DNA of 64,000 nucleotides, from positions 2,119,001-2,183,000 of the forward strand of contig NZ_CP012401.1 in assembly GCF_001305595.1 (NCBI RefSeq), in the 5' to 3' direction. Below, one piece after another: positions 1 through 64,000 of the stretch (the stretch's first letter is position 1; each line of letters starts with the position of its first letter). Made by a program: the position numbers and the translations under genes. The notes beneath the pieces were generated by a model. It searched no databases, was not told the origin of the DNA, and saw only the letters and a list, made by a program, of their open reading frames with translations. The DNA is from Azospirillum thiophilum. GTDB taxonomy: Bacteria > Pseudomonadota > Alphaproteobacteria > Azospirillales > Azospirillaceae.

Positions 1-312
1 CAGGTCTGCCGCTATGACCCGCGCCTGTTCGACCTGCTGGCCCGCGTACACCAGTCCGTCGGTTCCGACGATCCGTTCGAGGTGATCTGCGGCTACCGGT
101 CCCGCCGGACCAACGCCATGGCGCGGCGCCGGTCGCGTGGGGTCGCCAAGGAAAGCTACCACACCCGCGGCATGGCCATCGATATCCGCCTGCCCGATAC
201 CCAATTGCGCGCGATCTCCGAGACGGCGCGGGCGATGCAGGCCGGCGGCGTCGGATTTTACCCGCGCAGCGGTTTCGTTCATCTCGACGTTGGTCCCGTC
301 CGCAGCTGGTGA
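1..312 (+). CDS. YcbK-family (DUF882, peptidase M15-like) cell-wall protein, 3' part
   Basis: The reading frame is open from the first base to the TGA at 310-312, so only the last 103 residues are present and the start lies outside the window. The visible part has the M15/DUF882 metal-site pattern. His54 and Asp61 (window numbering) sit in the segment SYHTRGMAID, and a second His-x-Asp (His94, Asp96) sits in GFVHLD. Proteins of this family are periplasmic, zinc-dependent and thought to act on peptidoglycan stem peptides. The conserved GYRS turn before the site also fits. The signal peptide cannot be seen. The family call is firm; the substrate is inferred from the family. Confidence 0.85.
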   Translation, partial: QVCRYDPRLFDLLARVHQSVGSDDPFEVICGYRSRRTNAMARRRSRGVAKESYHTRGMAIDIRLPDTQLRAISETARAMQAGGVGFYPRSGFVHLDVGPVRSW

Positions 313-341
313 GGCCGGCGCATCCGTCCGGGAATGATGCC

Positions 342-393
342 GATAACTGGAAAGGCTCCGCATTCTTAACGATGCGGAGCCTTTCCAGTTATC
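342..393. terminator. 22-bp perfect inverted repeat between convergent genes
   Basis: Two 22-bp arms (342-363 and 372-393) are exact reverse complements around an 8-base loop, TCTTAACG. The repeat lies between the stop of the peptidase gene (312) and the stop of the convergent XRE gene (464), where a two-way terminator would be expected. Neither side has a T-run, so intrinsic termination would not be of the classical kind. A protein-binding site or a transcript-end stabiliser is possible too. Confidence 0.6.
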
Positions 394-463
394 CAGTCCA
401 TTTGGCGATTTGCCTTCCGTGACGTTCGGGTCCGTCGTTTTCGAGTCGGTCGTTCGCGGCTGT

Positions 464-1219
464 TCAGTTGCGGGACGGCGGCTTGGACGCGCGCAGAATG
501 TCCGTCGGATCCCACACGGCACCGTGCCGCCGTCGCGCCTTGTTGGAATTGTCGGTGGATTTCACCGTCTTGATCCGCGGGGAGTCGTTGCGGACGGTGC
601 GACTTGGGCCCCGAACGCCTTCGGCCTCCAGGACCGCGCCATCCGCTTCCCCGGCCGTCATGCCGTTGTCGGCAGGGCTGCTCGAGGATCGCTCCGGGGT
701 CTTGATCTGGGGCGGCAGGCCCTCGTCCCGTGGTGCCGCTGTGGATTTCCCATCCTCGCCGTCTTCCGGGCTCTCGGGGGATTCCTTGATTTCGGGCGAG
801 AGGGCGGAGAGCAGCGACAGCATCTCGTCCGAGACATGGGCTGGGGCGGCGCGCCACAAGCGTAGCAGGCGGGCCTCCCGCCGGCTGATCTGGGTTCCTG
901 TCTCCTCCGCCTCGTTGCCGCTGCTGCGCAGCCGGCGCGACGAACCGGGGTCGTTGTAGCTATCGAAGAAGAAGCTGACCGGAACATCCAGGACTTGGCC
1001 CAGGCGATAGAGCGTGCCTGCCGAGATACGGTTGGAGCCGCGTTCGTATTTCTGCACCTGCTGGAAGGTCAGGCCGATGGCCTCGCCCAATTTTTCCTGG
1101 CTCATTCCCAGAAGGGTCCGGCGCATCCTCACGCGCTGCCCGACATGGGCGTCCACAGACCAGGATTCCGGCGATCCGCGTCGTCCTCTTTTGCGCGCCG
1201 TCGGTTCACTCATGTCCAT
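464..1219 (-). CDS. XRE-family transcriptional regulator with long disordered tail
   Basis: The gene encodes 251 residues. Residues about 26-86 form a Cro/C1-type helix-turn-helix: the GMSQEKLGEAIGLTFQQVQK segment carries the two DNA-reading helices, followed by YERG and a C-terminal cap ending in VPVSFFFD. The rest, about 165 residues, is rich in Ser, Glu, Pro and Lys and looks disordered. I chose the start at 1219 because a GGAG sits 4 bases before it; a second ATG follows at 1213. The frame is open further upstream, but that part has AT-rich composition unlike coding DNA here. Such short XRE regulators with acidic tails are common in Azospirillum and relatives; targets are unknown. It is transcribed alone, behind a 537-bp AT-rich leader. 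Confidence 0.85.
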   Translation of the reverse strand: MDMSEPTARKRGRRGSPESWSVDAHVGQRVRMRRTLLGMSQEKLGEAIGLTFQQVQKYERGSNRISAGTLYRLGQVLDVPVSFFFDSYNDPGSSRRLRSSGNEAEETGTQISRREARLLRLWRAAPAHVSDEMLSLLSALSPEIKESPESPEDGEDGKSTAAPRDEGLPPQIKTPERSSSSPADNGMTAGEADGAVLEAEGVRGPSRTVRNDSPRIKTVKSTDNSNKARRRHGAVWDPTDILRASKPPSRN

Positions 1220-1310
1220 TGGTCTCCGATACCCAGTCGTTCGCAGCCTCTCTTTGCGAGAATGAAAGGATTGTTTGCACGTCCGTTGTTTGACTTCAAG
1301 AGAAAAATCA

Positions 1311-1321
1311 TTAATATTAAC
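1311..1321. promoter_or_regulatory. AT palindrome TTAATATTAAC upstream of the XRE gene
   Basis: TTAATATTAA is a perfect 10-bp palindrome followed by C, about 92 bases upstream of the XRE start codon. The same 11-mer occurs at 32328-32338, upstream of the hybrid kinase gene. In DNA this GC-rich, two copies of an all-AT decamer, both in regulator promoters, are noticeable. It could be an operator or simply an AT-rich promoter element. Confidence 0.35.
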
Positions 1322-1403
1322 GTATTTCCGCCATATTCCGATAGGCAGCGGTGTTGGACCAGCATTCGCCGGAAACTCCCTGTTACAGTTTTGTATTGTG
1401 CGC

Positions 1404-1682
1404 ATGATCAAGGAAATCAATTCCGTAGACACTCTATCCGTACCCTGCGCATATCCCATTGTGAAAATGACCGATTCTTCGGGCTCATCCACTGGTTGGA
1501 TCGACAGCTTTCCGAATTCGGAATTTATCCGTTCGATCGCGGACGGTGCTTGGATCTTCCAAATGTCGGTAGAAGACGTTCTGGTTCCAGCAAATAATCA
1601 TGCGCCGGCAAAGCAATTTTTCGCGTGCGAAAGGGCGATAGCGTCGGTCACGCGCCTGAAATCGCAGGCTGTCGCGGGGTGA
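1404..1682 (+). CDS. doubtful small hypothetical protein
   Basis: The frame from ATG 1404 to TGA 1682 would encode 92 residues with no recognisable domain, signal peptide or repeat. The codon choice lacks the strong G/C third-position bias of every other gene here, and no Shine-Dalgarno sequence precedes the start. It may be a recently acquired or fast-evolving gene, or plain non-coding DNA upstream of the XRE regulator. I lean towards non-coding. Confidence 0.2.
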   Translation: MIKEINSVDTLSVPCAYPIVKMTDSSGSSTGWIDSFPNSEFIRSIADGAWIFQMSVEDVLVPANNHAPAKQFFACERAIASVTRLKSQAVAG

Positions 1683-1701
1683 CTCGTTGTCCAGCCAAAC
1701 A

Positions 1702-1720
1702 TTAATCTATAATTAACCAT
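1702..1720 (+). promoter_or_regulatory. candidate CtrA-binding site TTAA-N7-TTAACCAT
   Basis: TTAA at 1702-1705 is followed by seven bases and TTAACCAT at 1713-1720. This is an exact match to the TTAA-N7-TTAA consensus of the alphaproteobacterial cell-cycle regulator CtrA, including the extended right half. No other copy with this spacing was noticed in the window. It lies about 490 bases upstream of the XRE start and just past the end of the gene at 1757-2401, so its target is not obvious. Confidence 0.5.
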
Positions 1721-1756
1721 GATAAAGGTGCTGGACCGGCCATCCTGTCGGCCGAT

Positions 1757-2401
1757 TCAAGCTTTCCCGGCCTGCGATGCGTGACGACGCATATCGGCCT
1801 TGGCAGCGCCTCTCCGCCGCACAGGAGGTGCGGCCGCCTCCCATGGGCCGCCGGGCATAGCGAAGCCCTCCACATGGTCGCGCAGCTTCTGGATCTGGGA
1901 AGGGGTCAGGCTGCGGCCGAAGCGGGACTTCAGCAGGGTCGCCAGCGCTCCCCGGGTCGGCCGGGCGCCGGCGGACGACAGCGTCCGGTAGGCGACGAAG
2001 GCCTCGGCGTACAGGCGGATGCGGTCGGGTTGCCGTCGCAACTGCGCGGCCTGGGCGGAGGCCGAGCGGTCGAGATGGGTCGCCAGCCGTTCCGCCGCCT
2101 GGGCCTCGCTCAGGTCGGGCAGCGGCACGGCCGGGACCTCCTGCGGTTCGGGCCGGCCGATGGCGTCGCGCATGCGGCGGCGGCGCTGGCGTTCGCGGTC
2201 CCCGGCACGCAGCCGCTCGGCATAGTCGGGGTCGCTGGCCCTGCGTTCGGTGCGGTTGCGGTTTGATCGCGCCGCGCGCTCGGCGTCGCGGGCCCGCTCG
2301 GCCGGGTCGCGCAGCAGGAAGGCAAGTTCCTCCGCGGTCAGCCGATGGTCCTCCTCCGGCGTGGGGGCGGGCTGTCGGTCGGGTGTGTCGGCGCTGTCCA
2401 T
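1757..2401 (-). CDS. hypothetical basic, Arg/Ala-rich protein
   Basis: The gene encodes 214 residues, if it starts at the ATG at 2401. That start is the first that does not run into the leader of the divergent GTPase gene. No good ribosome-binding site is visible, so the start is uncertain. Residues about 25-80 are highly charged and predicted helical, with many ERARDAER-like runs. The C-terminal half has a more ordered segment (FGRSLTPSQIQKLRDHVEGF) that could be a small helical DNA-binding fold, but I do not recognise a family. It is divergent from the GTPase gene. Confidence 0.6.
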   Translation of the reverse strand: MDSADTPDRQPAPTPEEDHRLTAEELAFLLRDPAERARDAERAARSNRNRTERRASDPDYAERLRAGDRERQRRRRMRDAIGRPEPQEVPAVPLPDLSEAQAAERLATHLDRSASAQAAQLRRQPDRIRLYAEAFVAYRTLSSAGARPTRGALATLLKSRFGRSLTPSQIQKLRDHVEGFAMPGGPWEAAAPPVRRRGAAKADMRRHASQAGKA

Positions 2402-2574
2402 CGCCGGGTAACGCGCCGGTCCCGCCCCCGGTTCCCGCCGGAACCCCGCATGGATGATGAGGGAGATTTCATGTCCGGCGCCTGCCCCGCCCGTGCTAGA
2501 CAGGACCGTTATTCCCGGGCCGGCGTCCCGTCGGGTCCGGTCCTGCCCCGTGCCACTTTGGAACGTGTCCGCCC

Positions 2575-4038
2575 ATGACCCCCCGGCAAGCCCTTCAGCA
2601 GCGCCTCGCGGCATTGGACGCGCATCTGCGCGCTGAAAACCCGAACCTGCTGCCGGTCCTCCCGACCTTCCGCGCCTTCGACCGGATTCTGTCCGGCCTG
2701 GGGCTGATCGACCGTCACGAATCGCTGACCACCCGCATCCCCTGGTGGCCGATGGTGGCGGTGCTCGGCACCTTCTCGGCCGGCAAGTCGACCTTCCTCA
2801 ACGGCTATCTGGGCGAGGCGCTGCAGAACACCGGCAACCAGGCGGTCGACGACAAGTTCACGGTGATCTGCCACGGCCCGGAGACGCGGAAGGAGGCGCT
2901 GCCCGGCACCGCCCTGAACGCCGATCCGCGCTTTCCCTTCTACCGCATCGCCGACGAGATCGAGAAGGTGTCGGCCGGCGAGGGCAAGCGGATCGACAAT
3001 TATCTCCAGTTGAAGACGTTGTCCGGCCCGCGGACCCGGGGCAAGATCTTCATCGATTCGCCCGGTTTCGACGCCGACGACCAGCGCCGCTCGGTCCTGC
3101 GGCTGGTGGACCATATCGTCGAGCTGTCCGACCTCGTCCTGGTCTTCTTCGACGCCCGCCATCCCGAACCGGGAGCCATGCAGGACACGCTGCGACATCT
3201 GGTCGCCAAGACGGTCAACCGCGCCGATGCCCGCAAGGTCTGCTACATCCTGAACCAGGTCGACACCACGGCGAAGGAGGACAATCTGGAGGCGGTGTTC
3301 GGAGCCTGGCAGCGCGCCATCGCCCAGGCCGGGCTGGTGTCGGGCCGATTCTATGCGATCTACGACCAGCGTTCCGCCGTCGCCATCGCGGATGACGGCC
3401 AGCGCGCCCGCTACGAGGCGCGGCGCGATCACGACCTTGCCGAGATCCACAGCCGGATCAACGAGGTGGAGGTCGCCCGCTCCTACCGCATCATCGGTTC
3501 CATCGACAGCCTGACCAAGGAGCTGGAGGGAGAGGTGGTTCCCAAGCTCCGCGAGGCGATGGCGGCGTGGCGGCGCCGCGTGCTGATCGCCGACGCGGTG
3601 TGGGCCACGCTGCTGGTGCTGGTGCTGGGCGTGGTGCTGCAGACGGTTGGCGGCGGGTTCGGCGCCTTCCTCGGCTGGCTGTTCGAGACCGGGGCCGACG
3701 GCGGCGTGCCGGTGCGGCTGATCGGTGCCGCCGTGGTCCTGGGCGGCCTGTTCCTGGCCGGGCATTTCAAGATCCGGCAGTTCTTCGCCGGCCGCATCGC
3801 CGCGACGCTCGGCGACCGTTTTGGCGACGTCGACCTTAACCTGCGGCAGGCCTTCCTGCGCAACACGCGCTTCTTCCGGTCGATCTTCGCCAAGCAACCG
3901 GCCGGGTGGAGTGGCCGCGCCCGCAAGGCCATCTTCGCCATCCGCGAGGCGACGGCGGTGCATGTCCAGCGCATCAACGATCTCTACACCGACCCGGCCG
4001 GCCGCCGCGCCAAGGCCGCTGCCGCGGCGGCGGAGTGA
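2575..4038 (+). CDS. dynamin-like (EHD-type) membrane GTPase
   Basis: This is a 487-residue protein. A P-loop, GTFSAGKST (residues 65-73, Lys71), is followed by a G3 box in DSPGFD and a G4-like NQVD after a hydrophobic strand. This order and the FSAGKST wording are typical of dynamin/EHD-type GTPases, not of Era-type GTPases. Two hydrophobic segments, about residues 338-358 and 382-400, would place the C-terminal half in the inner membrane. A basic helical tail ends in Ala-rich sequence. Bacterial dynamin-like proteins act in membrane fusion, repair or stress protection; no partner gene is adjacent. Start 2575 follows the first in-frame ATG; the ribosome-binding site is weak. Confidence 0.85.
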   Translation: MTPRQALQQRLAALDAHLRAENPNLLPVLPTFRAFDRILSGLGLIDRHESLTTRIPWWPMVAVLGTFSAGKSTFLNGYLGEALQNTGNQAVDDKFTVICHGPETRKEALPGTALNADPRFPFYRIADEIEKVSAGEGKRIDNYLQLKTLSGPRTRGKIFIDSPGFDADDQRRSVLRLVDHIVELSDLVLVFFDARHPEPGAMQDTLRHLVAKTVNRADARKVCYILNQVDTTAKEDNLEAVFGAWQRAIAQAGLVSGRFYAIYDQRSAVAIADDGQRARYEARRDHDLAEIHSRINEVEVARSYRIIGSIDSLTKELEGEVVPKLREAMAAWRRRVLIADAVWATLLVLVLGVVLQTVGGGFGAFLGWLFETGADGGVPVRLIGAAVVLGGLFLAGHFKIRQFFAGRIAATLGDRFGDVDLNLRQAFLRNTRFFRSIFAKQPAGWSGRARKAIFAIREATAVHVQRINDLYTDPAGRRAKAAAAAAE

Positions 4039-4158
4039 TCCCGGGCGCGCCGGCTTGCCGGCCGCCCTTTACAGCGCGGCGGAAAGGCCGTTAGATCCCG
4101 CCTTCATGCGCCGCGCGGCGGCAGGTCCGGCGAGCGGACGGAAGGGGAATCGGGAAGC

Positions 4159-5043
4159 ATGGGCGCTCGAAGAACCGGTGCGGCCGGCGACGCGGGGCAG
4201 TGGGCGCGCAGGGCATTCGCCGCGCCGTTCGTGCTGGCCGGCCTGTTTCTCGCCACCACCCCTGCACCGCTGCGCGCGGCGGACGCCGGTCCCGGTCCGG
4301 TCCGGGCACCCTACACCGGCCTGGATCTGGTGACCGGCGACGATTATGCCCCCTATACCGGCGAGGATTTGCCCGGCGGCGGTCTGGTGACCGACATGGT
4401 CCGCCGGGCCTTCGCGTTGCAGGGCCGCCAGTACGATGTCCGCTTCATGCCGTGGAAGCGCGGTTACGACGGGGTGGTGGCAGGGCGTTTCCTCGCCACC
4501 TTTCCCTATGTCCGCACGCCGGAGCGAGAGAGCGAGGTCCTGTTTTCCGATCCGGTGATCGAGGTGCGACAATTCGTCTACCTCTCGAACCGCACGGCAA
4601 TGACCTTCCACGGCCCCACCGGCGACCGGGAGGAGACGGCCGGTTCCAGCGGGGCGGAGGAGTTCCGCGGCCGGACGGTCTGCCAGCCGGTCGGCTATGC
4701 CCTGCCGCCCGAACTTGAGGCGCTTGTCGAGCGGAAGGGCCTGACGCGGCAGACGCCGTCCGATCTCGGCGCCTGCGTGCGCATGGTGGCGACCGGACGG
4801 GCGGATGCCTTCATCATCGACGAGTACAGTGCCGCCGCCGCCATCGCCCGGTCCGGCCTGGCGGACGACATCCGGATGTCTGAGCGGCCCTATGCCGTCG
4901 TCACCTTCCATCTGGTGGTCGGCCGGGCCACGCCGGGGGCGGATTCGACGGTGGCCGCCTTCAACGACGGGCTGAAGGCACTGAAATCGCAGGGCGCATA
5001 CCGCGACCTGCTGACCAGCCATACCCTGCCCCCACCGCCCTGA
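4159..5043 (+). CDS. periplasmic substrate-binding protein (SBP_bac_3-like)
   Basis: The protein has 294 residues. The N-terminus has a basic region, a hydrophobic stretch (about residues 20-34) and a likely cleavage site after LRAAD, so it is exported. The mature part follows the type-3 solute-binding fold: an early TGDDYAPYTGEDLPGGG ligand-loop segment, a middle FRGRTVCQPVGYALP hinge and a final lobe ending in YRDLLTSH. Such proteins usually bind amino acids, but no permease or ATPase gene is adjacent. This orphan may work with a remote transporter or as a sensor input. GGGAAGC just precedes the ATG. Confidence 0.8.
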   Translation: MGARRTGAAGDAGQWARRAFAAPFVLAGLFLATTPAPLRAADAGPGPVRAPYTGLDLVTGDDYAPYTGEDLPGGGLVTDMVRRAFALQGRQYDVRFMPWKRGYDGVVAGRFLATFPYVRTPERESEVLFSDPVIEVRQFVYLSNRTAMTFHGPTGDREETAGSSGAEEFRGRTVCQPVGYALPPELEALVERKGLTRQTPSDLGACVRMVATGRADAFIIDEYSAAAAIARSGLADDIRMSERPYAVVTFHLVVGRATPGADSTVAAFNDGLKALKSQGAYRDLLTSHTLPPPP

Positions 5044-5112
5044 GGGCGATCCCGGGGCAGGGTGGGGGCGTCGCGGGGGCGCGCTTTTCCGCGCAATGCC
5101 GTCCGCTCACCA

Positions 5113-5140
5113 TGGACAGGACGATGCATCGTGCTATAAA
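5113..5140 (+). promoter_or_regulatory. sigma70-type promoter of aroQ-accB-accC with a palindrome in the spacer
   Basis: TGGACA (5113-5118) and TATAAA (5135-5140) are separated by 16 bases, each matching five of six consensus positions. The spacer contains ACGATGCATCGT (5121-5132), a perfect 12-bp palindrome, well placed for a repressor. The predicted transcript would begin about 30 bases before the aroQ start codon. No experimental support; this is sequence inference. Confidence 0.5.
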
Positions 5141-5176
5141 CGCGCGGTTTCGATCTATGGAAAAGGGGCGCGGGCC

Positions 5177-5626
5177 GTGGCCATCGACGCGTCGATCTTG
5201 GTCCTCAACGGGCCGAACCTCAACATGCTGGGCGTACGCGAGCCGCAAATCTACGGGTCGATGACCCTGGACGACCTGGAGGCCGCCTGCCATGAACGTG
5301 CCGACCGGCTGGGTCTGACCGTCGATTTCCGGCAGTCCAACCACGAGGGCGAACTGGTCTCGTGGATCCAGCAGGCGCGGACAGAGAATGACGGCATCGT
5401 CATCAATGCCGGCGCCTACACGCACACCTCGGTTGCGATCATGGACAGCCTGATCCTGTCGGAGCTGCCGGTGATCGAGGTCCATCTGTCGAACATCTTC
5501 AAGCGCGAGCCGGTCCGTCATCACTCCTACATCTCGCCGGTGGCGAGGGGAATGATCTGCGGATTCGGGCCGCACGGGTATCTTCTGGCGCTGGACGCCA
5601 TCGCGAACATCATCGACCGCGATTAA
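5177..5626 (+). CDS. aroQ: 3-dehydroquinate dehydratase, type II
   Basis: This enzyme converts 3-dehydroquinate to 3-dehydroshikimate in the shikimate pathway. The 149 residues match the usual type II length. The N-terminal signature NGPNLNMLGVREPQIYG carries the catalytic Tyr loop, followed by the conserved QSNHEGELVSWI, INAGAYTHTS and EVHLSNIFKREP motifs. I start at the GTG at 5177 because AAAAGGGG precedes it at a good distance; the longer frame from 5096 would add a non-conserved leader that contains the promoter. It is first in a tight operon with accB and accC, an order common in Gram-negative bacteria. Confidence 0.95.
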   Translation: MAIDASILVLNGPNLNMLGVREPQIYGSMTLDDLEAACHERADRLGLTVDFRQSNHEGELVSWIQQARTENDGIVINAGAYTHTSVAIMDSLILSELPVIEVHLSNIFKREPVRHHSYISPVARGMICGFGPHGYLLALDAIANIIDRD

Positions 5627-5648
5627 GGAAACGGGAACGACTGACATC

Positions 5649-6098
5649 ATGGCGAGCTTCGACATCGACGGCGATCTGGTCCGCAAGCTGGCGGACCTCC
5701 TGCGTGAGACGGGCTTGAGCGAGATCGAGTTCGCCGAAGGCGAAAAGCGCATCCGCGTCACCCGCCCGACCGCCGCCCAGACGGTCGCCGTCCAGGCAGC
5801 CCCGGTTCTGGCGGCGGCCCCGGTCGCCGCCGTCGCGGCTCCGGCCGGCCGGCCGGCCGCCCATCCCGGCGCGGTGACCTCGCCGATGGTCGGCACGGCC
5901 TATCTGGCGGCCGAGCCGGGCGGCACCCCCTTCGTGCGTCCGGGCGACGTGGTCAAGGCCGGCCAGACGGTGATGATCATCGAGGCGATGAAGGTCATGA
6001 ACCCGATCAAGGCGCCGCGCGGCGGCACGGTGGCCGAGGTGCTGGTGTCCGATGCCCAGCCGGTCGAATTCGGCGAAGTTCTCCTCATCATCGAGTAA
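5649..6098 (+). CDS. accB: biotin carboxyl carrier protein of acetyl-CoA carboxylase
   Basis: The protein is 149 residues long and carries biotin for acetyl-CoA carboxylase, the first committed step of fatty acid synthesis. The N-terminal third is a small helical region (SFDIDGDLVRKLADLL). An Ala/Pro-rich linker of about 40 residues follows, then the biotinyl domain. The biotin site is Lys115 in EAMKVMN, with the preceding PGDVV and following GEVLLIIE strands of the hammerhead fold. It sits 22 bases after aroQ and 19 before accC, so all three are probably co-transcribed. Confidence 0.97.
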   Translation: MASFDIDGDLVRKLADLLRETGLSEIEFAEGEKRIRVTRPTAAQTVAVQAAPVLAAAPVAAVAAPAGRPAAHPGAVTSPMVGTAYLAAEPGGTPFVRPGDVVKAGQTVMIIEAMKVMNPIKAPRGGTVAEVLVSDAQPVEFGEVLLIIE

Positions 6099-6117
6099 GC
6101 GGGGCACTCCCTTGGCG

Positions 6118-7458
6118 ATGTTCGAAAAGGTCCTGATCGCGAACCGCGGTGAGATTGCGCTCCGCATCCACCGCGCCTGCCGCGAAATGGGGATCCAGAC
6201 CGTGGCGGTGCATTCCACCGCCGACGCCGACGCCATGCACGTCCGCCTCGCCGACGAGAGCGTGTGCATCGGCCCGGCCTCCGCGCGCGACAGCTACCTA
6301 AACATTCCGGCCATCCTGTCGGCGGCGTCGATCACCAATGCCGACGCCATCCATCCCGGCATCGGCTTCCTGTCGGAAAACGCCCAGTTCGCCGAGATGG
6401 TGGAGGAGCATGGCTTCACCTTCATCGGCCCGACGCCGGAGCATATCCGGGTCATGGGCGACAAGGTGACCGCCAAGAAGACGGTGATGGCGCAGGGGTT
6501 GCCCGTCGTTCCCGGCTCCGACGGTCCGGTGACGACGCTGGAGGAGGCGGAGAAGGTCGCCCACGACACCGGCTATCCGGTGCTGATCAAGGCGGCGGCC
6601 GGCGGCGGCGGCAAGGGCATGAAGGTCGCCCGCAACCCCGACCAGCTGAAGGAGGCCTACCAGCTGGCCCGGGGCGAGGCGCGCGCCGCCTTCGGCAACG
6701 ACGAGGTCTATCTGGAGAAGTATCTCGGCCGGCCCCGCCACATCGAGATCCAGCTTCTCGGCGACACCCACGGCACCTGCGTGCATTTCGGCGAGCGCGA
6801 CTGTTCGGTCCAGCGCCGGCACCAGAAGGTGATCGAGGAGGCGCCGAGCCCGGCGCTCAACGCCGAGCAGCGCGAGTTCATCGGTGCCCTGGCGGCGAAG
6901 ACCGCGGCGGCCATCGGCTATCGCGGCGTCGGCACGATGGAGTTCCTGTTCGAGGACGGGCAGTTCTATTTCATCGAGATGAACACCCGCCTGCAGGTCG
7001 AGCACACCATCACCGAGATGATCACCGGCATCGATCTGGTGCGCGAGCAGATCCGCATCGCCGCCGGCGCGCCGCTCGGATACGGCCAGTCGGACATCCG
7101 CTTCGAAGGCCATGCCATCGAATGCCGCATCAACGCCGAGAATCCGGAGACCTTCATGCCGTCGCCGGGCAAGATCGACGGCTACCACGCGCCGGGCGGC
7201 CTGGGCGTCCGGGTCGATTCGGCCTTGTATGACGGTTACCGCGTTCCGTCGCACTATGACAGCCTGATCGCCAAGCTCGTCGTCCACGGCACCACCCGCA
7301 ACGAGTGCCTGATGCGCCTGCGCCGCTCGATCGAGGAGTATGTGATCGGGGGAATCCAGACGACCCTGCCGCTGCATGAGCGCATCATCGCCCAGCAGGC
7401 TTTCATCGACGGCAATTACGACATCCATTGGCTGGAACAGCTGATGGCAAAGTCCTGA
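6118..7458 (+). CDS. accC: acetyl-CoA carboxylase, biotin carboxylase subunit
   Basis: This 446-residue ATP-grasp enzyme carboxylates the biotin on AccB using ATP and bicarbonate. The start at 6118 gives the usual N-terminus MFEKVLIANRGEIALR. The glycine-rich ATP loop (KAAAGGGGKGMK), the HIEIQ and GERDCS motifs, the catalytic EMNTRLQVEH segment and the C-terminal HYDSLIAKL are all present, and the length is standard. It is the last gene of the operon, and the hairpin at 7519-7550 closes the transcript. Confidence 0.97.
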   Translation: MFEKVLIANRGEIALRIHRACREMGIQTVAVHSTADADAMHVRLADESVCIGPASARDSYLNIPAILSAASITNADAIHPGIGFLSENAQFAEMVEEHGFTFIGPTPEHIRVMGDKVTAKKTVMAQGLPVVPGSDGPVTTLEEAEKVAHDTGYPVLIKAAAGGGGKGMKVARNPDQLKEAYQLARGEARAAFGNDEVYLEKYLGRPRHIEIQLLGDTHGTCVHFGERDCSVQRRHQKVIEEAPSPALNAEQREFIGALAAKTAAAIGYRGVGTMEFLFEDGQFYFIEMNTRLQVEHTITEMITGIDLVREQIRIAAGAPLGYGQSDIRFEGHAIECRINAENPETFMPSPGKIDGYHAPGGLGVRVDSALYDGYRVPSHYDSLIAKLVVHGTTRNECLMRLRRSIEEYVIGGIQTTLPLHERIIAQQAFIDGNYDIHWLEQLMAKS

Positions 7459-7518
7459 CCACCGATCGCGATCCATCATATAGAGCCAATGACTGCGACA
7501 AGTTGCCGCGGTAATGAG

Positions 7519-7550
7519 GCCCCTCTCTCTATTCGAGAGAGGGGCTTTTT
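7519..7550 (+). terminator. rho-independent terminator of aroQ-accB-accC
   Basis: A perfect 11-bp stem (7519-7529 with 7535-7545) closes a 5-base loop and is followed directly by five T residues. It is 60 bases after the accC stop codon. Confidence 0.9.
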
Positions 7551-7937
7551 ATTTACATAATTTCGTCATATGAGATTTTTCTACTTCATCGTCGCGCACG
7601 ATGATTTTCGCATTTTGGAAATTGACCAGAAAATTCGCGTTTCTATTCGCAAAATGCGAATCCAGGGCAGTCGGCAAGCCTGTTTCGACATACCGGAGTG
7701 CGTCTGGCGGAGCTTGCTGCCCATAAGGGTTGTTCCGGAGGCCGGCTTTCCGGACAAGCCGGTGCATGTGGCACGTCTCTTGCTGTTTTGATCTGGGTCA
7801 GTGCGGGGTGATGCCCACCCAGGGTAGATGAAACAACCTTCCGATCTCCGTCCTGAACCACCGTTCCTTCCGCAAGGTGCGGTGTTCCTTGTTTTGCCGC
7901 TCCCTGCCAGAGCCTATTCTCCGACGAGGCCCCGTCC
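7551..7937. other. AT-rich gap before the chemoreceptor gene
   Basis: No convincing gene is present. Short frames on both strands (73 and 72 codons) lack the third-position GC bias and any recognisable motif. An 11-bp inverted repeat, TTCGCATTTTG at 7607-7617 and its complement at 7650-7660, spans 54 bases and is the clearest structure. The chemoreceptor promoter is expected here, but no clean -35/-10 pair was found. Confidence 0.5.
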
Positions 7938-10421
7938 ATGCGTGTGAACGAACCGATCAGCAACCGTGAAATCGTGATGGAAGACGGCGTCCTGCTGGTG
8001 TCGCGCACCGACACGGGCGGGCGCATAACCTTCGTGAACAAGGCCTTCGTGGATATCAGCGGATATGCGGAAGACGAGCTGGTCGGCGCACCGCACAATC
8101 TGATCCGTCACCCCCACATGCCGAAGGAGGCCTTCGCCGACCTGTGGGCGACGATCAAGGACGGGCGGCCGTGGGAAGGGTTGGTGAAGAACCGCACCAA
8201 GGCGGGCGACTTCTATTGGGTCCGCGCCAACGTCACCCCCGTGATCGAGGATGGGAGGATGACCGGCTTCATCTCCATCCGCACCAAGCCGTCGCGCGAT
8301 CAGGTGGCTTCGGCCGAACAGCTCTATGCCGACATCCGCGAAGGACGGGCACGCCATCTGACGGTGCGTGACGGGCAGGCGGTCGGGCGCGGTGCGGCGG
8401 CATCCCTGCGGCGCTGGTCGGCCAGCATCACCGGCCGGCTGACCATGATCTTCGCCTTCATGGTCCTGTCGATGCTGGCGGTGGGCGGTGTCACCCTGCG
8501 CGGCATGGCCGACAGCAACGCCTCGCTGAAGACGGTGTACGAGGACCGGACGGTCCCGGCAGTGCAGATCGGCGAGATCCTGGACCATATGCGCGACCAG
8601 GTGCAGACGCTGCAGACCCTCGTCATCGATACCCGCGACGGCAGCGACGCCAAGGTGATGGCCGGTCGCCAAGCGCGGATCTCCGGCAATACCGCCGCCA
8701 TCGACCGGCTGTGGGCGGATTATCTCACCACCTACCTGACGCCTGAGGAGAAGGTACTGGCGGAGCGCTTCGGCAAACAGCGCGCCGCCTTCGAGGCCGA
8801 CGGGCTGAAGCCGGCGCTGGATTTGGCGGGCCAGGGTGATTCGCTGCGGCTGGAAGTGCTGGTGCGCGACCGGATCGAGCCGCTTTTCCAGGCCGCCTTC
8901 CAGACCAACAAGGATCTGCTGACCCTGCAGTTGAACGTCGCCAGGGCGGAGTATGAAGGGGCGCTGGTCGATTTCCAATGGCATCTGGTCTTTGCCGTCG
9001 CGGCCGGGCTGGCCGTGCTGATCGCGGCGGTGCTGTGCGGCCTGCTGCTGCTGCGCACGGTGCGCCGGCCGCTGGCTGCCTTCTCGACGGATTTCGACGC
9101 AATCGCCCGCAACGACCAGTCCCATATCATCGACCTGCCGGCGGAGGCCGAGTTCCACCCGGTGGCCGGCCAACTGCGCGGGCTGAAGGCCCGGCTCTGC
9201 TATGCCGTGCAGGAGCGTGTGGAGCGCGCCCGCCATGCCGACGAGGAGCGGCGTCAGGCGCTCGAGGCGATGGCTTCGACCGTGGAGCGCGAAGCCGGGC
9301 GCGCGGTGGAAGAGGTGGCGCAGCGGACCGGTGCCATGGCCGACGATGCCGAAGGCATGTCGGGATCGGCCGAGCGGGTCAGCGTCAACGCGCAGACGGT
9401 GGCCTCGGCCGCCGGGCAGGCGCTGGCCAACGCCCAGACCGTCGCTGCCGCCAGCGAGCAGCTGGCCGCCTCGATCCGCGAGATCTCGTCCCAGGTCGCC
9501 CATTCCAGCGAAGTGACCCGCCGCGCGGTGGAGAATGGCCGCAACACCCAGACCACCATCCGCTCTCTGTCTGAGACGGTGTCGAAGGTGGGCGAGGTGG
9601 TGAACCTGATCCAGTCGATCGCCGGCCAGACCAACCTGCTGGCGCTGAACGCCACCATCGAAGCGGCACGGGCGGGCGAGGCCGGCAAGGGCTTTGCAGT
9701 GGTGGCGCAGGAGGTGAAGAACCTCGCCAACCAGACCGCCAGCTCGACCGAGGAGATCACCCGCCAGATCACCGCCATCCAGGCGGTGACCGACGATGCG
9801 GTGCAGGCGGTGGAGGAGATCGGCCGGACCATCGCAGAGATCGACCATATCGCCGGCTCCATCGCCGCGGCGATGGAGGAGCAGGCCGCCGCGACCCAGG
9901 AGATCAGCCGCAACGTGGTGGAGACCTCCACCGCCGCGCAGGAGGTGTCGCACCGCATTGCCGCGGTGTCGGAGGAGGCCGACCGCACCGGCGAACAGGC
10001 CACCCAGGTCAAGAACGGCTCCGGCGACGTCGCCCGCTCCATCGAGGCCCTGCGCATGGTGCTGGTCCGCATCGTCCGCACCTCCACCGGCGATGCCGAC
10101 CGCCGGCGCAAGCCCCGCTTCCAGGTGGAGGAGACGGGAACCCTGCTGGTCGGCGGCGACCGGCTGGCGGTGACCGTGCGCAACCTGTCGATCGGCGGCG
10201 CCATGATCGATCCGGTGACGGCGACGGACGGCCGCTCGCTCGCCGGGGCCATCGGTCACTTGCGGCTCGACCGCTATGGGGCCGAGGCCACGGTCGTCGT
10301 GAAGGCGGTGGAGCATAAGCGCATCCATCTCGCCTTCGATGCCAAGGAGATGTCGCGCGACTTCACCCGCGCCGTGGAAATGGCGACCAACGGCCGCCCG
10401 CCGGTCGATGCGGCTGCCTGA
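7938..10421 (+). CDS. Aer-like chemoreceptor with PAS, HAMP, MCP and PilZ domains
   Basis: The 827 residues show five parts in order. An N-terminal PAS domain (about 18-125) has the NLIRHPHMP wording of Aer-type flavin-binding receptors. Membrane helices lie at about 165-187 and 351-374, flanking a periplasmic helical region. A HAMP segment follows, then a methyl-accepting signalling domain whose hairpin tip (about 556-595) has the invariant [18 protein letters not shown] core. A C-terminal PilZ domain (about 720-815) has RRRKPRF and NLSIGGAMI, the c-di-GMP-binding signature. PilZ-bearing energy-taxis receptors of this design are known from Azospirillum brasilense. It probably couples redox or oxygen sensing to the chemotaxis kinase and is tuned by c-di-GMP. 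GAGG precedes the ATG by 8 bases. Confidence 0.92.
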
Positions 10422-10433
10422 CCTGTCGCAGCC

Positions 10434-11852
10434 ATGACCGACGGAAGGATGACTGACGAAAGGGGCCCCGAGGGACGGCAGGAGCCGGTGGAGGCGCAGG
10501 TGACGACCCTGCTGGTCGCCGGCACGTGCTGCCCGCCTGTGCGCGCATCGCGGATCGCCCGGGCATTCGCCGGTGTCCTGATGCGGGTGGAGACGGTCGA
10601 CGGGGCGCTGGACCGTCTGCGCGGCGGCCGGGACGCGGGCGGGGCCGGTGTCGTCCTGCTGGACGGGGATGCTGCCACCGCCGAGGCGGTCGGGGCACTG
10701 GCACGGCTCGATCCTGCGCCGGCTGTTCTGGTCCTGCTGCCGGAGGAGAGGCATGCCGATGCCGCTGCCTCGATCGCTGCCTTGATCGCGGCCGGTGCGC
10801 AGGATGTTCTGGCGGCGGACGATGCCGTTGCCCTGGGCCGTGCGGCGGACAGTGCCCGGCTGCGTCAGGTGCGGGAGAACCGGCTGCGCGCCGCGCTGGC
10901 GGCGGCGGAGCGCGGCAAGGCCGAGGCTGCCGCGCTGTTCGATGCGGCCGGTGCCGCGGTGGACGCGGCGCTCGATCCGATGCTGGCGCTTGCGGATGCC
11001 GCGCTGGACTCGCTGCTGTTGCCGAGCCAGCACGACCGGCTGACCGAGTTGCGGGTGGCGGGGGCGGCATTGCGCGCCACGCTGTCGGCGCTGGGCGATG
11101 CGGCCGGGCCGGCACTGGAGGAGACGGTGACGCTTGCCGGTCTGGCGGGCGCCGCGAACGCCATGGGCACCAGCACCGTGACGGCGGATGCGGAGTCATG
11201 CGGGCGGTTCGTCGGCGATGGCGCCGGGCTGCGGGCGCTCCTCTCCGTGCTGACGGCCGAAGGCGGAGCGGTGCAGACCCTGGCGTTGCAGCCGGCGGGA
11301 GACGCTGCCGAACTGGTTCTGCGGCGCCGGGGTGATCCCCGGCTGCGCCCGCTGGTGCTGGCTGCGGCCCGTCCCCTGGTGCGGCGTTTGGCCGGCCGCC
11401 TGCTTTCCGATGCCGGGGACGGGTTCTCCATCCACATCCCGGTGCGGCCGGTGGAGACGCCTGCCGCCCTGTCGGTGCTGCTGGTGGAGGACAATCCGAT
11501 CGGCCGTCTCGTCGCCGCCGGCTTCTTCCGGGCGCTCGGCCATGGCGTGACGACGGCGGAGGACGGGGCGCAGGCATTGGCGGCGGCGGCCGGCGGCGGC
11601 TTCGACCTGATCGTGATGGATGTGCAGATGCCGGTGATGGATGGACATGAGGCGTCGCGCGCCATCCGCGCGCTTCCCGGCAAGGCCGGCCGGGTGCCGA
11701 TCGTGGCGCTGACCGCCGGGACCGATGCCGCGGACGACGCCCGATGCCGCGCTGCCGGAATGGACGACTGCCTGCACAAACCGCTGACCATGGACCGGCT
11801 GCGCGCGATGCTGGAACGCTGGTTCCCGGGACGGGTCCAGGCGGCTGGATGA
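10434..11852 (+). CDS. degenerate kinase-receiver protein (pseudo-REC, pseudo-kinase, REC)
   Basis: The protein has 472 residues and lies 12 bases after the chemoreceptor. Residues about 24-140 look like a decayed receiver domain (TTLLVAG, then VVLLDGD). Residues about 165-225 resemble a dimerisation helix pair, but the usual catalytic His is absent: the matching spot reads ALDPMLAL. Residues about 255-336 resemble an ATPase lid that lacks the N and G boxes. The C-terminal receiver (about 345-465) is intact, with Asp396 in VMDVQMP and Lys449. I infer a receiver-output or phosphate-sink protein that works with the chemoreceptor. The N-terminal assignments rest on pattern only. Confidence 0.7.
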   Translation: MTDGRMTDERGPEGRQEPVEAQVTTLLVAGTCCPPVRASRIARAFAGVLMRVETVDGALDRLRGGRDAGGAGVVLLDGDAATAEAVGALARLDPAPAVLVLLPEERHADAAASIAALIAAGAQDVLAADDAVALGRAADSARLRQVRENRLRAALAAAERGKAEAAALFDAAGAAVDAALDPMLALADAALDSLLLPSQHDRLTELRVAGAALRATLSALGDAAGPALEETVTLAGLAGAANAMGTSTVTADAESCGRFVGDGAGLRALLSVLTAEGGAVQTLALQPAGDAAELVLRRRGDPRLRPLVLAAARPLVRRLAGRLLSDAGDGFSIHIPVRPVETPAALSVLLVEDNPIGRLVAAGFFRALGHGVTTAEDGAQALAAAAGGGFDLIVMDVQMPVMDGHEASRAIRALPGKAGRVPIVALTAGTDAADDARCRAAGMDDCLHKPLTMDRLRAMLERWFPGRVQAAG

Positions 11853-11991
11853 CCCGCGGTTCCGGAGCAAATTGTCGCAAACTTTACAGCGCCAAAACCA
11901 TATTCCATGCGCCCGTAACCGACCGGCGGTTGCCTGCCGCCGGTCCGGACGGTATCAGTGGGATGCGGCGAATTGGCGTTGAGGATCGGGA

Positions 11992-12396
11992 ATGGACATG
12001 CAGGCGATCGATTACTCCCAGCATCGCATCCTGGTCGTCGAAGACCAGCCCTTCGTCCGCCGCACCATCATCCAGATTCTGGGGCAGATCGGTTTCCGCG
12101 GCATCGCCGAGGCCGACAACGGCGAGACCGCGATGCAGGAATGCATCCGCGTGAACCCCGACCTGATCGTCTGCGACATCGACATGAAGCCGGTATCCGG
12201 CCTGCAATTCCTGGCCCGGCTGCGCGCCAGCACCGAGGCTGCCAACCCCCGCGCTCCCGTGGTCTTCCTGACCAACCACACCGAATCGGAGATCGTGAAG
12301 CAGGCGATGACGCTGGGCGTCAACGGCTTCGTGGTCAAGCCGCCGTCATTCGCCGCCCTGAAGGAGCGGGTCGACCGGCTGTTGGGGGGACGCTGA
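11992..12396 (+). CDS. CheY-like single-domain response regulator
   Basis: The 134 residues form one receiver domain. The acidic pair lies in VVEDQPF, the phosphoryl-accepting Asp62 in CDIDMKP, the conserved Thr in VVFLTNH and the Lys in FVVKPPS. There is no output domain, so it must act by protein contact, for example at a motor switch or in a phosphorelay. GAGGATCGGGA precedes the ATG. It is 139 bases after the degenerate kinase gene and may belong to the same signalling block. Confidence 0.88.
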   Translation: MDMQAIDYSQHRILVVEDQPFVRRTIIQILGQIGFRGIAEADNGETAMQECIRVNPDLIVCDIDMKPVSGLQFLARLRASTEAANPRAPVVFLTNHTESEIVKQAMTLGVNGFVVKPPSFAALKERVDRLLGGR

Positions 12397-12401
12397 GAGC
12401 G

Positions 12402-12800
12402 GTGCCGGCTTTTCCCACTTCCGGCCGGGGACGATTCGGGCGGCGTGCCGGCGCCTCCGCCGCCCTCGCCTTGGCGACCCTTGTTCTTTCCGCCTGTTCC
12501 GGCGAGCCGTCGGAAGGCGACATGCGGCGGTTGGTGGAGACGCACACGCGCCGGGCGCTGGAATGGCAGGGCAATGCCGGTTTCCGGGCCTTCGACAATT
12601 TCCGCAAGCAGGGCTGCGTCGAGGCGAAGCCTAAGGCCGGGCAGGGGAATGGTCAGGATGGAGCGCCGTACGACTGCTATTACGCCGCCACCTTCGTGCC
12701 GCAACCGGGGCAGCCGGCGCTGACGGTCAACGGCAAGGGGCGGTTCCGCCGCACCGACAAGGGGTTGACCTTCGAGGATCTGGGCGCCCAGCCGCGTTGA
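12402..12800 (+). CDS. putative small lipoprotein of unknown function
   Basis: From the GTG at 12402 the frame encodes 132 residues. A basic N-terminus, a hydrophobic stretch and the lipobox LSAC (about residues 29-32) predict a lipid-anchored protein. The mature part has two further Cys (GCVEAK, DCYYAA) that could form a disulphide, and ends in a strand-rich segment. The gene begins 5 bases after the CheY-like gene, whose end supplies the GGGGGG ribosome-binding region, so the two look co-transcribed. I do not recognise a family. Confidence 0.7.
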   Translation: MPAFPTSGRGRFGRRAGASAALALATLVLSACSGEPSEGDMRRLVETHTRRALEWQGNAGFRAFDNFRKQGCVEAKPKAGQGNGQDGAPYDCYYAATFVPQPGQPALTVNGKGRFRRTDKGLTFEDLGAQPR

Positions 12801-12821
12801 GCCCAACCGCGTTGAACGATG

Positions 12822-13466
12822 TCAGGCCGCCACCCCCCGGGCCAGCCGCGACAGCGTCGCCAACGGATCGCCGGCCTCTTCGCCGAAGCAGACGTCGACG
12901 TCGTCGCAGACCTCGCAGTTGGGGGACTTGCACAGCATTAGCCCCTCCCGCTCGCAGAGTTGGCGGTAGAAGAACTTCTTCCACTTCATGTCGGCGGAAT
13001 TCAGCGCCACCAGCGCCGGGAAATGGCGGCGGAACATGGTGTTGAGTTCGCCGCGGTCGTGGAATCCCATATCCTGCCACAGATGGTTCGGCTCCAGCGA
13101 CCGGCGGGCCAGGATCGCGGCGAGCCAGCGTTCCTCCGCTTCACCCCGGACGCCATGTTCGGCGAGGAAGTCGCGCAGGTCGGCCTCCTCGATGGCGTCC
13201 TCGCCGAAATCGGCCGGCTCGGGAACAGCGTCGACGGCGGCAGCGAATTGCGGCGCATGGCGGGCGGTGAGCAGCGCCAGTTCGTCCTTCGGCAGTGCCA
13301 GCGCCTGCGGCAAGCTCCGCGCTGCGTCGGCGACGGCAAGCGCCAGCACGCGGCCGAAGATCATCCGGTCCACGGCGGAGCCGTCTTGGTGATCTATGGC
13401 CGAGCCATCCGGATGGTCGAGGGAAAAGCCATCCTGAGCGGGGGCAAGGGGCTGGGATTTGTCCAT
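12822..13466 (-). CDS. nifQ: NifQ, molybdenum donor for nitrogenase cofactor synthesis
   Basis: The 214 residues end with the NifQ signature C-x4-C-x2-C-x5-C (Cys179, 184, 187 and 193 in CKSPNCEVCDDVDVC), which binds a Mo-Fe-S cluster. NifQ hands molybdenum to the NifEN/NifH machinery that makes FeMo-co. The upstream MKWKKFFYRQLCEREG segment is also family-typical. I chose ATG 13466 because GGAG stands 8 bases before it. No other nif gene is in the window, so the gene is separated from the main cluster. No convincing -24/-12 sigma54 box or TGT-N10-ACA NifA site was found in the 121 bases upstream, although a 7-bp hairpin (13505-13521) is present. Confidence 0.92.
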   Translation of the reverse strand: MDKSQPLAPAQDGFSLDHPDGSAIDHQDGSAVDRMIFGRVLALAVADAARSLPQALALPKDELALLTARHAPQFAAAVDAVPEPADFGEDAIEEADLRDFLAEHGVRGEAEERWLAAILARRSLEPNHLWQDMGFHDRGELNTMFRRHFPALVALNSADMKWKKFFYRQLCEREGLMLCKSPNCEVCDDVDVCFGEEAGDPLATLSRLARGVAA

Positions 13467-13587
13467 TCGGCATCTCCACCGGCAATGAGCACCCGCGACA
13501 CCCGCATCCTGACCCAGGATGCTGCATGCGCGAAAGACGCTCATCGTCCCGCCGGGCTGCGGCATTACGCCGCATTCTTCGGTCGTG

Positions 13588-14037
13588 TCACTCGGCCGCG
13601 CCGTCGACCTCCGCCGCGAATCGCTCGAAGAAGGCGGCCAACACCCGGTCGGTCTTGGCCTGCACCAGCTTCACCGCCAGCCGGCCGACCGCTCCGCCCA
13701 GCGCAACTGTCAGGCTGTAGGTCAGCAGCGTGCGCCCGTCCTCCTCCTCCAGGACGACCAGCGCCTCGCCCTTCACCGCACCGGCGAGCCCGCCGTTGCC
13801 CTGGGCGACCAGCCGGTAGCGGTGGGCGCCATCCTCCGGCTCCAGCCGCAGCCGGCCGGAAAAGCGCGCCTTCAGCGGTCCGACGGTGGTGCGCACCCGC
13901 GCGGCATAGTCGGAGGCCGACAACCGCACCATCTCTTCCAGGACGGGGATGCAGCGCATCAGGACCTCCGGGTCGCAGAGCGCGGCGAACACGCGGTCCC
14001 GCCGTCCGGGAACGATGTGGGTGCCGGTGATGTCCAT
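13588..14037 (-). CDS. CoxG-like SRPBCC protein
   Basis: This is a 149-residue single SRPBCC/CoxG domain: an N-terminal strand starting MDITGTHIV, the DPEVLMRCIPVLEEM helix segment, antiparallel strands and a long C-terminal helix. CoxG proteins take part in maturation or membrane anchoring of molybdenum hydroxylases such as CO dehydrogenase, but many homologues stand alone and are uncharacterised. AAAGGA precedes the ATG. It is upstream of nifQ on the same strand (121-bp gap), which makes a molybdenum link tempting. No Mo hydroxylase gene is nearby, so that link is inference. Confidence 0.8.
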   Translation of the reverse strand: MDITGTHIVPGRRDRVFAALCDPEVLMRCIPVLEEMVRLSASDYAARVRTTVGPLKARFSGRLRLEPEDGAHRYRLVAQGNGGLAGAVKGEALVVLEEEDGRTLLTYSLTVALGGAVGRLAVKLVQAKTDRVLAAFFERFAAEVDGAAE

Positions 14038-14156
14038 GTGCGGTCGTCCTTTCCACGATCCCGCTTCGCCGCCCGGGCGGAAGCATACGGGCTGCAACAT
14101 CTGGTATGGCTTGCATCCGGAACCAAGCCGGCGATTTTTGCGAAAGGACAGGAGCG

Positions 14157-14576
14157 ATGCGACAGGCCGCCACGACGCTGAGCGTACCCACCCGCGGCGC
14201 CGGACTGGTCGAGGTGACGGCCCCGGTGCGGCGCTGGGTGGCGGCGCAGGGGATGAGCACCGGACTGCTGACCGTCTTCTGCCGCCACACCTCGGCATCC
14301 CTGACCATCCAGGAGAATGCCGATCCCGACGTGCAGGCGGACCTGCTGCGCTTCTTCCGCCGTCTGGTCGCGGAGGATCCGTCGCTGTATGCCCACACGA
14401 CCGAGGGGCCGGACGACATGCCGGCACATATCCGCTCGGCCCTGACCGGCGTCAGTCTGTCGATTCCGGTGATGGACGGCGAACCGGCGCTGGGGACCTG
14501 GCAGGGCATCTACCTGTTCGAACACCGCGCCCACCCGCACCGGCGTGAGATCGCGCTGCATCTGCTGGGTGAATAG
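14157..14576 (+). CDS. YjbQ family (UPF0047) protein
   Basis: The 139 residues match the YjbQ/UPF0047 family in length and in the central motifs VFCRHTSASLTIQEN and HTTEGPDDMPAHI, ending in GTWQGIYLFEHR. Members show weak thiamine-phosphate synthase activity in E. coli, but their main role is unclear. AAGGACAGGAG precedes the ATG at 14157. It is divergent from the CoxG-like gene, with 119 bases between the two starts. Confidence 0.9.
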   Translation: MRQAATTLSVPTRGAGLVEVTAPVRRWVAAQGMSTGLLTVFCRHTSASLTIQENADPDVQADLLRFFRRLVAEDPSLYAHTTEGPDDMPAHIRSALTGVSLSIPVMDGEPALGTWQGIYLFEHRAHPHRREIALHLLGE

Positions 14577-14711
14577 GCGGCCAAACCACCGTCCCTTCCG
14601 GCATCGTCCCTGAAATTTCTTTCATCCGGTCGCAAGGCCGCGGTGAGCGGCGGAGTCCTAGATTGCGGACAACACCGGATTGCCGGAACCGCTTCACTGG
14701 AGTGCCGCCGC

Positions 14712-16277
14712 ATGACCACCCATTCCTCGCCCGCCACGCGCCAGCGCCCGAACCGCCTGCGCCGGACCGTCGCCGCCCTGCTGCTCGGCTCCACGGTGCT
14801 GACGGCTCCGGCGCTGGCCGGCTGGGCGGCCTCGCAGGCTCAGAACGGCTCGCCCGCGGTCACCATGGTGCAGGACGCGCCGGCCAGCTTCGCCGACCTC
14901 GCCGCCAAGGTCTCCCCCGCCGTCGTCAACATCGCCGCCACGCAGGAGGCCAAGCCAGAGCAGCGGGCGCAGCGCGGACCGGCCGTCCCGGGATTCCCGC
15001 CCGGTTCGCCGTTCGAGGAGTTCTTCCGCCAGTTCCAGGATCAACTGGGCCGGAACGGCGGCCCCGGCGGCGACCAGGATGGGCAGGACCAGGCGCCGCG
15101 CGGCAACAAGACGGGGGCTCTCGGCTCCGGCTTCATCATCGATCCGGCCGGCTTCGTCGTGACCAACAACCACGTCATCGACGGCGCCAGCGAGATCACC
15201 GTCACGCTGCAGGACGGCACCGCCATGCCGGCCAAGCTGATCGGCCGCGACGCCAAGACCGACATCGCCCTGCTGAAGGTCAATTCGGACAAGCCGCTGC
15301 CGGCGGTAGACTGGGCCGATAGCGCCAAGACCCGCGTCGGCGACTGGGTGATGGCGGTGGGCAACCCGTTCGGGCTGGGCGGCACCGTGACCAAGGGCAT
15401 CGTGTCGGCCCGCGGACGCGACATCCACAGCGGCCCCTATGACGATTACTTCCAGCTCGATGCCGCCATCAACCGCGGCAATTCCGGCGGCCCGACCTTC
15501 GACCTCGGCGGACGCGTGATCGGCATCAACACGGCGATCTACTCGCCCAACGGCGGTTCGGTCGGCATCGGTTTCGCCATCCCCTCCAACCTCGCCAAGG
15601 AGGTGGTGGCTCAGCTCAAGGAATCCGGCAAGGTCGAGCGCGGCTGGCTCGGCGTGAAGATCCAGGAGGTGACCCCGGACATCGCCGACAGCGTCGGCCT
15701 GCCCCAGGCCAAGGGCGCCCTGGTGGCTGACGTCACCGCCGACAGCCCGGCCCAGCGCGCCGGCCTGCACCAGGGCGACGTCGTATTGTCCTACGCCGGC
15801 AAGCCGGTCGACACGCTGCGCGACCTGACCCGCGGGGTGGCGGAAACCAAGGCCGGCGATACCGTCGAATTGAAGGTTCTCCGCGAGGGCCGCGAGAAGA
15901 CGGTGGCGGTGCGCATCGACCGCCTGTCCGAAGAGCAGCAGGTCGCCGCGGCGGAGACCGGCAACGCCCCGGCCGGACAGGCGGAGGTCGCGCCGGTGAA
16001 GGGCCTGAAGCTCGCCCCGCTGGATCCTGCGGCGCGCAAGCGGTTGGGCATCGGCGAGGACGTGCACGGCGTCGTGGTGACCGGCCTGACCGCCAACGTC
16101 GATGTGCCGATCCGTCCCGGCGACGTCATCGAGCGGATCGGCGACAGCGTGGTCAAGAGCCCGGCCGACGTCCGCCACCATGTCGCCGAGGCCGAGAAGG
16201 CCGGGCAGAAGGCGCTGCTGATGCTGATCAACCGCCAGGGCAACGAGTCCTTCGTCGCGCTGAAGCTGAAGGCGTGA
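14712..16277 (+). CDS. Do-type periplasmic serine protease (DegP/HtrA family)
   Basis: The 521-residue protein has a signal peptide (basic start, hydrophobic VAALLLGSTVLTAPALAG). The catalytic triad is His154 in NNHVID, Asp184 in TDIALL and Ser258 in GNSGGP. Two PDZ domains follow (about 310-400 and 430-515), as in DegP/MucD proteins that degrade or refold damaged envelope proteins. A Gly/Asp/Gln-rich loop (about 115-135) precedes the triad. It lies directly upstream of a two-component pair; in many proteobacteria such a pair senses envelope or metal stress together with the protease. The gap to the regulator is under 90 bases, so they may be co-transcribed. Confidence 0.93.
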   Translation: MTTHSSPATRQRPNRLRRTVAALLLGSTVLTAPALAGWAASQAQNGSPAVTMVQDAPASFADLAAKVSPAVVNIAATQEAKPEQRAQRGPAVPGFPPGSPFEEFFRQFQDQLGRNGGPGGDQDGQDQAPRGNKTGALGSGFIIDPAGFVVTNNHVIDGASEITVTLQDGTAMPAKLIGRDAKTDIALLKVNSDKPLPAVDWADSAKTRVGDWVMAVGNPFGLGGTVTKGIVSARGRDIHSGPYDDYFQLDAAINRGNSGGPTFDLGGRVIGINTAIYSPNGGSVGIGFAIPSNLAKEVVAQLKESGKVERGWLGVKIQEVTPDIADSVGLPQAKGALVADVTADSPAQRAGLHQGDVVLSYAGKPVDTLRDLTRGVAETKAGDTVELKVLREGREKTVAVRIDRLSEEQQVAAAETGNAPAGQAEVAPVKGLKLAPLDPAARKRLGIGEDVHGVVVTGLTANVDVPIRPGDVIERIGDSVVKSPADVRHHVAEAEKAGQKALLMLINRQGNESFVALKLKA

Positions 16278-16365
16278 ACCGCATCGCCGTCAGTCCAGGG
16301 AAGACCCGGCCGGGCGTGCCACCGCACGCTTGGCCGGGCCGCGTCGGGAGGCTACACTCGTGCTC

Positions 16366-17046
16366 ATGAAGATTCTCGTCATCGAAGATGATCGCCAGGC
16401 CGCCAGCTACCTTGCCAAGGGGCTGAAGGAGGCGGGGCATGTGGTTGACGTCGCCAACGACGGGAAGGAGGGCCTGTTCCTGGCGGGGGCCGAGCATTAC
16501 GACGTGATGATCGTCGACCGCATGCTTCCCGGCCGCGACGGGCTGTCGCTGGTCCAGGTGCTGCGGGCTGCCGGCAACGACACGCCGGTGCTGTTCCTGT
16601 CGGCGCTGGGCAGCGTCGACGACCGGGTGAAGGGGCTGAAGGTCGGCGGCGACGACTATCTGACCAAGCCCTTCGCCTTTTCCGAATTGCTGGCCCGCAT
16701 CGAGGTGCTGGTGCGCCGGCGCGGCGCAGCGCAGCCGCAGACCCGCCTGTCGGTGGGCGACCTGGAGCTGGATCTGCTGTCGCGCAGCGTGAAGCGCGCC
16801 GGCAAGGCCATCGACCTGCTGCCGCGCGAGTTCACGCTGCTGGAATATCTGATGCGCAACGCCGGCAGCGTGGTGACCCGCACCATGATGCTTGAGAATG
16901 TCTGGGACTACCATTTCGATCCGCAGACCAACGTCATCGATGTGCACATCGCCCGTCTGCGCCAGAAGATCGACAAGGATTTCCCGACCCCGCTGATCCA
17001 CACCGTGCGCGGTGCAGGATACAGCCTGCGCGCCGCGGAAGGGTGA
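16366..17046 (+). CDS. OmpR/PhoB-family response regulator
   Basis: The 226 residues consist of a receiver (1-118; Asp51 in MIVDRMLPG; Lys in LTKPFAF) and a winged-helix DNA-binding domain ending RTVRGAGYSL, the standard OmpR architecture. The sequence is closest in wording to CopR/QseB-like regulators. The ATG at 16366 gives the canonical MKILVIEDD start. A GTG at 16360 has better spacing from the GGGAG at 16346-16350, so translation may begin two codons earlier. The partner kinase gene begins 26 bases downstream. Confidence 0.93.
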   Translation: MKILVIEDDRQAASYLAKGLKEAGHVVDVANDGKEGLFLAGAEHYDVMIVDRMLPGRDGLSLVQVLRAAGNDTPVLFLSALGSVDDRVKGLKVGGDDYLTKPFAFSELLARIEVLVRRRGAAQPQTRLSVGDLELDLLSRSVKRAGKAIDLLPREFTLLEYLMRNAGSVVTRTMMLENVWDYHFDPQTNVIDVHIARLRQKIDKDFPTPLIHTVRGAGYSLRAAEG

Positions 17047-17071
17047 AGACATTCGTGACGAAGCGCGTGCC

Positions 17072-18517
17072 ATGAGGCAGGAGGGTGCGGCCGGCGGCCT
17101 GCACGGCTTCCTCGCTGCCGGGCTGCGGCTGGTGCGGGCCACCGCGTTCCGGTTGGCGCTGCTGTATCTGGCGATGTTCGTGCTGTCGGTCGGGATGATC
17201 CTCGGCGTGGTCTACCGCACCACCGCCGGCTTCCTGGAGGGCGAGATCGGCGAGACCATCGCGCTGGAGGTCGCCGGGCTGCAGGACCATTACCGGGGCT
17301 ACGGGCTGTCCGGTCTGGTCGACGTGGTGCGGACGCGCAGTGCGGTTCCCAACAACAACTCCATCTATCTGCTGACCACCGCGGCGGGGGTGATCCTGGC
17401 CGGCAACCTGTCGGGATGGCCGGCGGCGGTGCCGAACGCCAGCGGCTGGACCCATTTCAAGGTCGCCGATTACGGCGGCGTGACCAACCGGCCGTCGACG
17501 GCGCAGGCCGTCACCTTCACCCTGCCGGGCCAGTTCCGCCTGCTGGTCGGCCGCGACATGAGCGAGATCGACCAGTTGCGCACCCGGATGTTCCGCTCGC
17601 TCGGCTGGATCCTGGGCTCCACCGCGCTGCTGGGTCTCGGCGGCGGGCTGCTGATGAGCCGCGGCGCCATGCGGCGGATCGAGGCGATCAACCGGACCAC
17701 CCGCCAGATCATGAGCGGCGATCTCAGCGACCGGGTGCCGCGCTTCGGCGGCGGCGACGAGATGGACCGGCTGGCCAGCAATTTGAACGCCATGCTCGAC
17801 CGCATCGAACGGCTGATGACCGGCATGCGGCAGGTGACCGACAGCGTCGCCCACGACCTGCGCACCCCGTTGAGCCGGCTGCGCTCGCGGATCGAGCTGG
17901 CCTTGCTGCACGAGACCGAGGATGCGGAGGTCTACCGCGCCGTCCTGCAGGACACCATCGTCGAGGCCGACCGGCTGCTCGCCACCTTCACCGCCCTGCT
18001 GTCGATCGCCGAGGCCGAATCGGGGGCCAAGCGGCAGGATTTCGTTCCGGTCGAACTGGCCGAGGTGGTGGAGCTGGCCGCCGACCTCTACGAGCCGGTG
18101 GCCGACGAGCGCGGACAGCGGCTGTCGGTGGAGATCCGCGCCAAGCCGATGGTCCGCGGCAACGGCCAGCTGCTGGCGCAGGCGGTGTCGAACCTGCTGG
18201 ACAATGCGATCAAGTATACGCCGGACGGCGGCACGATCTCGCTGGTGCTGGACGGCCCGGCGCCCGGCCGCGCCGCCTGCATCGACGTCGCCGACAGCGG
18301 GCCCGGCATTCCGCCGGAGATGCGCGACAAGGTCCTGCAGCGCTTCGTCCGCCTGGATACCGCCCGGGCGTCGCCCGGCAACGGGCTGGGGCTGAGCCTG
18401 GTCGACGCGGTGGCAACTTTGCACGGCGCCCGGCTGGAGCTGGGCGAGAGCGCACCGGGGCAGCCGGCGCCCGGACTGAAGGTCAGCCTGGTATTTCCGC
18501 CGGACGGACGGCGGTAG
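17072..18517 (+). CDS. membrane sensor histidine kinase, partner of the OmpR-type regulator
   Basis: The 481 residues comprise a membrane helix (about 27-48), a periplasmic sensor region of about 125 residues, a second helix (about 175-196) and a HAMP domain. The HisKA domain has His261 in SVAHDLRTPL. The HATPase domain follows with NLLDNAIKYTPDGG (N box), DSGPGIPPE (G1) and GNGLGLSL (G2). All catalytic boxes are present, so it should be active. The periplasmic domain matches nothing I recognise; the neighbouring HtrA protease hints at envelope stress as input. Confidence 0.93.
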   Translation: MRQEGAAGGLHGFLAAGLRLVRATAFRLALLYLAMFVLSVGMILGVVYRTTAGFLEGEIGETIALEVAGLQDHYRGYGLSGLVDVVRTRSAVPNNNSIYLLTTAAGVILAGNLSGWPAAVPNASGWTHFKVADYGGVTNRPSTAQAVTFTLPGQFRLLVGRDMSEIDQLRTRMFRSLGWILGSTALLGLGGGLLMSRGAMRRIEAINRTTRQIMSGDLSDRVPRFGGGDEMDRLASNLNAMLDRIERLMTGMRQVTDSVAHDLRTPLSRLRSRIELALLHETEDAEVYRAVLQDTIVEADRLLATFTALLSIAEAESGAKRQDFVPVELAEVVELAADLYEPVADERGQRLSVEIRAKPMVRGNGQLLAQAVSNLLDNAIKYTPDGGTISLVLDGPAPGRAACIDVADSGPGIPPEMRDKVLQRFVRLDTARASPGNGLGLSLVDAVATLHGARLELGESAPGQPAPGLKVSLVFPPDGRR

Positions 18518-18541
18518 GAGGCCGGCGGTAGGCGGATAAAA

Positions 18542-18567
18542 AAGAGCCCGCCGAAGGGCGGGCTCTT
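18542..18567. terminator. GC-rich hairpin terminator after the two-component operon
   Basis: An 11-bp stem (18542-18552 with 18557-18567) encloses the loop GAAG. On the + strand no T-run follows. On the - strand the hairpin is followed by a run of T (the complement of the A-run at 18538-18543). It may terminate in both directions, but its classical form points leftward. Confidence 0.7.
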
Positions 18568-18761
18568 GAAGGTGACATCAGCGAGAATGACTCCTTGGCG
18601 TCCCGTTTGATATGGGGCGGGGCGGACGATCTTCCATACCCATCTTCGGACTACCGCCGACGGCCTAACCGGCCGGCTCCCGGCAACGTCTGGGGTTCCC
18701 GCGCGTTCCTCTCTCCGGGCTGCCCAAGGGGGCGCCGCAGCGGAACGGGGAGCATCGGATC

Positions 18762-19844
18762 ATGGCGATACCCAGCCGGCCGGGGAGCGCGGCGACGCGG
18801 GACGAGCCTCCGGTACGGGACGAGCCGCCGGCACGGGCCGGGCGCGGCGAACTGGCCGTCTTCACCTGGAAGGTGCTGATCGTCGCCGGGGTGGCGGCGC
18901 TGGCGCTGTTCCTGTGGAGGATTTCCGGCACGCTGCTGCTGATCTTCACCGGCATCCTGTTCGCCATCCTGCTGCAGCGGCTGGCCGGCTATGTCGGGCG
19001 GGCGACCGGGCTCGGTCATGGCTGGTCGCTGGCCATCGTGCTGGTGGTGCTGGCGGCGCTGGTCGGCGGCGGAGGCTGGCTGATGGGGACCTCGATGGCG
19101 GCGCAGGTCGACCAGCTCCAGCAGCAGGTCGTCAAGGCGGTGGGCATGCTGCCCGACACATGGCGCCAGCGCATCATGGACCAGGGCAAGGAATGGCCCT
19201 GGATGACCCAGCTGAGTTCCTTCGCCTCCGGCCTGGTCTATGTCATCGGCGACGGGGTGGTGGTGATGTTCGCGGCGCTCTATCTGGCGGCGTCGCCGGG
19301 GGTCTACCAGCGCGGCGTGGTGCTGCTGGTGCCGCCGCGCGGGCAGGAGCGGGCGAACGAGGTGATGGAGGTCGCCGGCGACAGCCTGTGGAAATGGCTG
19401 ATCGGCCAGCTGGTGGCGATGGCGCTGGTCGGAACCATGATCGGGGTCGGGCTGTGGCTGCTCGGCATCCCGTCGGCGCTGGCGCTCGGCATGGTGGCCG
19501 GGCTGCTGGAGTTCATCCCGCTGCTCGGCCCCTTCCTGGCGGCGGTGCCGGCCCTGCTGATCGCCTTCGCCCAGTCGCCGCAGGACGCGCTGTGGGTCGC
19601 CGGCCTCTATCTCCTCATCCAGCAGATCGAAGGCAATCTGGTCACGCCGATCCTGCAGAAGCAGGTGGTCGACCTGCCGCCGGTGGTCACCATCGGGGCG
19701 ATCGCCGCCGGCGGGGTGCTGTTCGGCATCATGGGCATGTTCCTGGCGACGCCGATCGCCGTGGTCGTGCTGGTGCTGGTCAACCTGCTCTACATCGAGG
19801 ACAAGCTGGGGCAGCGCCGGCATTTTCCCGACCCGGACTCGTGA
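18762..19844 (+). CDS. AI-2E/PerM-family membrane transporter
   Basis: The 360-residue integral membrane protein has about eight predicted helices. It shows the family pattern of two early helices, a long extramembrane segment (about 110-160) and the conserved LGIPSALALGMVAGLLEFIPLLGP and QQIEGNLVTPILQKQVVDLPP motifs. Members export AI-2, Na+ or other small molecules; the substrate here cannot be told. The first 30 residues are charged and Pro-rich. It is convergent with the MFS gene, whose stop is only two bases away. Confidence 0.88.
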   Translation: MAIPSRPGSAATRDEPPVRDEPPARAGRGELAVFTWKVLIVAGVAALALFLWRISGTLLLIFTGILFAILLQRLAGYVGRATGLGHGWSLAIVLVVLAALVGGGGWLMGTSMAAQVDQLQQQVVKAVGMLPDTWRQRIMDQGKEWPWMTQLSSFASGLVYVIGDGVVVMFAALYLAASPGVYQRGVVLLVPPRGQERANEVMEVAGDSLWKWLIGQLVAMALVGTMIGVGLWLLGIPSALALGMVAGLLEFIPLLGPFLAAVPALLIAFAQSPQDALWVAGLYLLIQQIEGNLVTPILQKQVVDLPPVVTIGAIAAGGVLFGIMGMFLATPIAVVVLVLVNLLYIEDKLGQRRHFPDPDS

Positions 19845-19845
19845 G

Positions 19846-21414
19846 TCACGCCTCCGCCGGCTGGGGGCGGGCGGAGCGCAGCGGCAGTTCCTTCAGGAAC
19901 AGGGTCATGGCGAAGGAGATCACCGCCAGACCCGCCGCCAGCAGGAACAGAACCGAGAATCCGTGCTCCAGCGTCGCCACCACCCCGCCGCGGACGGCGG
20001 GAGCCAAGCCGCCCAGCGCCGCCGCGCCATGCTCCAGCACGGCGCGGCCGGACAGGCCTGCATCCTCCAGCCGGGCGGAGACGACCGCGTTGAAGACGGC
20101 GCCGAACACCGCCACCCCGACCGACCCGCCGAGCGAGCGGAAGAAGCCGACCGAAGCGGTTGCGGCGCCGAGGTCGCGCTGGGCGACCGCGTTCTGGACG
20201 GCGACCGTCATCACCGGCATCACCAGCCCGAGCCCCATGCCGAGCGGCACCAGGATCAGCGTCGACCACAGCCCGTCGGCGGCAAGCGAAGGCAGGAGGC
20301 CGAGCAGCGCGTACATCACGCCGGACAGCGCCAGCCCGGCCAGCGGAAACGCCTTGTAGCGCCCGGTGCGCGCGATCAGCCGGCCGCCGCCGACCGAGCC
20401 GACGGTCATGCCCAGCACCAGCGGCAGCAGCAGCAGGCCCGACAGGGTGGCGCTGCTGCCCTGCACCAGCTGGAGATGCATCGGCAGATAGACGATGCCG
20501 GCGAACAGCACCATCGCCGACACCGCGACCACCGGCAGCGCCACCGCGACGACCGGCAGGCTGAACAGGTGCAGCGGCAGGATCGGCTCGGCGGTCCGGC
20601 GCTCGTGCCACAGGAAGGCCGCCAGCATGGCGAGGCCGGCGGCTAGCAGGGCCAGCGCCGCCGGGCTGGTCCAGCCCATGGCGTCGCCGCGGGTGACGAA
20701 CACCAGCAGCCCGGTCACCGCCCCGGTCAGCAGCGCCGCGCCGATCACGTCGATCCGCGGCTTGGCCCGGCCGGCGGGCAGGCGCGACAGGCTGCTGCGG
20801 GTCATGGCGAAGGCGGCCAGCCCGAGCGGCAGGTTGATCAGGAAGATCCACTGCCAGCCGATGGTCTCGGTGAAGATGCCGCCGAGCAGCGGCCCGGCGA
20901 CGCTGGCCAGCGCGAAGACGCCGCCGATCATGCCCTGGTAGCGCCCGCGTTCGCGCGGGGCCACCACGTCGCCGATGATGGTGAAGGCCAGCGACATCAG
21001 CCCGCCGCCGCCCAAGCCCTGCAGGCCGCGGAACAGGATCAGCTGGGTCATGCTCTGCGCCATCGCGCACAGCAGCGAGCCTGCCAGGAACAGCAGGATC
21101 GCGGTCTGCAGCACCCGCTTGCGGCCATAGAGGTCCGACAGCTTGCCGTAGATCGGCGTGGTGGTGGTCGAGGTCAGCAGATAGGCGGTGACCACCCAGG
21201 GCAGCATCTCCAGCCCGCCGAACCGGCTCGCCATCGTCGGCAGCGCCGTGGCGACGATGGTCTGGTCCATCGCCGCCATCAGCATCGCCAGCGCCACGCC
21301 GCTGAACACGCGCAGGATCTCCTTGTGGGTGAAGACCGGCGGGGCGTCGTCGGGCGATACCGTATCGGGCTTTGCGGCGTCGGGCCGGGGGGAGCGGGCG
21401 GCGGTCTCGGTCAT
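19846..21414 (-). CDS. MFS multidrug exporter, DHA2 (14-helix) family
   Basis: The 522 residues contain 13-14 predicted helices. The motif A loop is GKLSDLYGRKR, and an early helix carries AAMDQTIVATALPTM, the hallmark of the DHA2 family (EmrB, MDR exporters). The GPLLGG segment of helix 5 is the exporter motif C region. It should export drugs or metabolites by proton antiport. Start 21414 removes an unlikely 56-residue leader. No adaptor or TetR gene is adjacent, and its promoter must lie in the dyad-rich 581-bp gap upstream. Confidence 0.92.
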   Translation of the reverse strand: MTETAARSPRPDAAKPDTVSPDDAPPVFTHKEILRVFSGVALAMLMAAMDQTIVATALPTMASRFGGLEMLPWVVTAYLLTSTTTTPIYGKLSDLYGRKRVLQTAILLFLAGSLLCAMAQSMTQLILFRGLQGLGGGGLMSLAFTIIGDVVAPRERGRYQGMIGGVFALASVAGPLLGGIFTETIGWQWIFLINLPLGLAAFAMTRSSLSRLPAGRAKPRIDVIGAALLTGAVTGLLVFVTRGDAMGWTSPAALALLAAGLAMLAAFLWHERRTAEPILPLHLFSLPVVAVALPVVAVSAMVLFAGIVYLPMHLQLVQGSSATLSGLLLLPLVLGMTVGSVGGGRLIARTGRYKAFPLAGLALSGVMYALLGLLPSLAADGLWSTLILVPLGMGLGLVMPVMTVAVQNAVAQRDLGAATASVGFFRSLGGSVGVAVFGAVFNAVVSARLEDAGLSGRAVLEHGAAALGGLAPAVRGGVVATLEHGFSVLFLLAAGLAVISFAMTLFLKELPLRSARPQPAEA

Positions 21415-21995
21415 GGTCGGGCGTCTCGGCCGTAGAGATCTTTGAACGGGTATCCGGAAGCGGCCCCACCATAGACCCGGAACCGCCGGGCGCAAGCCCG
21501 ATGCGCCATGGCGGGACGGCGGCAGGGTGACGATGGAACGCGGGTTGGAACAGGGGTGGAGGCGCGGCGTTGCGTGTTCCATGCCGGGGTTGGGTGATGA
21601 TTCTGGGAAACCTGTTTTCTTTCAGTGGGTTGATCGTCGGGATCGGGGCCGGGGGCTGTCCGGGCGGCGATGGCGGATGGAACGTTTGAAACCGTATGAA
21701 ACAGGAATCCAGACCTGTTCCATTGTTTCATGCCGCCGATCCGGCAGGCGGGCATCGGCGCGGCGCAGGATTCCGCCGGTGGAAGAAACGGACGGGATCG
21801 ATTGATTGCAGTAGAATGGCGGGCTCGGGACACGCGCGGATCTCCGTTGCCGGGAATAAGGAATTATTCCTATCATGGCGCCGGTGGCGGGTAAATGCAG
21901 GCGGGGAAATCCGCATCCCCGCAGAGTCCCCCTCACCCTAACCCTCTCACCGGGGGGGAGAGGGGATCTTCACCGGTTCGGGAGACAGATGACGG
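21415..21995. other. 581-bp intergenic region with several dyads
   Basis: No credible gene is visible; the short frames are shadows without coding bias. Structures seen are an imperfect inverted repeat at 21696-21731 (ATGAAACA-GGAA / TTCC-AT-TGTTTCAT), a compact dyad at 21853-21870 (GGAATAA-GGAA-TTATTCC), and the GC-rich hairpin at 21942-21964 just after sppA. The first two lie upstream of the MFS exporter gene and could be operators. Confidence 0.6.
21942..21964 (-). terminator. GC-rich hairpin downstream of sppA
   Basis: Arms CCCTCTC (21942-21948) and GAGAGGG (21958-21964) lie about 32 bases past the sppA stop codon. No T-run follows. The surrounding CCCTCACCCTAACCCTCTC wording resembles a GC-rich interspersed element seen in many proteobacterial intergenic regions, so it may be a repeat unit acting as a terminator. 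Confidence 0.45.
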
Positions 21996-23747
21996 TCAGC
22001 GGTCGAGCGACATCGCCGGCATGCGGGCCTGGACGCCCTCGCCCTGCACGGCGGCCATCAGGGGACGGAGCTGGGCCAGCAGCGGCCGCAGTTCAGCCAC
22101 CGCCGCCAGCGCGCCGACCAGCTCGCCCTTGCCGGCCATCAGGTCGAACAGCTGGTCGGTCACCGATTTCGGCGGCGGGTAGGGGGCCAGCGTCACCTCG
22201 GCATCCGCGGCCAGCCCGGCGGCGGTGCGGGCCAGCGCCAATGCCTGGTCCTGTCCGCCGAGATCGTCGACCAGCCCGAGGTCGCGCGCCTGGGCGCCGG
22301 TCCACACCCGGCCCTTGGCGATGCCGCGGGCCTGCTCGGGCGTCATCCGCCGCGCGTCGGCCACCCGTTGCAGGAAGGTGGCATAGGTGTCGTCGATGAT
22401 CGCGTTCAGCCGCTCCGCCCCGCTGTCGTCGAACGGGTGCAGCGGCGACCACAGGCCGGCGTTGCGGGCGCTCTGCACCCGCTCCCAGTGGATGCCCAGC
22501 TTCTCCGACAGGCCGTTGACCCCGAACTTGCCGGCGACGACGCCGATGGAGCCGGTGACGGTGGCGGGGGAGGCGACGATGCGGTCGGCCGCCAGCGCGA
22601 TCCAGTAGCCGCCCGAGGCCGTCGCGTCGCCCATGCTGGCGATCACCGGCTTGCCCTTCTCGCGCGCCTTGACCAGCGCCCGCCGGATCGCTTCCGACGC
22701 CGAGACCGAGCCGCCGCCGCTGTCGATGCGGAACAGGATGGCGCGCACATCGGGATCGTCGGCGGCCTCCTCGATCGCCTCGACGATGGTCTCCGACCCG
22801 GCGGCGACCTCGCCCAGCGCCGGCGTCTCGCTCTTGCCGCCGGTGATGGTGCCGACCGCATGGATCAGCGCGATGGTCGGACCCTTGTCGTTGGGGCCGC
22901 CGGCCACCGACAGATAGTCGGCCGGCTCCACCGTCTCCGCCCCGGCACCCGCCCGCTTGAGCGCGGCGTCGCGCGCCTCGTCGGCATAGCCGAGATGGTC
23001 GACCAGCTTCTGGTCCAGCGCCTCGCGGCTCAGCAGCGGCGCCTTGTCCATCGCCGCCCGCACCGCTGCAGGGGCCAGACGCCGGCTCTTGGCGACGCCG
23101 TCGACCAGCTGGCCGGTCAGGTCGGCCACCAGCGCCTCGGTCATCTCCCGGTTGGCCGGGGTCATGCCGGACCTCATGAAGGTCTCGGCGAAGCTCTTGT
23201 ATTCCTCGCGCTGCATGAACTGCGGCTGCACGCCGAGCATGTCGAACGCCTCGCGGGCGAAGGGCAGTTCGGCCGACAGGCCGGTCAGGCCCAGCGTGCC
23301 CAGCGGCTGGAGCCAGACATCGTCGAAGGCGCTGGCCAGCAGGTAGGAGCGGTTGCCCGGCCCGGCCCCGCCATACTCCTCGGCGAAGGCGACGGCGAAG
23401 CGGCCCGACGCGCGGAACCGCTCGATGGCGGTGCGCAGCTCCTGCGTCTGGGCGAAGCCGATGGAATCGTCGCCGAAGCGGGCCAGCACGCCCTTGACAC
23501 GCGGGTCGCGCCGGCCGCGGTCGAGCGCGTCCAGCGCCTCGCGCAGGGTGGCCTGATGCTCGAACAGGCCGCCCAGCTTGCCGCCCTCGCTTTCGGACAG
23601 CGGCTTGGAGAGGTCGAGATCCAGCACCACCGCATCGGGCAGGGCCGGCTCGTGGCGGACGGCCAGCACCACCACCGTCACCGCGCCGGCCACCATCAGG
23701 AATCCGATGGTGGCGAACAGGCGGACGAAGAAGCGGACAATCCTCAT
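21996..23747 (-). CDS. sppA: signal peptide peptidase SppA, long (67K) form
   Basis: This is a 583-residue inner-membrane serine protease that degrades signal peptides after export. A membrane anchor (about 8-30) is followed by tandem S49 domains. The catalytic Lys is Lys184 in EEYKSF of the first domain, and the Ser nucleophile is Ser378 in TASGGYW of the second. Their spacing matches the E. coli long form. The conserved IDSGGGSV and TGSIGV segments are present. It may form an operon with the AhpD-like gene upstream (73-bp gap). Confidence 0.93.
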   Translation of the reverse strand: MRIVRFFVRLFATIGFLMVAGAVTVVVLAVRHEPALPDAVVLDLDLSKPLSESEGGKLGGLFEHQATLREALDALDRGRRDPRVKGVLARFGDDSIGFAQTQELRTAIERFRASGRFAVAFAEEYGGAGPGNRSYLLASAFDDVWLQPLGTLGLTGLSAELPFAREAFDMLGVQPQFMQREEYKSFAETFMRSGMTPANREMTEALVADLTGQLVDGVAKSRRLAPAAVRAAMDKAPLLSREALDQKLVDHLGYADEARDAALKRAGAGAETVEPADYLSVAGGPNDKGPTIALIHAVGTITGGKSETPALGEVAAGSETIVEAIEEAADDPDVRAILFRIDSGGGSVSASEAIRRALVKAREKGKPVIASMGDATASGGYWIALAADRIVASPATVTGSIGVVAGKFGVNGLSEKLGIHWERVQSARNAGLWSPLHPFDDSGAERLNAIIDDTYATFLQRVADARRMTPEQARGIAKGRVWTGAQARDLGLVDDLGGQDQALALARTAAGLAADAEVTLAPYPPPKSVTDQLFDLMAGKGELVGALAAVAELRPLLAQLRPLMAAVQGEGVQARMPAMSLDR

Positions 23748-23820
23748 GATTCCAACCCTGTGTGGCTCGGCCCGATGTGACCCGGCCCAACATGCGTCGG
23801 GGGTGCCGGATGCGCCCGCG

Positions 23821-24393
23821 TCAGCGGTCCTGCTTGTGGTACTCGCGGTTGGGCATCATGTCCACCGCGGTCGCGACACGGTTGGACATGTTGTAGAAGC
23901 CGGCGGTGTCGGCGATGTCGAAGATGTCCTCGGCGCTGAAGCCGGCGGTGCGCAGTGCCTCGCGGTCGGGCTCGCCGATCGACATCGGCTCCTTCGTCAG
24001 CTTCCAGGCGAAATCGAGCATGGCGCGCTGGCGGGGATCGAGCGGGGCGACGCGGTAATTGGCGACCAGCATCTCGCCCAGTTCCGGATCGCCGGACAGC
24101 TTGCGCACCGCCTGCCCATGGGCGACGAGGCAGTAGTAGCAATGGTTGGCCGACGAGACGACCACGGCGATCATCTCGCGCTCCAGCTTGCTGAGGCCGC
24201 TCTCGCCCAGCATCAACTCGTTGTAGAACAGGGCGAAGTTGCGCAGCTTCCGCGGCCGCAAGGCATAGGCCTGGAGCACGTTGGGCACGAAACCCAGCTT
24301 TTCGACGCATTTGTCGAACAGGGCCTGCATGTCGGCGTCGAGATCCGGCTTTTCGGGCAGCGGCAGGGCCATGACGTGATCGGGTTGCGGCAT
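23821..24393 (-). CDS. AhpD-like peroxidase-related protein (carboxymuconolactone decarboxylase fold)
   Basis: The 190-residue protein carries the AhpD-type redox site C85-x2-C88 in NHCYYCLVAHG, with the preceding Glu and following His that relay protons in this family. The all-helical pattern and length fit the uncharacterised peroxidase-related branch. It probably reduces peroxides or maintains redox partners. Start 24393 is backed by AGAGGAA upstream. It is divergent from the receiver-Hpt gene, with 214 bases between. Confidence 0.88.
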   Translation of the reverse strand: MPQPDHVMALPLPEKPDLDADMQALFDKCVEKLGFVPNVLQAYALRPRKLRNFALFYNELMLGESGLSKLEREMIAVVVSSANHCYYCLVAHGQAVRKLSGDPELGEMLVANYRVAPLDPRQRAMLDFAWKLTKEPMSIGEPDREALRTAGFSAEDIFDIADTAGFYNMSNRVATAVDMMPNREYHKQDR

Positions 24394-24607
24394 CGGGCGG
24401 TTCCTCTCTTTGTTCGTTCGTTTGCTTTTACGGGATGCAGAAGGTAACCGGGCCCGGGGCGGCCTGTCTCGCCAATCCGAACTGCGGCGTTCCTTCCAAC
24501 CGGCATAAGGCTCCCGCCCCGGCTTGTCCCTCGCCAAGCGGGTGCCGCTGTGTCAGAAAGAGAGATGAATGCGGGGATATGCCCCCGGTTCGCGACGCGG
24601 GGGGGCG

Positions 24608-25681
24608 ATGACCCAGCCGAAGCTCGAGCTTCTGTCGGTCCTGGTGGTGGAGGACAGCGGCTTCATCCGCAAGGTCCTGACCGCGACGTTGCGTGCCATC
24701 GGCATCGGCCGGGTCGAGGGGGTGGCGAGCGGCGCCGCCGCGATCCGCTGGCTGGAGGAGCGGCGCGCGGCCTTGCCGCCGGGAACCGCGCCGGTCGACC
24801 TGATCCTGTCCGATCTGGTGATGCCCGAGGTGAACGGGCTGATGCTGCTGCGCTGGATCCGCTACAGCCCGAGGAGCCCGGACAAGTTCCTGCCGGTGCT
24901 GATGCTGTCGGGAGCCGCCGACCGCCAGTATGTCGAGCAGGCGCGCGACCTGGGGGCGACCGATTTCATCGCCAAGCCCTTCTCCGCCCAGACCATCGCC
25001 AGCCGGCTGCTGTTCGCCATTGCCCGGCCGCGCCGCTTCGTGCTGGCCAAGGGTTATTTCGGCCCCGACCGCCGCCGCGCCGACAAGCCGGTCGCCATGG
25101 ATTGCCGGATGACGGCGCCGTCGGAGATCCTGGTGGTCCACAGCGCGTCGAAGGCGCGCGGCATCGACCGTTTCCCGGTCATCCATTTCGAGCTGCCCAA
25201 CCGGCTGGGCGCCAAGGCCGGCCTCGCCCCGCGCGACCCGGTGCCGACCCTGCCGCCCGAGGTGCTGGCCGCGGCGGAGGAGGAGATCCAGAACCGTGCC
25301 GGCGACTATGCGGTGTGGATCGGCGCCGAGGTGGAGGAGATGGGCCGCCGCGTCGACCGCCTGCCGCGCGAACCCGAGGCGGTGCCCGGCCTGCTGGCCC
25401 AGGTCAACCGCGCCGCCCACGAGATGCGCGGGCAGGGCGGCATCTTCGGCTATCCGCTGATCACCATGATCGCCAAGTCGCTGTACGAGGCGACCCGCTG
25501 CGGGCCGGCTGCGGTGAGCGCCGGCGAGCATCTGCTGTTCAAGGCCCATGTCGATGCGATCAGGGCGGTGATGACCGGCAGGGTCAGCGGCGACGGCGGC
25601 GCCACCGGACAGCAGCTGCTGGCGTCGCTGGAGGTGGCGAAGCGCAAGCATGCCAAGGCGGCGGAGGCGGGGCGGGGGTGA
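24608..25681 (+). CDS. response regulator with receiver and Hpt-like domains
   Basis: The 357 residues begin with a receiver (about 8-135; Asp69 in LILSDLVMP; Lys in FIAKPFS). A middle region of about 100 residues has no known domain. A helical segment near the C-terminus reads NRAAHEMRGQGGIFGYP, with His271 in the place of the phosphotransfer His of Hpt domains (pattern H-x-x-R/K-G). No kinase or output domain is present, so it looks like a phosphorelay intermediate. It faces the NIT chemoreceptor gene, with stops 31 bases apart. The Hpt call rests on the local motif and predicted helices. Confidence 0.8.
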   Translation: MTQPKLELLSVLVVEDSGFIRKVLTATLRAIGIGRVEGVASGAAAIRWLEERRAALPPGTAPVDLILSDLVMPEVNGLMLLRWIRYSPRSPDKFLPVLMLSGAADRQYVEQARDLGATDFIAKPFSAQTIASRLLFAIARPRRFVLAKGYFGPDRRRADKPVAMDCRMTAPSEILVVHSASKARGIDRFPVIHFELPNRLGAKAGLAPRDPVPTLPPEVLAAAEEEIQNRAGDYAVWIGAEVEEMGRRVDRLPREPEAVPGLLAQVNRAAHEMRGQGGIFGYPLITMIAKSLYEATRCGPAAVSAGEHLLFKAHVDAIRAVMTGRVSGDGGATGQQLLASLEVAKRKHAKAAEAGRG

Positions 25682-25712
25682 GGCCGGTCCGCTTCCGGCC
25701 CGCCGCCTGATC

Positions 25713-27785
25713 TCACGCCGCCCGGATCTGCGCGATGAACTCCGCCACGTCGCGGCGCAGGCCGTCGGCGTTGCGTTTCAGCGTGTCGGCCATCGACAGC
25801 ACCTCCTTCGCCATGGCGCCGGCGCGGCCGGCTTCGGCGCCGACCAGCCCGGCATTGTGCGACACCTCGCCGGTGCCGTCGGCGGCCTGGCGGACGTTGC
25901 GGCCGATCTCGGCGGTGGCGGCGTTCTGCTGCTCCACCGCGGCGGCTACGGCCGAGATGTTCTCCTCGATGTGGGTGACGATGCTGCCGATGCCGCCGAT
26001 CGCCTCGACGGTCTGGCCGGTCGCCGAGCGGATTTCGGCGACCTTGGCGGTGATGTCCTCGGTCGCCTTCGCCGTCTGGCTGGCCAGCGTCTTCACCTCG
26101 CTCGCCACCACCGCGAACCCCTTGCCGGCCTCGCCGGCGCGGGCCGCCTCGATGGTGGCGTTCAGCGCCAGCAGGTTGGTCTGGCTGGCGATGTCGGTGA
26201 TCAGCTGCACGATCTCGCCGACCTGCCGGGCGGCGCCGCTGAGGTTGGCGATGACGCCGGCGGTGTGGCGGACGTCGGCGACCGCCTTTTCCGCCATCTC
26301 GGTCGAGCCGGCCATCTGGCGCCCGATCTCGGCGATGGAGGAGGACAGCTGTTCCGACGCGGCGGCGACCGCCTGGACATTCTCCGACGCGCCTTCCGAC
26401 GCGCGGGCGACCGACAGCACATGCAGTTCGGTGTCGGACGCGATGTGGCTCATCCGCTCGGCGTTGCCGCGCAGGCCGGCGGCGGCGCCGGCCAGCTCCT
26501 CGGCCACCGTCTCGATATGGCGGTCGAAGGCATCGACCAGCGTCTCCAGCCGCTCGGCCTGGCGCAGCCGCTCCTCGTGATGCCGCGTCTGTTCGGCGGC
26601 GAGCCGGTCGGCGCGGGCGAGGCTCCGGCGGAACTGGTCCAGGCTGCGGGCCATGGCGCCCAGCTCGTCGGCACGGCCGGCCCCGTCGATGGCCAGTTCC
26701 CGCTCGCCGGCCTCCATCCGTGCCATGTCGCCGTTCAGGCGGGCGATCGGACGGGTGATGTTGCGGGCGACCAGCAGGGCGGCCAGCGTCATCGCCGCCA
26801 GCAGCGCGGCGATGCCGGCGGCGACCCCGGTCAGCCGCGTCATCGAGTCCCGCGCGTCGCGGCCGGCCAGCGCGATCAGGTCGTCGGCCACCCGCGTTTC
26901 AACGGCGCGCAGCATGTCGATGACGGTGGTGGCGGTGTCGAACCATGCGCCGGCATCGATGCCCTGATTGCCGGCACCATAGGCCGAGGCGATGCCAATG
27001 CGGCGCATCCGCTCGACCTCCTCCACCGCCGGGCCGGCGAAGGTCCGGTCGAAGAAGGCGGCCTCGTCCGCCGTCAGCTTGGCCCGCAGCCCGGCCATCA
27101 GGGCCTTGTACTCGCCGGACAGCTCGATGAAGCGCTCGTGCGCGTCGGCGGGAAAACGGTCCTTGCGGAAGGCCGCGCCGCCGACGGCGCGCTGCTGGCC
27201 CAGCCGCTCCTTCGCCTCCGACACGGCCAGCATGGCCTGGGCGGCCAGCACCTGGTCGGGATCGCCGGACACCGACTGCGCCTGCGCCGCCGCGTCGAGC
27301 AGGATGCGGATCAGCCCGGTATAGGTCTTCACCGCTTCCAGCGACGGCATCGACAGGCCATCGACGCCGTGGCGCAGGGCGGCCAGCCGCCCCAGCTGGT
27401 CCTTCGCCGCCGCCACCGTCGCCCGCAGACGGTCGCTGTTCAGCCGCACGGTGTCGAACTGCGGCAGCAGGGCCGCGAGCCGCGCGTCGGAGGCGGCGCG
27501 GGCGGCCTCCATCCGCTGGCGGTCCCGGTCCAGCTTCGCGCTGAGGAAGACCGAGGAGGAACCGCGTTCCTTCTGCAGCTCGTGGACGAGGCCGGTCATG
27601 CCCACCGACAGGCCGGTCACCGTCTCCAGATCGGCAGCGCGCCGGCTCTCGCCATATTGTTCCCACACCGTCAGCCCCGACAGCAGCAGGGCGCCGGCCG
27701 CCGGCAGCGACAGGGCGAGCGCCAGCTTGCGGGCGAAGGGCAGGTTGCCGAGCAGACGGTCGACGGCCGGCAGCAGCAGGCTCAT
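25713..27785 (-). CDS. chemoreceptor with nitrate/nitrite-sensing (NIT) domain
   Basis: The 690 residues start with a membrane helix (about 17-40) and a large periplasmic all-helical NIT domain (about 50-300), marked by [16 protein letters not shown] near its start. A second helix (about 325-345), a HAMP domain and the methyl-accepting signalling domain follow, with the hairpin [18 protein letters not shown] near residue 530. NIT domains bind nitrate or nitrite, so the receptor probably steers taxis to N oxides, useful for a denitrifying or diazotrophic bacterium. GGAG stands about 9 bases before ATG 27785. Confidence 0.92.
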
Positions 27786-27853
27786 GGGAACACTCTCCGG
27801 AACGACAGGGAGGACGCCCAAGGGCGAAACCTAAGGCGTAGTACGAAAGAGCT

Positions 27854-27883
27854 AAAATAGAAAATATCCATACTAAAGTTCAA
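27854..27883 (-). promoter_or_regulatory. possible promoter of the NIT chemoreceptor gene
   Basis: On the - strand TTGAAC (27883-27878) and TATTTT (27859-27854) are 18 bases apart, in the only AT-rich patch of the gap between the divergent chemoreceptor and alaC genes. Each box matches four of six consensus bases, so this is a weak candidate. No sigma28-type motility promoter was recognised. Confidence 0.25.
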
Positions 27884-28052
27884 GCCATTATGGCCAGTCA
27901 GGGACGACCCTCGTTTCACCTGCTGCCGGGCGAGGGGGACGCGGCACGCGAAATTTGCCTCGCTTCCGTCGCGTCGCGGCGGTAGAACGTCAATCCCGGT
28001 CCGCTGGTCAATTGGGTTCGTGGCGTGACCGGAGCGGTCTTCCGGAGCGTCC

Positions 28053-29327
28053 ATGTCCAACACCGAATTCCATCGCATCAAGCGCCTGCCGCCCTACGTC
28101 TTCGCCGAAGTCAACGCGATGAAGGCACGAGCTCGAGCTAATGGCGCCGACATCGTCGACCTCGGCATGGGCAATCCCGACCAGGCGACTCCCCAGCACA
28201 TCGTCGACAAGCTGGTCGAGGCCGTGCGCGATCCGAAGACGCACCGCTACTCGAACTCCCGCGGCATCCCCGGCCTGCGCAAGGCCCATGCCGCCTATTA
28301 CAAGCGCCGCTTCAACGTCGACGTCGATCCCGAGACCGAGTGCATCGTCACCATCGGCTCTAAGGAGGGGCTGGCCAACCTCGCCCAGGCGATCACCAGC
28401 CCGGGCGACATCATCCTGGTGCCGAATCCCAGCTATCCGATCCATCCCTTCGGCTTCATCCTGGCCGGCGCCTCGGTGCGCCATCTGCCGGTGGGCATGG
28501 AGAACGGCGCCTCGACCGACATCGACAGCTTCATGATGATGCTGGAGCGCGCGGTGCGCCACAGCGTGCCCAAGCCGCTGGCGCTGGTGCTGAACTACCC
28601 GTCCAACCCGACGGCCGAGGTGGTCGGGCTGGATTTCTACCGTCCTATCGTCGAGTTCTGCCGCAAGCACGGCATCTACATCCTGTCCGATCTGGCCTAT
28701 GCCGAGATCTTCTTCGACGACCAGCCGCCGCCCTCGATCCTGGAGATCCCGGAAGCGCGCGAGATCGCGGTGGAATTCACCTCGATGTCGAAGACCTATT
28801 CGATGGCCGGCTGGCGCATCGGCTTCGCCACCGGCAACAAGACGCTGATCACCGCGCTGGCCCGCATCAAGTCGTACCTGGACTATGGCGCCTTCACGCC
28901 GATCCAGGTCGCCGCCGCCGCCGCGCTGAACGGTCCGCAGGACTGCGTGCTGCAGGTGCGCGAGATGTACAAGCAGCGCCGCGACGTGATGATCGAGGGG
29001 CTGGCCGCCGCCGGCTGGGAGGTTCCCAGCCCGACGGCGTCGATGTTCGCCTGGGCGCCGATCCCGCCGCAGTTCGCCCATCTGGGCTCGCTGGAATTCT
29101 CCAAGCTGCTGCTGCAGCAGGCGGAGGTGGCGGTGGCCCCCGGCATCGGCTTCGGCGAGTATGGCGATGGCCATGTCCGTCTGGCGATGGTGGAGAATGT
29201 CCACCGCATCCGCCAGGCGACCCGCAACATCAAGGAGTTCTTCCGCTCCAACGCCGGCGGCGTCGCGGCGAGCAAGGACCCTGCGGCCCGCGCCGCCCTT
29301 CTGGATTCCGAGAAAGCGAAAGCCTGA
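28053..29327 (+). CDS. alaC: PLP-dependent aminotransferase, AlaC type
   Basis: This 424-residue fold-type I aminotransferase matches E. coli AlaC (glutamate-pyruvate aminotransferase) closely along its whole length, from RIKRLPPYVF and DLGMGNPDQATP to the C-terminus. The PLP Lys is in SMSKTYSMAGWRIGF; the Asn/Pro motif is NYPSNPTA. Close homologues are often annotated as LL-diaminopimelate aminotransferase, so the in vivo substrate (alanine or diaminopimelate precursors) is open. GGAG precedes the ATG. The stop overlaps the hom start (TGATG), which implies translational coupling. Confidence 0.9.
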   Translation: MSNTEFHRIKRLPPYVFAEVNAMKARARANGADIVDLGMGNPDQATPQHIVDKLVEAVRDPKTHRYSNSRGIPGLRKAHAAYYKRRFNVDVDPETECIVTIGSKEGLANLAQAITSPGDIILVPNPSYPIHPFGFILAGASVRHLPVGMENGASTDIDSFMMMLERAVRHSVPKPLALVLNYPSNPTAEVVGLDFYRPIVEFCRKHGIYILSDLAYAEIFFDDQPPPSILEIPEAREIAVEFTSMSKTYSMAGWRIGFATGNKTLITALARIKSYLDYGAFTPIQVAAAAALNGPQDCVLQVREMYKQRRDVMIEGLAAAGWEVPSPTASMFAWAPIPPQFAHLGSLEFSKLLLQQAEVAVAPGIGFGEYGDGHVRLAMVENVHRIRQATRNIKEFFRSNAGGVAASKDPAARAALLDSEKAKA

Positions 29328-30631
29328 TGCCGAACGCCCAGCAAGCCCCCCTGAAAATCGCCGTCGCCGGCCTCGGTACGGTCGGCGCCGGCGTCCTGAA
29401 GCTGCTGGACGCCCAAGCTTCGTTGATCGAACAGCGCTGCGGCCGCCGCATCGAGGTGGTCGCGGTCAGCGCCCGGTCCCGGGGCAAGGACCGCGGCGTC
29501 GATTTGTCGCGGGTGCAGTGGTTCGACGATCCGGTCGCCCTGGCGGCGGAAAGCGGCGCCGATCTGGTGGTCGAACTGATCGGCGGGTCGGAAGGCCCGG
29601 CGCGCGACACCGTCGCCACCGCCATCGAGACCGGCAAGCATGTCGTCACCGCCAACAAGGCGCTGCTGGCCGTCCATGGCACCGAGATCGCCCGCAAGGC
29701 CGAAGCCAAAGGCCTGACCGTCGCCTTCGAGGCGGCGGTGGCCGGCGGCATCCCGATCATCAAGGGACTGCGCGAGGGGCTGGCCGCCAATGCGGTGTCG
29801 GAGATCCACGGCATCCTCAACGGCACCTGCAACTACATCCTGACCGAGATGCGCACCACCGGCCGCGATTTCGCGGACGTGCTGGCCGACGCGCAGGCTC
29901 TGGGATATGCCGAAGCGGATCCGAGCTTCGACATCGACGGGGTGGACGCGGCGCACAAGCTGGCGATCCTGGCCTCGGTAGCCTTCGGCACCCCGGTCGA
30001 TTTCCCGTCCGTCTATATCGAGGGCATCCGGCAGGTGTCGGCGGTCGATTTCGACTATGCCGACCAGCTGGGCTTCCGCATCAAGCTGCTGGGCATCGCC
30101 CGGCGCACCGCCGCCGGCGTCGAGCAGCGCGTGCATCCCTGCATGGTGCCGAAGACCGCCCCCATCGCGTCGGTCGACGGCGTGTTCAACGCCGTGGTGG
30201 CGCAGGCCGACTTCGCCGACCGCGTGCTGTTCGTCGGCCGCGGCGCCGGTGCCGGCCCGACCGCGTCGGCGGTGGTCGCCGACCTGATCGACATCGCCCG
30301 CGGGCGCTCTACTCCGACCTTCGGCGTCCCGGCCGACCGGCTGGGCGCGGCGTCGCCGTCGCCGATGGAGGCGCGCCGTGGGTCTTACTACGTCCGCCTG
30401 ATGGTGGTGGACCGCCCCGGTGTGATAGCGGATATCGCGGCGGCGATGCGCGACCAGGACGTCTCCATGGAGCAGTTCCTGCAGCGCGGCCGGTCGCCGG
30501 ACGCCGGCGTTCCGGTGGTCCTCACCACCCACGACACCGACGAGGCGGCCATGCAGCGCGCGCTTGCGACCATCGCGGCCAGCGACAGCGTGCTGGAGCC
30601 GCCGCGGATGATCCGGATCGAACAGTTCTGA
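29327..30631 (+). CDS. hom: homoserine dehydrogenase
   Basis: The 434-residue enzyme reduces aspartate semialdehyde to homoserine on the way to threonine and methionine. The NAD(P)-binding GLGTVGAGVL is at residues 11-20. The catalytic core includes the TANKALLA and GILNGTCNYIL motifs and DVDAAHKL-like segments, and a C-terminal ACT domain (about 345-425, starting near VVDRPGVIADI) gives feedback control by threonine. Length and order are standard. It overlaps alaC by one base. Confidence 0.96.
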   Translation: MPNAQQAPLKIAVAGLGTVGAGVLKLLDAQASLIEQRCGRRIEVVAVSARSRGKDRGVDLSRVQWFDDPVALAAESGADLVVELIGGSEGPARDTVATAIETGKHVVTANKALLAVHGTEIARKAEAKGLTVAFEAAVAGGIPIIKGLREGLAANAVSEIHGILNGTCNYILTEMRTTGRDFADVLADAQALGYAEADPSFDIDGVDAAHKLAILASVAFGTPVDFPSVYIEGIRQVSAVDFDYADQLGFRIKLLGIARRTAAGVEQRVHPCMVPKTAPIASVDGVFNAVVAQADFADRVLFVGRGAGAGPTASAVVADLIDIARGRSTPTFGVPADRLGAASPSPMEARRGSYYVRLMVVDRPGVIADIAAAMRDQDVSMEQFLQRGRSPDAGVPVVLTTHDTDEAAMQRALATIAASDSVLEPPRMIRIEQF

Positions 30632-30697
30632 CCTGGACCCTTTCCCACCTAAACCAATGACTGCCTGATACGACCGAAGAGTCGGGGGGAGCACAAG

Positions 30698-31699
30698 ATG
30701 TCTACGCCGTCTACGCATGTCGACCTGTCCCACATGGACCGCAACCTCGCCCTGGAGGCCGTCCGCGTGACCGAGGCCGCCGCCCTGTCGGCCTCGCTGC
30801 TGATGGGCCGCGGCGACGAGAAGCTGGCCGACCAGGCCGCGGTCGACGCCATGCGCCAGGCGCTCAACACGCTCTACATCGACGGCACCGTCGTGATCGG
30901 CGAGGGTGAGCGCGACGAGGCCCCGATGCTCTACATCGGCGAGAAGGTCGGCGCCGGCATCGGCTCCGGCCCGAAGGTCGACATCGCGCTCGATCCGCTG
31001 GAAGGCACCACCATCTGCGCCACCGGCGGCCCGAACTCGCTGGCCGTCATCGCCATGGCGGAGGAGGGCGGCTTCCTGAACGCCCCCGACGTCTACATGG
31101 ACAAGATCGCCGTCGGCGCCGGCCTGCCGGACAATGTCGTCGACCTGGACGAGACCCCGGCCAACAACCTGAAGGCGCTGGCCGCGGCCAAGGGCACCGA
31201 CGTCGAGGAACTGCTGGTCTGCATCCTGAACCGTCCGCGCCATGCCGAGCTGATCGCCCGCGTCCGCGAAGCCGGCGCCCGCATCATGCTGATCAATGAC
31301 GGCGACGTGTCGGGCGTCATCGCCACCAGCCAGGCCGGCACCGGCGTCGACATGTATGTCGGCTCGGGCGGTGCGCCGGAAGGCGTGCTGGCCGCGGCGG
31401 CGCTGCGCTGCATCGGCGGCCAGTTCCAGGGCCGTCTGCTGTTCCGCAACGACGACGAGAAGGCCCGCGCCGCCAAGTGGGGCGTCACCGACCTCGACAA
31501 GAAGTACAGCCTGCACGAACTGGCGCGCGGCAACGTCATGTTCGCCGCCACCGGCGTCACCGACGGCGCCATGTTGAAGGGCGTCCGCCGCTTCCCCGGC
31601 GGCGCCTACACCCATTCGGTGATCATGCGCTCCAAGTCGGGTACCGTCCGTTACATCGAGGCACACCACAACCTGTCGCGCAAGGTCAGCGTGAAGTAA
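30698..31699 (+). CDS. glpX: fructose-1,6-bisphosphatase, class II
   Basis: The 333-residue enzyme of gluconeogenesis and the Calvin cycle has the GlpX metal and phosphate motifs GEGERDEAPML and DPLEGTTICATGGPNS, and the late GGAYTHS segment. GGGGGAG precedes the ATG by seven bases. It follows hom by 66 bases in the order alaC-hom-glpX seen in several alphaproteobacteria; in some of these recJ comes next, but here a terminator ends the unit. Confidence 0.95.
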   Translation: MSTPSTHVDLSHMDRNLALEAVRVTEAAALSASLLMGRGDEKLADQAAVDAMRQALNTLYIDGTVVIGEGERDEAPMLYIGEKVGAGIGSGPKVDIALDPLEGTTICATGGPNSLAVIAMAEEGGFLNAPDVYMDKIAVGAGLPDNVVDLDETPANNLKALAAAKGTDVEELLVCILNRPRHAELIARVREAGARIMLINDGDVSGVIATSQAGTGVDMYVGSGGAPEGVLAAAALRCIGGQFQGRLLFRNDDEKARAAKWGVTDLDKKYSLHELARGNVMFAATGVTDGAMLKGVRRFPGGAYTHSVIMRSKSGTVRYIEAHHNLSRKVSVK

Positions 31700-31729
31700 G
31701 CAATCCGGCCGGCACCGCCGGACGGAAGG

Positions 31730-31760
31730 GCGCGCGGGGGGAGACCTCCGCGCGCTTTTT
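31730..31760 (+). terminator. rho-independent terminator of alaC-hom-glpX
   Basis: An 8-bp GC stem (GCGCGCGG at 31730-31737 with CCGCGCGC at 31748-31755) closes a 10-base loop and is followed by five T residues. It begins 30 bases after the glpX stop. Confidence 0.88.
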
Positions 31761-31841
31761 CTATGCCCGCGTTGATTTGACTACGAAGCATCCATCGAAT
31801 CCGTGCAGGGCTGCCGCCGACGGGCCGCAGGATGCGGATCA

Positions 31842-31870
31842 TTGATTTCGCGGCTGCAAAAGGCAAAATA
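31842..31870 (+). promoter_or_regulatory. possible promoter of the DUF1127 gene
   Basis: TTGATT (31842-31847) and AAAATA (31865-31870) are 17 bases apart, just downstream of the glpX terminator and 36 bases before the DUF1127 start. The -10 match is weak, but the position between a terminator and an isolated gene requires a promoter about here. Confidence 0.3.
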
Positions 31871-31906
31871 GGGCCATGTAATCGATCCGGGAAACAGGAG
31901 ATCAAC

Positions 31907-32119
31907 ATGGCCTACTCTTCGATGCACTCGACGTCCGGCGAATTGTTCGGTGTTGGAACCAAGGATGTTACCTTCTTTCAGCGTGTTGTTCATTGGGCCC
32001 GTGAGCGGATTGAACTTCGCCGCGCGGAAAGTGAGCTGAACCATATGTCCGATGTCGAACTGTCCGATATCGGTCTGACCAGGGGCGAGATCCACAACGC
32101 GGTCCGTCGCGGCGTCTGA
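31907..32119 (+). CDS. DUF1127 (YjiS-like) small protein
   Basis: This is a 70-residue protein with the DUF1127 helix pair at its C-terminal half: an Arg-rich ELRRAESELNHMSDVEL segment, then DIGLTRGEI. Such proteins are abundant in alphaproteobacteria; short ones can bind RNA and influence phosphate, carbon or stress metabolism. CAGGAG precedes the ATG at the ideal distance. The gene has its own transcript, bounded by terminators at 31730-31760 and 32201-32223. Confidence 0.88.
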   Translation: MAYSSMHSTSGELFGVGTKDVTFFQRVVHWARERIELRRAESELNHMSDVELSDIGLTRGEIHNAVRRGV

Positions 32120-32200
32120 TGGGGCGTCTGACCGGTGCCCTGTCGAAAGGTTTGCCCACGATTTCTGCCGCCCCGCACCATTCGAGCACCGAATGCGGAG

Positions 32201-32223
32201 AGCCCCGGACCCGAACCGGGGCT
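32201..32223 (+). terminator. terminator of the DUF1127 gene
   Basis: An 8-bp stem AGCCCCGG (32201-32208) with CCGGGGCT (32216-32223) closes a 7-base loop. Only a short T stretch (TT plus the stem T) follows. It is about 80 bases past the stop codon. Confidence 0.65.
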
Positions 32224-32226
32224 TTC

Positions 32227-32288
32227 GCATATGTGCAGGCATTGACCTTTTCTTCATGGACCCTGCCCATGCGGCACATATGCATGGG
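32227..32288 (+). promoter_or_regulatory. two mutually exclusive hairpins ahead of the hybrid kinase gene
   Basis: A 10-bp arm GCATATGTGC (32227-32236) is exactly complementary to GCACATATGC (32274-32283). A second pair, CCCATGC (32266-32272) with GCATGGG (32282-32288), shares bases 32282-32283 with the first, so the two cannot form fully together. They lie 120-180 bases before the kinase start. Whether they are transcribed with it is unknown. Confidence 0.35.
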
Positions 32289-32327
32289 AAGGGTTGCGCG
32301 GTGCAGCATGGGTATGGTTAATGAAGT

Positions 32328-32338
32328 TTAATATTAAC
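32328..32338. promoter_or_regulatory. AT palindrome TTAATATTAAC upstream of the hybrid kinase gene
   Basis: This is the same 11-mer as at 1311-1321, 70 bases before the kinase start. A further TTAA at 32318-32321 gives a cluster of TTAA half-sites, but not with the seven-base CtrA spacing. Confidence 0.35.
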
Positions 32339-32407
32339 CCCGGTTCTGTTTGAAAATGGAAACGGGGCGCCTTCGGGAACCCCATCCTCCGTGAGAGCCG
32401 TGGTCAC

Positions 32408-33622
32408 ATGAGTCTCATTCATCGCCTTCAGTCGCTGGAAGCGGAGCGCGATGCCGCCCGGGAGGAAGCCGAGCGGGCCAACCTCGCGAAGTCGAAGTTC
32501 CTTGCCGCCGCCAGCCACGATCTCCGCCAGCCCTTGCAGGCCCTGTTCTTCCTGTCCGCCGCCCTGGCCCGCCATGTCGGCGACCATAGCGGGCGCGACC
32601 TGCTGTCCCGGCTCGACCAGGGGCTGGACACCATGAAGGGGCTGCTCGACGGGTTGCTGGAGGTGTCGCGGCTGGAGGCCGGGGTGGTGACGCCGGTGCT
32701 GGACACTTTCGCGGTCAGCGAGATCACCGATGCGCTCGACGCCGCCTATGGCAAGCAGGCCACCGAAAAGGGCCTGGTCTGGCGGGTGGAGGGCTGCGAC
32801 GGCATGCTGCGCAGCGACCGCGGCCTGCTGATGCAGCTGCTGTGCAATCTGGTCGACAACGCGCTGCGCTACACCGATGCGGGCGTCATCCGCATCCGCT
32901 GCCGGGTGGATGTCGGCGGCGGGCCGGAGGCCGGCCAGTTGGCGATCGAGGTGCAGGACACCGGCATCGGCATTCCGCCCGAACATCTCGACCGCATCTT
33001 CGAGGAGTTCCATCAGGTCGGCAACCCGGAACGCGACCGGCTGCGCGGGTTGGGGCTGGGGCTGGCCATCGTGCGGCGGCTGTCGCAGCTGCTCGACCAT
33101 CCGGTCCAGGTGCGGTCGGTGCAGGGTCGGGGCTCCGCCTTCCGCGTGCTGGTGCCGCTGGCGGCCGCCCGCTTCCTCGCGGCGGGGACCGGCGGGGCCG
33201 AGCGGCAGCCCGGCATCGACCGGCCGCGGCTGGCGGTGCTGGTCGATGACGACGCGGTGGTCCTGCTGGGCTTGCAGACGGTGCTGACCGAATGGGGATT
33301 CCGGGTCGTGGCCGCCGACGGCACCGACCGGGCGATGGACCGGCTGGCCGCGCTGGGGCGGGCGCCCGACCTCGTGATCGCCGATTACCGGCTGCGCGAG
33401 GGACGTGTCGGCACGGAAGTGATCCGGCGCGTGCGCGAGCGCTACGGGGCGGCGGTTCCCGCCCTGATCCTGACCGGGGAGACCGGGATCGACACGTTGG
33501 CCGACGCCTCGGCCCATGGCGTCCCGGTTTTGCACAAGCCGGTGACGCCGCGCCAGCTCCAGGCCGAAGTCGATCGCCAGTTGCGTGACGCCAGCGAAGA
33601 CACAATCCAGGCGGCGCAGTAG
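32408..33622 (+). CDS. soluble hybrid histidine kinase/receiver
   Basis: The 404 residues hold a short coiled-coil start (about 1-25, Glu/Arg-rich), a HisKA domain with His37 in AASHDLRQPLQAL, and a HATPase domain (NLVDNALRYTDAG, DTGIGIPPE, GLGLGLAIV). A C-terminal receiver has Asp326 in LVIADYRL. There is no sensor or membrane domain, so the input must come from another protein. The SHDLRQPLQ wording is the branch of hybrid kinases that often lack N-terminal sensors or follow a separate sensor protein. GTG/ATG choices nearby do not alter the domains. Confidence 0.9.
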   Translation: MSLIHRLQSLEAERDAAREEAERANLAKSKFLAAASHDLRQPLQALFFLSAALARHVGDHSGRDLLSRLDQGLDTMKGLLDGLLEVSRLEAGVVTPVLDTFAVSEITDALDAAYGKQATEKGLVWRVEGCDGMLRSDRGLLMQLLCNLVDNALRYTDAGVIRIRCRVDVGGGPEAGQLAIEVQDTGIGIPPEHLDRIFEEFHQVGNPERDRLRGLGLGLAIVRRLSQLLDHPVQVRSVQGRGSAFRVLVPLAAARFLAAGTGGAERQPGIDRPRLAVLVDDDAVVLLGLQTVLTEWGFRVVAADGTDRAMDRLAALGRAPDLVIADYRLREGRVGTEVIRRVRERYGAAVPALILTGETGIDTLADASAHGVPVLHKPVTPRQLQAEVDRQLRDASEDTIQAAQ

Positions 33623-33670
33623 GCTTGGCGCAGTAGGCTCTGGCGGCTCGGCAGACCGCCCTTTCTCAGT

Positions 33671-34009
33671 TCAGATCAGCGCGCCCTGGCGCGCGTCGTG
33701 GCGGGACTCGTCCATCTCCTCCGCCGCGTCGCCGGTAGAGGCGGCATCGGTGCGGCCATCGCCCTCAAGCGCGGCACGGCCGCCCTCGGTCAGGCGGCAG
33801 ACCAGCCAATCGGGCTTCAGCGGGTTGTCGAACCAGCGCTCGGCCCAGCCGGCCTTCAGGCAGGCCTCGACCGTCGCCTTCTTGACGCGCTGGCCGCGCT
33901 CGTCGAACAGCGGGAGCTTGCCGCCCGGCTGGTCCAGCCCGCGCCGCAGCCATGCCCCCTGGGCGTCGGACGGAGTGCTGCGGGAGGGGGAACGGCGGGA
34001 CTTGGCCAT
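33671..34009 (-). CDS. small hypothetical protein, possible winged-helix fold
   Basis: The 112 residues from ATG 34009 include a central segment (KKATVEACLKAGWAERWF, then WLVCRLTEGGRAAL). Its helix-strand pattern ends in the LTEGGRAAL wording typical of the wing of MarR/winged-helix proteins. The N-terminus is basic and the C-terminus acidic; both look disordered. No ribosome-binding site is clear. It is divergent from cutA. The DNA-binding idea is weak inference; otherwise unknown. Confidence 0.65.
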   Translation of the reverse strand: MAKSRRSPSRSTPSDAQGAWLRRGLDQPGGKLPLFDERGQRVKKATVEACLKAGWAERWFDNPLKPDWLVCRLTEGGRAALEGDGRTDAASTGDAAEEMDESRHDARQGALI

Positions 34010-34136
34010 GAACGGACGACTCTTGCGGATGCGGGATCGGACTGGGGCTTGCCCGCCCCGGCGGGGGCTGTGGCAAAGTGCGGGCATCCTACGCGAAAGC
34101 GTCCAAGGGTGCATCGAATAAGGAGGCGGCTTTCCC

Positions 34137-34493
34137 ATGTCCGACACCATTCCCGACACCGCGGCCGACACTGGGGCCGACCATCCGGTCTTCGCCTATA
34201 TCACCGCCGGCTCCAAGGAGGAGGCGCTGCGCATCGGCCGCATCCTGGTCGATGAGCGGCTGGCCGCCTGCGCCAATGTGCTGGACGGCATGACCTCGGT
34301 CTATCGCTGGAACGGCGCGGTGGAGCAGGCGGAGGAGGCGGTGCTGATCGCCAAGACCCGCGCCGGCCTGTTCGACCGGCTGACCGGACGGGTGCGCGAC
34401 CTCCACAGCTACGACACGCCCTGCGTGGTGGAACTGGCGGTCGGCCGCGGCAACCCGGCCTATCTGGACTGGCTGCGGGCCGAAACCGCGTGA
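34137..34493 (+). CDS. cutA: CutA1-type divalent cation tolerance protein
   Basis: The 118-residue trimeric PII-like fold protein has the family motifs TAGSKEEALRIGRILVDERLAACANV, SVYRWNGAVE and the late YDTPCVVELAVGRGNPAYLDWL. It is linked to copper and divalent metal tolerance, though its biochemical role is unsettled. An 18-residue acidic leader precedes the first strand. It stands upstream of moeA with a 185-bp gap. Confidence 0.92.
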   Translation: MSDTIPDTAADTGADHPVFAYITAGSKEEALRIGRILVDERLAACANVLDGMTSVYRWNGAVEQAEEAVLIAKTRAGLFDRLTGRVRDLHSYDTPCVVELAVGRGNPAYLDWLRAETA

Positions 34494-34678
34494 GGGACGT
34501 CAGGGGCGGGGGGCGGGATATGAAAAGCCTGCAACAGTCCCTTGACGCCGATCAACGCCGCGCGCTGCTGTTCGGGTGTAGACAAACCAACGGCCGGCCG
34601 CCGTAATATCCATACCGAACCAGCGACCCATTCGGAAACAGCGACTTGGCCGAACCCTCGGATAAGGATAGTGAGATC

Positions 34679-35923
34679 ATGGACGATTGCTCCGCACACG
34701 GCCCCACCCCCCTGTCGCTCGACGAGGCGGTCGGCCGTGTCGTCCAGGGCTATGGTGCGGTGACCGGGACGGAGGGGGTGCCGCTGCGCCGGGCGCTCGG
34801 CCGGGTGCTGGCGGAACAGGTGACGGCGCCGGTCAACGTGCCGCCGGCCGACGTCTCGGCGATGGACGGCTGGGCCTTCGCTGCGGAGGCCGGCGGCGAT
34901 GCCGGCTTCCGGCGGCTCGAGGTCGTCGGGCGGGTGCCGGCCGGCTCGGTCTTCGACGGCGTGGTCGGGCCGGGGCAGGCGGTGCGCATCTTCACCGGCG
35001 CGCCGGTCCCCAAAGGGGTCGACAGCGTGGCGATGCAGGAGGATTGCCGGGCCGAGGATGGCGGCGTGCTGGTGCCGGCCGGGCTGAAACGCGGCGCCAA
35101 CCTGCGCTCGGCGGGCGAGGACATGACGGCCGGCTCGGTCGTGCTGCATCCCGGCCAGCGGCTGCGCGCGCAGGAGGTGGGGCTGGCCGCCGCGGTCGGC
35201 CGCGCCGCCCTGACGGTGCGCAAGCGGCTGAGCGTGGTGCTGTTTTCCACCGGCGACGAGCTGCGCGAGCCGGGGACGCCGAAGCCCGACCATGCCATCT
35301 ACGACGCCAACCGCTACACGCTGGCGGCCCAGCTCGACGCGCTGGGGGTCGATGTGCGGGATCTCGGCATCCTGCCCGACCGGCCCGACGCCACCCGCGC
35401 CGCGCTGGCCGAGGCGGCCGGCACCGCCGACCTGATCGTGACCAGCGGCGGCGTGTCGGTCGGCGAGGAGGACCATGTCAAGGCGGCGGTCAACGCGCTG
35501 GGCTCCATCGATCTGTGGACGCTGGCGATCAAGCCCGGCAAGCCGCTGGCGCTGGGCCGGGTCGGCGACACGCCCTTCCTGGGGCTGCCCGGCAACCCGG
35601 TGTCGGCGATGGTGACCTTCCTGCTGGTCGGAAGGCCGCTGGTGCTGCGGCTGTCGGGTGCGGAGAGCATCGCCACGCCGCGCAGCCTGGTGGTCGCCGG
35701 CTTCTCCTTCACCAAGAAGCCGGGCCGCCGCGAGTTCCTGCGCGCCCGGCTGGAGCGTGGCGAGGATGGCCGCCCGGTGGCGATCAAGTTCCCCAGCAAC
35801 AGCTCCGGCGTGCTGACCTCGATGGTCGAGGCCGACGGGCTGGTCGACATGCCGGCGGAGGCGACCGCGGTGAACCCTGGCGATCTGGTGGATTTCCTGC
35901 CCTTCACCGGCCTGTTCGCGTGA
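34679..35923 (+). CDS. moeA: molybdopterin molybdotransferase MoeA
   Basis: The 414-residue enzyme inserts molybdate into molybdopterin, the last common step of Mo-cofactor synthesis. The family motifs run in order: MDGWAF, FTGAPVPKGVDSV, YDANRY, SGGVSVGEEDHVK, IKPGKPLALG and LPGNPVSAMVTF, with a C-terminal beta domain. ATG 34679 is preceded by AAGGAT. The stop overlaps the GTG of the LysR gene (GTGA), so the two are translationally coupled. The region before it shows no clear Moco riboswitch. Confidence 0.95.
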   Translation: MDDCSAHGPTPLSLDEAVGRVVQGYGAVTGTEGVPLRRALGRVLAEQVTAPVNVPPADVSAMDGWAFAAEAGGDAGFRRLEVVGRVPAGSVFDGVVGPGQAVRIFTGAPVPKGVDSVAMQEDCRAEDGGVLVPAGLKRGANLRSAGEDMTAGSVVLHPGQRLRAQEVGLAAAVGRAALTVRKRLSVVLFSTGDELREPGTPKPDHAIYDANRYTLAAQLDALGVDVRDLGILPDRPDATRAALAEAAGTADLIVTSGGVSVGEEDHVKAAVNALGSIDLWTLAIKPGKPLALGRVGDTPFLGLPGNPVSAMVTFLLVGRPLVLRLSGAESIATPRSLVVAGFSFTKKPGRREFLRARLERGEDGRPVAIKFPSNSSGVLTSMVEADGLVDMPAEATAVNPGDLVDFLPFTGLFA

Positions 35924-36819
35924 CGCTGGAGCAGCTGCGCATCTTCGCCGCGGTGGCCGACGCGCTGCACTTCACCCGGGCGGCGGAGACGCTGCACCTG
36001 TCGCAGCCGGCGGTCAGCGCCGCCGTCGCCGCGCTGGAGGCCGAGCATGGGCTGCGCCTGTTCGACCGCATCGGCCGGCGGGTCGAGCTGACCGCCGCCG
36101 GCCACCTGCTCCGGCGCGAGGCCCGCGCCATCCTGGCGAAGGTGGAGGAGGCCGGGACGATGCTGGCCGAGCTGTCGGGCCTGTCGCGCGGCACCCTGCG
36201 GCTGGCGGCGAGCCAGACGGTCGGCAACCACTGGCTGCCGCCGCGCCTGCTGCGCTTCGCCGAGACCCATCCCGGCATCCGCATCGACCTGTCGATCGGC
36301 AACACCGGACAGGTGGCCGAGGCGGTGCGCGACGGCAGCGCCGAGCTGGGCATCGCCGAGGGGGCGGTGTCCGACCCGGCGCTGGTGAGCGAGCCGATCG
36401 CCGGCGACCGGCTGAGGCTGGTGGTGGGCGGCCGGCATCCCTGGGCCGGGCTGGGCCGGGTCGGGGTGAAGGATATGGCGGCCGGGCGCTGGATCCTGCG
36501 CGAATCCGGGTCCGGCACCCGCGCGCTGTTCGAGGCGGCGGTGCGCGCCGCCGGGCTTGATCCGGGTGGGTTGGACGTGGCGATGACGCTGCCGGGCGGC
36601 GGGGTGATCCGCGCCGCGCTGCTGGCCGGGCTGGGGGCCAGCGTGCTGTCCGACCTGATCGTCGCCGAGGATCTGGCGGCCGGACGCATCGTCGCGCTGG
36701 AAGGGCTGGAGCTGCCGGCCCGGCCCTTCCATCTGGTCCGCCACCGCGACCGTTACCGCAGCATCGCCGAACGGGCGTTCGTGAGGCTGGCGGTGGAAGC
36801 GGCCCCGGCCTCTTCCTGA
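35920..36819 (+). CDS. LysR-family transcriptional regulator coupled to moeA
   Basis: From GTG 35920 the gene encodes 299 residues. The N-terminal helix-turn-helix (LEQLRIFAAVADALHFTRAAETL, LSQPAVSAAVAALE) is typical LysR. The effector domain starts near residue 90 (LRLAASQTVGNHWLP) and has two Rossmann-like lobes. The VTLEQLRIF start and overall wording resemble the CysB/CysL-like branch that senses sulfur or oxyanions. Translational coupling to moeA suggests a link to molybdate or another oxyanion, but that is inference. Confidence 0.88.
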   Translation: MTLEQLRIFAAVADALHFTRAAETLHLSQPAVSAAVAALEAEHGLRLFDRIGRRVELTAAGHLLRREARAILAKVEEAGTMLAELSGLSRGTLRLAASQTVGNHWLPPRLLRFAETHPGIRIDLSIGNTGQVAEAVRDGSAELGIAEGAVSDPALVSEPIAGDRLRLVVGGRHPWAGLGRVGVKDMAAGRWILRESGSGTRALFEAAVRAAGLDPGGLDVAMTLPGGGVIRAALLAGLGASVLSDLIVAEDLAAGRIVALEGLELPARPFHLVRHRDRYRSIAERAFVRLAVEAAPASS

Positions 36820-36831
36820 CGGGACGGCGGC

Positions 36832-38214
36832 CTACGCGGTGCGTAGCGTGCGCATGCCGAAGGCGACGGCCTCGACGACGGCGAAGGCGAGCATCGAAAT
36901 CCCCACCATCGGGAAGAACAGGCCGGCGGCGACCGCGATGGCGACCAGCCCCCACGGCGCCACCGCGCCGGCCGGAAGGCGCGGCGCGCCCAGGCTGCCG
37001 GCCGGGCGACGCTTCCACCACATCGTCAGCCCCGACACCACCAGCCCGACCATCGCCACCAGCGAGGCGAGCAGGACCAGCTGGTTCGCCAGCCCGAAAG
37101 CCTGGCCCATATGGATGCTGACCCCCCATTCGGCCAGCCTGCCGAACAGGCCCAGATCCTTCAGCTGCATGTCGAACAGCACCTTGCCGGAATACTGGTC
37201 GAGATGGACCACCCGCTCCCTGGTGATGTCGTCGGGATAGACCGACGCGGTGAAGACGCCGTCCGGCTTGCCCGGAACGACGACGGCGTAGCCCGGCGCC
37301 ATCCCCAGCCCGTCCAGCGTCCGCACCACCTCGTCGAGCGTCGCCGGAACCCCGGCGGCAGTCGTGGAGAGCGGCGTCGGCTGGTTCTCGACGATCCAGG
37401 GCGCGCGGTCGACGGTGTCCTTCAGCGGCACGGTGGAGACCGGATATTTGTCCCAATAGCCGTCCGGCATGCCCATGCCGACCGCATAGGCGACGTTGTA
37501 GAAGGTCTTGCCCCAATAGCCCGACCAGGGCAGGCCGGTCATCGCCAGGAAGACGATGAAGACGCTGACGAAGATGCCGGTGACGGCATGCAGGTCGCGC
37601 CAGAACAGGCGGCTTCCCGGCCGGCCGCGCACGGTGACGACTCCGCCCGTTTGGGGGCCGCCCGCTTGGGAGCCGCCCCGATTGCGCGGCCACCACAGAT
37701 AGATGCCCGACGCGGTCATCAGCACCATCCAGCCGGCGACCCCCTCGACGATGCGTTCGGCGAACCAGCCTGCGTATTTCAGGCTGTGCAGCTTGCGCAC
37801 CACATACATCGACGGCGATCCGGCGGCGCCGCCGTCCCACAGGCTGCCCAGCACCCGGCCGCTGTAGGGATCGACATAGACCGTGTCCTTGAGGCCGTCG
37901 GCGCCGACGATCTGCACCCCGGCGGCCCGGTCGGGCGCCTCGGGCGGGGCATAGCCCTTGAGCGTGCCCGGATGGGCGTCCAGGGCCTTCGCCACCAGGG
38001 CGGACGGCGCAAGCCGCTCGGTGCCTTGCGGGGCGACGATGCGCAGGTCGCGGTGCAGCCGGTCGTTGATCTCGTCCTTGAACAGATAGATGGCGCCGGT
38101 GACGGCGAGCAGGATGACGATGGGCGCGCAGATCAGCCCGGCGAAGAAGTGCCAGCGCCACAGCGCACGGTAAAGGGCGGAGCCGATCGCTCCGCCTTGC
38201 GTAATTCTGGTCAT
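36832..38214 (-). CDS. PepSY-associated membrane protein (PiuB-like)
   Basis: The 460 residues have four predicted helices (about 20-42, 155-177, 213-236, 373-395) and a C-terminal pair. They match the PepSY-TM family: RWHFFAGLICAPIVILLAVTGAIYLF at the start, LHSLKYAGW, FWRDLHAVTGIF and a late HMGQAFGL. The conserved His residues in helices could bind haem. PiuB-like proteins are linked to iron-siderophore or metal reduction at the inner membrane. It follows a DUF2946-like gene by 52 bases on the same strand. Confidence 0.88.
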   Translation of the reverse strand: MTRITQGGAIGSALYRALWRWHFFAGLICAPIVILLAVTGAIYLFKDEINDRLHRDLRIVAPQGTERLAPSALVAKALDAHPGTLKGYAPPEAPDRAAGVQIVGADGLKDTVYVDPYSGRVLGSLWDGGAAGSPSMYVVRKLHSLKYAGWFAERIVEGVAGWMVLMTASGIYLWWPRNRGGSQAGGPQTGGVVTVRGRPGSRLFWRDLHAVTGIFVSVFIVFLAMTGLPWSGYWGKTFYNVAYAVGMGMPDGYWDKYPVSTVPLKDTVDRAPWIVENQPTPLSTTAAGVPATLDEVVRTLDGLGMAPGYAVVVPGKPDGVFTASVYPDDITRERVVHLDQYSGKVLFDMQLKDLGLFGRLAEWGVSIHMGQAFGLANQLVLLASLVAMVGLVVSGLTMWWKRRPAGSLGAPRLPAGAVAPWGLVAIAVAAGLFFPMVGISMLAFAVVEAVAFGMRTLRTA

Positions 38215-38266
38215 CAGGTGAATCCATTCGGTCGTCGTGAGACGGATCGCCCGGCAGGCGGGCGGT

Positions 38267-38692
38267 TCAGTGCCTACGGATGCGACCGGATGGCGGGGCC
38301 TGGGACTGGAAGGGCTTCCGGTCCTTCGGCCGGTGGATTTCGTCGGGCTTCGGCAGGCCCGGGGGCAGCAGGAGCCCTGCCGGCAGGACGAGCGTTTGCA
38401 AGGCCGGCAGCAGGGCGATGTACTGGCCGAGCCAGTTGCAGGGCAGGTGAAGGGGGGCTAGCTGCTGCTTGTCGGTGTCCTGATCCGCCGGCAGACGGCC
38501 GTCCGCCAGGGGAAGGCCGTCCCGGTCCGCCGGCAGATAGACGAGCTCGCTGCCGGTGCAGATCGCGACATAGCCGTCACGGTCGGCGGCGCCCGCGGCG
38601 GGTGCGGCAAGGCGCAGGAACAGGCTGAGGGTCAGTGCGAGCGCAAGCGCCAGCCCCCAGTGTTCCTGAAACCTGCGGCAATGGGCCAGCAT
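38267..38692 (-). CDS. DUF2946-like small membrane/exported protein
   Basis: From ATG 38692 the gene encodes 141 residues: an N-terminal hydrophobic helix (about 13-33), the AICTGSELVYLPAD segment typical of DUF2946 proteins, a Cys (LPCNWL), a second hydrophobic stretch and a basic, Pro-rich tail. DUF2946 genes often stand next to copper or TonB/PepSY genes, as here. An alternative ATG at 38743 would add 17 basic residues. The same strand carries a much longer open frame through the A2M gene, but that part is a shadow. Confidence 0.7.
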   Translation of the reverse strand: MLAHCRRFQEHWGLALALALTLSLFLRLAAPAAGAADRDGYVAICTGSELVYLPADRDGLPLADGRLPADQDTDKQQLAPLHLPCNWLGQYIALLPALQTLVLPAGLLLPPGLPKPDEIHRPKDRKPFQSQAPPSGRIRRH

Positions 38693-38857
38693 CGGGTCGT
38701 GATCGTCGCGCAGCCTCGAATGTCGGATCGTTAACCGATCCATCCCGGGCGGACAAGCCTCGCCATGGCCGAACGGAGCATCGGCGGTTCGCCATATCGC
38801 CAGCACCCGATTATCGGCGCTATAAACGGAACGTCCCGTTTCCGGTGGTAAGGCGAT

Positions 38858-41800
38858 ATGATGGCTCGGCTTTTGACGCTGCTCTGGGTCCTGGTGGTGA
38901 TGGCCGTGGCGGCCGGTCCGGTGCGGGCCGACTACACACCGCCGGGGGCGCTGTCCGACGCAACCGCCTACGCCAACGGCCTGCTGCTGAAATCGCCGCC
39001 GCAGCCCAAGCCCCAGGTCATCGCCGACCTGCTGAAGCAGGCGCGCGCCGCCCGCGACCGCAAGGACATGGCCGGAGCGATCCAGAATTACGAGAAGGCG
39101 GTCACCCAGGGCGGCGGCTCGCCCTCGCTGTGGCTGGAGCTGAGCGCCACCTGGATGGCAGCATCCCCGCCCAACCGCGACCGCGCGTTGCAGAGCGCGG
39201 TGATTGCCGGCCAGTTCAACCCGAAGGACGAGGAGCGCGTCGCCATCCTCTGGCGCCTCGCCACCCTGATGGACGAGGCGTTCGGCAAGCCGGACGAGGC
39301 GGTGAAGGCGCTGGCCGCGATCCGCGAGCTGGCGCCGAAGCTGGAGGCGGCGACGCTCGACACCCAGGCGCCCAAGCTGGAGGAGCGCTATGCCGCCATG
39401 CGCCGCAAGGCCGGGCTGGCGCTGACCGCCGTCAACGTCAACCCGGAGGGCAGCAGCCCGCGCGCCTGCTTCCAGTTCTCCGCCCCGCTGAGCAACAGGC
39501 AGGGCGTGCGCTTCGACGATTACGTCCGGGTCGAGCCGCCGACCAAGATCGCCATCGAGGTGCGCGGGAACAACCTCTGCCTGCGCGGCGTCAGCCACGG
39601 CAACGGCTACACCGTCACCCTGCGCCAGGGCCTGCCCGGCGAGGACGGGGTGGCGCTGAAGGCCGACGAGACCCAGCGGCTGCGGGTGCCCGACCGGCCA
39701 TCGATGGCGGCCTTCCGCGGTTCCGCCTACATCCTGCCGCGCACCGGCAGCGACGGCATCCCGGTGGTCAGCGTCAACACCGACCGGCTCGACGTGGCGG
39801 TCTACCGCATCGCCGACCGGGCGTTGGTGTCGAACAAGTATGAGGGCAGCATCTTCAGCGAGCTGACCGGCTATTCCGCCGAGCGGCTGGCCGAGGAGAA
39901 TGGCGAGCAGGTGTGGAAAGGCTCGCTGGACGTCAAGGGCGAGCGCAACCGCGACGTCACCGCCGCGATCCCCTTCAGGCAGGCGGTGGGCGACGATCCC
40001 AAGCCCGGCCTCTATGTCGTCACCGCCCGCCCGCAAGACCTCGAGGAGGCCGACCGCTGGGAGGCGCTGGCGACCCAGTGGGTGCTGCTGTCCGACATCG
40101 GGCTGACCAGCTTCCGCGGCGCCGACGGGCTGACCGTCTTCGCCCGCTCCTTCGGCAGCGCCAAGCCGCTGCCGGGGGTCGAGGTGGCGCTGGTCGCCCG
40201 CAACAATTCCGAGCTGGCCCGCGTCAAGACCGACGAGTTCGGCCGCGCCCGCTTCGCGCCCGGCCTGCTGAAGACCGGCGGCAACGCGCCCGAGATGGCG
40301 ATGGCCTATCTCGGCACCGATTTCGCCATGCAGGATCTGACCGGCGCCGCCTTCGACCTCAGCGACCGCGGGGTCGGCGGGCGCCCGGCGCCGGGGCCGA
40401 TGGACGCCTTCGTCTATGCCGACCGCGGCGTCTACCGCCAGGGCGAGACGGTCAACCTGTCGATCCTGCTGCGCGATGACAAGACCGAGGCGGTGGAGGA
40501 TTTCCCGCTGACGGTGAAGGTGATGCGCCCCAGCGGCACCGAATATTACAGCGGCGCGCTGAAGGGCCGCGAGGCCGGCGGCTTCTTCCTGCCGCTGACC
40601 CTGACCCGCACCGCGCCGCTTGGCGGCTGGGAGGTGCTGGTCTACAGCGATCCCAAGGGCGAGCCGATCGGCCGCGGCGAGTTCCAGGTCGAGGATTTCG
40701 TGCCGGTCAAGCTGGCGCTCGAGCTGACGGCCGGCGCGCCGATCCTGGTGCCGGGCCAGCCCTTCGAGGTGACGGCGCAGGGCCGCTTTCTCTACGGCCC
40801 GCCTGCCGCCGGGCTGGACGGCACCGCCGAGGTGGCGCTGAAGACCGACCCGATGCCCTATCCGGCCTTCAAGGACTATCGCTTCGGCCGGGTGCAGGAC
40901 AATCCGACCGAGCGGCTCGATCCGCTGGAATTCCCGACCACCGACGACAAGGGCGTGTCGCACATCGCCGTGACCCTGCCCGAGGTGCCCGACACCAGCA
41001 AGCCGCTGCGCGCCGACATCCGCGTCACCCTGTCCGAGCCGGGCGGGCGTCCGGTCCGCAAGTCGGTGTCGGTGCCGGTGCGGCCGAAGACCCATGCGCT
41101 CGGCCTGCGCCCGCACTTCTCGGACGGACGCATCGGCGAGGGGAGCGAGGCCGCCTTCGATCTGGTCGCCGTGGCGCCGGACGGCAGCGCCATCGCCAAG
41201 CCCGGCATCAGGTGGGAACTGGTCGAGGAGCGGGTCTCCTTCGTCTGGTATCGACGCGACGGCCGCTACAGCTACAGCGCCACGGTGCGCGACGTGCCGC
41301 TGGCCTCGGGCAGCGTCGATGTCGGGGCCGACAAGCCGGCGGAGGTCGCGCTCGGCAAGCGCGAGTTCGGCCGCTACCGGCTGGAGGTGACGGATAGGGC
41401 GGCGGGGGTCGCCAGCTCCTACCGCTTCCATTCCGGCTGGGCGAGCGGCGACGACACGGCCAGCATCCCCGACAAGCTGGAGGTCTCGACCGACCGGCAA
41501 TCCTACAAGCCGGGCGAGACCGCCCGCATCCGCGTGGCGCCGCCCTTTGCCGGCGAGCTGCTGGTGACGGTGGCGACCGACCGCATCTTCGACGTGCGCA
41601 CCCTGTCGGTCCCGGCCGGCGGCACCAGGGTCGAGATCCCGGTGGATGCCGCCTGGGGGCCGGGCGCCTACGTCACCGCCACCGCCTACCGCCCGCCGGT
41701 CAAGGGGCGGGAGCGCCAGCCGGTGCGGGCGATGGGCGTCGCCTGGGTCGGCATCGACCCGTCGGTGCGCACGCTCGACGTGGCGCTCGATGCGCCGCAG

Positions 41801-44074
41801 GTGCTGCGCCCGCGCAGCCGGCTGGAGGTCGGCGTCAAGGTGGCCGCCGCCGGCGGCGGCACCCTGGAGGACACCTATGTCACGCTGGCCGCGGTCGACG
41901 AGGGCATCCTGCGGCTGACCGACTTCGCCAGCCCGCAGCCGGAGAAGCATTATTTCGGCAAGCGCCGGCTGGGGCTGGACATCCGCGACGATTACGGCCG
42001 GCTGATCGACCCGCTCGACGGCCCCTATGGCGCCATGCGCCAGGGCGGCGATTCCAGCGGGGCCGGCCTGCCGGTGGTGCCCTTCACCGTGGTCTCGCTG
42101 TTCCAGGGGCCGGTCAAGGTCGGGGCCGACGGCACCGCCCGCATCGGCTTCGACGTGCCCGACTTCAACGGCGAGCTGCGGTTGATGGCGGTGGCCTACA
42201 GCCGCGGCCGGGTCGGCTCGGCGGCGGGGCCGGTGACGGTGCGCGATCCGCTGGTCGCCGACGCCATCTTCCCGCGCTTCCTCGCCCCCGGCGACGACAG
42301 CCGGGTGACGCTGTCGCTGCACAATGTCGAGGCGGCGGCCGGCACCTACGACGTCGCCGTGACCGCGCAGGACGCGGTGTCGGTTGAGGGCGGCACCCTG
42401 TCGGTGCCGCTGGCCAAGGGCGAGCGCAAGACCCTGGTGGTGCCGCTGAAGGGCGTCGCCGCCGGCATCGGCCATGTCGCCGTGTCGGTCAAGGGGCCGG
42501 AGAACCTGGCGCTGAACCACGAGTACGGCATCACCGTCCGTCCGGCCCGCGCGGTGGAGACGCAGTTCGTCACCCGCCAGATCGCGCCGGGCGACAGCGT
42601 CCGCTTCGACGGCGCCGACCTCGCCGCCTATCTGCCGGGGACCACCAGCTGGTCGGCCAGCTTCACCACCGCGCCGCCCTTCGACGTCGGCGGTATCCTG
42701 CGGGCGCTCGACCGCTATCCGTTCGGCTGCCTGGAGCAGACGGTCAGCCGCGCGTGGCCGCTGCTGTCGGTGCGCGACGTGGAACTGGCGCTGGGCCGGG
42801 ACCGCAAGCCCGACGACGGGCTGGAGCTGCGGGTCCAGCAGGCGATCTCGCGCACGATGGACAAGCAGCGTTTCGACGGCGCCTTCGGGCTGTGGGGCGC
42901 GCATGACGAGGCCGACGGCTGGCTCAGCGCCTACGCCACCGAGTTCCTGGTGCGCGCCAAGCAGAAGGGCGAGGCGGTGCCGGACAAGCCGCTGGCCGAC
43001 GCGCTGTCCTGGCTGCGCCAGCGCGCCATCTCCAGCGCGTCCGATCCGGCGGAGCTGGCGGTGCGCGCCTATGCCCTGCACACGCTGGCGCTGGCCGGGG
43101 TGTCGCTGCCGGGGCCGGCGCGCTACCTGCACGACACCGCGCTGGAGAAGCTGCCGACCCCGCTGGCCAAGGGGCAGCTCGGCGCCGCGCTTGCCCGCAT
43201 GGGCGACCAGGAGCGGGCGGCCAGCGCCTTCGACAGCGCGGTCGCCCATCTGGCGCGCGAGGACTGGCACGTCGATTACGGCTCCACCGTCCGCGACGCC
43301 GCGGCTCTGGTGGTGCTGATGACCGAGGTCGACATGGCGGGCAACCGCATCCCGGCCCTGATCGACCGGCTGCCGGCCTCGGCCACCGCCGCCAACCGCA
43401 CCAACACCCAGGAGAAGGCATGGTCGGTGCTGGCCGCCGACGCGCTGCTGCGCGGCGCGCCGGCCAAGGTCGAGGTGACGCTGGGCGGCACCCGGCGCGA
43501 CGGGTCGCGGGTCGACCTGACCCCGACGCTCGCCCAGCTGAAGGCCGGCATTCCGGTCGCCAATGCGGGCAAGGCGGCGGTGTGGCAGGCGGTGTCGCTG
43601 TCCGGCGTGCCGGTGGCGCCGCAGCCGGCGGCGCGCGAGGGGCTGCGCATCAAGCGCAACTTCTTCACCCGCAAGGGCGAGGTGCTGAACCTCGACACCA
43701 TCAGGCAGAACGACGTGTTCGTCGTCGTGCTGGAGGGCGAGGCCAACACCAAGCTGTTCCATCAGGGCATCGTGACCCACGCGCTGCCGGCCGGCTGGGA
43801 GATCGAGAACGCGAAGCTGGGCGGCGGCACCCCGGAGGAGATGCAGTGGCTGGGCGACCTCAGCTACACCCGGACCAGCGAGGCGCGCGACGACCGCTAT
43901 GTCGCCGCGGTCGACCTGACCGAGGAGCAGCAGAGCTTCAAGCTGGCCTTCCTGGTCCGCGCCATCACCCCCGGCACCTACGAGCTGCCGGGAGCGACCA
44001 TGGAGGACATGTACAAGCCGCGCTTCTTCGCCCGCCAGACCACCGGGCGGATCACGGTCCATCCGGCGGAGTGA
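38858..44074 (+). CDS. alpha-2-macroglobulin family protease trap (YfhM type)
   Basis: This is a 1738-residue exported protein. The N-terminus is a cleavable signal (MMARLLTLLWVLVVMAVAAG) without a lipobox, unlike lipid-anchored E. coli YfhM. Macroglobulin repeats fill most of the length; YADRGVYRQGETVNL near 520 marks the A2M_N region, and FQGPVKVGADGTARIGF near 1085 marks the A2M domain. The reactive thioester motif CLEQ is intact (Cys1291), followed by the helical toroid domain. Such proteins trap invading proteases in the periplasm. The PBP1C gene begins three bases downstream, a known pairing for repairing cell wall after attack. A TATAAA at 38821-38826 may be its -10 box. Confidence 0.93.
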   Translation: MMARLLTLLWVLVVMAVAAGPVRADYTPPGALSDATAYANGLLLKSPPQPKPQVIADLLKQARAARDRKDMAGAIQNYEKAVTQGGGSPSLWLELSATWMAASPPNRDRALQSAVIAGQFNPKDEERVAILWRLATLMDEAFGKPDEAVKALAAIRELAPKLEAATLDTQAPKLEERYAAMRRKAGLALTAVNVNPEGSSPRACFQFSAPLSNRQGVRFDDYVRVEPPTKIAIEVRGNNLCLRGVSHGNGYTVTLRQGLPGEDGVALKADETQRLRVPDRPSMAAFRGSAYILPRTGSDGIPVVSVNTDRLDVAVYRIADRALVSNKYEGSIFSELTGYSAERLAEENGEQVWKGSLDVKGERNRDVTAAIPFRQAVGDDPKPGLYVVTARPQDLEEADRWEALATQWVLLSDIGLTSFRGADGLTVFARSFGSAKPLPGVEVALVARNNSELARVKTDEFGRARFAPGLLKTGGNAPEMAMAYLGTDFAMQDLTGAAFDLSDRGVGGRPAPGPMDAFVYADRGVYRQGETVNLSILLRDDKTEAVEDFPLTVKVMRPSGTEYYSGALKGREAGGFFLPLTLTRTAPLGGWEVLVYSDPKGEPIGRGEFQVEDFVPVKLALELTAGAPILVPGQPFEVTAQGRFLYGPPAAGLDGTAEVALKTDPMPYPAFKDYRFGRVQDNPTERLDPLEFPTTDDKGVSHIAVTLPEVPDTSKPLRADIRVTLSEPGGRPVRKSVSVPVRPKTHALGLRPHFSDGRIGEGSEAAFDLVAVAPDGSAIAKPGIRWELVEERVSFVWYRRDGRYSYSATVRDVPLASGSVDVGADKPAEVALGKREFGRYRLEVTDRAAGVASSYRFHSGWASGDDTASIPDKLEVSTDRQSYKPGETARIRVAPPFAGELLVTVATDRIFDVRTLSVPAGGTRVEIPVDAAWGPGAYVTATAYRPPVKGRERQPVRAMGVAWVGIDPSVRTLDVALDAPQVLRPRSRLEVGVKVAAAGGGTLEDTYVTLAAVDEGILRLTDFASPQPEKHYFGKRRLGLDIRDDYGRLIDPLDGPYGAMRQGGDSSGAGLPVVPFTVVSLFQGPVKVGADGTARIGFDVPDFNGELRLMAVAYSRGRVGSAAGPVTVRDPLVADAIFPRFLAPGDDSRVTLSLHNVEAAAGTYDVAVTAQDAVSVEGGTLSVPLAKGERKTLVVPLKGVAAGIGHVAVSVKGPENLALNHEYGITVRPARAVETQFVTRQIAPGDSVRFDGADLAAYLPGTTSWSASFTTAPPFDVGGILRALDRYPFGCLEQTVSRAWPLLSVRDVELALGRDRKPDDGLELRVQQAISRTMDKQRFDGAFGLWGAHDEADGWLSAYATEFLVRAKQKGEAVPDKPLADALSWLRQRAISSASDPAELAVRAYALHTLALAGVSLPGPARYLHDTALEKLPTPLAKGQLGAALARMGDQERAASAFDSAVAHLAREDWHVDYGSTVRDAAALVVLMTEVDMAGNRIPALIDRLPASATAANRTNTQEKAWSVLAADALLRGAPAKVEVTLGGTRRDGSRVDLTPTLAQLKAGIPVANAGKAAVWQAVSLSGVPVAPQPAAREGLRIKRNFFTRKGEVLNLDTIRQNDVFVVVLEGEANTKLFHQGIVTHALPAGWEIENAKLGGGTPEEMQWLGDLSYTRTSEARDDRYVAAVDLTEEQQSFKLAFLVRAITPGTYELPGATMEDMYKPRFFARQTTGRITVHPAE

Positions 44075-44077
44075 CGA

Positions 44078-46144
44078 TTGGGGCGGAGGTGGCTGAAACG
44101 GGCGGGACTAGCTACGGCGGGTCTCGCCCTGGTGGGCGGGATGGCGCTGGCGCTCGACCGGCTGTTCCCGCCGCCGCTCGACCGGCTGGCCGACCTGTCG
44201 GTGAGCGTCACCGACCGCAAGGGCCAGCCGCTGCGCGTCTTCACCAATGGCGCGGGGGCGTGGCGGCTGCCGGCGACGGTGGACGAGGTGTCGCCGCTGT
44301 TCGTCGAGCTGCTGCTGGCCTATGAGGACCGTCGGTTCGAGAGCCATGCCGGCGTCGATCCGCTGGCGGTGCTGCGGGCCGCCGCGCAGAATATCGGCGC
44401 CGGCCGGGTGGTGTCCGGCGCCTCGACCATTACCATGCAGGTCGCCCGCCTGCTGGAGCCGCGGCCGCGCACCCTGGGCGCCAAGCTGGTCGAGGCGCTG
44501 CGGGCGGCGCAGCTGGAATGGCGCTACGGCAAGCGCGACATCCTCGGCATGTATCTGACGCTGGCGCCCTATGGCGGCAACATCGAGGGGATCCGCGCCG
44601 CCTCGCTAATGCTGCTGGGCAAGCCGCCGATCGAGCTTGACGCGGCGGAGGCGGCGCTGCTGGTGTCGCTGCCGCAATCGCCGTCGCGCCTGCGTCCCGA
44701 CCGCTATCCGGAGCGGGCGCGGGCGGCGCGCGACAAGGTGCTGGACCGGGTGGCGGAGGCCGGCGCGCTGCCGCCCAAGGCGGTGGCCGAGGCGAAGACC
44801 GAGCCGGTGCCGGTGGCGCGGCTGGCCCAGCCGGCCTCGGCCCCGCATCTGGCCGACCGGCTGCGCCATGCCCATCCCGGCCAAGCGGTGATCGCCAGCA
44901 CCATCGACGGCTCCTTGCAGCAGGCGGTGGAGGCGCTGGCCCGGCGGACGGCGGAGACCCTGAACCCGCGGGCCGGGCTGGCGGTGCTGGTGGTCGACAA
45001 CCGCGACCGCTCGGTGCTGGCCTATCTCGGCAGTCCCGACGCGCTGGACGAGACCCGGCAGGGGCCGATCGACATGGTGCGGGCGGTGCGCTCGCCGGGG
45101 TCGGCGCTGAAGCCCTTCATCTACGGGCTCGGCTTCGACGACGGCATCATCCATCCGCTGACCCAGATCGCCGACGTGTCGACCCGCTTCGGCGACTGGG
45201 CGCCGCGCAACTTCGACCGCAGCTTCACCGGCGACCTGACGGTGATCGAGGCGCTGCAACGCTCGCTGAACGTGCCGGCGGTGCTGGTGCTCGACCGCGT
45301 CGGGCCGCTGCGCTTCTCCGAGGCGCTGCGGCGGGCCGGCGCCCGGCTGGTGCTGCCGCGCGGCACCCTGCTGCCGGGGCTGCCGGTGGCGCTGGGCGGG
45401 GCGTCGGTCAGCCTGTGGGACATGACGATGCTCTACAGCGGGCTGGCGCGTGACGGGCTGGTGGCGCCGTTGCGTGCGGTGGCCGGGGATGGCGGGGAGG
45501 AGCGCCGGCTGCTGTCCGCCAGCGCGGCGCAGCAGGTGCGGGCGATCCTGGAAGGGTCGCCGCCGCCGCCAGGGTTGGTTCAGGTCCAGGAACTGCGCGG
45601 CGGCGGGCCGGTGGCGTTGAAGACCGGCACCAGCTACGGCTTCCGCGACGCCTGGGCCTTCGGCGTCACCGGGCGCTACACGGTGGGTGTCTGGGTCGGC
45701 AGGCCGGACGGCACGCCCAGCCCCGACCATTACGGTCGTAACACCGCGGCGCCGCTGCTGTTCGAGCTGTTCGACCGGCTGCCCGCCGACCGTGGCCGGC
45801 CCGCCGGCCCGATCCGCAACGAGACGCCGCCGGAATTGCTGCGGCGGCTGCGGCCGGGCGAGGTCGAGTTGGCCGGGCCGCGCCAGACCGACCGGCTGCG
45901 CCTGACCTTCCCGGTCAGCGACATGGTGCTGGAGGCGCTGGGGCCGGACGGCAAGGGCGAGCCGATGACCCTCGCGGCCAGCGGCGGGCGGCGCCCGCTG
46001 TCCTGGCTGATCGACGGGCGGCGGATCGCCCAGTCGGCCATCGCGCGCGAGGTGGTTTGGCGTCCCGACGGACCGGGGGTGGTGCGCGTCACCGTCCTGG
46101 ACTCCGACGGCCGCAGCGACAGCGCGACCGTCGAGATACGGTAA
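44078..46144 (+). CDS. pbpC: penicillin-binding protein 1C
   Basis: The 688-residue bifunctional peptidoglycan synthase has an N-terminal anchor (about 8-28) and a glycosyltransferase domain with catalytic Glu83 in AYEDRRFESHAG and the STITMQVARL motif. The transpeptidase has Ser342-x-x-Lys345 in SALKPF, SLN, and Lys515-Thr-Gly. A C-terminal BiPBP_C domain reads LSWLIDGRRI. The start is a TTG at 44078, with GGAG six bases before it at the end of the A2M gene; no in-frame ATG lies near. The unusual start and 3-bp spacing imply that output depends on A2M translation. Confidence 0.93.
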   Translation: MGRRWLKRAGLATAGLALVGGMALALDRLFPPPLDRLADLSVSVTDRKGQPLRVFTNGAGAWRLPATVDEVSPLFVELLLAYEDRRFESHAGVDPLAVLRAAAQNIGAGRVVSGASTITMQVARLLEPRPRTLGAKLVEALRAAQLEWRYGKRDILGMYLTLAPYGGNIEGIRAASLMLLGKPPIELDAAEAALLVSLPQSPSRLRPDRYPERARAARDKVLDRVAEAGALPPKAVAEAKTEPVPVARLAQPASAPHLADRLRHAHPGQAVIASTIDGSLQQAVEALARRTAETLNPRAGLAVLVVDNRDRSVLAYLGSPDALDETRQGPIDMVRAVRSPGSALKPFIYGLGFDDGIIHPLTQIADVSTRFGDWAPRNFDRSFTGDLTVIEALQRSLNVPAVLVLDRVGPLRFSEALRRAGARLVLPRGTLLPGLPVALGGASVSLWDMTMLYSGLARDGLVAPLRAVAGDGGEERRLLSASAAQQVRAILEGSPPPPGLVQVQELRGGGPVALKTGTSYGFRDAWAFGVTGRYTVGVWVGRPDGTPSPDHYGRNTAAPLLFELFDRLPADRGRPAGPIRNETPPELLRRLRPGEVELAGPRQTDRLRLTFPVSDMVLEALGPDGKGEPMTLAASGGRRPLSWLIDGRRIAQSAIAREVVWRPDGPGVVRVTVLDSDGRSDSATVEIR

Positions 46145-46159
46145 GGGAAAGGGAAGGGG

Positions 46160-46369
46160 TTAAGACGCGCGGCGGCGGCCGAACGGGGTGTCCTCGCGCT
46201 GGCTCCATGCCCGCGTGCGCACCCGCATCTGCTTCTGGCAATCCACCGAGCAATAGAGCGGCGCCGGTCCCCGCATCGACGGGCGGACGAAGGGACGGCC
46301 GCAGCAGGCGCAATGCAGCTGGCGGGTCGCGGTGTGCGGGGGGTGGGCGTGACGGCTTGCGGCGGACAT
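46160..46369 (-). CDS. small four-Cys zinc-ribbon-like protein
   Basis: The 69 residues contain CACCGRPF and YCSVDCQK, a Cys-x2-Cys plus Cys-x3-Cys arrangement that would bind one zinc. A basic tail (RVRTRAWSQRED) follows. It ends 15 bases from pbpC in convergent orientation. No ribosome-binding site is evident, but the frame has good third-position GC bias and the Cys pattern is unlikely in a shadow. The family is not recognised. Confidence 0.65.
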   Translation of the reverse strand: MSAASRHAHPPHTATRQLHCACCGRPFVRPSMRGPAPLYCSVDCQKQMRVRTRAWSQREDTPFGRRRAS

Positions 46370-46550
46370 GACGTAGGGTTCTGCTGGTTTCGATTGAGCG
46401 CCAATATAGGGGCGGACTGTTTCAGTTCCATGTTCGGGGAAACGCCTAGGACCGAATGGGTAGCTGCCCTGTGCGACGGTTGGAGCCGGTTGACCGGACT
46501 GGACGAAGGGCCTATTTGGAAAGACTGGTGAACCGGCAGGAGCCTTGCAG

Positions 46551-46985
46551 GTGCCGTTGCGCTTTGCCGACCGGATGCGGGGACTGAGGATCGGCATCGG
46601 GGCCCCGGCCCTGCCGCCGGGCCTGATTCTGTGCCTGATTCTGGGCCTGTGTCTCGGCTTTGTGCTGTGGTCCGGCACCGCGTCCGCCGCCTGTCCGCAT
46701 GGGGAGCCGGGCGCCGCGGTTTCGGCGCCAACCGATGCGCCGCCCGCCGATGCGCTGCACGGCCTGTCCGCTCCTTCGCATGGCCGGCATGCTCAGGACA
46801 AGCATCACAAGGCGTTGCCGTCCTGCTGCACCGGGATGGCCTGCGCCGCCATGCATGCCGGGTTGCCGGCAGGCGGGGCGGCGGTGCCGGTGCGGCCGGC
46901 GGGGGCGTCGCTGCCCTGGGCGGTGGTGCTGCTGGGCGAGGGGCTGGGCCTGCGACCGGACCCGCCGCCGCCGCGACTGGGGTGA
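46551..46985 (+). CDS. His/Cys-rich membrane-anchored protein before the multicopper oxidase
   Basis: From GTG 46551, placed 8 bases after AGGAG, the gene encodes 144 residues: a hydrophobic helix (about 24-42) and then a periplasmic part with CPHGEP, a His cluster (SHGRHAQDKHHK) and SCCTGMACAAMHAG. These Cys, Met and His groups suit copper binding. A second hydrophobic stretch and a Pro-rich end follow. It precedes the multicopper oxidase by 78 bases and probably shares its transcript. No family is recognised; the metal role is inferred. Confidence 0.7.
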   Translation: MPLRFADRMRGLRIGIGAPALPPGLILCLILGLCLGFVLWSGTASAACPHGEPGAAVSAPTDAPPADALHGLSAPSHGRHAQDKHHKALPSCCTGMACAAMHAGLPAGGAAVPVRPAGASLPWAVVLLGEGLGLRPDPPPPRLG

Positions 46986-47063
46986 GGCATCAGCCGCCGG
47001 CCTCGTGACGGGGCCGGGCGGCGTCCGAACCTGTCCAAACCAGTCGATTTTCCGGGGTCCATC

Positions 47064-48572
47064 ATGACTCTCTCGCTTTCGCGCCGCCGTCTGCTGTCGA
47101 CGGCGGTTGCCGGCGGCTGTGCCGCCCTGCTTTCCGCCCTTCCCCGATCCGTCCTGGCCGCCGCTCCAGTTGCGGGCGAGCCGGTCCGGCTGACCGTCGA
47201 CCGCCGCACGCTTGAGGTGAACGGCAAGCCGGCAAGCGTGTTCGGCATCCGCCGGCCCGACGGTGCACCGGGCCTGTTCCTCGATCCGGGGGAGCGCTTC
47301 CTGGTCGATCTCGCCAACCGGGCCGGGGAGGACACCGTCATCCACTGGCACGGCCAGACCCCGCCCTATGCCCAGGACGGCGTCGCCGACATGAACCGGC
47401 CGGCGATCCGCGACGGTGCGTCGGCCGGCTACGACTTCGCGCCGCGCCCCGGCACCCACTGGATGCACTCGCACCACGGCTTGCAGGAACAGTTGCTGAT
47501 GGCCGCCCCGCTGGTGGTGCGGACGGAGGAGGACCGCCGCGCCGACGAGCAGGAGGTGACGATCCTGCTGCACGACTTCAGCTTCCGCGACCCGGCCGAC
47601 CTGCTGGCGTCGCTGACCGGATCGGCCGGCGGCATGGCGCATGGCGGCCATGGCGGCATGGACCATGGCAAGATGGAGCATGGACAGATGGGCCACGGCG
47701 CGATGAACCATGGCGCGATGCCGGGCAAGGCGGACGGCATGGCTGGCGGCATGGCGATGGACCTGAACGACGTCGAGTACGACGCCTATCTCGCCAACGA
47801 CCGGACCCTCGGCGATCCGGAGGTGGTGCGGGTCGAACGCGGCGGGCGGGTGCGGTTGCGGGTGATCAACGGCGCCACCTCCACCGCCTTCCACCTCGAC
47901 CTCGGGCGGCTGGAGGGGCAGGTCGTGGCGGTGGACGGCAACCCGGTGCAGCCGGTGGCGGGCAGCCGCTTCGGCATCAGCATGGGGCAGCGGCTCGACA
48001 TCCGCCTGACCCTGCCGGCCGGCGGCGGCGCATTCCCCATCCTGGCATTGCGCGAGGGGGCGGTGGAGCGCACCGGCCTTATCCTCGCCACCCCCGGCGC
48101 CGCGGTGGAGCGGGTGGCGGAGCGGGGGGAGGCCGCGACCGGCGCGCTCGACCTGTCGCTGGAAGGGCAGCTGGCCGCGGTCGCGCCGCCGTCAACCCGC
48201 AAGGCCGATCTGGTCCAGCGGGTGAGGCTGACCGGAGGGATGGCGCCCTATGTCTGGAGCCTGGACGACCGGACCTTCGGCATGCACCGGTCGGTGCTGG
48301 TGAGGTCCGGCCAGCGGGTGGAGCTGACCTTCGAGAACGCCTCGATGATGGCGCACCCGATGCACCTGCACGGCCATCATTTCCAGGTGGTGGCGATCGA
48401 CGGCCGGCCGGTGGCGGGCGCCGTGCGCGACACCGTGCTGGTGCCGATGATGGCGAGCGTGACCGTCGCCTTCGACGCCGACAATCCCGGCCGCTGGCCG
48501 CTGCACTGCCACAACCTGCTGCACATGGCGACGGGGATGATGACCGAGCTGGTCTATGACGGGTTCGCCTGA
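47064..48572 (+). CDS. multicopper oxidase with Tat signal
   Basis: The 502-residue periplasmic oxidase probably oxidises Cu(I). The N-terminus carries a twin-arginine signal (SRRRLL, then a hydrophobic core and VLAAAP). Copper ligands are complete: HWHG (His94 on), HSHHG, HPMHLHGHHF, and HCHNLLHMATGM with His481-Cys482-His483. A Met/His-rich insert (about 189-233, repeats of GGMxHG and HGxM) resembles those that gather copper in CueO-type enzymes. The gene order with a His/Cys-rich membrane protein supports copper detoxification. Confidence 0.93.
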   Translation: MTLSLSRRRLLSTAVAGGCAALLSALPRSVLAAAPVAGEPVRLTVDRRTLEVNGKPASVFGIRRPDGAPGLFLDPGERFLVDLANRAGEDTVIHWHGQTPPYAQDGVADMNRPAIRDGASAGYDFAPRPGTHWMHSHHGLQEQLLMAAPLVVRTEEDRRADEQEVTILLHDFSFRDPADLLASLTGSAGGMAHGGHGGMDHGKMEHGQMGHGAMNHGAMPGKADGMAGGMAMDLNDVEYDAYLANDRTLGDPEVVRVERGGRVRLRVINGATSTAFHLDLGRLEGQVVAVDGNPVQPVAGSRFGISMGQRLDIRLTLPAGGGAFPILALREGAVERTGLILATPGAAVERVAERGEAATGALDLSLEGQLAAVAPPSTRKADLVQRVRLTGGMAPYVWSLDDRTFGMHRSVLVRSGQRVELTFENASMMAHPMHLHGHHFQVVAIDGRPVAGAVRDTVLVPMMASVTVAFDADNPGRWPLHCHNLLHMATGMMTELVYDGFA

Positions 48573-48590
48573 GGCGGCGGGCCGTCCCCG

Positions 48591-48803
48591 TCAATAATGG
48601 GGCGGCGGGCGGTCATCCTGGGGGGAGGCGATGGCGTATTCCGTCGCCTCCAGCCGGTCGCCCATCCGGCGGATCTGGGCGGTCAGCCGGTCGATGATCC
48701 GGCCCTGGGCGAAGAGAACCTCCGACATCTCCTCCGCCATGCGCTCATGGTGGGCGAGGCGGCTTTCGAGGTCGGCCAGACGCTGTTGGAGGGCGGGATC
48801 CAT
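48591..48803 (-). CDS. slyX: SlyX family protein
   Basis: The 70-residue protein is almost wholly a coiled coil (LQQRLADLESRLAHHERMAEE), followed by the family hallmark C-terminus PPPHY. SlyX proteins are widespread and of unknown function. The start at 48803 removes a non-conserved Gly-rich leader. It is convergent with the oxidase gene, with stops 18 bases apart. Confidence 0.9.
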   Translation of the reverse strand: MDPALQQRLADLESRLAHHERMAEEMSEVLFAQGRIIDRLTAQIRRMGDRLEATEYAIASPQDDRPPPHY

Positions 48804-48927
48804 TGGGGCACCGGGAATAAGGGGGCAGGGGGCGGGAAAGGGCGGCAAGATGGACCATTCCCCGGCCCGGGTCGAGCGGCCTTTCCCGCCCACCCTTCCG
48901 CCCGTCCCCCCATCCACCCACCTCGGG

Positions 48928-50232
48928 TCAGACCATCGCGCTGGCCCCGGCCAGCCAGCCCGACAGGCAGGTCAGCGCCAGGACGGTCAGGCCGGCCAGC
49001 CGCAGGGTCAGCGGCGCCATCGCCAGCCCGCCCATGACCTTGCGATTGCGCAGCAACAGCAGCATCGGGATCAGGATGAAGGGCAGGGTCAGTGCCAGCA
49101 CCACCTGACTCAGCACCAGCAGCCCGTCGACCGCGCCGTCACCGGAGGCGCCCAGCACCGCCAGTGCCGGCACCAGCGAGGCGCTGCGGGTGATCAGCGC
49201 CCGGGTGATCGGGCGCAGCCGCAGGTTCAGGAAGCCCTCCGTCACCATCTGGCCGGCCATGGTGCCGGTGGTGGTGGAGCTCTGGCCGGCGGCCAGCAGG
49301 GCGATGGCGAAGAGCAGGGCGGCCACCCCGCCGATGCTGCCCGCCAGCAGGGCATGGGCATCCTCGATGCCGGGGGCGGCACCCGCTGCGACCCCCTGGA
49401 AGGCAACCGCGGCGACCGCCAGGATCGCGCCGTTGACCAGACCGGCCAGCGCCAGCGCGCTCGACAGGTCGATGGTCAGCCAGCGGGCGGCCTGCCGGCG
49501 CTCCGCCTCCGTCCTGATCCCGGCCAGCCGCTCCCGCACCAGACCGGAATGCAGGAACAGGTTGTGCGGCATGACGGTGGCGCCGATGATGCCCAGCGAC
49601 AGGTACAGCATTTCCGGATTGCGGGCCATCTCGATGCTTGGCACCAGACCGGCCAGCAGGGCGGCCGGGTCGGGCCGGGCGACCGCCAGCTCCCAGGCGA
49701 AGCAGACCACGACAACGCTCATCAGCGCGCCGACCACCAACTCCGGGGCGCGGCCGCGGGCGCCCGGCAGGGCCAGGATGCCGAAGGTCAGCACGGCGGA
49801 GATCACCACGCCCGCCATGATCGGGATGCCGAACAGCAGCTTCAGCGCGATGGCGCTGCCCAGCAGCTCGGCCAGATCGGTGGCGACCATCGCCAATTCC
49901 GACACCGCCCACACCGTCATCGCCACCGGTCGAGGGAAGCGGTTGCGGATCAGCCGGGCCAGATCGGTGCCGGTCGCCAGCGTCAGCCGTACGATCAGCC
50001 CTTGCAGGAAGATGCCGGCCAGACTGGCGATCAGCACCGCCGACAGCAGCGCGAAACCGAAGCTGGAGCCCGCCGCGATGTCGGTCGCCCAGTTGCCGGG
50101 GTCCATGTAGCCGACCGCGACGACGAAGCCGGGGCCGAGCATGGTCCAGAAGCGCCGCCCCCGCAGCGGAGCGGCTGGACGGACGCTGTCGGGGATGGAG
50201 GTGGCGGCGATGGTGGGGAATGCGGTCTTCAC
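48928..50232 (-). CDS. mntH: Nramp-family Mn2+/H+ symporter
   Basis: The 434 residues have 11 predicted helices and import manganese or iron with protons. The metal site is seen in helix 1 (GYMDPGNWATD) and helix 6 (GATVMPHNLFLH). The AAGQSSTTTGTMAGQ consensus loop is also present. I start at GTG 50232 because AGGAG lies 9 bases upstream; the longer frame has no ATG with a site. No MntR gene or Fur box was recognised in the 203-bp gap upstream. Confidence 0.93.
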   Translation of the reverse strand: MKTAFPTIAATSIPDSVRPAAPLRGRRFWTMLGPGFVVAVGYMDPGNWATDIAAGSSFGFALLSAVLIASLAGIFLQGLIVRLTLATGTDLARLIRNRFPRPVAMTVWAVSELAMVATDLAELLGSAIALKLLFGIPIMAGVVISAVLTFGILALPGARGRAPELVVGALMSVVVVCFAWELAVARPDPAALLAGLVPSIEMARNPEMLYLSLGIIGATVMPHNLFLHSGLVRERLAGIRTEAERRQAARWLTIDLSSALALAGLVNGAILAVAAVAFQGVAAGAAPGIEDAHALLAGSIGGVAALLFAIALLAAGQSSTTTGTMAGQMVTEGFLNLRLRPITRALITRSASLVPALAVLGASGDGAVDGLLVLSQVVLALTLPFILIPMLLLLRNRKVMGGLAMAPLTLRLAGLTVLALTCLSGWLAGASAMV

Positions 50233-50435
50233 GCCGGTTGCTCCTGAACGGTCCCGATCCCGGCCATGGGCTTGGCTGGTGATACGAGAATGGCAGGCCC
50301 TTTCGATAGCGTCCAATCGGCAAATTCAAAGGTTGCGATAGGGGTAGGCTATCGATGGGTGGGCTTGCCGGAAGAGGGTCCGTTCAGAACAGCGGAGGAG
50401 ACGGTTCGTTCGCAGTGCAGCAAACGATTGGTGGA

Positions 50436-52661
50436 TCAGCGCCGGCGCGGGCCGAAGCGTTTGCGCGGCGCACCGCGGAAGCCGGCGGCGGGCGGCGGTT
50501 CGCGGCGGCGGGCGCGGGAGGCGAGGGCTTCCGACAGGCGTTGGCCGATGCCGTCGCGCACCGCGCGCACCCGGTCGCGGTCGGGCAGGGCGGCGGGGAA
50601 CTTGCGCGACGCCCAGAAATAGAGATCGCAGGCGCGCGATGCCGCTTCCAGCACCTCGGCGGCCAGCCCGTCGAGCCGCGCCGGGACCAGCCGGCCGAGC
50701 GGCAGCGCCTCCCCCGCCTCCACCGCGTCGAGGATGGCGGCGAAAATCTTCGCGTCCTCCGGCTCCTCCAGGTCGGCGGGGGCGAGCAGCAGCTCCAGCT
50801 TGGCGGCGAGATCGAGTCGGCGGGCGTCCAGCATCGGTGCGGCGCGGCGCAGCGCCGACAGGTCGGCCAGCCGGAAGGGGGAGCCGGCGGTCGCAGCACT
50901 GGCGAAGCATTCCACCAGCAACCGGGCCTCGGCGCTGTCGATGTGGGCGGCGAGCCGGGCCAGCATGGCGCGGGTCGGGCGGACGGGCAGCGGCGCGTCG
51001 GCGTGCAGCCGGCGGTCGGACGCCTCCAGCAGGCGTTTCAGCCCGGCCGGGGTGCCGCGGGCGATGACGCCGAAATGCCCCTCCTCGAACTGGCCAAAGC
51101 GGCCGGCGCGGCCGGCGATCTGCTTCACCTCGGTCGCGGTCAGCGGACGGACGGCGCTGCCGTCGAACTTCTCCAGCGCGGTGAACAGCACGCGGCGGCA
51201 GGGCAGGTTCAGCCCCATGCCGATGGCGTCGGTCGCCACCACCACGTCGGCCTCGCCCGACAGGAAACGCGCCGCCTCGCGCCGCCGCACCGCCGGGGCC
51301 AGCGCGCCGTAGATGGCGGCGACCGACAGCCCCTGCGCCAGGAGGGTGTCGCGGACGCTGTGGACCTCGCGGCGGGAAAAGGCGATCAGCGCGTCGCCGC
51401 GCTCCACCTCCGGCCAGTCGAGCCGGCGGTCGAGCATCGACAGCGGGGTCTTGCGCTCCAGCTCCACCACCTCCAGCGGCTCGCCGAGATGGGCTGCCGC
51501 GCGCTCGACCAGCGGGCGGACTTCGGGCGCGCCCAGGATATAGACGGTCTCGGCCGGGACGCCCATCAGGGCGGCGGTCCAGGCCCAGCCGCGCGCCGGG
51601 TCGGCCAGCATCTGGATCTCGTCGATCACCGCCACCTCGACCGGCCGGTCGGGATCCATGATCTCGATGGTGGAGGCGGTGTGACGGGCCCCGGGGGTGC
51701 GGATCTCCTCCTCGCCGGTGACGAGGGTGGCGGGGGTGCCCTCGGCGTTCAGCCGCTCCATCACCTCCAGCGCCAGCAGGCGCAGCGGTGCCAGATAGAC
51801 GCCGTCGCGCGCCTCGCGCAGTGCGGTGATGGCGCGGTGGGTCTTGCCGGAATTGGTCGGGCCGATCACCAGCACCAGCCGGCGGTTCATGCCGCGCGCC
51901 ACCGGGAACAGCCGCTCGAAGCGGGAGAAGTCGAAATGGCGGTCGACATAGGCGCGGCCGCGCGCCTCCGCCCGCTCGCGCCGCCACTGGTCGTACTCGC
52001 GGTCCCAGCGCTCCAGCAGTTCGTCGGCGTCGCTGCGGTTGCGGGCGGCCTTGCCCAGCCGTTCGGCGAGGCTGGCGAAGCCCCAGTCCGGACCGTCGCC
52101 GGCCCGCCCGGCCAGATCGCGCAGGCGGGCGGCGACGCGGGACAGCGCATCGTCCAGCGCCGTGCGCAGCGCCGGGTCATGGTCGAGCCGGGCGGCAAGC
52201 TCGGTGTCGGTCAGGTCGGACAGCTCCAACGCGTCGAAGGTCCGCGTGATCTGGAGCCGCACCGCAGGCGACAGGCCGGGCCAGGGCAGATCGTCGACGC
52301 GCACGGCGCGCACGCGGGTCCGGTCCTCGCAGGACAGCAGCGCGGTGTGGCCGCCGGCCAGCGCGCGGCGCCCCTGGGCCAGCAGGGCGTCGCGGCGGTT
52401 GGCACGGTCGACGCGGCCGGAGAGTTCCAGCAGGATGGCCTGCCGCCGTTCCGCCGGGACCAGCAGGTCGCGCTTGCCCTTGGGCAGCGGCAGGCCGAGC
52501 GGCACCAGCCCGCGCGCCTCGGCGTCGCTCATCCGCAGGATGCCGGCGGCCCCCAGCGTTGTCACCTCCGGATGGGCGACGGCGAGGTCGTGGACCAGAT
52601 GCGGGTCCATCGGCTGGCCCGGCTCCAGGTCGGGGGGCAGGGAGGACGTCTCGTCGGTCAT
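50436..52661 (-). CDS. Suv3-like DEAD/DExH RNA helicase
   Basis: The 741-residue protein has a central helicase core. Motif I is GPTNSGKT (Lys273), motif II DEIQM, motif V ATDAIGMGLNL and motif VI QIAGRAGR. This exact set is characteristic of mitochondrial Suv3, the RNA helicase of the degradosome. A helical N-terminal region of about 240 residues precedes the core; a C-terminal helical domain and a basic Arg/Lys-rich tail (KRFGPRRR) follow. Alphaproteobacteria carry such genes, in keeping with a mitochondrial origin. Its start overlaps the stop of the SpoU methyltransferase gene (ATGA). A role in RNA turnover is inferred from the family. Confidence 0.9.
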   Translation of the reverse strand: MTDETSSLPPDLEPGQPMDPHLVHDLAVAHPEVTTLGAAGILRMSDAEARGLVPLGLPLPKGKRDLLVPAERRQAILLELSGRVDRANRRDALLAQGRRALAGGHTALLSCEDRTRVRAVRVDDLPWPGLSPAVRLQITRTFDALELSDLTDTELAARLDHDPALRTALDDALSRVAARLRDLAGRAGDGPDWGFASLAERLGKAARNRSDADELLERWDREYDQWRRERAEARGRAYVDRHFDFSRFERLFPVARGMNRRLVLVIGPTNSGKTHRAITALREARDGVYLAPLRLLALEVMERLNAEGTPATLVTGEEEIRTPGARHTASTIEIMDPDRPVEVAVIDEIQMLADPARGWAWTAALMGVPAETVYILGAPEVRPLVERAAAHLGEPLEVVELERKTPLSMLDRRLDWPEVERGDALIAFSRREVHSVRDTLLAQGLSVAAIYGALAPAVRRREAARFLSGEADVVVATDAIGMGLNLPCRRVLFTALEKFDGSAVRPLTATEVKQIAGRAGRFGQFEEGHFGVIARGTPAGLKRLLEASDRRLHADAPLPVRPTRAMLARLAAHIDSAEARLLVECFASAATAGSPFRLADLSALRRAAPMLDARRLDLAAKLELLLAPADLEEPEDAKIFAAILDAVEAGEALPLGRLVPARLDGLAAEVLEAASRACDLYFWASRKFPAALPDRDRVRAVRDGIGQRLSEALASRARRREPPPAAGFRGAPRKRFGPRRR

Positions 52662-53521
52662 GCGGGGTCCAGTGCGGCTTGGCCGGAGGCGATGTGGTGC
52701 AGCACGATGCCGCTGGTGGTCGCCACGTTGAGGGAATCGAAACCGCCGGCCATCGGGATGCGCACGCTGCGGGCGCGGGCCAGCAAGGCCGGCGGCAGGC
52801 CCGGCCCCTCCGACCCGAACAGCAGGGCGGCGCGGCGCGGCGGGGTCAGGGCGGCCAGCGTCTCGGAGCCGGCGGGGCTGAGCGCCACCGCCTCGAAGCC
52901 GAAGCGGTCGAGCAGGGCGAGCGGATCCTCGCCCTCCGCCAGCCGGGCGGTCGGCACCAGCAGCGTCGCCCCGACCGACACCCTGATCGCCTTGCGGTAG
53001 AGCGGGTCGCAGCAGCCGGCATCGAGGATCACCGCATCGGCGCCGAAGGCGGCGGCGTTGCGGAAGATGCCGCCCATGTTGTCGTGATTGCCGATGCCGA
53101 ACAGCAGCGCCACGCGCGCCACGGGTCCACAGGACTCCAGCAGGCCGGCGGCGGTCGGGATCGCGGTCTTCTCGCCCAGCGCCAGGATGCCGCGGTGCAG
53201 CGGGAAGCCGGCGATGCGGTCGAGCACCGGCTGGGATGCGGTATAGACCGGGGTGTCGGGCGGCAACTGCGCCAGCATCGGCCCCAGTGCCTCGACGCGC
53301 TTGCCGGCCAGCAGCAGCGAGCGGGCGCGGTAGCGGGTGGAGACGACGAGGCTGCGCACCACCACCGCCCCCTCGGCGATGAACAGCCCGTCGCGGCCGA
53401 CGAGGTCGCGTTCACGCACGTCGCGGTACGGCTCGATTCGCGGGTCGTCGGGGTCGTCGATGGGGATGATCTGCGGCAAGGCGGACGGCTCGGCTTTTGG
53501 ACCTGCGCCTGTGTAGTGCAT
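52658..53521 (-). CDS. SpoU/TrmH-family RNA 2'-O-methyltransferase
   Basis: The 287 residues have an N-terminal substrate-recognition part (about 1-110) and a SPOUT knot domain. SPOUT motif 1 is GNHDNMGGIFRNAAAFGA, motif 2 LFGSEGPGL and motif 3 MAGGFDSLNVATTSGI. The target, rRNA or tRNA, cannot be told. ATG 53521 gives a compact protein; the longer frame runs into the divergent patatin gene. It overlaps the helicase gene by four bases, so both are made from one message. Confidence 0.9.
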   Translation of the reverse strand: MHYTGAGPKAEPSALPQIIPIDDPDDPRIEPYRDVRERDLVGRDGLFIAEGAVVVRSLVVSTRYRARSLLLAGKRVEALGPMLAQLPPDTPVYTASQPVLDRIAGFPLHRGILALGEKTAIPTAAGLLESCGPVARVALLFGIGNHDNMGGIFRNAAAFGADAVILDAGCCDPLYRKAIRVSVGATLLVPTARLAEGEDPLALLDRFGFEAVALSPAGSETLAALTPPRRAALLFGSEGPGLPPALLARARSVRIPMAGGFDSLNVATTSGIVLHHIASGQAALDPA

Positions 53522-53636
53522 ATGGGCGCGGCTTTCCAACGGCGCGAGCCTTTTCCTGCCCGGTGGGTGGGCCGGCCGATGGGCATAGCCCCCTTGCGGG
53601 AGTCTCAGGCCCCGCTCATGTTGCGATGCAGCAAAC

Positions 53637-54785
53637 ATGTTCAAGGACGTGCCGACCATGACCATGATCCGCAGGCTATGGAACCGGGTGTGCCGCAGGC
53701 GCGAGCTCATTCGGCGCGAGGAGCCGCTGGAGATGCTGGAGCTGCCGGCGCCCGAACCGCTGCTGGCCCTGCCGCCGCCGCGCCCGACGCTGGCGCTGGC
53801 GTTGCAGGGCGGCGGAGCGCATGGCGCCTTCACCTGGGGCGTGCTCGACCGGCTGCTGGAGGAGGATATCCGGCTGGTCGGGGTCAGCGGCGCCAGCGCC
53901 GGGGCGATGAACGCGGTGATGCTGGCGCAGGGCTGGGCAAGAGGCCGGATAGGGGGCGGCCCGGGGGGATCATGCGAGGGAGCACGCGAGGGCGCGCGGG
54001 CAGAGCTGGCGAATTTCTGGGAGCGGGTGAGCGCCGCCGGCCGGCTCGGGCCGATCCGGCCGAGCCTGGCCGACCGGCTCCTCGGGCGCTGGAACGTCGA
54101 CCATGCGCCGGGATCGCATCTGGTGGACTGGGCGCGGCGCTGGATCACCCCCTATCAGACGCAATCCGCCGGCTTCCATCCGCTGCGCGGCCTGCTGGCC
54201 GAACTGGTCGAGCCGGAGCTGATCCGGCAGGCCGGGCTGCGGCTGTTCGTCAGCGCCACCAATGTGCAGACCGGGGCGCTGCGGCTGTTCGACGAGGAGG
54301 AGGTCGGGGTCGACCAGCTGCTGGCCTCCGCCTGCCTGCCGCATCTGTTCCGTGCGGTGCGGATCGACGGGCAGGACTATTGGGACGGCGGCTATCTCGC
54401 CAACCCGCCGCTGTCGCCGCTGGCGGAGGCCTGTCCCGGCGCCGACCTGCTGGTTGTGGCGATCAACCCGCTGACCTGCCCGGTCACGCCGGAGGATCCG
54501 GCCGGCATCGCCGCCCGGCTGAACCAGATCACCTTCAACGCCGCCCTGCTGCAGGAGATGCGCAGCCTGTCCGCCCGCGGCGGCGGCAACGGCGGCCCGC
54601 GCCTGCACCTGATCGATGCGGATGAGCATCTGCAGGATCTGGGCCTCTATTCCAAGCTGATGACCGACTGGTCCTTCCTGAACTGGCTGCGCGATGCCGG
54701 CCGCGAGGCGGCGGGGCACTGGGTGGCCGACAACCTGCCGGCGGTCGGGAAGGAAAGCTCCGCCCGGTCGCCTGCGCTGGTGTGA
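53637..54785 (+). CDS. patatin-like phospholipase/esterase
   Basis: The 382-residue enzyme has the patatin oxyanion motif GGGAHG, nucleophile Ser87 in GASAG and catalytic Asp250 in WDGGYL. Patatins of this kind act on membrane lipids or on polyhydroxyalkanoate granules. After the active-site helix there is a Gly-rich stretch with codons rare in this genome (AGA, ATA, TCA; about 53939-53985), which looks like an in-frame insertion. The start may be 53637 or the ATG at 53658, which has AAGGAC before it. It is divergent from the methyltransferase gene. Confidence 0.88.
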   Translation: MFKDVPTMTMIRRLWNRVCRRRELIRREEPLEMLELPAPEPLLALPPPRPTLALALQGGGAHGAFTWGVLDRLLEEDIRLVGVSGASAGAMNAVMLAQGWARGRIGGGPGGSCEGAREGARAELANFWERVSAAGRLGPIRPSLADRLLGRWNVDHAPGSHLVDWARRWITPYQTQSAGFHPLRGLLAELVEPELIRQAGLRLFVSATNVQTGALRLFDEEEVGVDQLLASACLPHLFRAVRIDGQDYWDGGYLANPPLSPLAEACPGADLLVVAINPLTCPVTPEDPAGIAARLNQITFNAALLQEMRSLSARGGGNGGPRLHLIDADEHLQDLGLYSKLMTDWSFLNWLRDAGREAAGHWVADNLPAVGKESSARSPALV

Positions 54786-54792
54786 GGCCCGC

Positions 54793-57700
54793 TCACTCCG
54801 CCGGGTGACGCTGCGCCGCGTCGGGGTCGTCGTGGGCGAACCGGCGCTTCAGCCACCGCGACAGGCCGTCGAGATAGGTCAGCGTCACCGGCACCACCAG
54901 CAGTGTCAGGATGGTGGAGGACAGCAGCCCGCCGATCACCGCATGCGCCATGGGCGCGCGCTGCTGCGCGCCCTCGCCGATGCCGAGCGCCAGCGGCACC
55001 ATGCCGCAGATCATCGCCGCGGTGGTCATCACGATCGGGCGCAGGCGGATGATGCCGGCCTCGACCAGCGCGTCGTTCAGACCGGCGCCGCGGCGCTGCG
55101 CCTGGTTGGCGAAATCGACCAGCAGGATGGCGTTCTTGGTCACCAGCCCCATCAGCATGATGAAGCCGATGGCGCTGAAGATGTTCAGCGTCGATCCCGC
55201 CACCAGCAGCCCGAGGAAGACGCCGACCAGCGACAGCGGCAGCGACGCCATGATGGCGAGCGGCTGCAGGAAGCTGCCGAACTGGGAGGCGAGGATCAGG
55301 TAGATCAGGATCACCGCCAGCGCCAAGGCCTGCATGGCGTAGCCGCTGGTCTCGGCGATGTCCTTGGTCGAGCCGCCGAAGACGATGCGGTAGCCGGGCG
55401 GCAGCTCGATCTTCGCCAATGCCGCCTGGAGGTCGCGGCCGCCGTCGCCGGCGGCGCGGCCCTGGACGTTGGCCTGGACATTGACCTCGCGCTGGAGGTC
55501 GCGGCGGTTGATCTGCGAGGCGCCGAGCGTCGTCGTCACCTCCGCCACCTGCGACAGCGGGATCATCCGCGGCGTGCCGTCGGCATCGACCCCGCCCGAG
55601 AAATGGATGCGGTCGAGGTCGGCCCGCCCGGCCCGGTCGCCTTCCGGCAGGCGGACCAGCACGTCGTAGCTCTCGCCGTCCGGCGCCTTCCAGCTCGACA
55701 CCGTGTCGCCGGCGAACAGCGGGCGCAGCGTGTCGGCCACCTTGGCGGTGCCGATGCCGAGATCGCTGGCGAGGTCGCGTTCCAGCCGCACCGCCAAGGT
55801 CGGCTTGGCCGCCTTCAGCGAGCTGTCGATATCGACGAAGCCGGGGATGGCGCGCATCGCCCCGGTGACCTTCTGCGACAGCCGGTCCAGTTCGGCGATG
55901 TCGCGGCCCTGGACCGACACCTGGATCTGCTTCTGCACGCCGCCGACGCCGGGAATGGCGATGCCGACGGTGACGCCGGGGATGGCGGCGAGGCGCTGGC
56001 GCAGCAGCGGCGCGAGGTCATTGGGTGAGCGTTTGCGTTGGTCGATCGGGGTGTAGCGCAGATAGACGCTGCCGCGGTTGTGGCCGACCGAGACGCCGGT
56101 GTTGACGGTGGCGTAGGTGTAGGCGATCTCCGGGAATTCGCGGATCGCGACCTCCACCTGCCGGACCTTGGCGGCGGTGGCGGCGAGCGAGGAGCCGACC
56201 GGCGTCTCCACCTCGACGATCTGCTCGCCGAGGTCGGCGGCGGGCACGAACTCCACGCCGATGCGCGGCACCAGCAGGAAGCTGCCGAGGAAGATCGCCA
56301 GCGCCGCCAGCATCACCAGCCAGCGCCGCCGCAGGCCCCAGCGCAGCAGCCGGCCGTAGCCGTGCGACAGGGCGTCGAAGCCGCGCCCGAAGGCCGCGGC
56401 GAAGCGGCCGAACACCGAGCTGCCGTGCCTGCCATGTGCCGCCGGGTCGTACCAGATGCTGGACAGCATCGGGTCGAGGGTGAAGGACACGAACAGCGAG
56501 ATCAGCACCGCCGCCGAGACGGTGATGCCGAATTGCAGGAAGAAGCGGCCGATGATGCCGCCCATGAAGGCGACCGGCAGGAACACCGCGACGATGGTCA
56601 GGGTGGTCGCCAGCACCGCCAGCCCGATCTCCGCCGTGCCGTCGAGCGCCGCCTGCCGGTGGCCCTGGCCGCGGGCGAGATGGCGCATGATGTTCTCGCG
56701 CACGACGATTGCGTCGTCGATCAGGATGCCGATGGCGAGCGACAGCGCCATCAGCGTCATCATGTTCAAGGTGAAGCCCATCATCGCCAGCATGCCGAAG
56801 GTGCCGAGCACGGCGACCGGCAGGGTCAGCGCGGTGATGACCGTGCTGCGCCAGGATCCCAGGAACAGCATCACGATCAGGATGGTCAGGACGCCGCCCT
56901 CGACCAGCGTCTTCTGCACGTTGCTCAGCGAGTTGGTGATGCCGCGCGAGCTGTCGCGCACCACCGCCAGCGTCACGTCGGGCGGCAGCGAGCCGTTGGT
57001 CCGCAGATCCTGGATGGCGCCGTGCAGCCCGCGCGCGACCTCCACCGTGTTGGCGCCCTGGACCTTGACCACGTCGACCGCCAGCGCCGGGCTGCCGTTC
57101 AGCAGGGCGGCGGACTCCTGCTCCTCCTGCCCGTCGATCACCTCGGCGACCTGTCCCAGCCGCACCGGGCTGCCGCCGCGCCGGGCGACGATCAGGTCCA
57201 GCAGGTCGCGCGGGTTGCGCACGCGCCCCTCCACCTGCACGACCCGCTCGCGGCCCTGGCCGCTGACGGTGCCGGCGGGGACGTCCTGGTTCTCGTTGGC
57301 GATGGTGGCGATGACCTCGTCGACGCCGACGCCCAGCGCCTCCAGCTTTTCCGGCAGCAGCCGGACCAGCACCTGCCGCTTCACCCCGCCGGCGATGGTG
57401 GCCTTGCCGACGCCGCGGACATTCTGCAGCCGCTTCAGGACGATCTGGTCGGTCAGCGTGGTGAGATCGCGCAAGCTGCGCAGCTCCGACGTCACCGCGA
57501 TCGACAGGATCGGCTGGTCGTCGGGGTTGAAGCGGGTGATCTGCGGATCCTTCACCTCGTCGCGGAAGCCGGCACGGATCGCCGACACCTTCTCGCGCAC
57601 GTCCTGCAGCGCCTGGACGGACGAGGTCTTCAGCTCGAACTCGGCGATCACCACCGACTGCCCCTCGTAGGAGCGCGAGGTCAGCGTCTTGATGCCGGCG

Positions 57701-57921
57701 ATGGTGTTGACCGCATCCTCGACCGGGCGGGTGATGTCGGTTTCCACCGTCTCCGGGCTGGCGCCGGGATAGGCGGTGCTGACCACCACGACCGGGAAAT
57801 CGACGTCGGGAAACAGGTCGACGCCCAGCCGGTTGTAGGAGAACAGGCCGAGCACCATCAGCGCCACCATCATCATGGTGGCGAAGACCGGGTTGTCGAC
57901 GCTGATGCGGGTGATCGGCAT
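54793..57921 (-). CDS. RND efflux transporter, inner-membrane pump (HAE1/AcrB-like)
   Basis: The 1042-residue proton-driven exporter has 12 helices and two large periplasmic loops, as in AcrB/MdtB. The proton relay pair is in IGILIDDAIVVREN of helix 4, and the second half carries GLVTKNAILLVDFANQ. Its substrate range is unknown. The start at 57921 (MPITRISVDNPVFA) is the family-typical N-terminus. The adaptor gene precedes it by 47 bases. No TolC-type outer-membrane gene is nearby. Confidence 0.95.
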   Translation of the reverse strand: MPITRISVDNPVFATMMMVALMVLGLFSYNRLGVDLFPDVDFPVVVVSTAYPGASPETVETDITRPVEDAVNTIAGIKTLTSRSYEGQSVVIAEFELKTSSVQALQDVREKVSAIRAGFRDEVKDPQITRFNPDDQPILSIAVTSELRSLRDLTTLTDQIVLKRLQNVRGVGKATIAGGVKRQVLVRLLPEKLEALGVGVDEVIATIANENQDVPAGTVSGQGRERVVQVEGRVRNPRDLLDLIVARRGGSPVRLGQVAEVIDGQEEQESAALLNGSPALAVDVVKVQGANTVEVARGLHGAIQDLRTNGSLPPDVTLAVVRDSSRGITNSLSNVQKTLVEGGVLTILIVMLFLGSWRSTVITALTLPVAVLGTFGMLAMMGFTLNMMTLMALSLAIGILIDDAIVVRENIMRHLARGQGHRQAALDGTAEIGLAVLATTLTIVAVFLPVAFMGGIIGRFFLQFGITVSAAVLISLFVSFTLDPMLSSIWYDPAAHGRHGSSVFGRFAAAFGRGFDALSHGYGRLLRWGLRRRWLVMLAALAIFLGSFLLVPRIGVEFVPAADLGEQIVEVETPVGSSLAATAAKVRQVEVAIREFPEIAYTYATVNTGVSVGHNRGSVYLRYTPIDQRKRSPNDLAPLLRQRLAAIPGVTVGIAIPGVGGVQKQIQVSVQGRDIAELDRLSQKVTGAMRAIPGFVDIDSSLKAAKPTLAVRLERDLASDLGIGTAKVADTLRPLFAGDTVSSWKAPDGESYDVLVRLPEGDRAGRADLDRIHFSGGVDADGTPRMIPLSQVAEVTTTLGASQINRRDLQREVNVQANVQGRAAGDGGRDLQAALAKIELPPGYRIVFGGSTKDIAETSGYAMQALALAVILIYLILASQFGSFLQPLAIMASLPLSLVGVFLGLLVAGSTLNIFSAIGFIMLMGLVTKNAILLVDFANQAQRRGAGLNDALVEAGIIRLRPIVMTTAAMICGMVPLALGIGEGAQQRAPMAHAVIGGLLSSTILTLLVVPVTLTYLDGLSRWLKRRFAHDDPDAAQRHPAE

Positions 57922-57968
57922 GGGGGGCTTTTGTCCCGGTCGGGGGCGGAGGGGGCAGGCTGGAGGGG

Positions 57969-59210
57969 TCAGGAGCCGCTGACGGTGACGGCGCGGCCGG
58001 CGGTCAGGCCGGGCAGGTTGCCGGTGACGACGCGCTCGCCGGGCGCCAGACCCTCCACCTGCACCAGGTCGCCGCGCGCCCAGGAGTCCAGCCGGGTCAC
58101 GGGGCGGCGCAGGGTACGGCCGTCGGCCACCGCCAGCACGAAGTCGCCCCGGTCGTCGTGGCGGATGGCGGCCGGCGGCACGGCGACGGCGTCCCTGGCC
58201 TCGGCCACCAGCACCTCGCCGGCGGCGAACATGCCGCCGCGAAGCGCCCCGTCCCGGTTGTCGACCGTCACATAGACGGTGATGGCGCGCGAGCCGGCCC
58301 GCGCCATCGGGTTGATGCGGGCGGCGCGGCCGGCGAAGACCCGCTCGCCGAAGCCCTCGACCCGCAGGCTGGCGGTCTGGCCGACGGCGAGCCGCGCCAC
58401 CTGTCCGGCCGGGACGGTCGCCTCGACCTCCACCTGCGACAGGTCGACGATGGTGAACATGGCGGCATTGACCGCCAGCGTCTCGCCTGGATTGACGGCG
58501 CGGGTGGCGACCATGCCGTCGATCGGGCTGAGCACCACCGCGTCGCGCAGCGCCTTGCGCGCCAGATCCACCTGGGCGGCCAGCGCGTCGGCCTGCGCCC
58601 GCTGGAAGCCGAAGCTGCTTTCGGCCTGGTCGAGGCTGGTGTCGGAAACGATGTTGCTGCGGTTCAGGGTGCGATTCTTGGCGAGCGTCTTCTCGGCCAG
58701 CACCAGCTGGGCGCGGGCGCCTTCCAGGTTGGCCTGCTTCTCGGCAAGGCGGGCGGCGAGCTCCACCGTCTCGAAGCGGGCCAGCAGGTCGCCGCGGCGC
58801 ACCGCCTGCCCCTCGCGCACCGGCACCTCGGCCAGCCGCGCCGCGACCTCCGCCTTCACCGCCGACTGTTCCATCGGCGTGACGGAGCCGCTGAGCCGCA
58901 CCGTCTCCGTCAGGGTGCGCAGGACGACCGCCGTCACCTCCGCCGCCGCCAGCTCGACCGGACGGTCGGCGGCGGAGACGGGCGGTGCGGCCGGCGGTGC
59001 GGCCGGGCGGCCGGACTGCCACAGCAGGGCCCCCCCGGCAACCAGCGCTGCCAGCAGCAGCCAGACGAGCCAGCGGAACCGCCACCGGCCGGCCGGCGCA
59101 GCGGATACCGGTTCAGCCGGCGCAGCCGGCGGCGTCCCGTCCGCAGGGGAGGGGGGCTGCGGCTGCGACGGCGGCATAGCCGGGGGAAGGAGCCGTTGGG
59201 GGACGGTCAT
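57969..59210 (-). CDS. RND efflux periplasmic adaptor (membrane fusion protein)
   Basis: The 413 residues have a Pro-rich cytoplasmic start, one membrane helix (about 44-64), a lipoyl half, an alpha-hairpin (about 150-215), the second lipoyl half with DAVVLSPIDGMVATR and the beta-barrel domain. It bridges the RND pump to an outer-membrane channel. It is first in the efflux operon. The GTTC-N7-GTTC motif lies 76-90 bases before its start codon. Confidence 0.93.
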   Translation of the reverse strand: MTVPQRLLPPAMPPSQPQPPSPADGTPPAAPAEPVSAAPAGRWRFRWLVWLLLAALVAGGALLWQSGRPAAPPAAPPVSAADRPVELAAAEVTAVVLRTLTETVRLSGSVTPMEQSAVKAEVAARLAEVPVREGQAVRRGDLLARFETVELAARLAEKQANLEGARAQLVLAEKTLAKNRTLNRSNIVSDTSLDQAESSFGFQRAQADALAAQVDLARKALRDAVVLSPIDGMVATRAVNPGETLAVNAAMFTIVDLSQVEVEATVPAGQVARLAVGQTASLRVEGFGERVFAGRAARINPMARAGSRAITVYVTVDNRDGALRGGMFAAGEVLVAEARDAVAVPPAAIRHDDRGDFVLAVADGRTLRRPVTRLDSWARGDLVQVEGLAPGERVVTGNLPGLTAGRAVTVSGS

Positions 59211-59285
59211 GGCACTCGATCCAGTCCGGCCGATCCCGCGCGGTTGCGGGCGTGGCCGCGCCCCTCAATTAGGGGTGGGGTGAAT

Positions 59286-59300
59286 GTTCCGTCAAGGTTC
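59286..59300. promoter_or_regulatory. SOS-box-like motif GTTC-N7-GTTC upstream of the RND operon
   Basis: GTTC at 59286-59289 and GTTC at 59297-59300 are seven bases apart, an exact match to the alphaproteobacterial LexA consensus. It stands 76 bases before the adaptor gene start. Eight fixed bases may occur by chance a few times per 64 kb counting both strands, so only the position makes this notable. Confidence 0.35.
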
Positions 59301-59381
59301 CCTTTGTCGCGCTTTGTGACACGGAGCCTCATCCGGTCGGTCACCGAACAATGGCATAGAGGTATTTGCCGAAAATCCTAA

Positions 59382-59399
59382 TTGTCGACTTCACGACAA
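59382..59399. promoter_or_regulatory. operator-like dyad TTGTCG-N6-CGACAA
   Basis: Perfect 6-bp arms (59382-59387 and 59394-59399) lie around six bases, between the divergent RND operon and the lytic transglycosylase gene. TTGTCG appears again at 59458-59463. It may be a regulator site for either gene. Confidence 0.35.
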
Positions 59400-59495
59400 G
59401 GGATCGTCCGGGCATCGGGACGTCATCTTCGGGACAGGCATCAAGAAACGGTCGTGTTGTCGCTTGACAGCCGTGGCCTATACATTGAAAAAGCG

Positions 59496-60617
59496 ATGCA
59501 TCAATTGTCCCGCCTGCGCCAACAGCACGGAAATCCCCTCGTGGTCAAACGAAGCCTCGCGACGATCCATGTCGCCGGAACGGTGCTGTGTCTGGCGCTC
59601 GGTCTGGCCGGCTGCACCGCCGAACCGCCGCAGGTCACGACCGCGCCCTCGGCCGAAACGGCCTATGTGCCCGACCCGAACGATCCGCTGTCGCGCTGGG
59701 TGCCGCTGATCCGCGAGGCATCCCAGCGCTACGACATGCCGGAGAAATGGATCCGTGCGGTGATGATGCGCGAGAGCAATGGCCGCGCCACCACCAGCAG
59801 CGGCAAGGTGCTGACCAGCTCGGCCGGGGCGATCGGCCTGATGCAGGTGATGCCCGGCACCTACGAACTGATGCGGACGCAGTATGGGCTGGGGTCCAAC
59901 CCGGCCGACCCGCGCGACAACGTCATGGCCGGCACCGCCTATCTGCGCGAGATGTACGACCTGTTCGGCGCTCCCGGCTTCCTGGCCGCCTACAATTGCG
60001 GCCCGGCCTGCTATGCCCAGCATCTGGCCGGGCGCCAGCGGCTGCCGCGCGAGACGAAGCTCTATCTGGCGGCCCTGACCCCGGTTCTGCGCGGATCCTC
60101 GCCGCGGGAGGCGTCGCAGGCGGCCGGCTTCGGCGCCATCGAGGTCGCCGTGGTGCCGGACGATGCACCCAAGCCGCGTGGCGGCCAGCCGGCGCCGCAG
60201 CGTGCCGAGCCGGCGCCCGTGCCCGCACCCGTGGTCGTCGCCTCGGCCGAAGCGCCGCCGTCCCGCGCGGTCGAGCCGCGGCGGATGGAGCCGCGCCCGG
60301 TGGAAGCGCCCCCGGTCCTCGCCGCGGTTCCTCCCCGGATTCCCGTCCTGGCCCCGGTGGCCGTGGCCTCGCTGCCGGAACCGGCGGCCCCCGTCGCCAA
60401 GCCGGTCCAGGTCGCCAGCATCGAACCGGCGCCGGCTACCCACCGAGTCAACCCGCAATTCACCACCCAGGTCGCCGAGGCGCTGCTGCCGCCTGAGTCG
60501 GTCGGCAAGGGCGAGCGCGTGGTGATGCGCTTCGTTTCGCAGCGCGCCGACGGGTGCGGCAGTCTGGCCGGGCGCGACCGCGCCTGCGTGACGCTGGCGA
60601 GCGGGGCGGGGATGTAG
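59496..60617 (+). CDS. lytic transglycosylase (SLT domain) lipoprotein
   Basis: From ATG 59496 the gene encodes 373 residues. The lipobox LAGC (residues about 43-46) follows a hydrophobic stretch; a GTG at 59541 (or 59544) would give a more ordinary signal peptide start (VKRSLATIHVAG). The SLT domain (about 65-190) has the catalytic Glu93 in MMRESNGRA, the AIGLMQVMPGTY motif and AAYNCGP. A Pro/Ala-rich C-terminal linker of about 150 residues may reach through the cell wall. It cleaves peptidoglycan strands, perhaps to make room for machines. No secretion genes are adjacent. Confidence 0.9.
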   Translation: MHQLSRLRQQHGNPLVVKRSLATIHVAGTVLCLALGLAGCTAEPPQVTTAPSAETAYVPDPNDPLSRWVPLIREASQRYDMPEKWIRAVMMRESNGRATTSSGKVLTSSAGAIGLMQVMPGTYELMRTQYGLGSNPADPRDNVMAGTAYLREMYDLFGAPGFLAAYNCGPACYAQHLAGRQRLPRETKLYLAALTPVLRGSSPREASQAAGFGAIEVAVVPDDAPKPRGGQPAPQRAEPAPVPAPVVVASAEAPPSRAVEPRRMEPRPVEAPPVLAAVPPRIPVLAPVAVASLPEPAAPVAKPVQVASIEPAPATHRVNPQFTTQVAEALLPPESVGKGERVVMRFVSQRADGCGSLAGRDRACVTLASGAGM

Positions 60618-60739
60618 GGGACGGGCATGACAGGACGGCGGGGGCCGGCCATTTTCCCATCCGAACATTTTTCGCCTTCTCTCCTTCGGATTTGATCCGT
60701 ATCACTTACGGCTCGCATCCGCCCTGTCATAAAGATGTG

Positions 60740-60958
60740 ATGGACAGGTCCGCACGCACATCCAGCCCATATCCTCCCTGCGCCTGCTGCGGCGAAGAGG
60801 TTCTGCTCGGCGAGCCCATGTACTGGACTCCGGAGAGGCCGGGGCGCGTCTGGCACGATTTGTGCGCCCGCAGGGAAGGGTTGCTGCCGCCCCCGCCCAA
60901 GCCGACGCGCGGCAGACGGCGCAGTCCCAGGCCGCCCGCCGCCGAATCGCTGTTCTGA
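60740..60958 (+). CDS. small hypothetical protein with Cys motif
   Basis: The 72-residue frame has CACCGEEVLLGEPMYW with a Cys-x2-Cys pair, a later Cys (DLCARREG) and a basic Pro-rich tail. It resembles the small zinc-binding proteins of high-GC alphaproteobacteria but no family is recognised. The leader has an 8-bp repeat pair (ATGACAGG at 60627-60634 and its complement at 60723-60730). Expression is doubtful. Confidence 0.45.
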   Translation: MDRSARTSSPYPPCACCGEEVLLGEPMYWTPERPGRVWHDLCARREGLLPPPPKPTRGRRRSPRPPAAESLF

Positions 60959-61065
60959 GCCGAATCGCTGTTCTGAAGGGTCCGGCGGCGCGTTCGGAAC
61001 ACCGCGCATGAAGGAAAAGGGCGGTTTCCCGCCCCATTCCGTCCCCAAGTCCGACCGGCCCCCCG

Positions 61066-62076
61066 TCACTGCCCCGGCAGCGGCGCCTCGGGATGGACGA
61101 GCCCGGCCGCGCGCAGCTCCTGCCAGAAGGCGGCGGGCACCGTCTCCTCCAGCGCGGCGCGATCCTCGGCGATGCGGTCCGGCCGGCTGGCACCGGGGAT
61201 GACCGCGGCGACCGCAGGATTGGCAAGCGCGAACTGGAGCCCGGCGGCCTTCATGCTGATGCCGTGGCGGTCGGCGATCGCCTTGATGCGGGCCACCTTG
61301 TCGAGAATCGCCGGGCTGGCGGGCGCATATTCGAAGTTCGGCCCGCCGACCAGCGCGCCCGAGCTGTAGGGGCCGCCCACGACGATGCCGAGGCCGCGCT
61401 CGACCACCTTCGGCATGACGCGCTGCAGCGCCCGGCCGTGGTCGAGCAGGGTGTAGCGCCCGGCCAGCAGGAAGCCGTCGGGGCGCGGCCCCTCCAGCTC
61501 GAGCAGCAGCTCGATCGGCTCGACCCGGTTGACGCCCAGGCCCCAGGCCTTGATGACGCCCTCGTCGCGCAGCCGGTCGAGCGCCTTGAAGGCGCCGTTG
61601 CGCGCGCTTTCGAACATCGCCAGCCACTCGTCGCCATAGAAATCCTGGGCGACGTCATGCACGAAGGCGATGTCGATGCGGTCGGTCTTCAGCCGTTTCA
61701 GGCTGTCCTCGATCGAGCGCAGGGTGGCGTCCGCCGAATAATCGTTGACGATCCGGTTGGGGCGGCCGTGGCGGAACACGTCGCCCTTCTCGCCCTGGTC
61801 GCGGGCGCTTGCATCCTCGACCTCGTCGAGGATGACGCGGCCGACCTTGGTGCTGATGACATACTCTCCGCGCGGACGGCCGGCGAGCGCCTCGCCCATG
61901 CGGAGCTCGGCGAGGCCGGCGCCGTAGAAGGGTGCGTTGTCGAAATAGCGGATGCCGTCGTTCCAGGCCGCTTCGACCGTCGCGAGCGCCTCGTCCTCGG
62001 GGATGGCGCGGAACATGTTGCCGAGCGGCGCGGCGCCGAAGCCAAGCTTGCCGGGCAGGATTTCCTTGATTGCCAT
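61066..62076 (-). CDS. aldo/keto reductase (D-threo-aldose dehydrogenase-like)
   Basis: The 336-residue NAD(P)-dependent oxidoreductase has a TIM-barrel fold. The catalytic tetrad is visible as Asp and Tyr in YFDNAPFYGAG, Lys in STKVGR and His in FVHDV. The cofactor segment near VIPGASRPDRI is present. It resembles the branch that oxidises L-fucose or related sugars, but the substrate is not certain. AAGGAAG precedes the ATG. It stands alone, 318 bases from the divergent PPK2 gene; that gap holds no other gene I can see. Confidence 0.9.
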   Translation of the reverse strand: MAIKEILPGKLGFGAAPLGNMFRAIPEDEALATVEAAWNDGIRYFDNAPFYGAGLAELRMGEALAGRPRGEYVISTKVGRVILDEVEDASARDQGEKGDVFRHGRPNRIVNDYSADATLRSIEDSLKRLKTDRIDIAFVHDVAQDFYGDEWLAMFESARNGAFKALDRLRDEGVIKAWGLGVNRVEPIELLLELEGPRPDGFLLAGRYTLLDHGRALQRVMPKVVERGLGIVVGGPYSSGALVGGPNFEYAPASPAILDKVARIKAIADRHGISMKAAGLQFALANPAVAAVIPGASRPDRIAEDRAALEETVPAAFWQELRAAGLVHPEAPLPGQ

Positions 62077-62394
62077 GGTTTCTTCCTTTGGTGGGGTTGG
62101 GGGGGCGGCTGATCGGGATCGGCCGACCCGGACCGGATCGGGCGCCGGTGCGCTCCGCTCGGCGAGATCGGCGATGCGGGCGGGACAGTCCCGGAAATGG
62201 GCCGTCTCGCGGTGGGCGGCAACGGCCGCGGCATCGACAGGGAGCTTGTCGGGCACATGACGACACCGGCCCGGCCGATGATGTCCTGCGTATTTCGTCG
62301 CAGTGCCCGCACAGGTGGTTGCTTGAGGTGCCTGCTTCTCCTAGCGTTGGACGGTTGGGGAAACGACATAACGACAGGCAAGGGGGGCACCGCG

Positions 62395-63357
62395 ATGGAT
62401 GAGGGCGAGACGGTCGGCGGCGGCGAAGCGCAGGACAAGCCGAGGAAGAAGCGGAAGGCGCCGAAGCTGAAGGATCTCGGCCTCGGGGTGCCGGCGACCG
62501 GCGGCGAGGTGTTGCGCGACGCCAAGGAGAACGCGGCCATCGAGGCCCATTGGAGCGATCTGGCCGGCACCAGGCCGCCGAAGGGTGGTGGCAAGCTCAA
62601 ATATGTCGACGAGCTGGCCCGGCTGCAGTTCGAGCTGATCAAGCTGCAGGAATGGGTGCGGCTCAACGGGCTGAAGGTCTGCGTGCTGTTCGAGGGGCGC
62701 GACGCCGCCGGCAAGGGCGGCGTCATCAAGCGCATCACCGAAAGCCTCAACCCCCGCGTCTGCCGGGTCGTGGCGCTCGGAACCCCGACCGAGAAGGAGC
62801 GCGGGCAATGGTATTTCCAGCGCTATGTGGCGCAGCTTCCCGCCAAGGGCGAGATCGTGCTGTTCGACCGGAGCTGGTACAACCGTGCCGGCGTCGAGCG
62901 GGTCATGGGATTCTGCACCGACCAGGAGTATCACGACTTCCTGCGCGCCTGCCCGGTGTTCGAGGAGATGCTGGTGCGCTCCGGCATCATCCTGGTCAAA
63001 TACTGGTTCTCGGTCAGTGACGACGAGCAGGAGAAGCGCTTCACCGAGCGCATGCGCAATCCGATCAAGCGCTGGAAGCTCAGCCCGATGGATCTCGAAT
63101 CCCGCAAGCACTGGGTCGAGTATTCCAAGGCCAAGGACGTCATGCTGGAGCACACCGACAAGAAGCTGACGCCGTGGTACATCGTCGACGCCGACAACAA
63201 GAAGAAGGCGCGGCTGAACTGCATCCATCATCTGCTCCAGCGGATCCCCTACCAGGACATCGCGCCGGTGGAGCTGGAATTGCCGCCGCGGCAGGGCGAC
63301 GACGGCTATGTCCGGCCGAAGAAGTCGAAGCAGAACTGGGTCGAAGAGGTGTATTGA
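62395..63357 (+). CDS. ppk2: polyphosphate kinase 2
   Basis: The 320-residue enzyme moves phosphate between polyphosphate and nucleotides (usually polyP to NDP, making NTP). The Walker A motif is FEGRDAAGKGG; DRSWYNRAGVERVMGF is the lid-region signature. The N-terminal 60 residues are Lys-rich and disordered. ATG 62395 follows AAGGGGGG. Its length and motifs fit class I PPK2, which prefers GDP or ADP. No other polyphosphate gene is near. Confidence 0.93.
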   Translation: MDEGETVGGGEAQDKPRKKRKAPKLKDLGLGVPATGGEVLRDAKENAAIEAHWSDLAGTRPPKGGGKLKYVDELARLQFELIKLQEWVRLNGLKVCVLFEGRDAAGKGGVIKRITESLNPRVCRVVALGTPTEKERGQWYFQRYVAQLPAKGEIVLFDRSWYNRAGVERVMGFCTDQEYHDFLRACPVFEEMLVRSGIILVKYWFSVSDDEQEKRFTERMRNPIKRWKLSPMDLESRKHWVEYSKAKDVMLEHTDKKLTPWYIVDADNKKKARLNCIHHLLQRIPYQDIAPVELELPPRQGDDGYVRPKKSKQNWVEEVY

Positions 63358-63366
63358 GGGGCCGCC

Positions 63367-64000
63367 TCAGCGCGATGCTGCCGTCATCCGCTCCTGGAAG
63401 ACCTCCTGCAACTGCGTGAGGAAGGCGCGGACGGCAGGATTGGCACGGCGGCTTTCGGGCCACAGCGCGGTGATATTGTGCCGTTCGACGGCGAACTCCG
63501 TCAGGATCGGCACCAGCTCGCCCCGCGCAACATGGGGTGCCACGACGAAGTTCGCGGCGACGCCGATGCCGCCGCCGGCCACGAGCATGGCGACGACCGC
63601 GTCGCTCACATCGGCGGCGACGCCGGACGGCGGCAGGATCTCGATCTCGCGGCCGCCGATCCGGAACGGCCAGCGGAACGGCTGGCCAGTGCTCTGGTAG
63701 CGCAGGCTGACCGTGTCGTGCCCCTCCAGCTCGTCCGGATGTCCCGGCGTGCCCCGCGCGGCGAGATAGGCCGGCGACGCATAGGCGCACAGCCGGTGGG
63801 GAGCCAGCCGGCGCGACAGCAGGCCTGAGTCCGGCAGGTCGCCGATGCGGACGGCGACATCGATGCCCTCTTCGACGATGTCGATCATCCGGTCGTTCAG
63901 CCGCAGATCGACGGTCACGGCGGGATGGAGCTTGCGGAAGGCCGGCAGCGCCGGTGCGATCACATGAACGCCGATGGGCAGCGACGCCGCGATCCGCAGG
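63367..64000 (-). CDS. LysR-family regulator, effector domain (5' part outside window)
   Basis: The frame is open to the window edge, so the DNA-binding N-terminus is missing. About 210 residues of the effector domain are visible. They begin [10 protein letters not shown], continue with [21 protein letters not shown] and end in [17 protein letters not shown], all typical of the LTTR branch that regulates oxidoreductases. It is convergent with ppk2; its target is beyond the edge. Confidence 0.88.

Follow-up and report, generated by a model that had tools for sequence, protein, structure and literature searches.

P1 is an open reading frame of 472 amino acids at 10434-11852 (+) of the window, as we call the whole 64,000-nt stretch of Azospirillum thiophilum DNA analysed here, and it stands directly behind a chemoreceptor gene. 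The locus raises the question of what such a kinase-like protein has kept, and whether it belongs to the chemoreceptor beside it. The first-pass annotation, which gave the frame exactly the boundaries found here, had read P1 as a decayed kinase carrying one intact receiver and coupled to the chemoreceptor. Its observation on the protein is right and understated; the link to the chemoreceptor is not conserved. P1 is a decayed REC-HisKA-HATPase-REC hybrid kinase, recognised by its frame, its orthologues and its start context. Among 45 genomes of the genus (the 7.6-Mb window genome, G000, included), P1 was found in 10 and went undetected in 35, and the ten orthologues, window copy included, were aligned. 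The ORF is not a chance one, since the frame is open in all ten genomes, with an N-terminal half 50-59% identical to the window copy, and dN/dS is below 1 in every part.

Three decayed parts and one intact receiver

The pseudo-DHp (residues 158-222; 10905-11099, +), delimited by hhalign, the model helices and fold matches, is a helical hairpin without a phospho-acceptor His: D177 (codon 10962-10964, +) aligns with that residue of intact HisKA domains (SHEIRTP). Across the ten orthologues the site reads D, A, E, A, A, A, V, A, E and G, with His in none, which bears out the earlier remark that the expected catalytic His is replaced (ALDPMLAL, residues 179-186); the H-box Pro, P182, is unchanged in all ten. 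The pseudo-CA (residues 223-340; 11100-11453, +) is a truncated Bergerat-like fold, traced by profile alignment, model and fold matches; in the alignment with intact kinases its N and G1 boxes are changed, and the F and G2 boxes, which make up the ATP lid, are missing. Pfam lists no HisKA or HATPase in P1 at E up to 10 (a range in which the HMMER filters drop most matches above 0.1) and none in the ten orthologous N-terminal halves, in agreement with the proposed loss of the ATP-binding boxes. The HisKA domain with its His and the HATPase_c boxes of a hybrid histidine kinase are thus gone, and what is left, DHp and CA homology and fold with the catalytic residues lost, is that of a pseudo-histidine kinase. 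Phosphotransfer pseudokinases of the RcsD type carry an HPt domain; Pfam lists none in P1 or in its L020 orthologue. As for an unrelated domain family, only DUF3145 (E 0.11) and DUF2239 (E 0.21) came up, each in one of the ten members, and the profile and fold evidence was preferred.

A third decayed part, missed in the first-pass annotation, is an N-terminal pseudo-receiver (residues 22-140; 10497-10853, +), which Pfam does not detect. It has a receiver fold, with beta/alpha alternation in the model, and lacks the phosphotransfer residues: alignment with intact receivers shows that the acidic pair, the Thr and the Lys are lost. D77 is kept in all nine orthologues that have the domain; the tenth, the G035 copy (L028 8033-9067), starts 5 nt past the stop of a REC-PAS-GGDEF gene and is without it.

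The case for kinase ancestry is carried by sequence profiles. In hhalign, the profile of residues 131-341 (A3) matched that of seven intact kinases (A5) at 86.9% (E 4.2e-6, 183 columns), the pseudo-receiver (A4) matched eight intact receivers (A6) at 80.5% (E 1.3e-5), and two mismatched controls gave 1.6% and 0.1%, all with shallow profiles (Neff about 1.8) and E-values that are those of single comparisons. Against PDB sequences, profile A3 gave six matches at E up to 10, none of them significant for kinases: the best, RPB_PLP3_R6 (E 0.00013), is a repeat-like chain whose match was put down to composition, and the histidine-kinase chains 7z8n_A and 7n0e_A stood at E 0.17 and 0.61.

Predicted structures point the same way. 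The AlphaFold model of full-length P1 shows a beta/alpha domain from residue 25, a long helix (131-191), a second helix (197-222), a mixed alpha/beta domain (229-339) and the receiver (347-463); its pTM is 0.42, and the arrangement of the domains was not relied on. Foldseek with the whole chain gave its best E-value for ShkA (6qrj, E 1.1e-12), but with TM 0.24 and rmsd 17.8, and also reached LvrB (8vc9, E 1.1e-8, TM 0.22-0.27). In VIA, only residues 343-467 were covered by at least a fifth of the 50 matches listed for the full-length model, and among these 50 there was no histidine-kinase core. Because receivers fill this list, residues 131-341 were folded alone, which gave an AF2 model of higher confidence (mean pLDDT 83.6, pTM 0.68). 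Its 50 best Foldseek matches are histidine-kinase cores (E 7e-8 to 1.1e-5), at a modest TM by query of 0.33-0.53, with a RetS chain, ZraS, plant phytochrome A, the SrrAB kinase, GacS and DivL (4q20) as the best. By VIA, the CA part matched ShkA (Z 12.8, 111 residues, 2.6 A), both parts together matched a RetS chain (Z 12.0, 169 residues, 5.6 A), and the DHp part matched the ERS1 DHp (Z 9.5, 95 residues, 2.1 A), the last a weak match when taken alone, because for helical bundles a Z of less than about 13 may be nothing unusual. Profiles and predicted structure thus both recover DHp and CA-like folds in residues 131-341, as the reading of a decayed kinase would have it, and the contrary outcome, a model with neither fold, did not arise.

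The C-terminal receiver (residues 345-466; 11466-11831, +) is intact. It provides the single Pfam match on P1 (PF00072, 348-460, 82.3 bits for a cut-off of 30.2), and its fold agrees with those of GacS D1, CheY and other receivers at Z 18.5-19.7 (VIA). The phospho-acceptor D396 (11619-11621, +) and the conserved K449 (11778-11780, +), whose retention had already been pointed out, are identical in all ten orthologues together with E352, D353 and T427, so the full active site with its acidic pocket is present. Judged from these residues, D396 would be the sole complete phosphorylation site in P1, the N-terminal receiver being without the standard chemistry residues. As a separate observation, the G034 orthologue (L023 9200-9234) has an altered sequence past the start of its last receiver helix, as though the end of the gene had been removed by a deletion.

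Gene order and a possible ancestor

P1 lies between the chemoreceptor gene (MCP; 7938-10421, +) and R3 (11992-12396, +), the gene of a single-domain receiver. R3 gives one match per genome in 45 of 45 (E <= 1e-40), is far more constant than the genes 5' of it, and stands directly downstream of P1 in all ten P1 loci. The full block, seen in 7 of the 45 genomes, reads MCP, PAS-HK, CHASE-HK, receiver, REC-PAS-GGDEF, P1, R3 (domain names from Pfam on one member). Two genomes have MCP, CHASE-HK, P1, R3, with a scar besides the one gene between MCP and P1, and the window genome alone has MCP, P1, R3. P1 is missing from the whole block in three genomes, from the order MCP, CHASE-HK, R3 in one, and from seven in which nothing was detected between MCP and R3; a 4.6 kb contig of one further genome carries CHASE-HK, receiver, REC-PAS-GGDEF, R3. 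In the remaining 23, no MCP or block was found near R3 at the thresholds used; in at least two of these, parts of the arrangement occur at another place, in G029 the block with a P1 relative and an MCP, in G014 a pair of receiver and REC-PAS-GGDEF.

MCP and P1 as a conserved functional pair is a reading that we rejected, as four genes lie between them in seven of the ten P1 loci and one gene in two, and 11 of the 45 genomes have the MCP in the R3 locus without P1. The proposed coupling to the chemoreceptor thus finds no support as a general trait of P1: of the ten genomes, the window genome is the only one in which the two genes adjoin. In G022, the beginning of the lone-receiver gene is fused to the final codons of REC-PAS-GGDEF, and the same tail precedes P1 in G033; because of these fused or leftover tails, the genes in question were lost there, not never gained. 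The window keeps no remnant of the block, and we infer its loss from the gene order of relatives; searched with the REC-PAS-GGDEF and CHASE-kinase proteins, the window genome gave partial matches only, at 34-52% identity. The adjacency of MCP and P1 looks like the result of gene deletion and not like a conserved partnership.

The junction from the MCP stop to the P1 ATG measures 12 nt (10422-10433, +). GAGG stands 4 nt 5' of the P1 ATG in five of the seven full-block relatives and is missing in G035 and in the window; the L020 orthologue has GAGG, but its first start codon, a GTG, comes 19 nt later. The start context ATG(A/G)CCGA is common to the window and five of the seven full-block relatives. 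With GAGG missing, P1 in the window may rely on reinitiation after MCP. Terminator-like sites on the + strand were found at 7516-7548 (with 7522-7544 inside) and 7870-7882, and none from 7883 to 12500, so MCP, P1 and R3 could form one transcript; the scan matches a consensus, and its 4 sites on both strands are not above chance (2.4 expected). The site at 7516-7548, between a biotin carboxylase-like gene and MCP, is a strong terminator-like hairpin of 14 pairs. The MCP itself consists of PAS, 4HB and MCP signalling domains and a C-terminus that resembles PilZ and, at 22.4 bits, narrowly misses the Pfam cut-off of 22.5; the combination of PAS and PilZ recalls Azospirillum brasilense Aer as described in PMC6406031.

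P1 was found in part of one genus. Two peptide patterns, which divergent orthologues can escape, found six P1 loci in the GTDB genome collection, all in Azospirillum. Of the 82 genomes searched in the order, 13 gave matches to profile A2: the ten with P1, and weakly G046, G054 and G038, which were not counted. The matches in G046 and G054 sit in larger ORFs that also match receiver and kinase queries; at the G038 match, no listed ORF matched a query.

Two proteins hint at what P1 once was. A 661-aa protein of G017 (L108) carries receiver, HisKA, HATPase, receiver and HPt in one frame (Pfam). The G029 gene (L029) encodes receiver and HisKA in one frame and HATPase, receiver and HPt in the next; it lies behind REC-PAS-GGDEF, the place that P1 occupies in seven of its ten loci, and before an MCP 64% identical to that of the window. 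In this assembly, the G029 gene (about 7600-9532) has a frameshift near the HATPase start. Both proteins share the domain order of P1, but in them, unlike in P1, Pfam recognises every catalytic domain, and they carry an HPt besides. P1 is 32-33% identical to the G029 protein in the N-terminal half and 54% in the receiver; at E 0.001, profile A2 did not detect G029. In a receiver tree of 60 rows, drawn from a list limited to 50 matches (hits shorter than 108 residues, with stops or duplicate were left out), the P1 receivers form one clade (100/99) whose sister is unsettled, with a long-branch warning, and kinship with G029 is neither supported nor excluded. Orthology of P1 to the G029 gene is thus suggested by gene order, architecture and the 32-33% match, and the ancestor of P1 was probably a hybrid kinase of a two-component/c-di-GMP operon, once with a C-terminal HPt.

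Selection and possible roles

Mean pairwise dN/dS (Nei-Gojobori counts, our own script) is 0.475 for the pseudo-receiver (36 pairs), 0.43 for the helix with the pseudo-DHp and 0.57 for the pseudo-CA (45 pairs each), and 0.14 for the receiver (45 pairs). The same-locus controls gave 0.12, 0.24 and 0.31 for DHp, CA and sensor of the CHASE kinase, 0.21 and 0.20 for DHp+CA and PAS part of the PAS kinase, 0.10 and 0.24 for receiver and GGDEF of REC-PAS-GGDEF, 0.09 for the lone receiver, 0.14 for R3 and 0.09 for MCP residues 400-690. Over four pairs, the N-terminal half stands at 0.456 (bootstrap 0.389-0.535) and the receiver at 0.097 (0.063-0.145). By these values, the N-terminal half is relaxed yet not neutral, and the receiver is strongly constrained and resembles the intact ones beside it; such selection is what speaks for a continued part of P1 in signalling; pairs that contain the window copy show no visible relaxation of the receiver (0.149 in 9 pairs vs 0.138 in the other 36).

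We give roughly even chances to the reading, drawn by analogy, that P1 is a pseudokinase which would dimerise via its DHp and offer its receiver as a phosphoryl acceptor to other kinases. As far as its residues tell, P1 should be unable to autophosphorylate, because the His is absent and an ATP site cannot be recognised. Its DHp hairpin, together with the long helix that leads into it, would keep P1 dimeric or let it dock onto other DHp domains, and histidine kinases would phosphorylate the C-terminal receiver in trans, so that P1 would serve as a phosphate sink or a competitor. The nearest precedent is RetS, whose REC2 does this for GacS. In relatives, the donors could be the PAS kinase and the CHASE kinase of the operon, neither of which carries a receiver of its own (Pfam); without the block at this locus, the window genome would have to rely on another kinase or an HPt. 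Several facts weigh against such an acceptor. Searches with the REC-PAS-GGDEF and CHASE-kinase proteins gave partial matches only, so most of the suggested donor system is absent from the window genome, and the function must be dispensable, since 35 of the 45 genomes have no detected P1; besides, the receiver C-terminus is altered in G034 and the pseudo-receiver is absent in G035.

A doubtful but serious alternative is that P1 is an allosteric pseudokinase, the scaffold of the first-pass annotation, whose pseudo-DHp would heterodimerise with or dock on an intact kinase (or bind a phosphorylated receiver, like DivL) and alter its activity, with the P1 receiver as the switch. Residues 141-222 are the best conserved decayed part (mean pairwise identity 72%; dN/dS 0.43, and 0.35 in a second analysis), as would suit an interaction surface, residues 131-341 find their top Foldseek match in a chain of a RetS-GacS co-complex, and cases of this kind are described for DivL (PMC4211667) and for the heterodimer of the pseudokinase ChrS with HrrS (PMC9491836). 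Yet the dN/dS of these residues is 3.6 times that of the CHASE-kinase DHp (0.43 vs 0.12), and the search found no close CHASE-kinase relative in the window genome.

Slow decay, which we consider unlikely, would make the N-terminal 340 residues a passive tail of a gene on its way out, and the receiver a residual CheY-like acceptor of little if any use. The raised dN/dS of the decayed parts, the deletions around P1 in several lineages, the absence of P1 where block parts remain (G011, G042, G016, G020, G030), the lack of GAGG before the window start and the altered receiver end in G034 all fit such a course; the frame that stays open in ten of ten genomes, the four-pair contrast between the two halves and the unrelaxed receiver of the window pairs do not. 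That the pseudo-receiver senses c-di-GMP or another ligand and so controls the dimer, as ShkA's does, is very improbable: P1 follows REC-PAS-GGDEF in seven of ten loci, ShkA has the best whole-chain Foldseek E-value and its pseudo-receiver is described as binding c-di-GMP (PMC7010744), but that domain is central in ShkA according to the same source and N-terminal in P1, and one P1 orthologue does without it.

Returning to the phosphoryl acceptor, a longer and frankly speculative history may be sketched, one that we regard as a long shot. P1 would mark a route from a hybrid kinase to a stand-alone phosphate acceptor on a dimerising pseudokinase stalk, with input, catalysis and HPt decayed. In the window strain P1 would have survived the loss of the REC-PAS-GGDEF and CHASE-kinase genes, probably of the two further block genes as well, and a deletion would have placed it in the chemoreceptor transcription unit, where it might buffer phosphate from chemosensory or other kinases.

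P1 among known systems

One genus presents a ladder of states, from relatives with all domains through ten decayed orthologues, one of them without the pseudo-receiver, to the same site without P1, and this ladder would allow a direct test of the idea that a receiver can persist as a phosphate sink after its kinase has decayed. No paper on P1 was found by title or abstract opening in a non-exhaustive search of openly licensed PMC literature. The architecture had been called seldom described, which is half right: missing-His domains are rare, with 722 of 76,471 sampled HisKA domains (0.9%) reported in PMC12632262, but pseudo-histidine kinases are a recognised class, as that source, PMC4211667 and PMC9491836 indicate. 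A survey of this type would probably not count P1, as its kinase part has decayed beyond Pfam recognition.

RetS of Pseudomonas aeruginosa has a membrane sensor and two C-terminal receivers. Like P1 it is a hybrid kinase, it acts on another kinase, and its chains are among the best fold matches of residues 131-341; unlike RetS, P1 shows no Pfam sensor domain, begins with a pseudo-receiver and has just one receiver at its C-terminus. The REC2 of RetS is described as taking phosphoryl groups from GacS, as a phosphate sink, and RetS as having transmitter phosphatase activity (PMC5992135). ShkA of Caulobacter (6qrj) is likewise a kinase with a pseudo-receiver, but an active one with another domain order. 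DivL, also of Caulobacter, carries a Tyr in place of the His, takes its input through PAS domains and is without a receiver; P1 matches its fold (4q20), but lacks the ATP lid as well and keeps a receiver. For DivL, a histidine-kinase fold with neither kinase nor phosphatase activity is described (PMC4211667). LvrB is presented as the prototype of Rec-controlled histidine kinases, an active kinase with a phosphorylatable receiver (PMC13269768); its REC-DHp-CA order is that of the N-terminal two thirds of P1, which is not of this type, having lost the residues for both functions and having a C-terminal receiver in addition. Such proteins are thus known in general, and P1, seen in some genomes of a single genus, is a pseudokinase whose receiver is still live.
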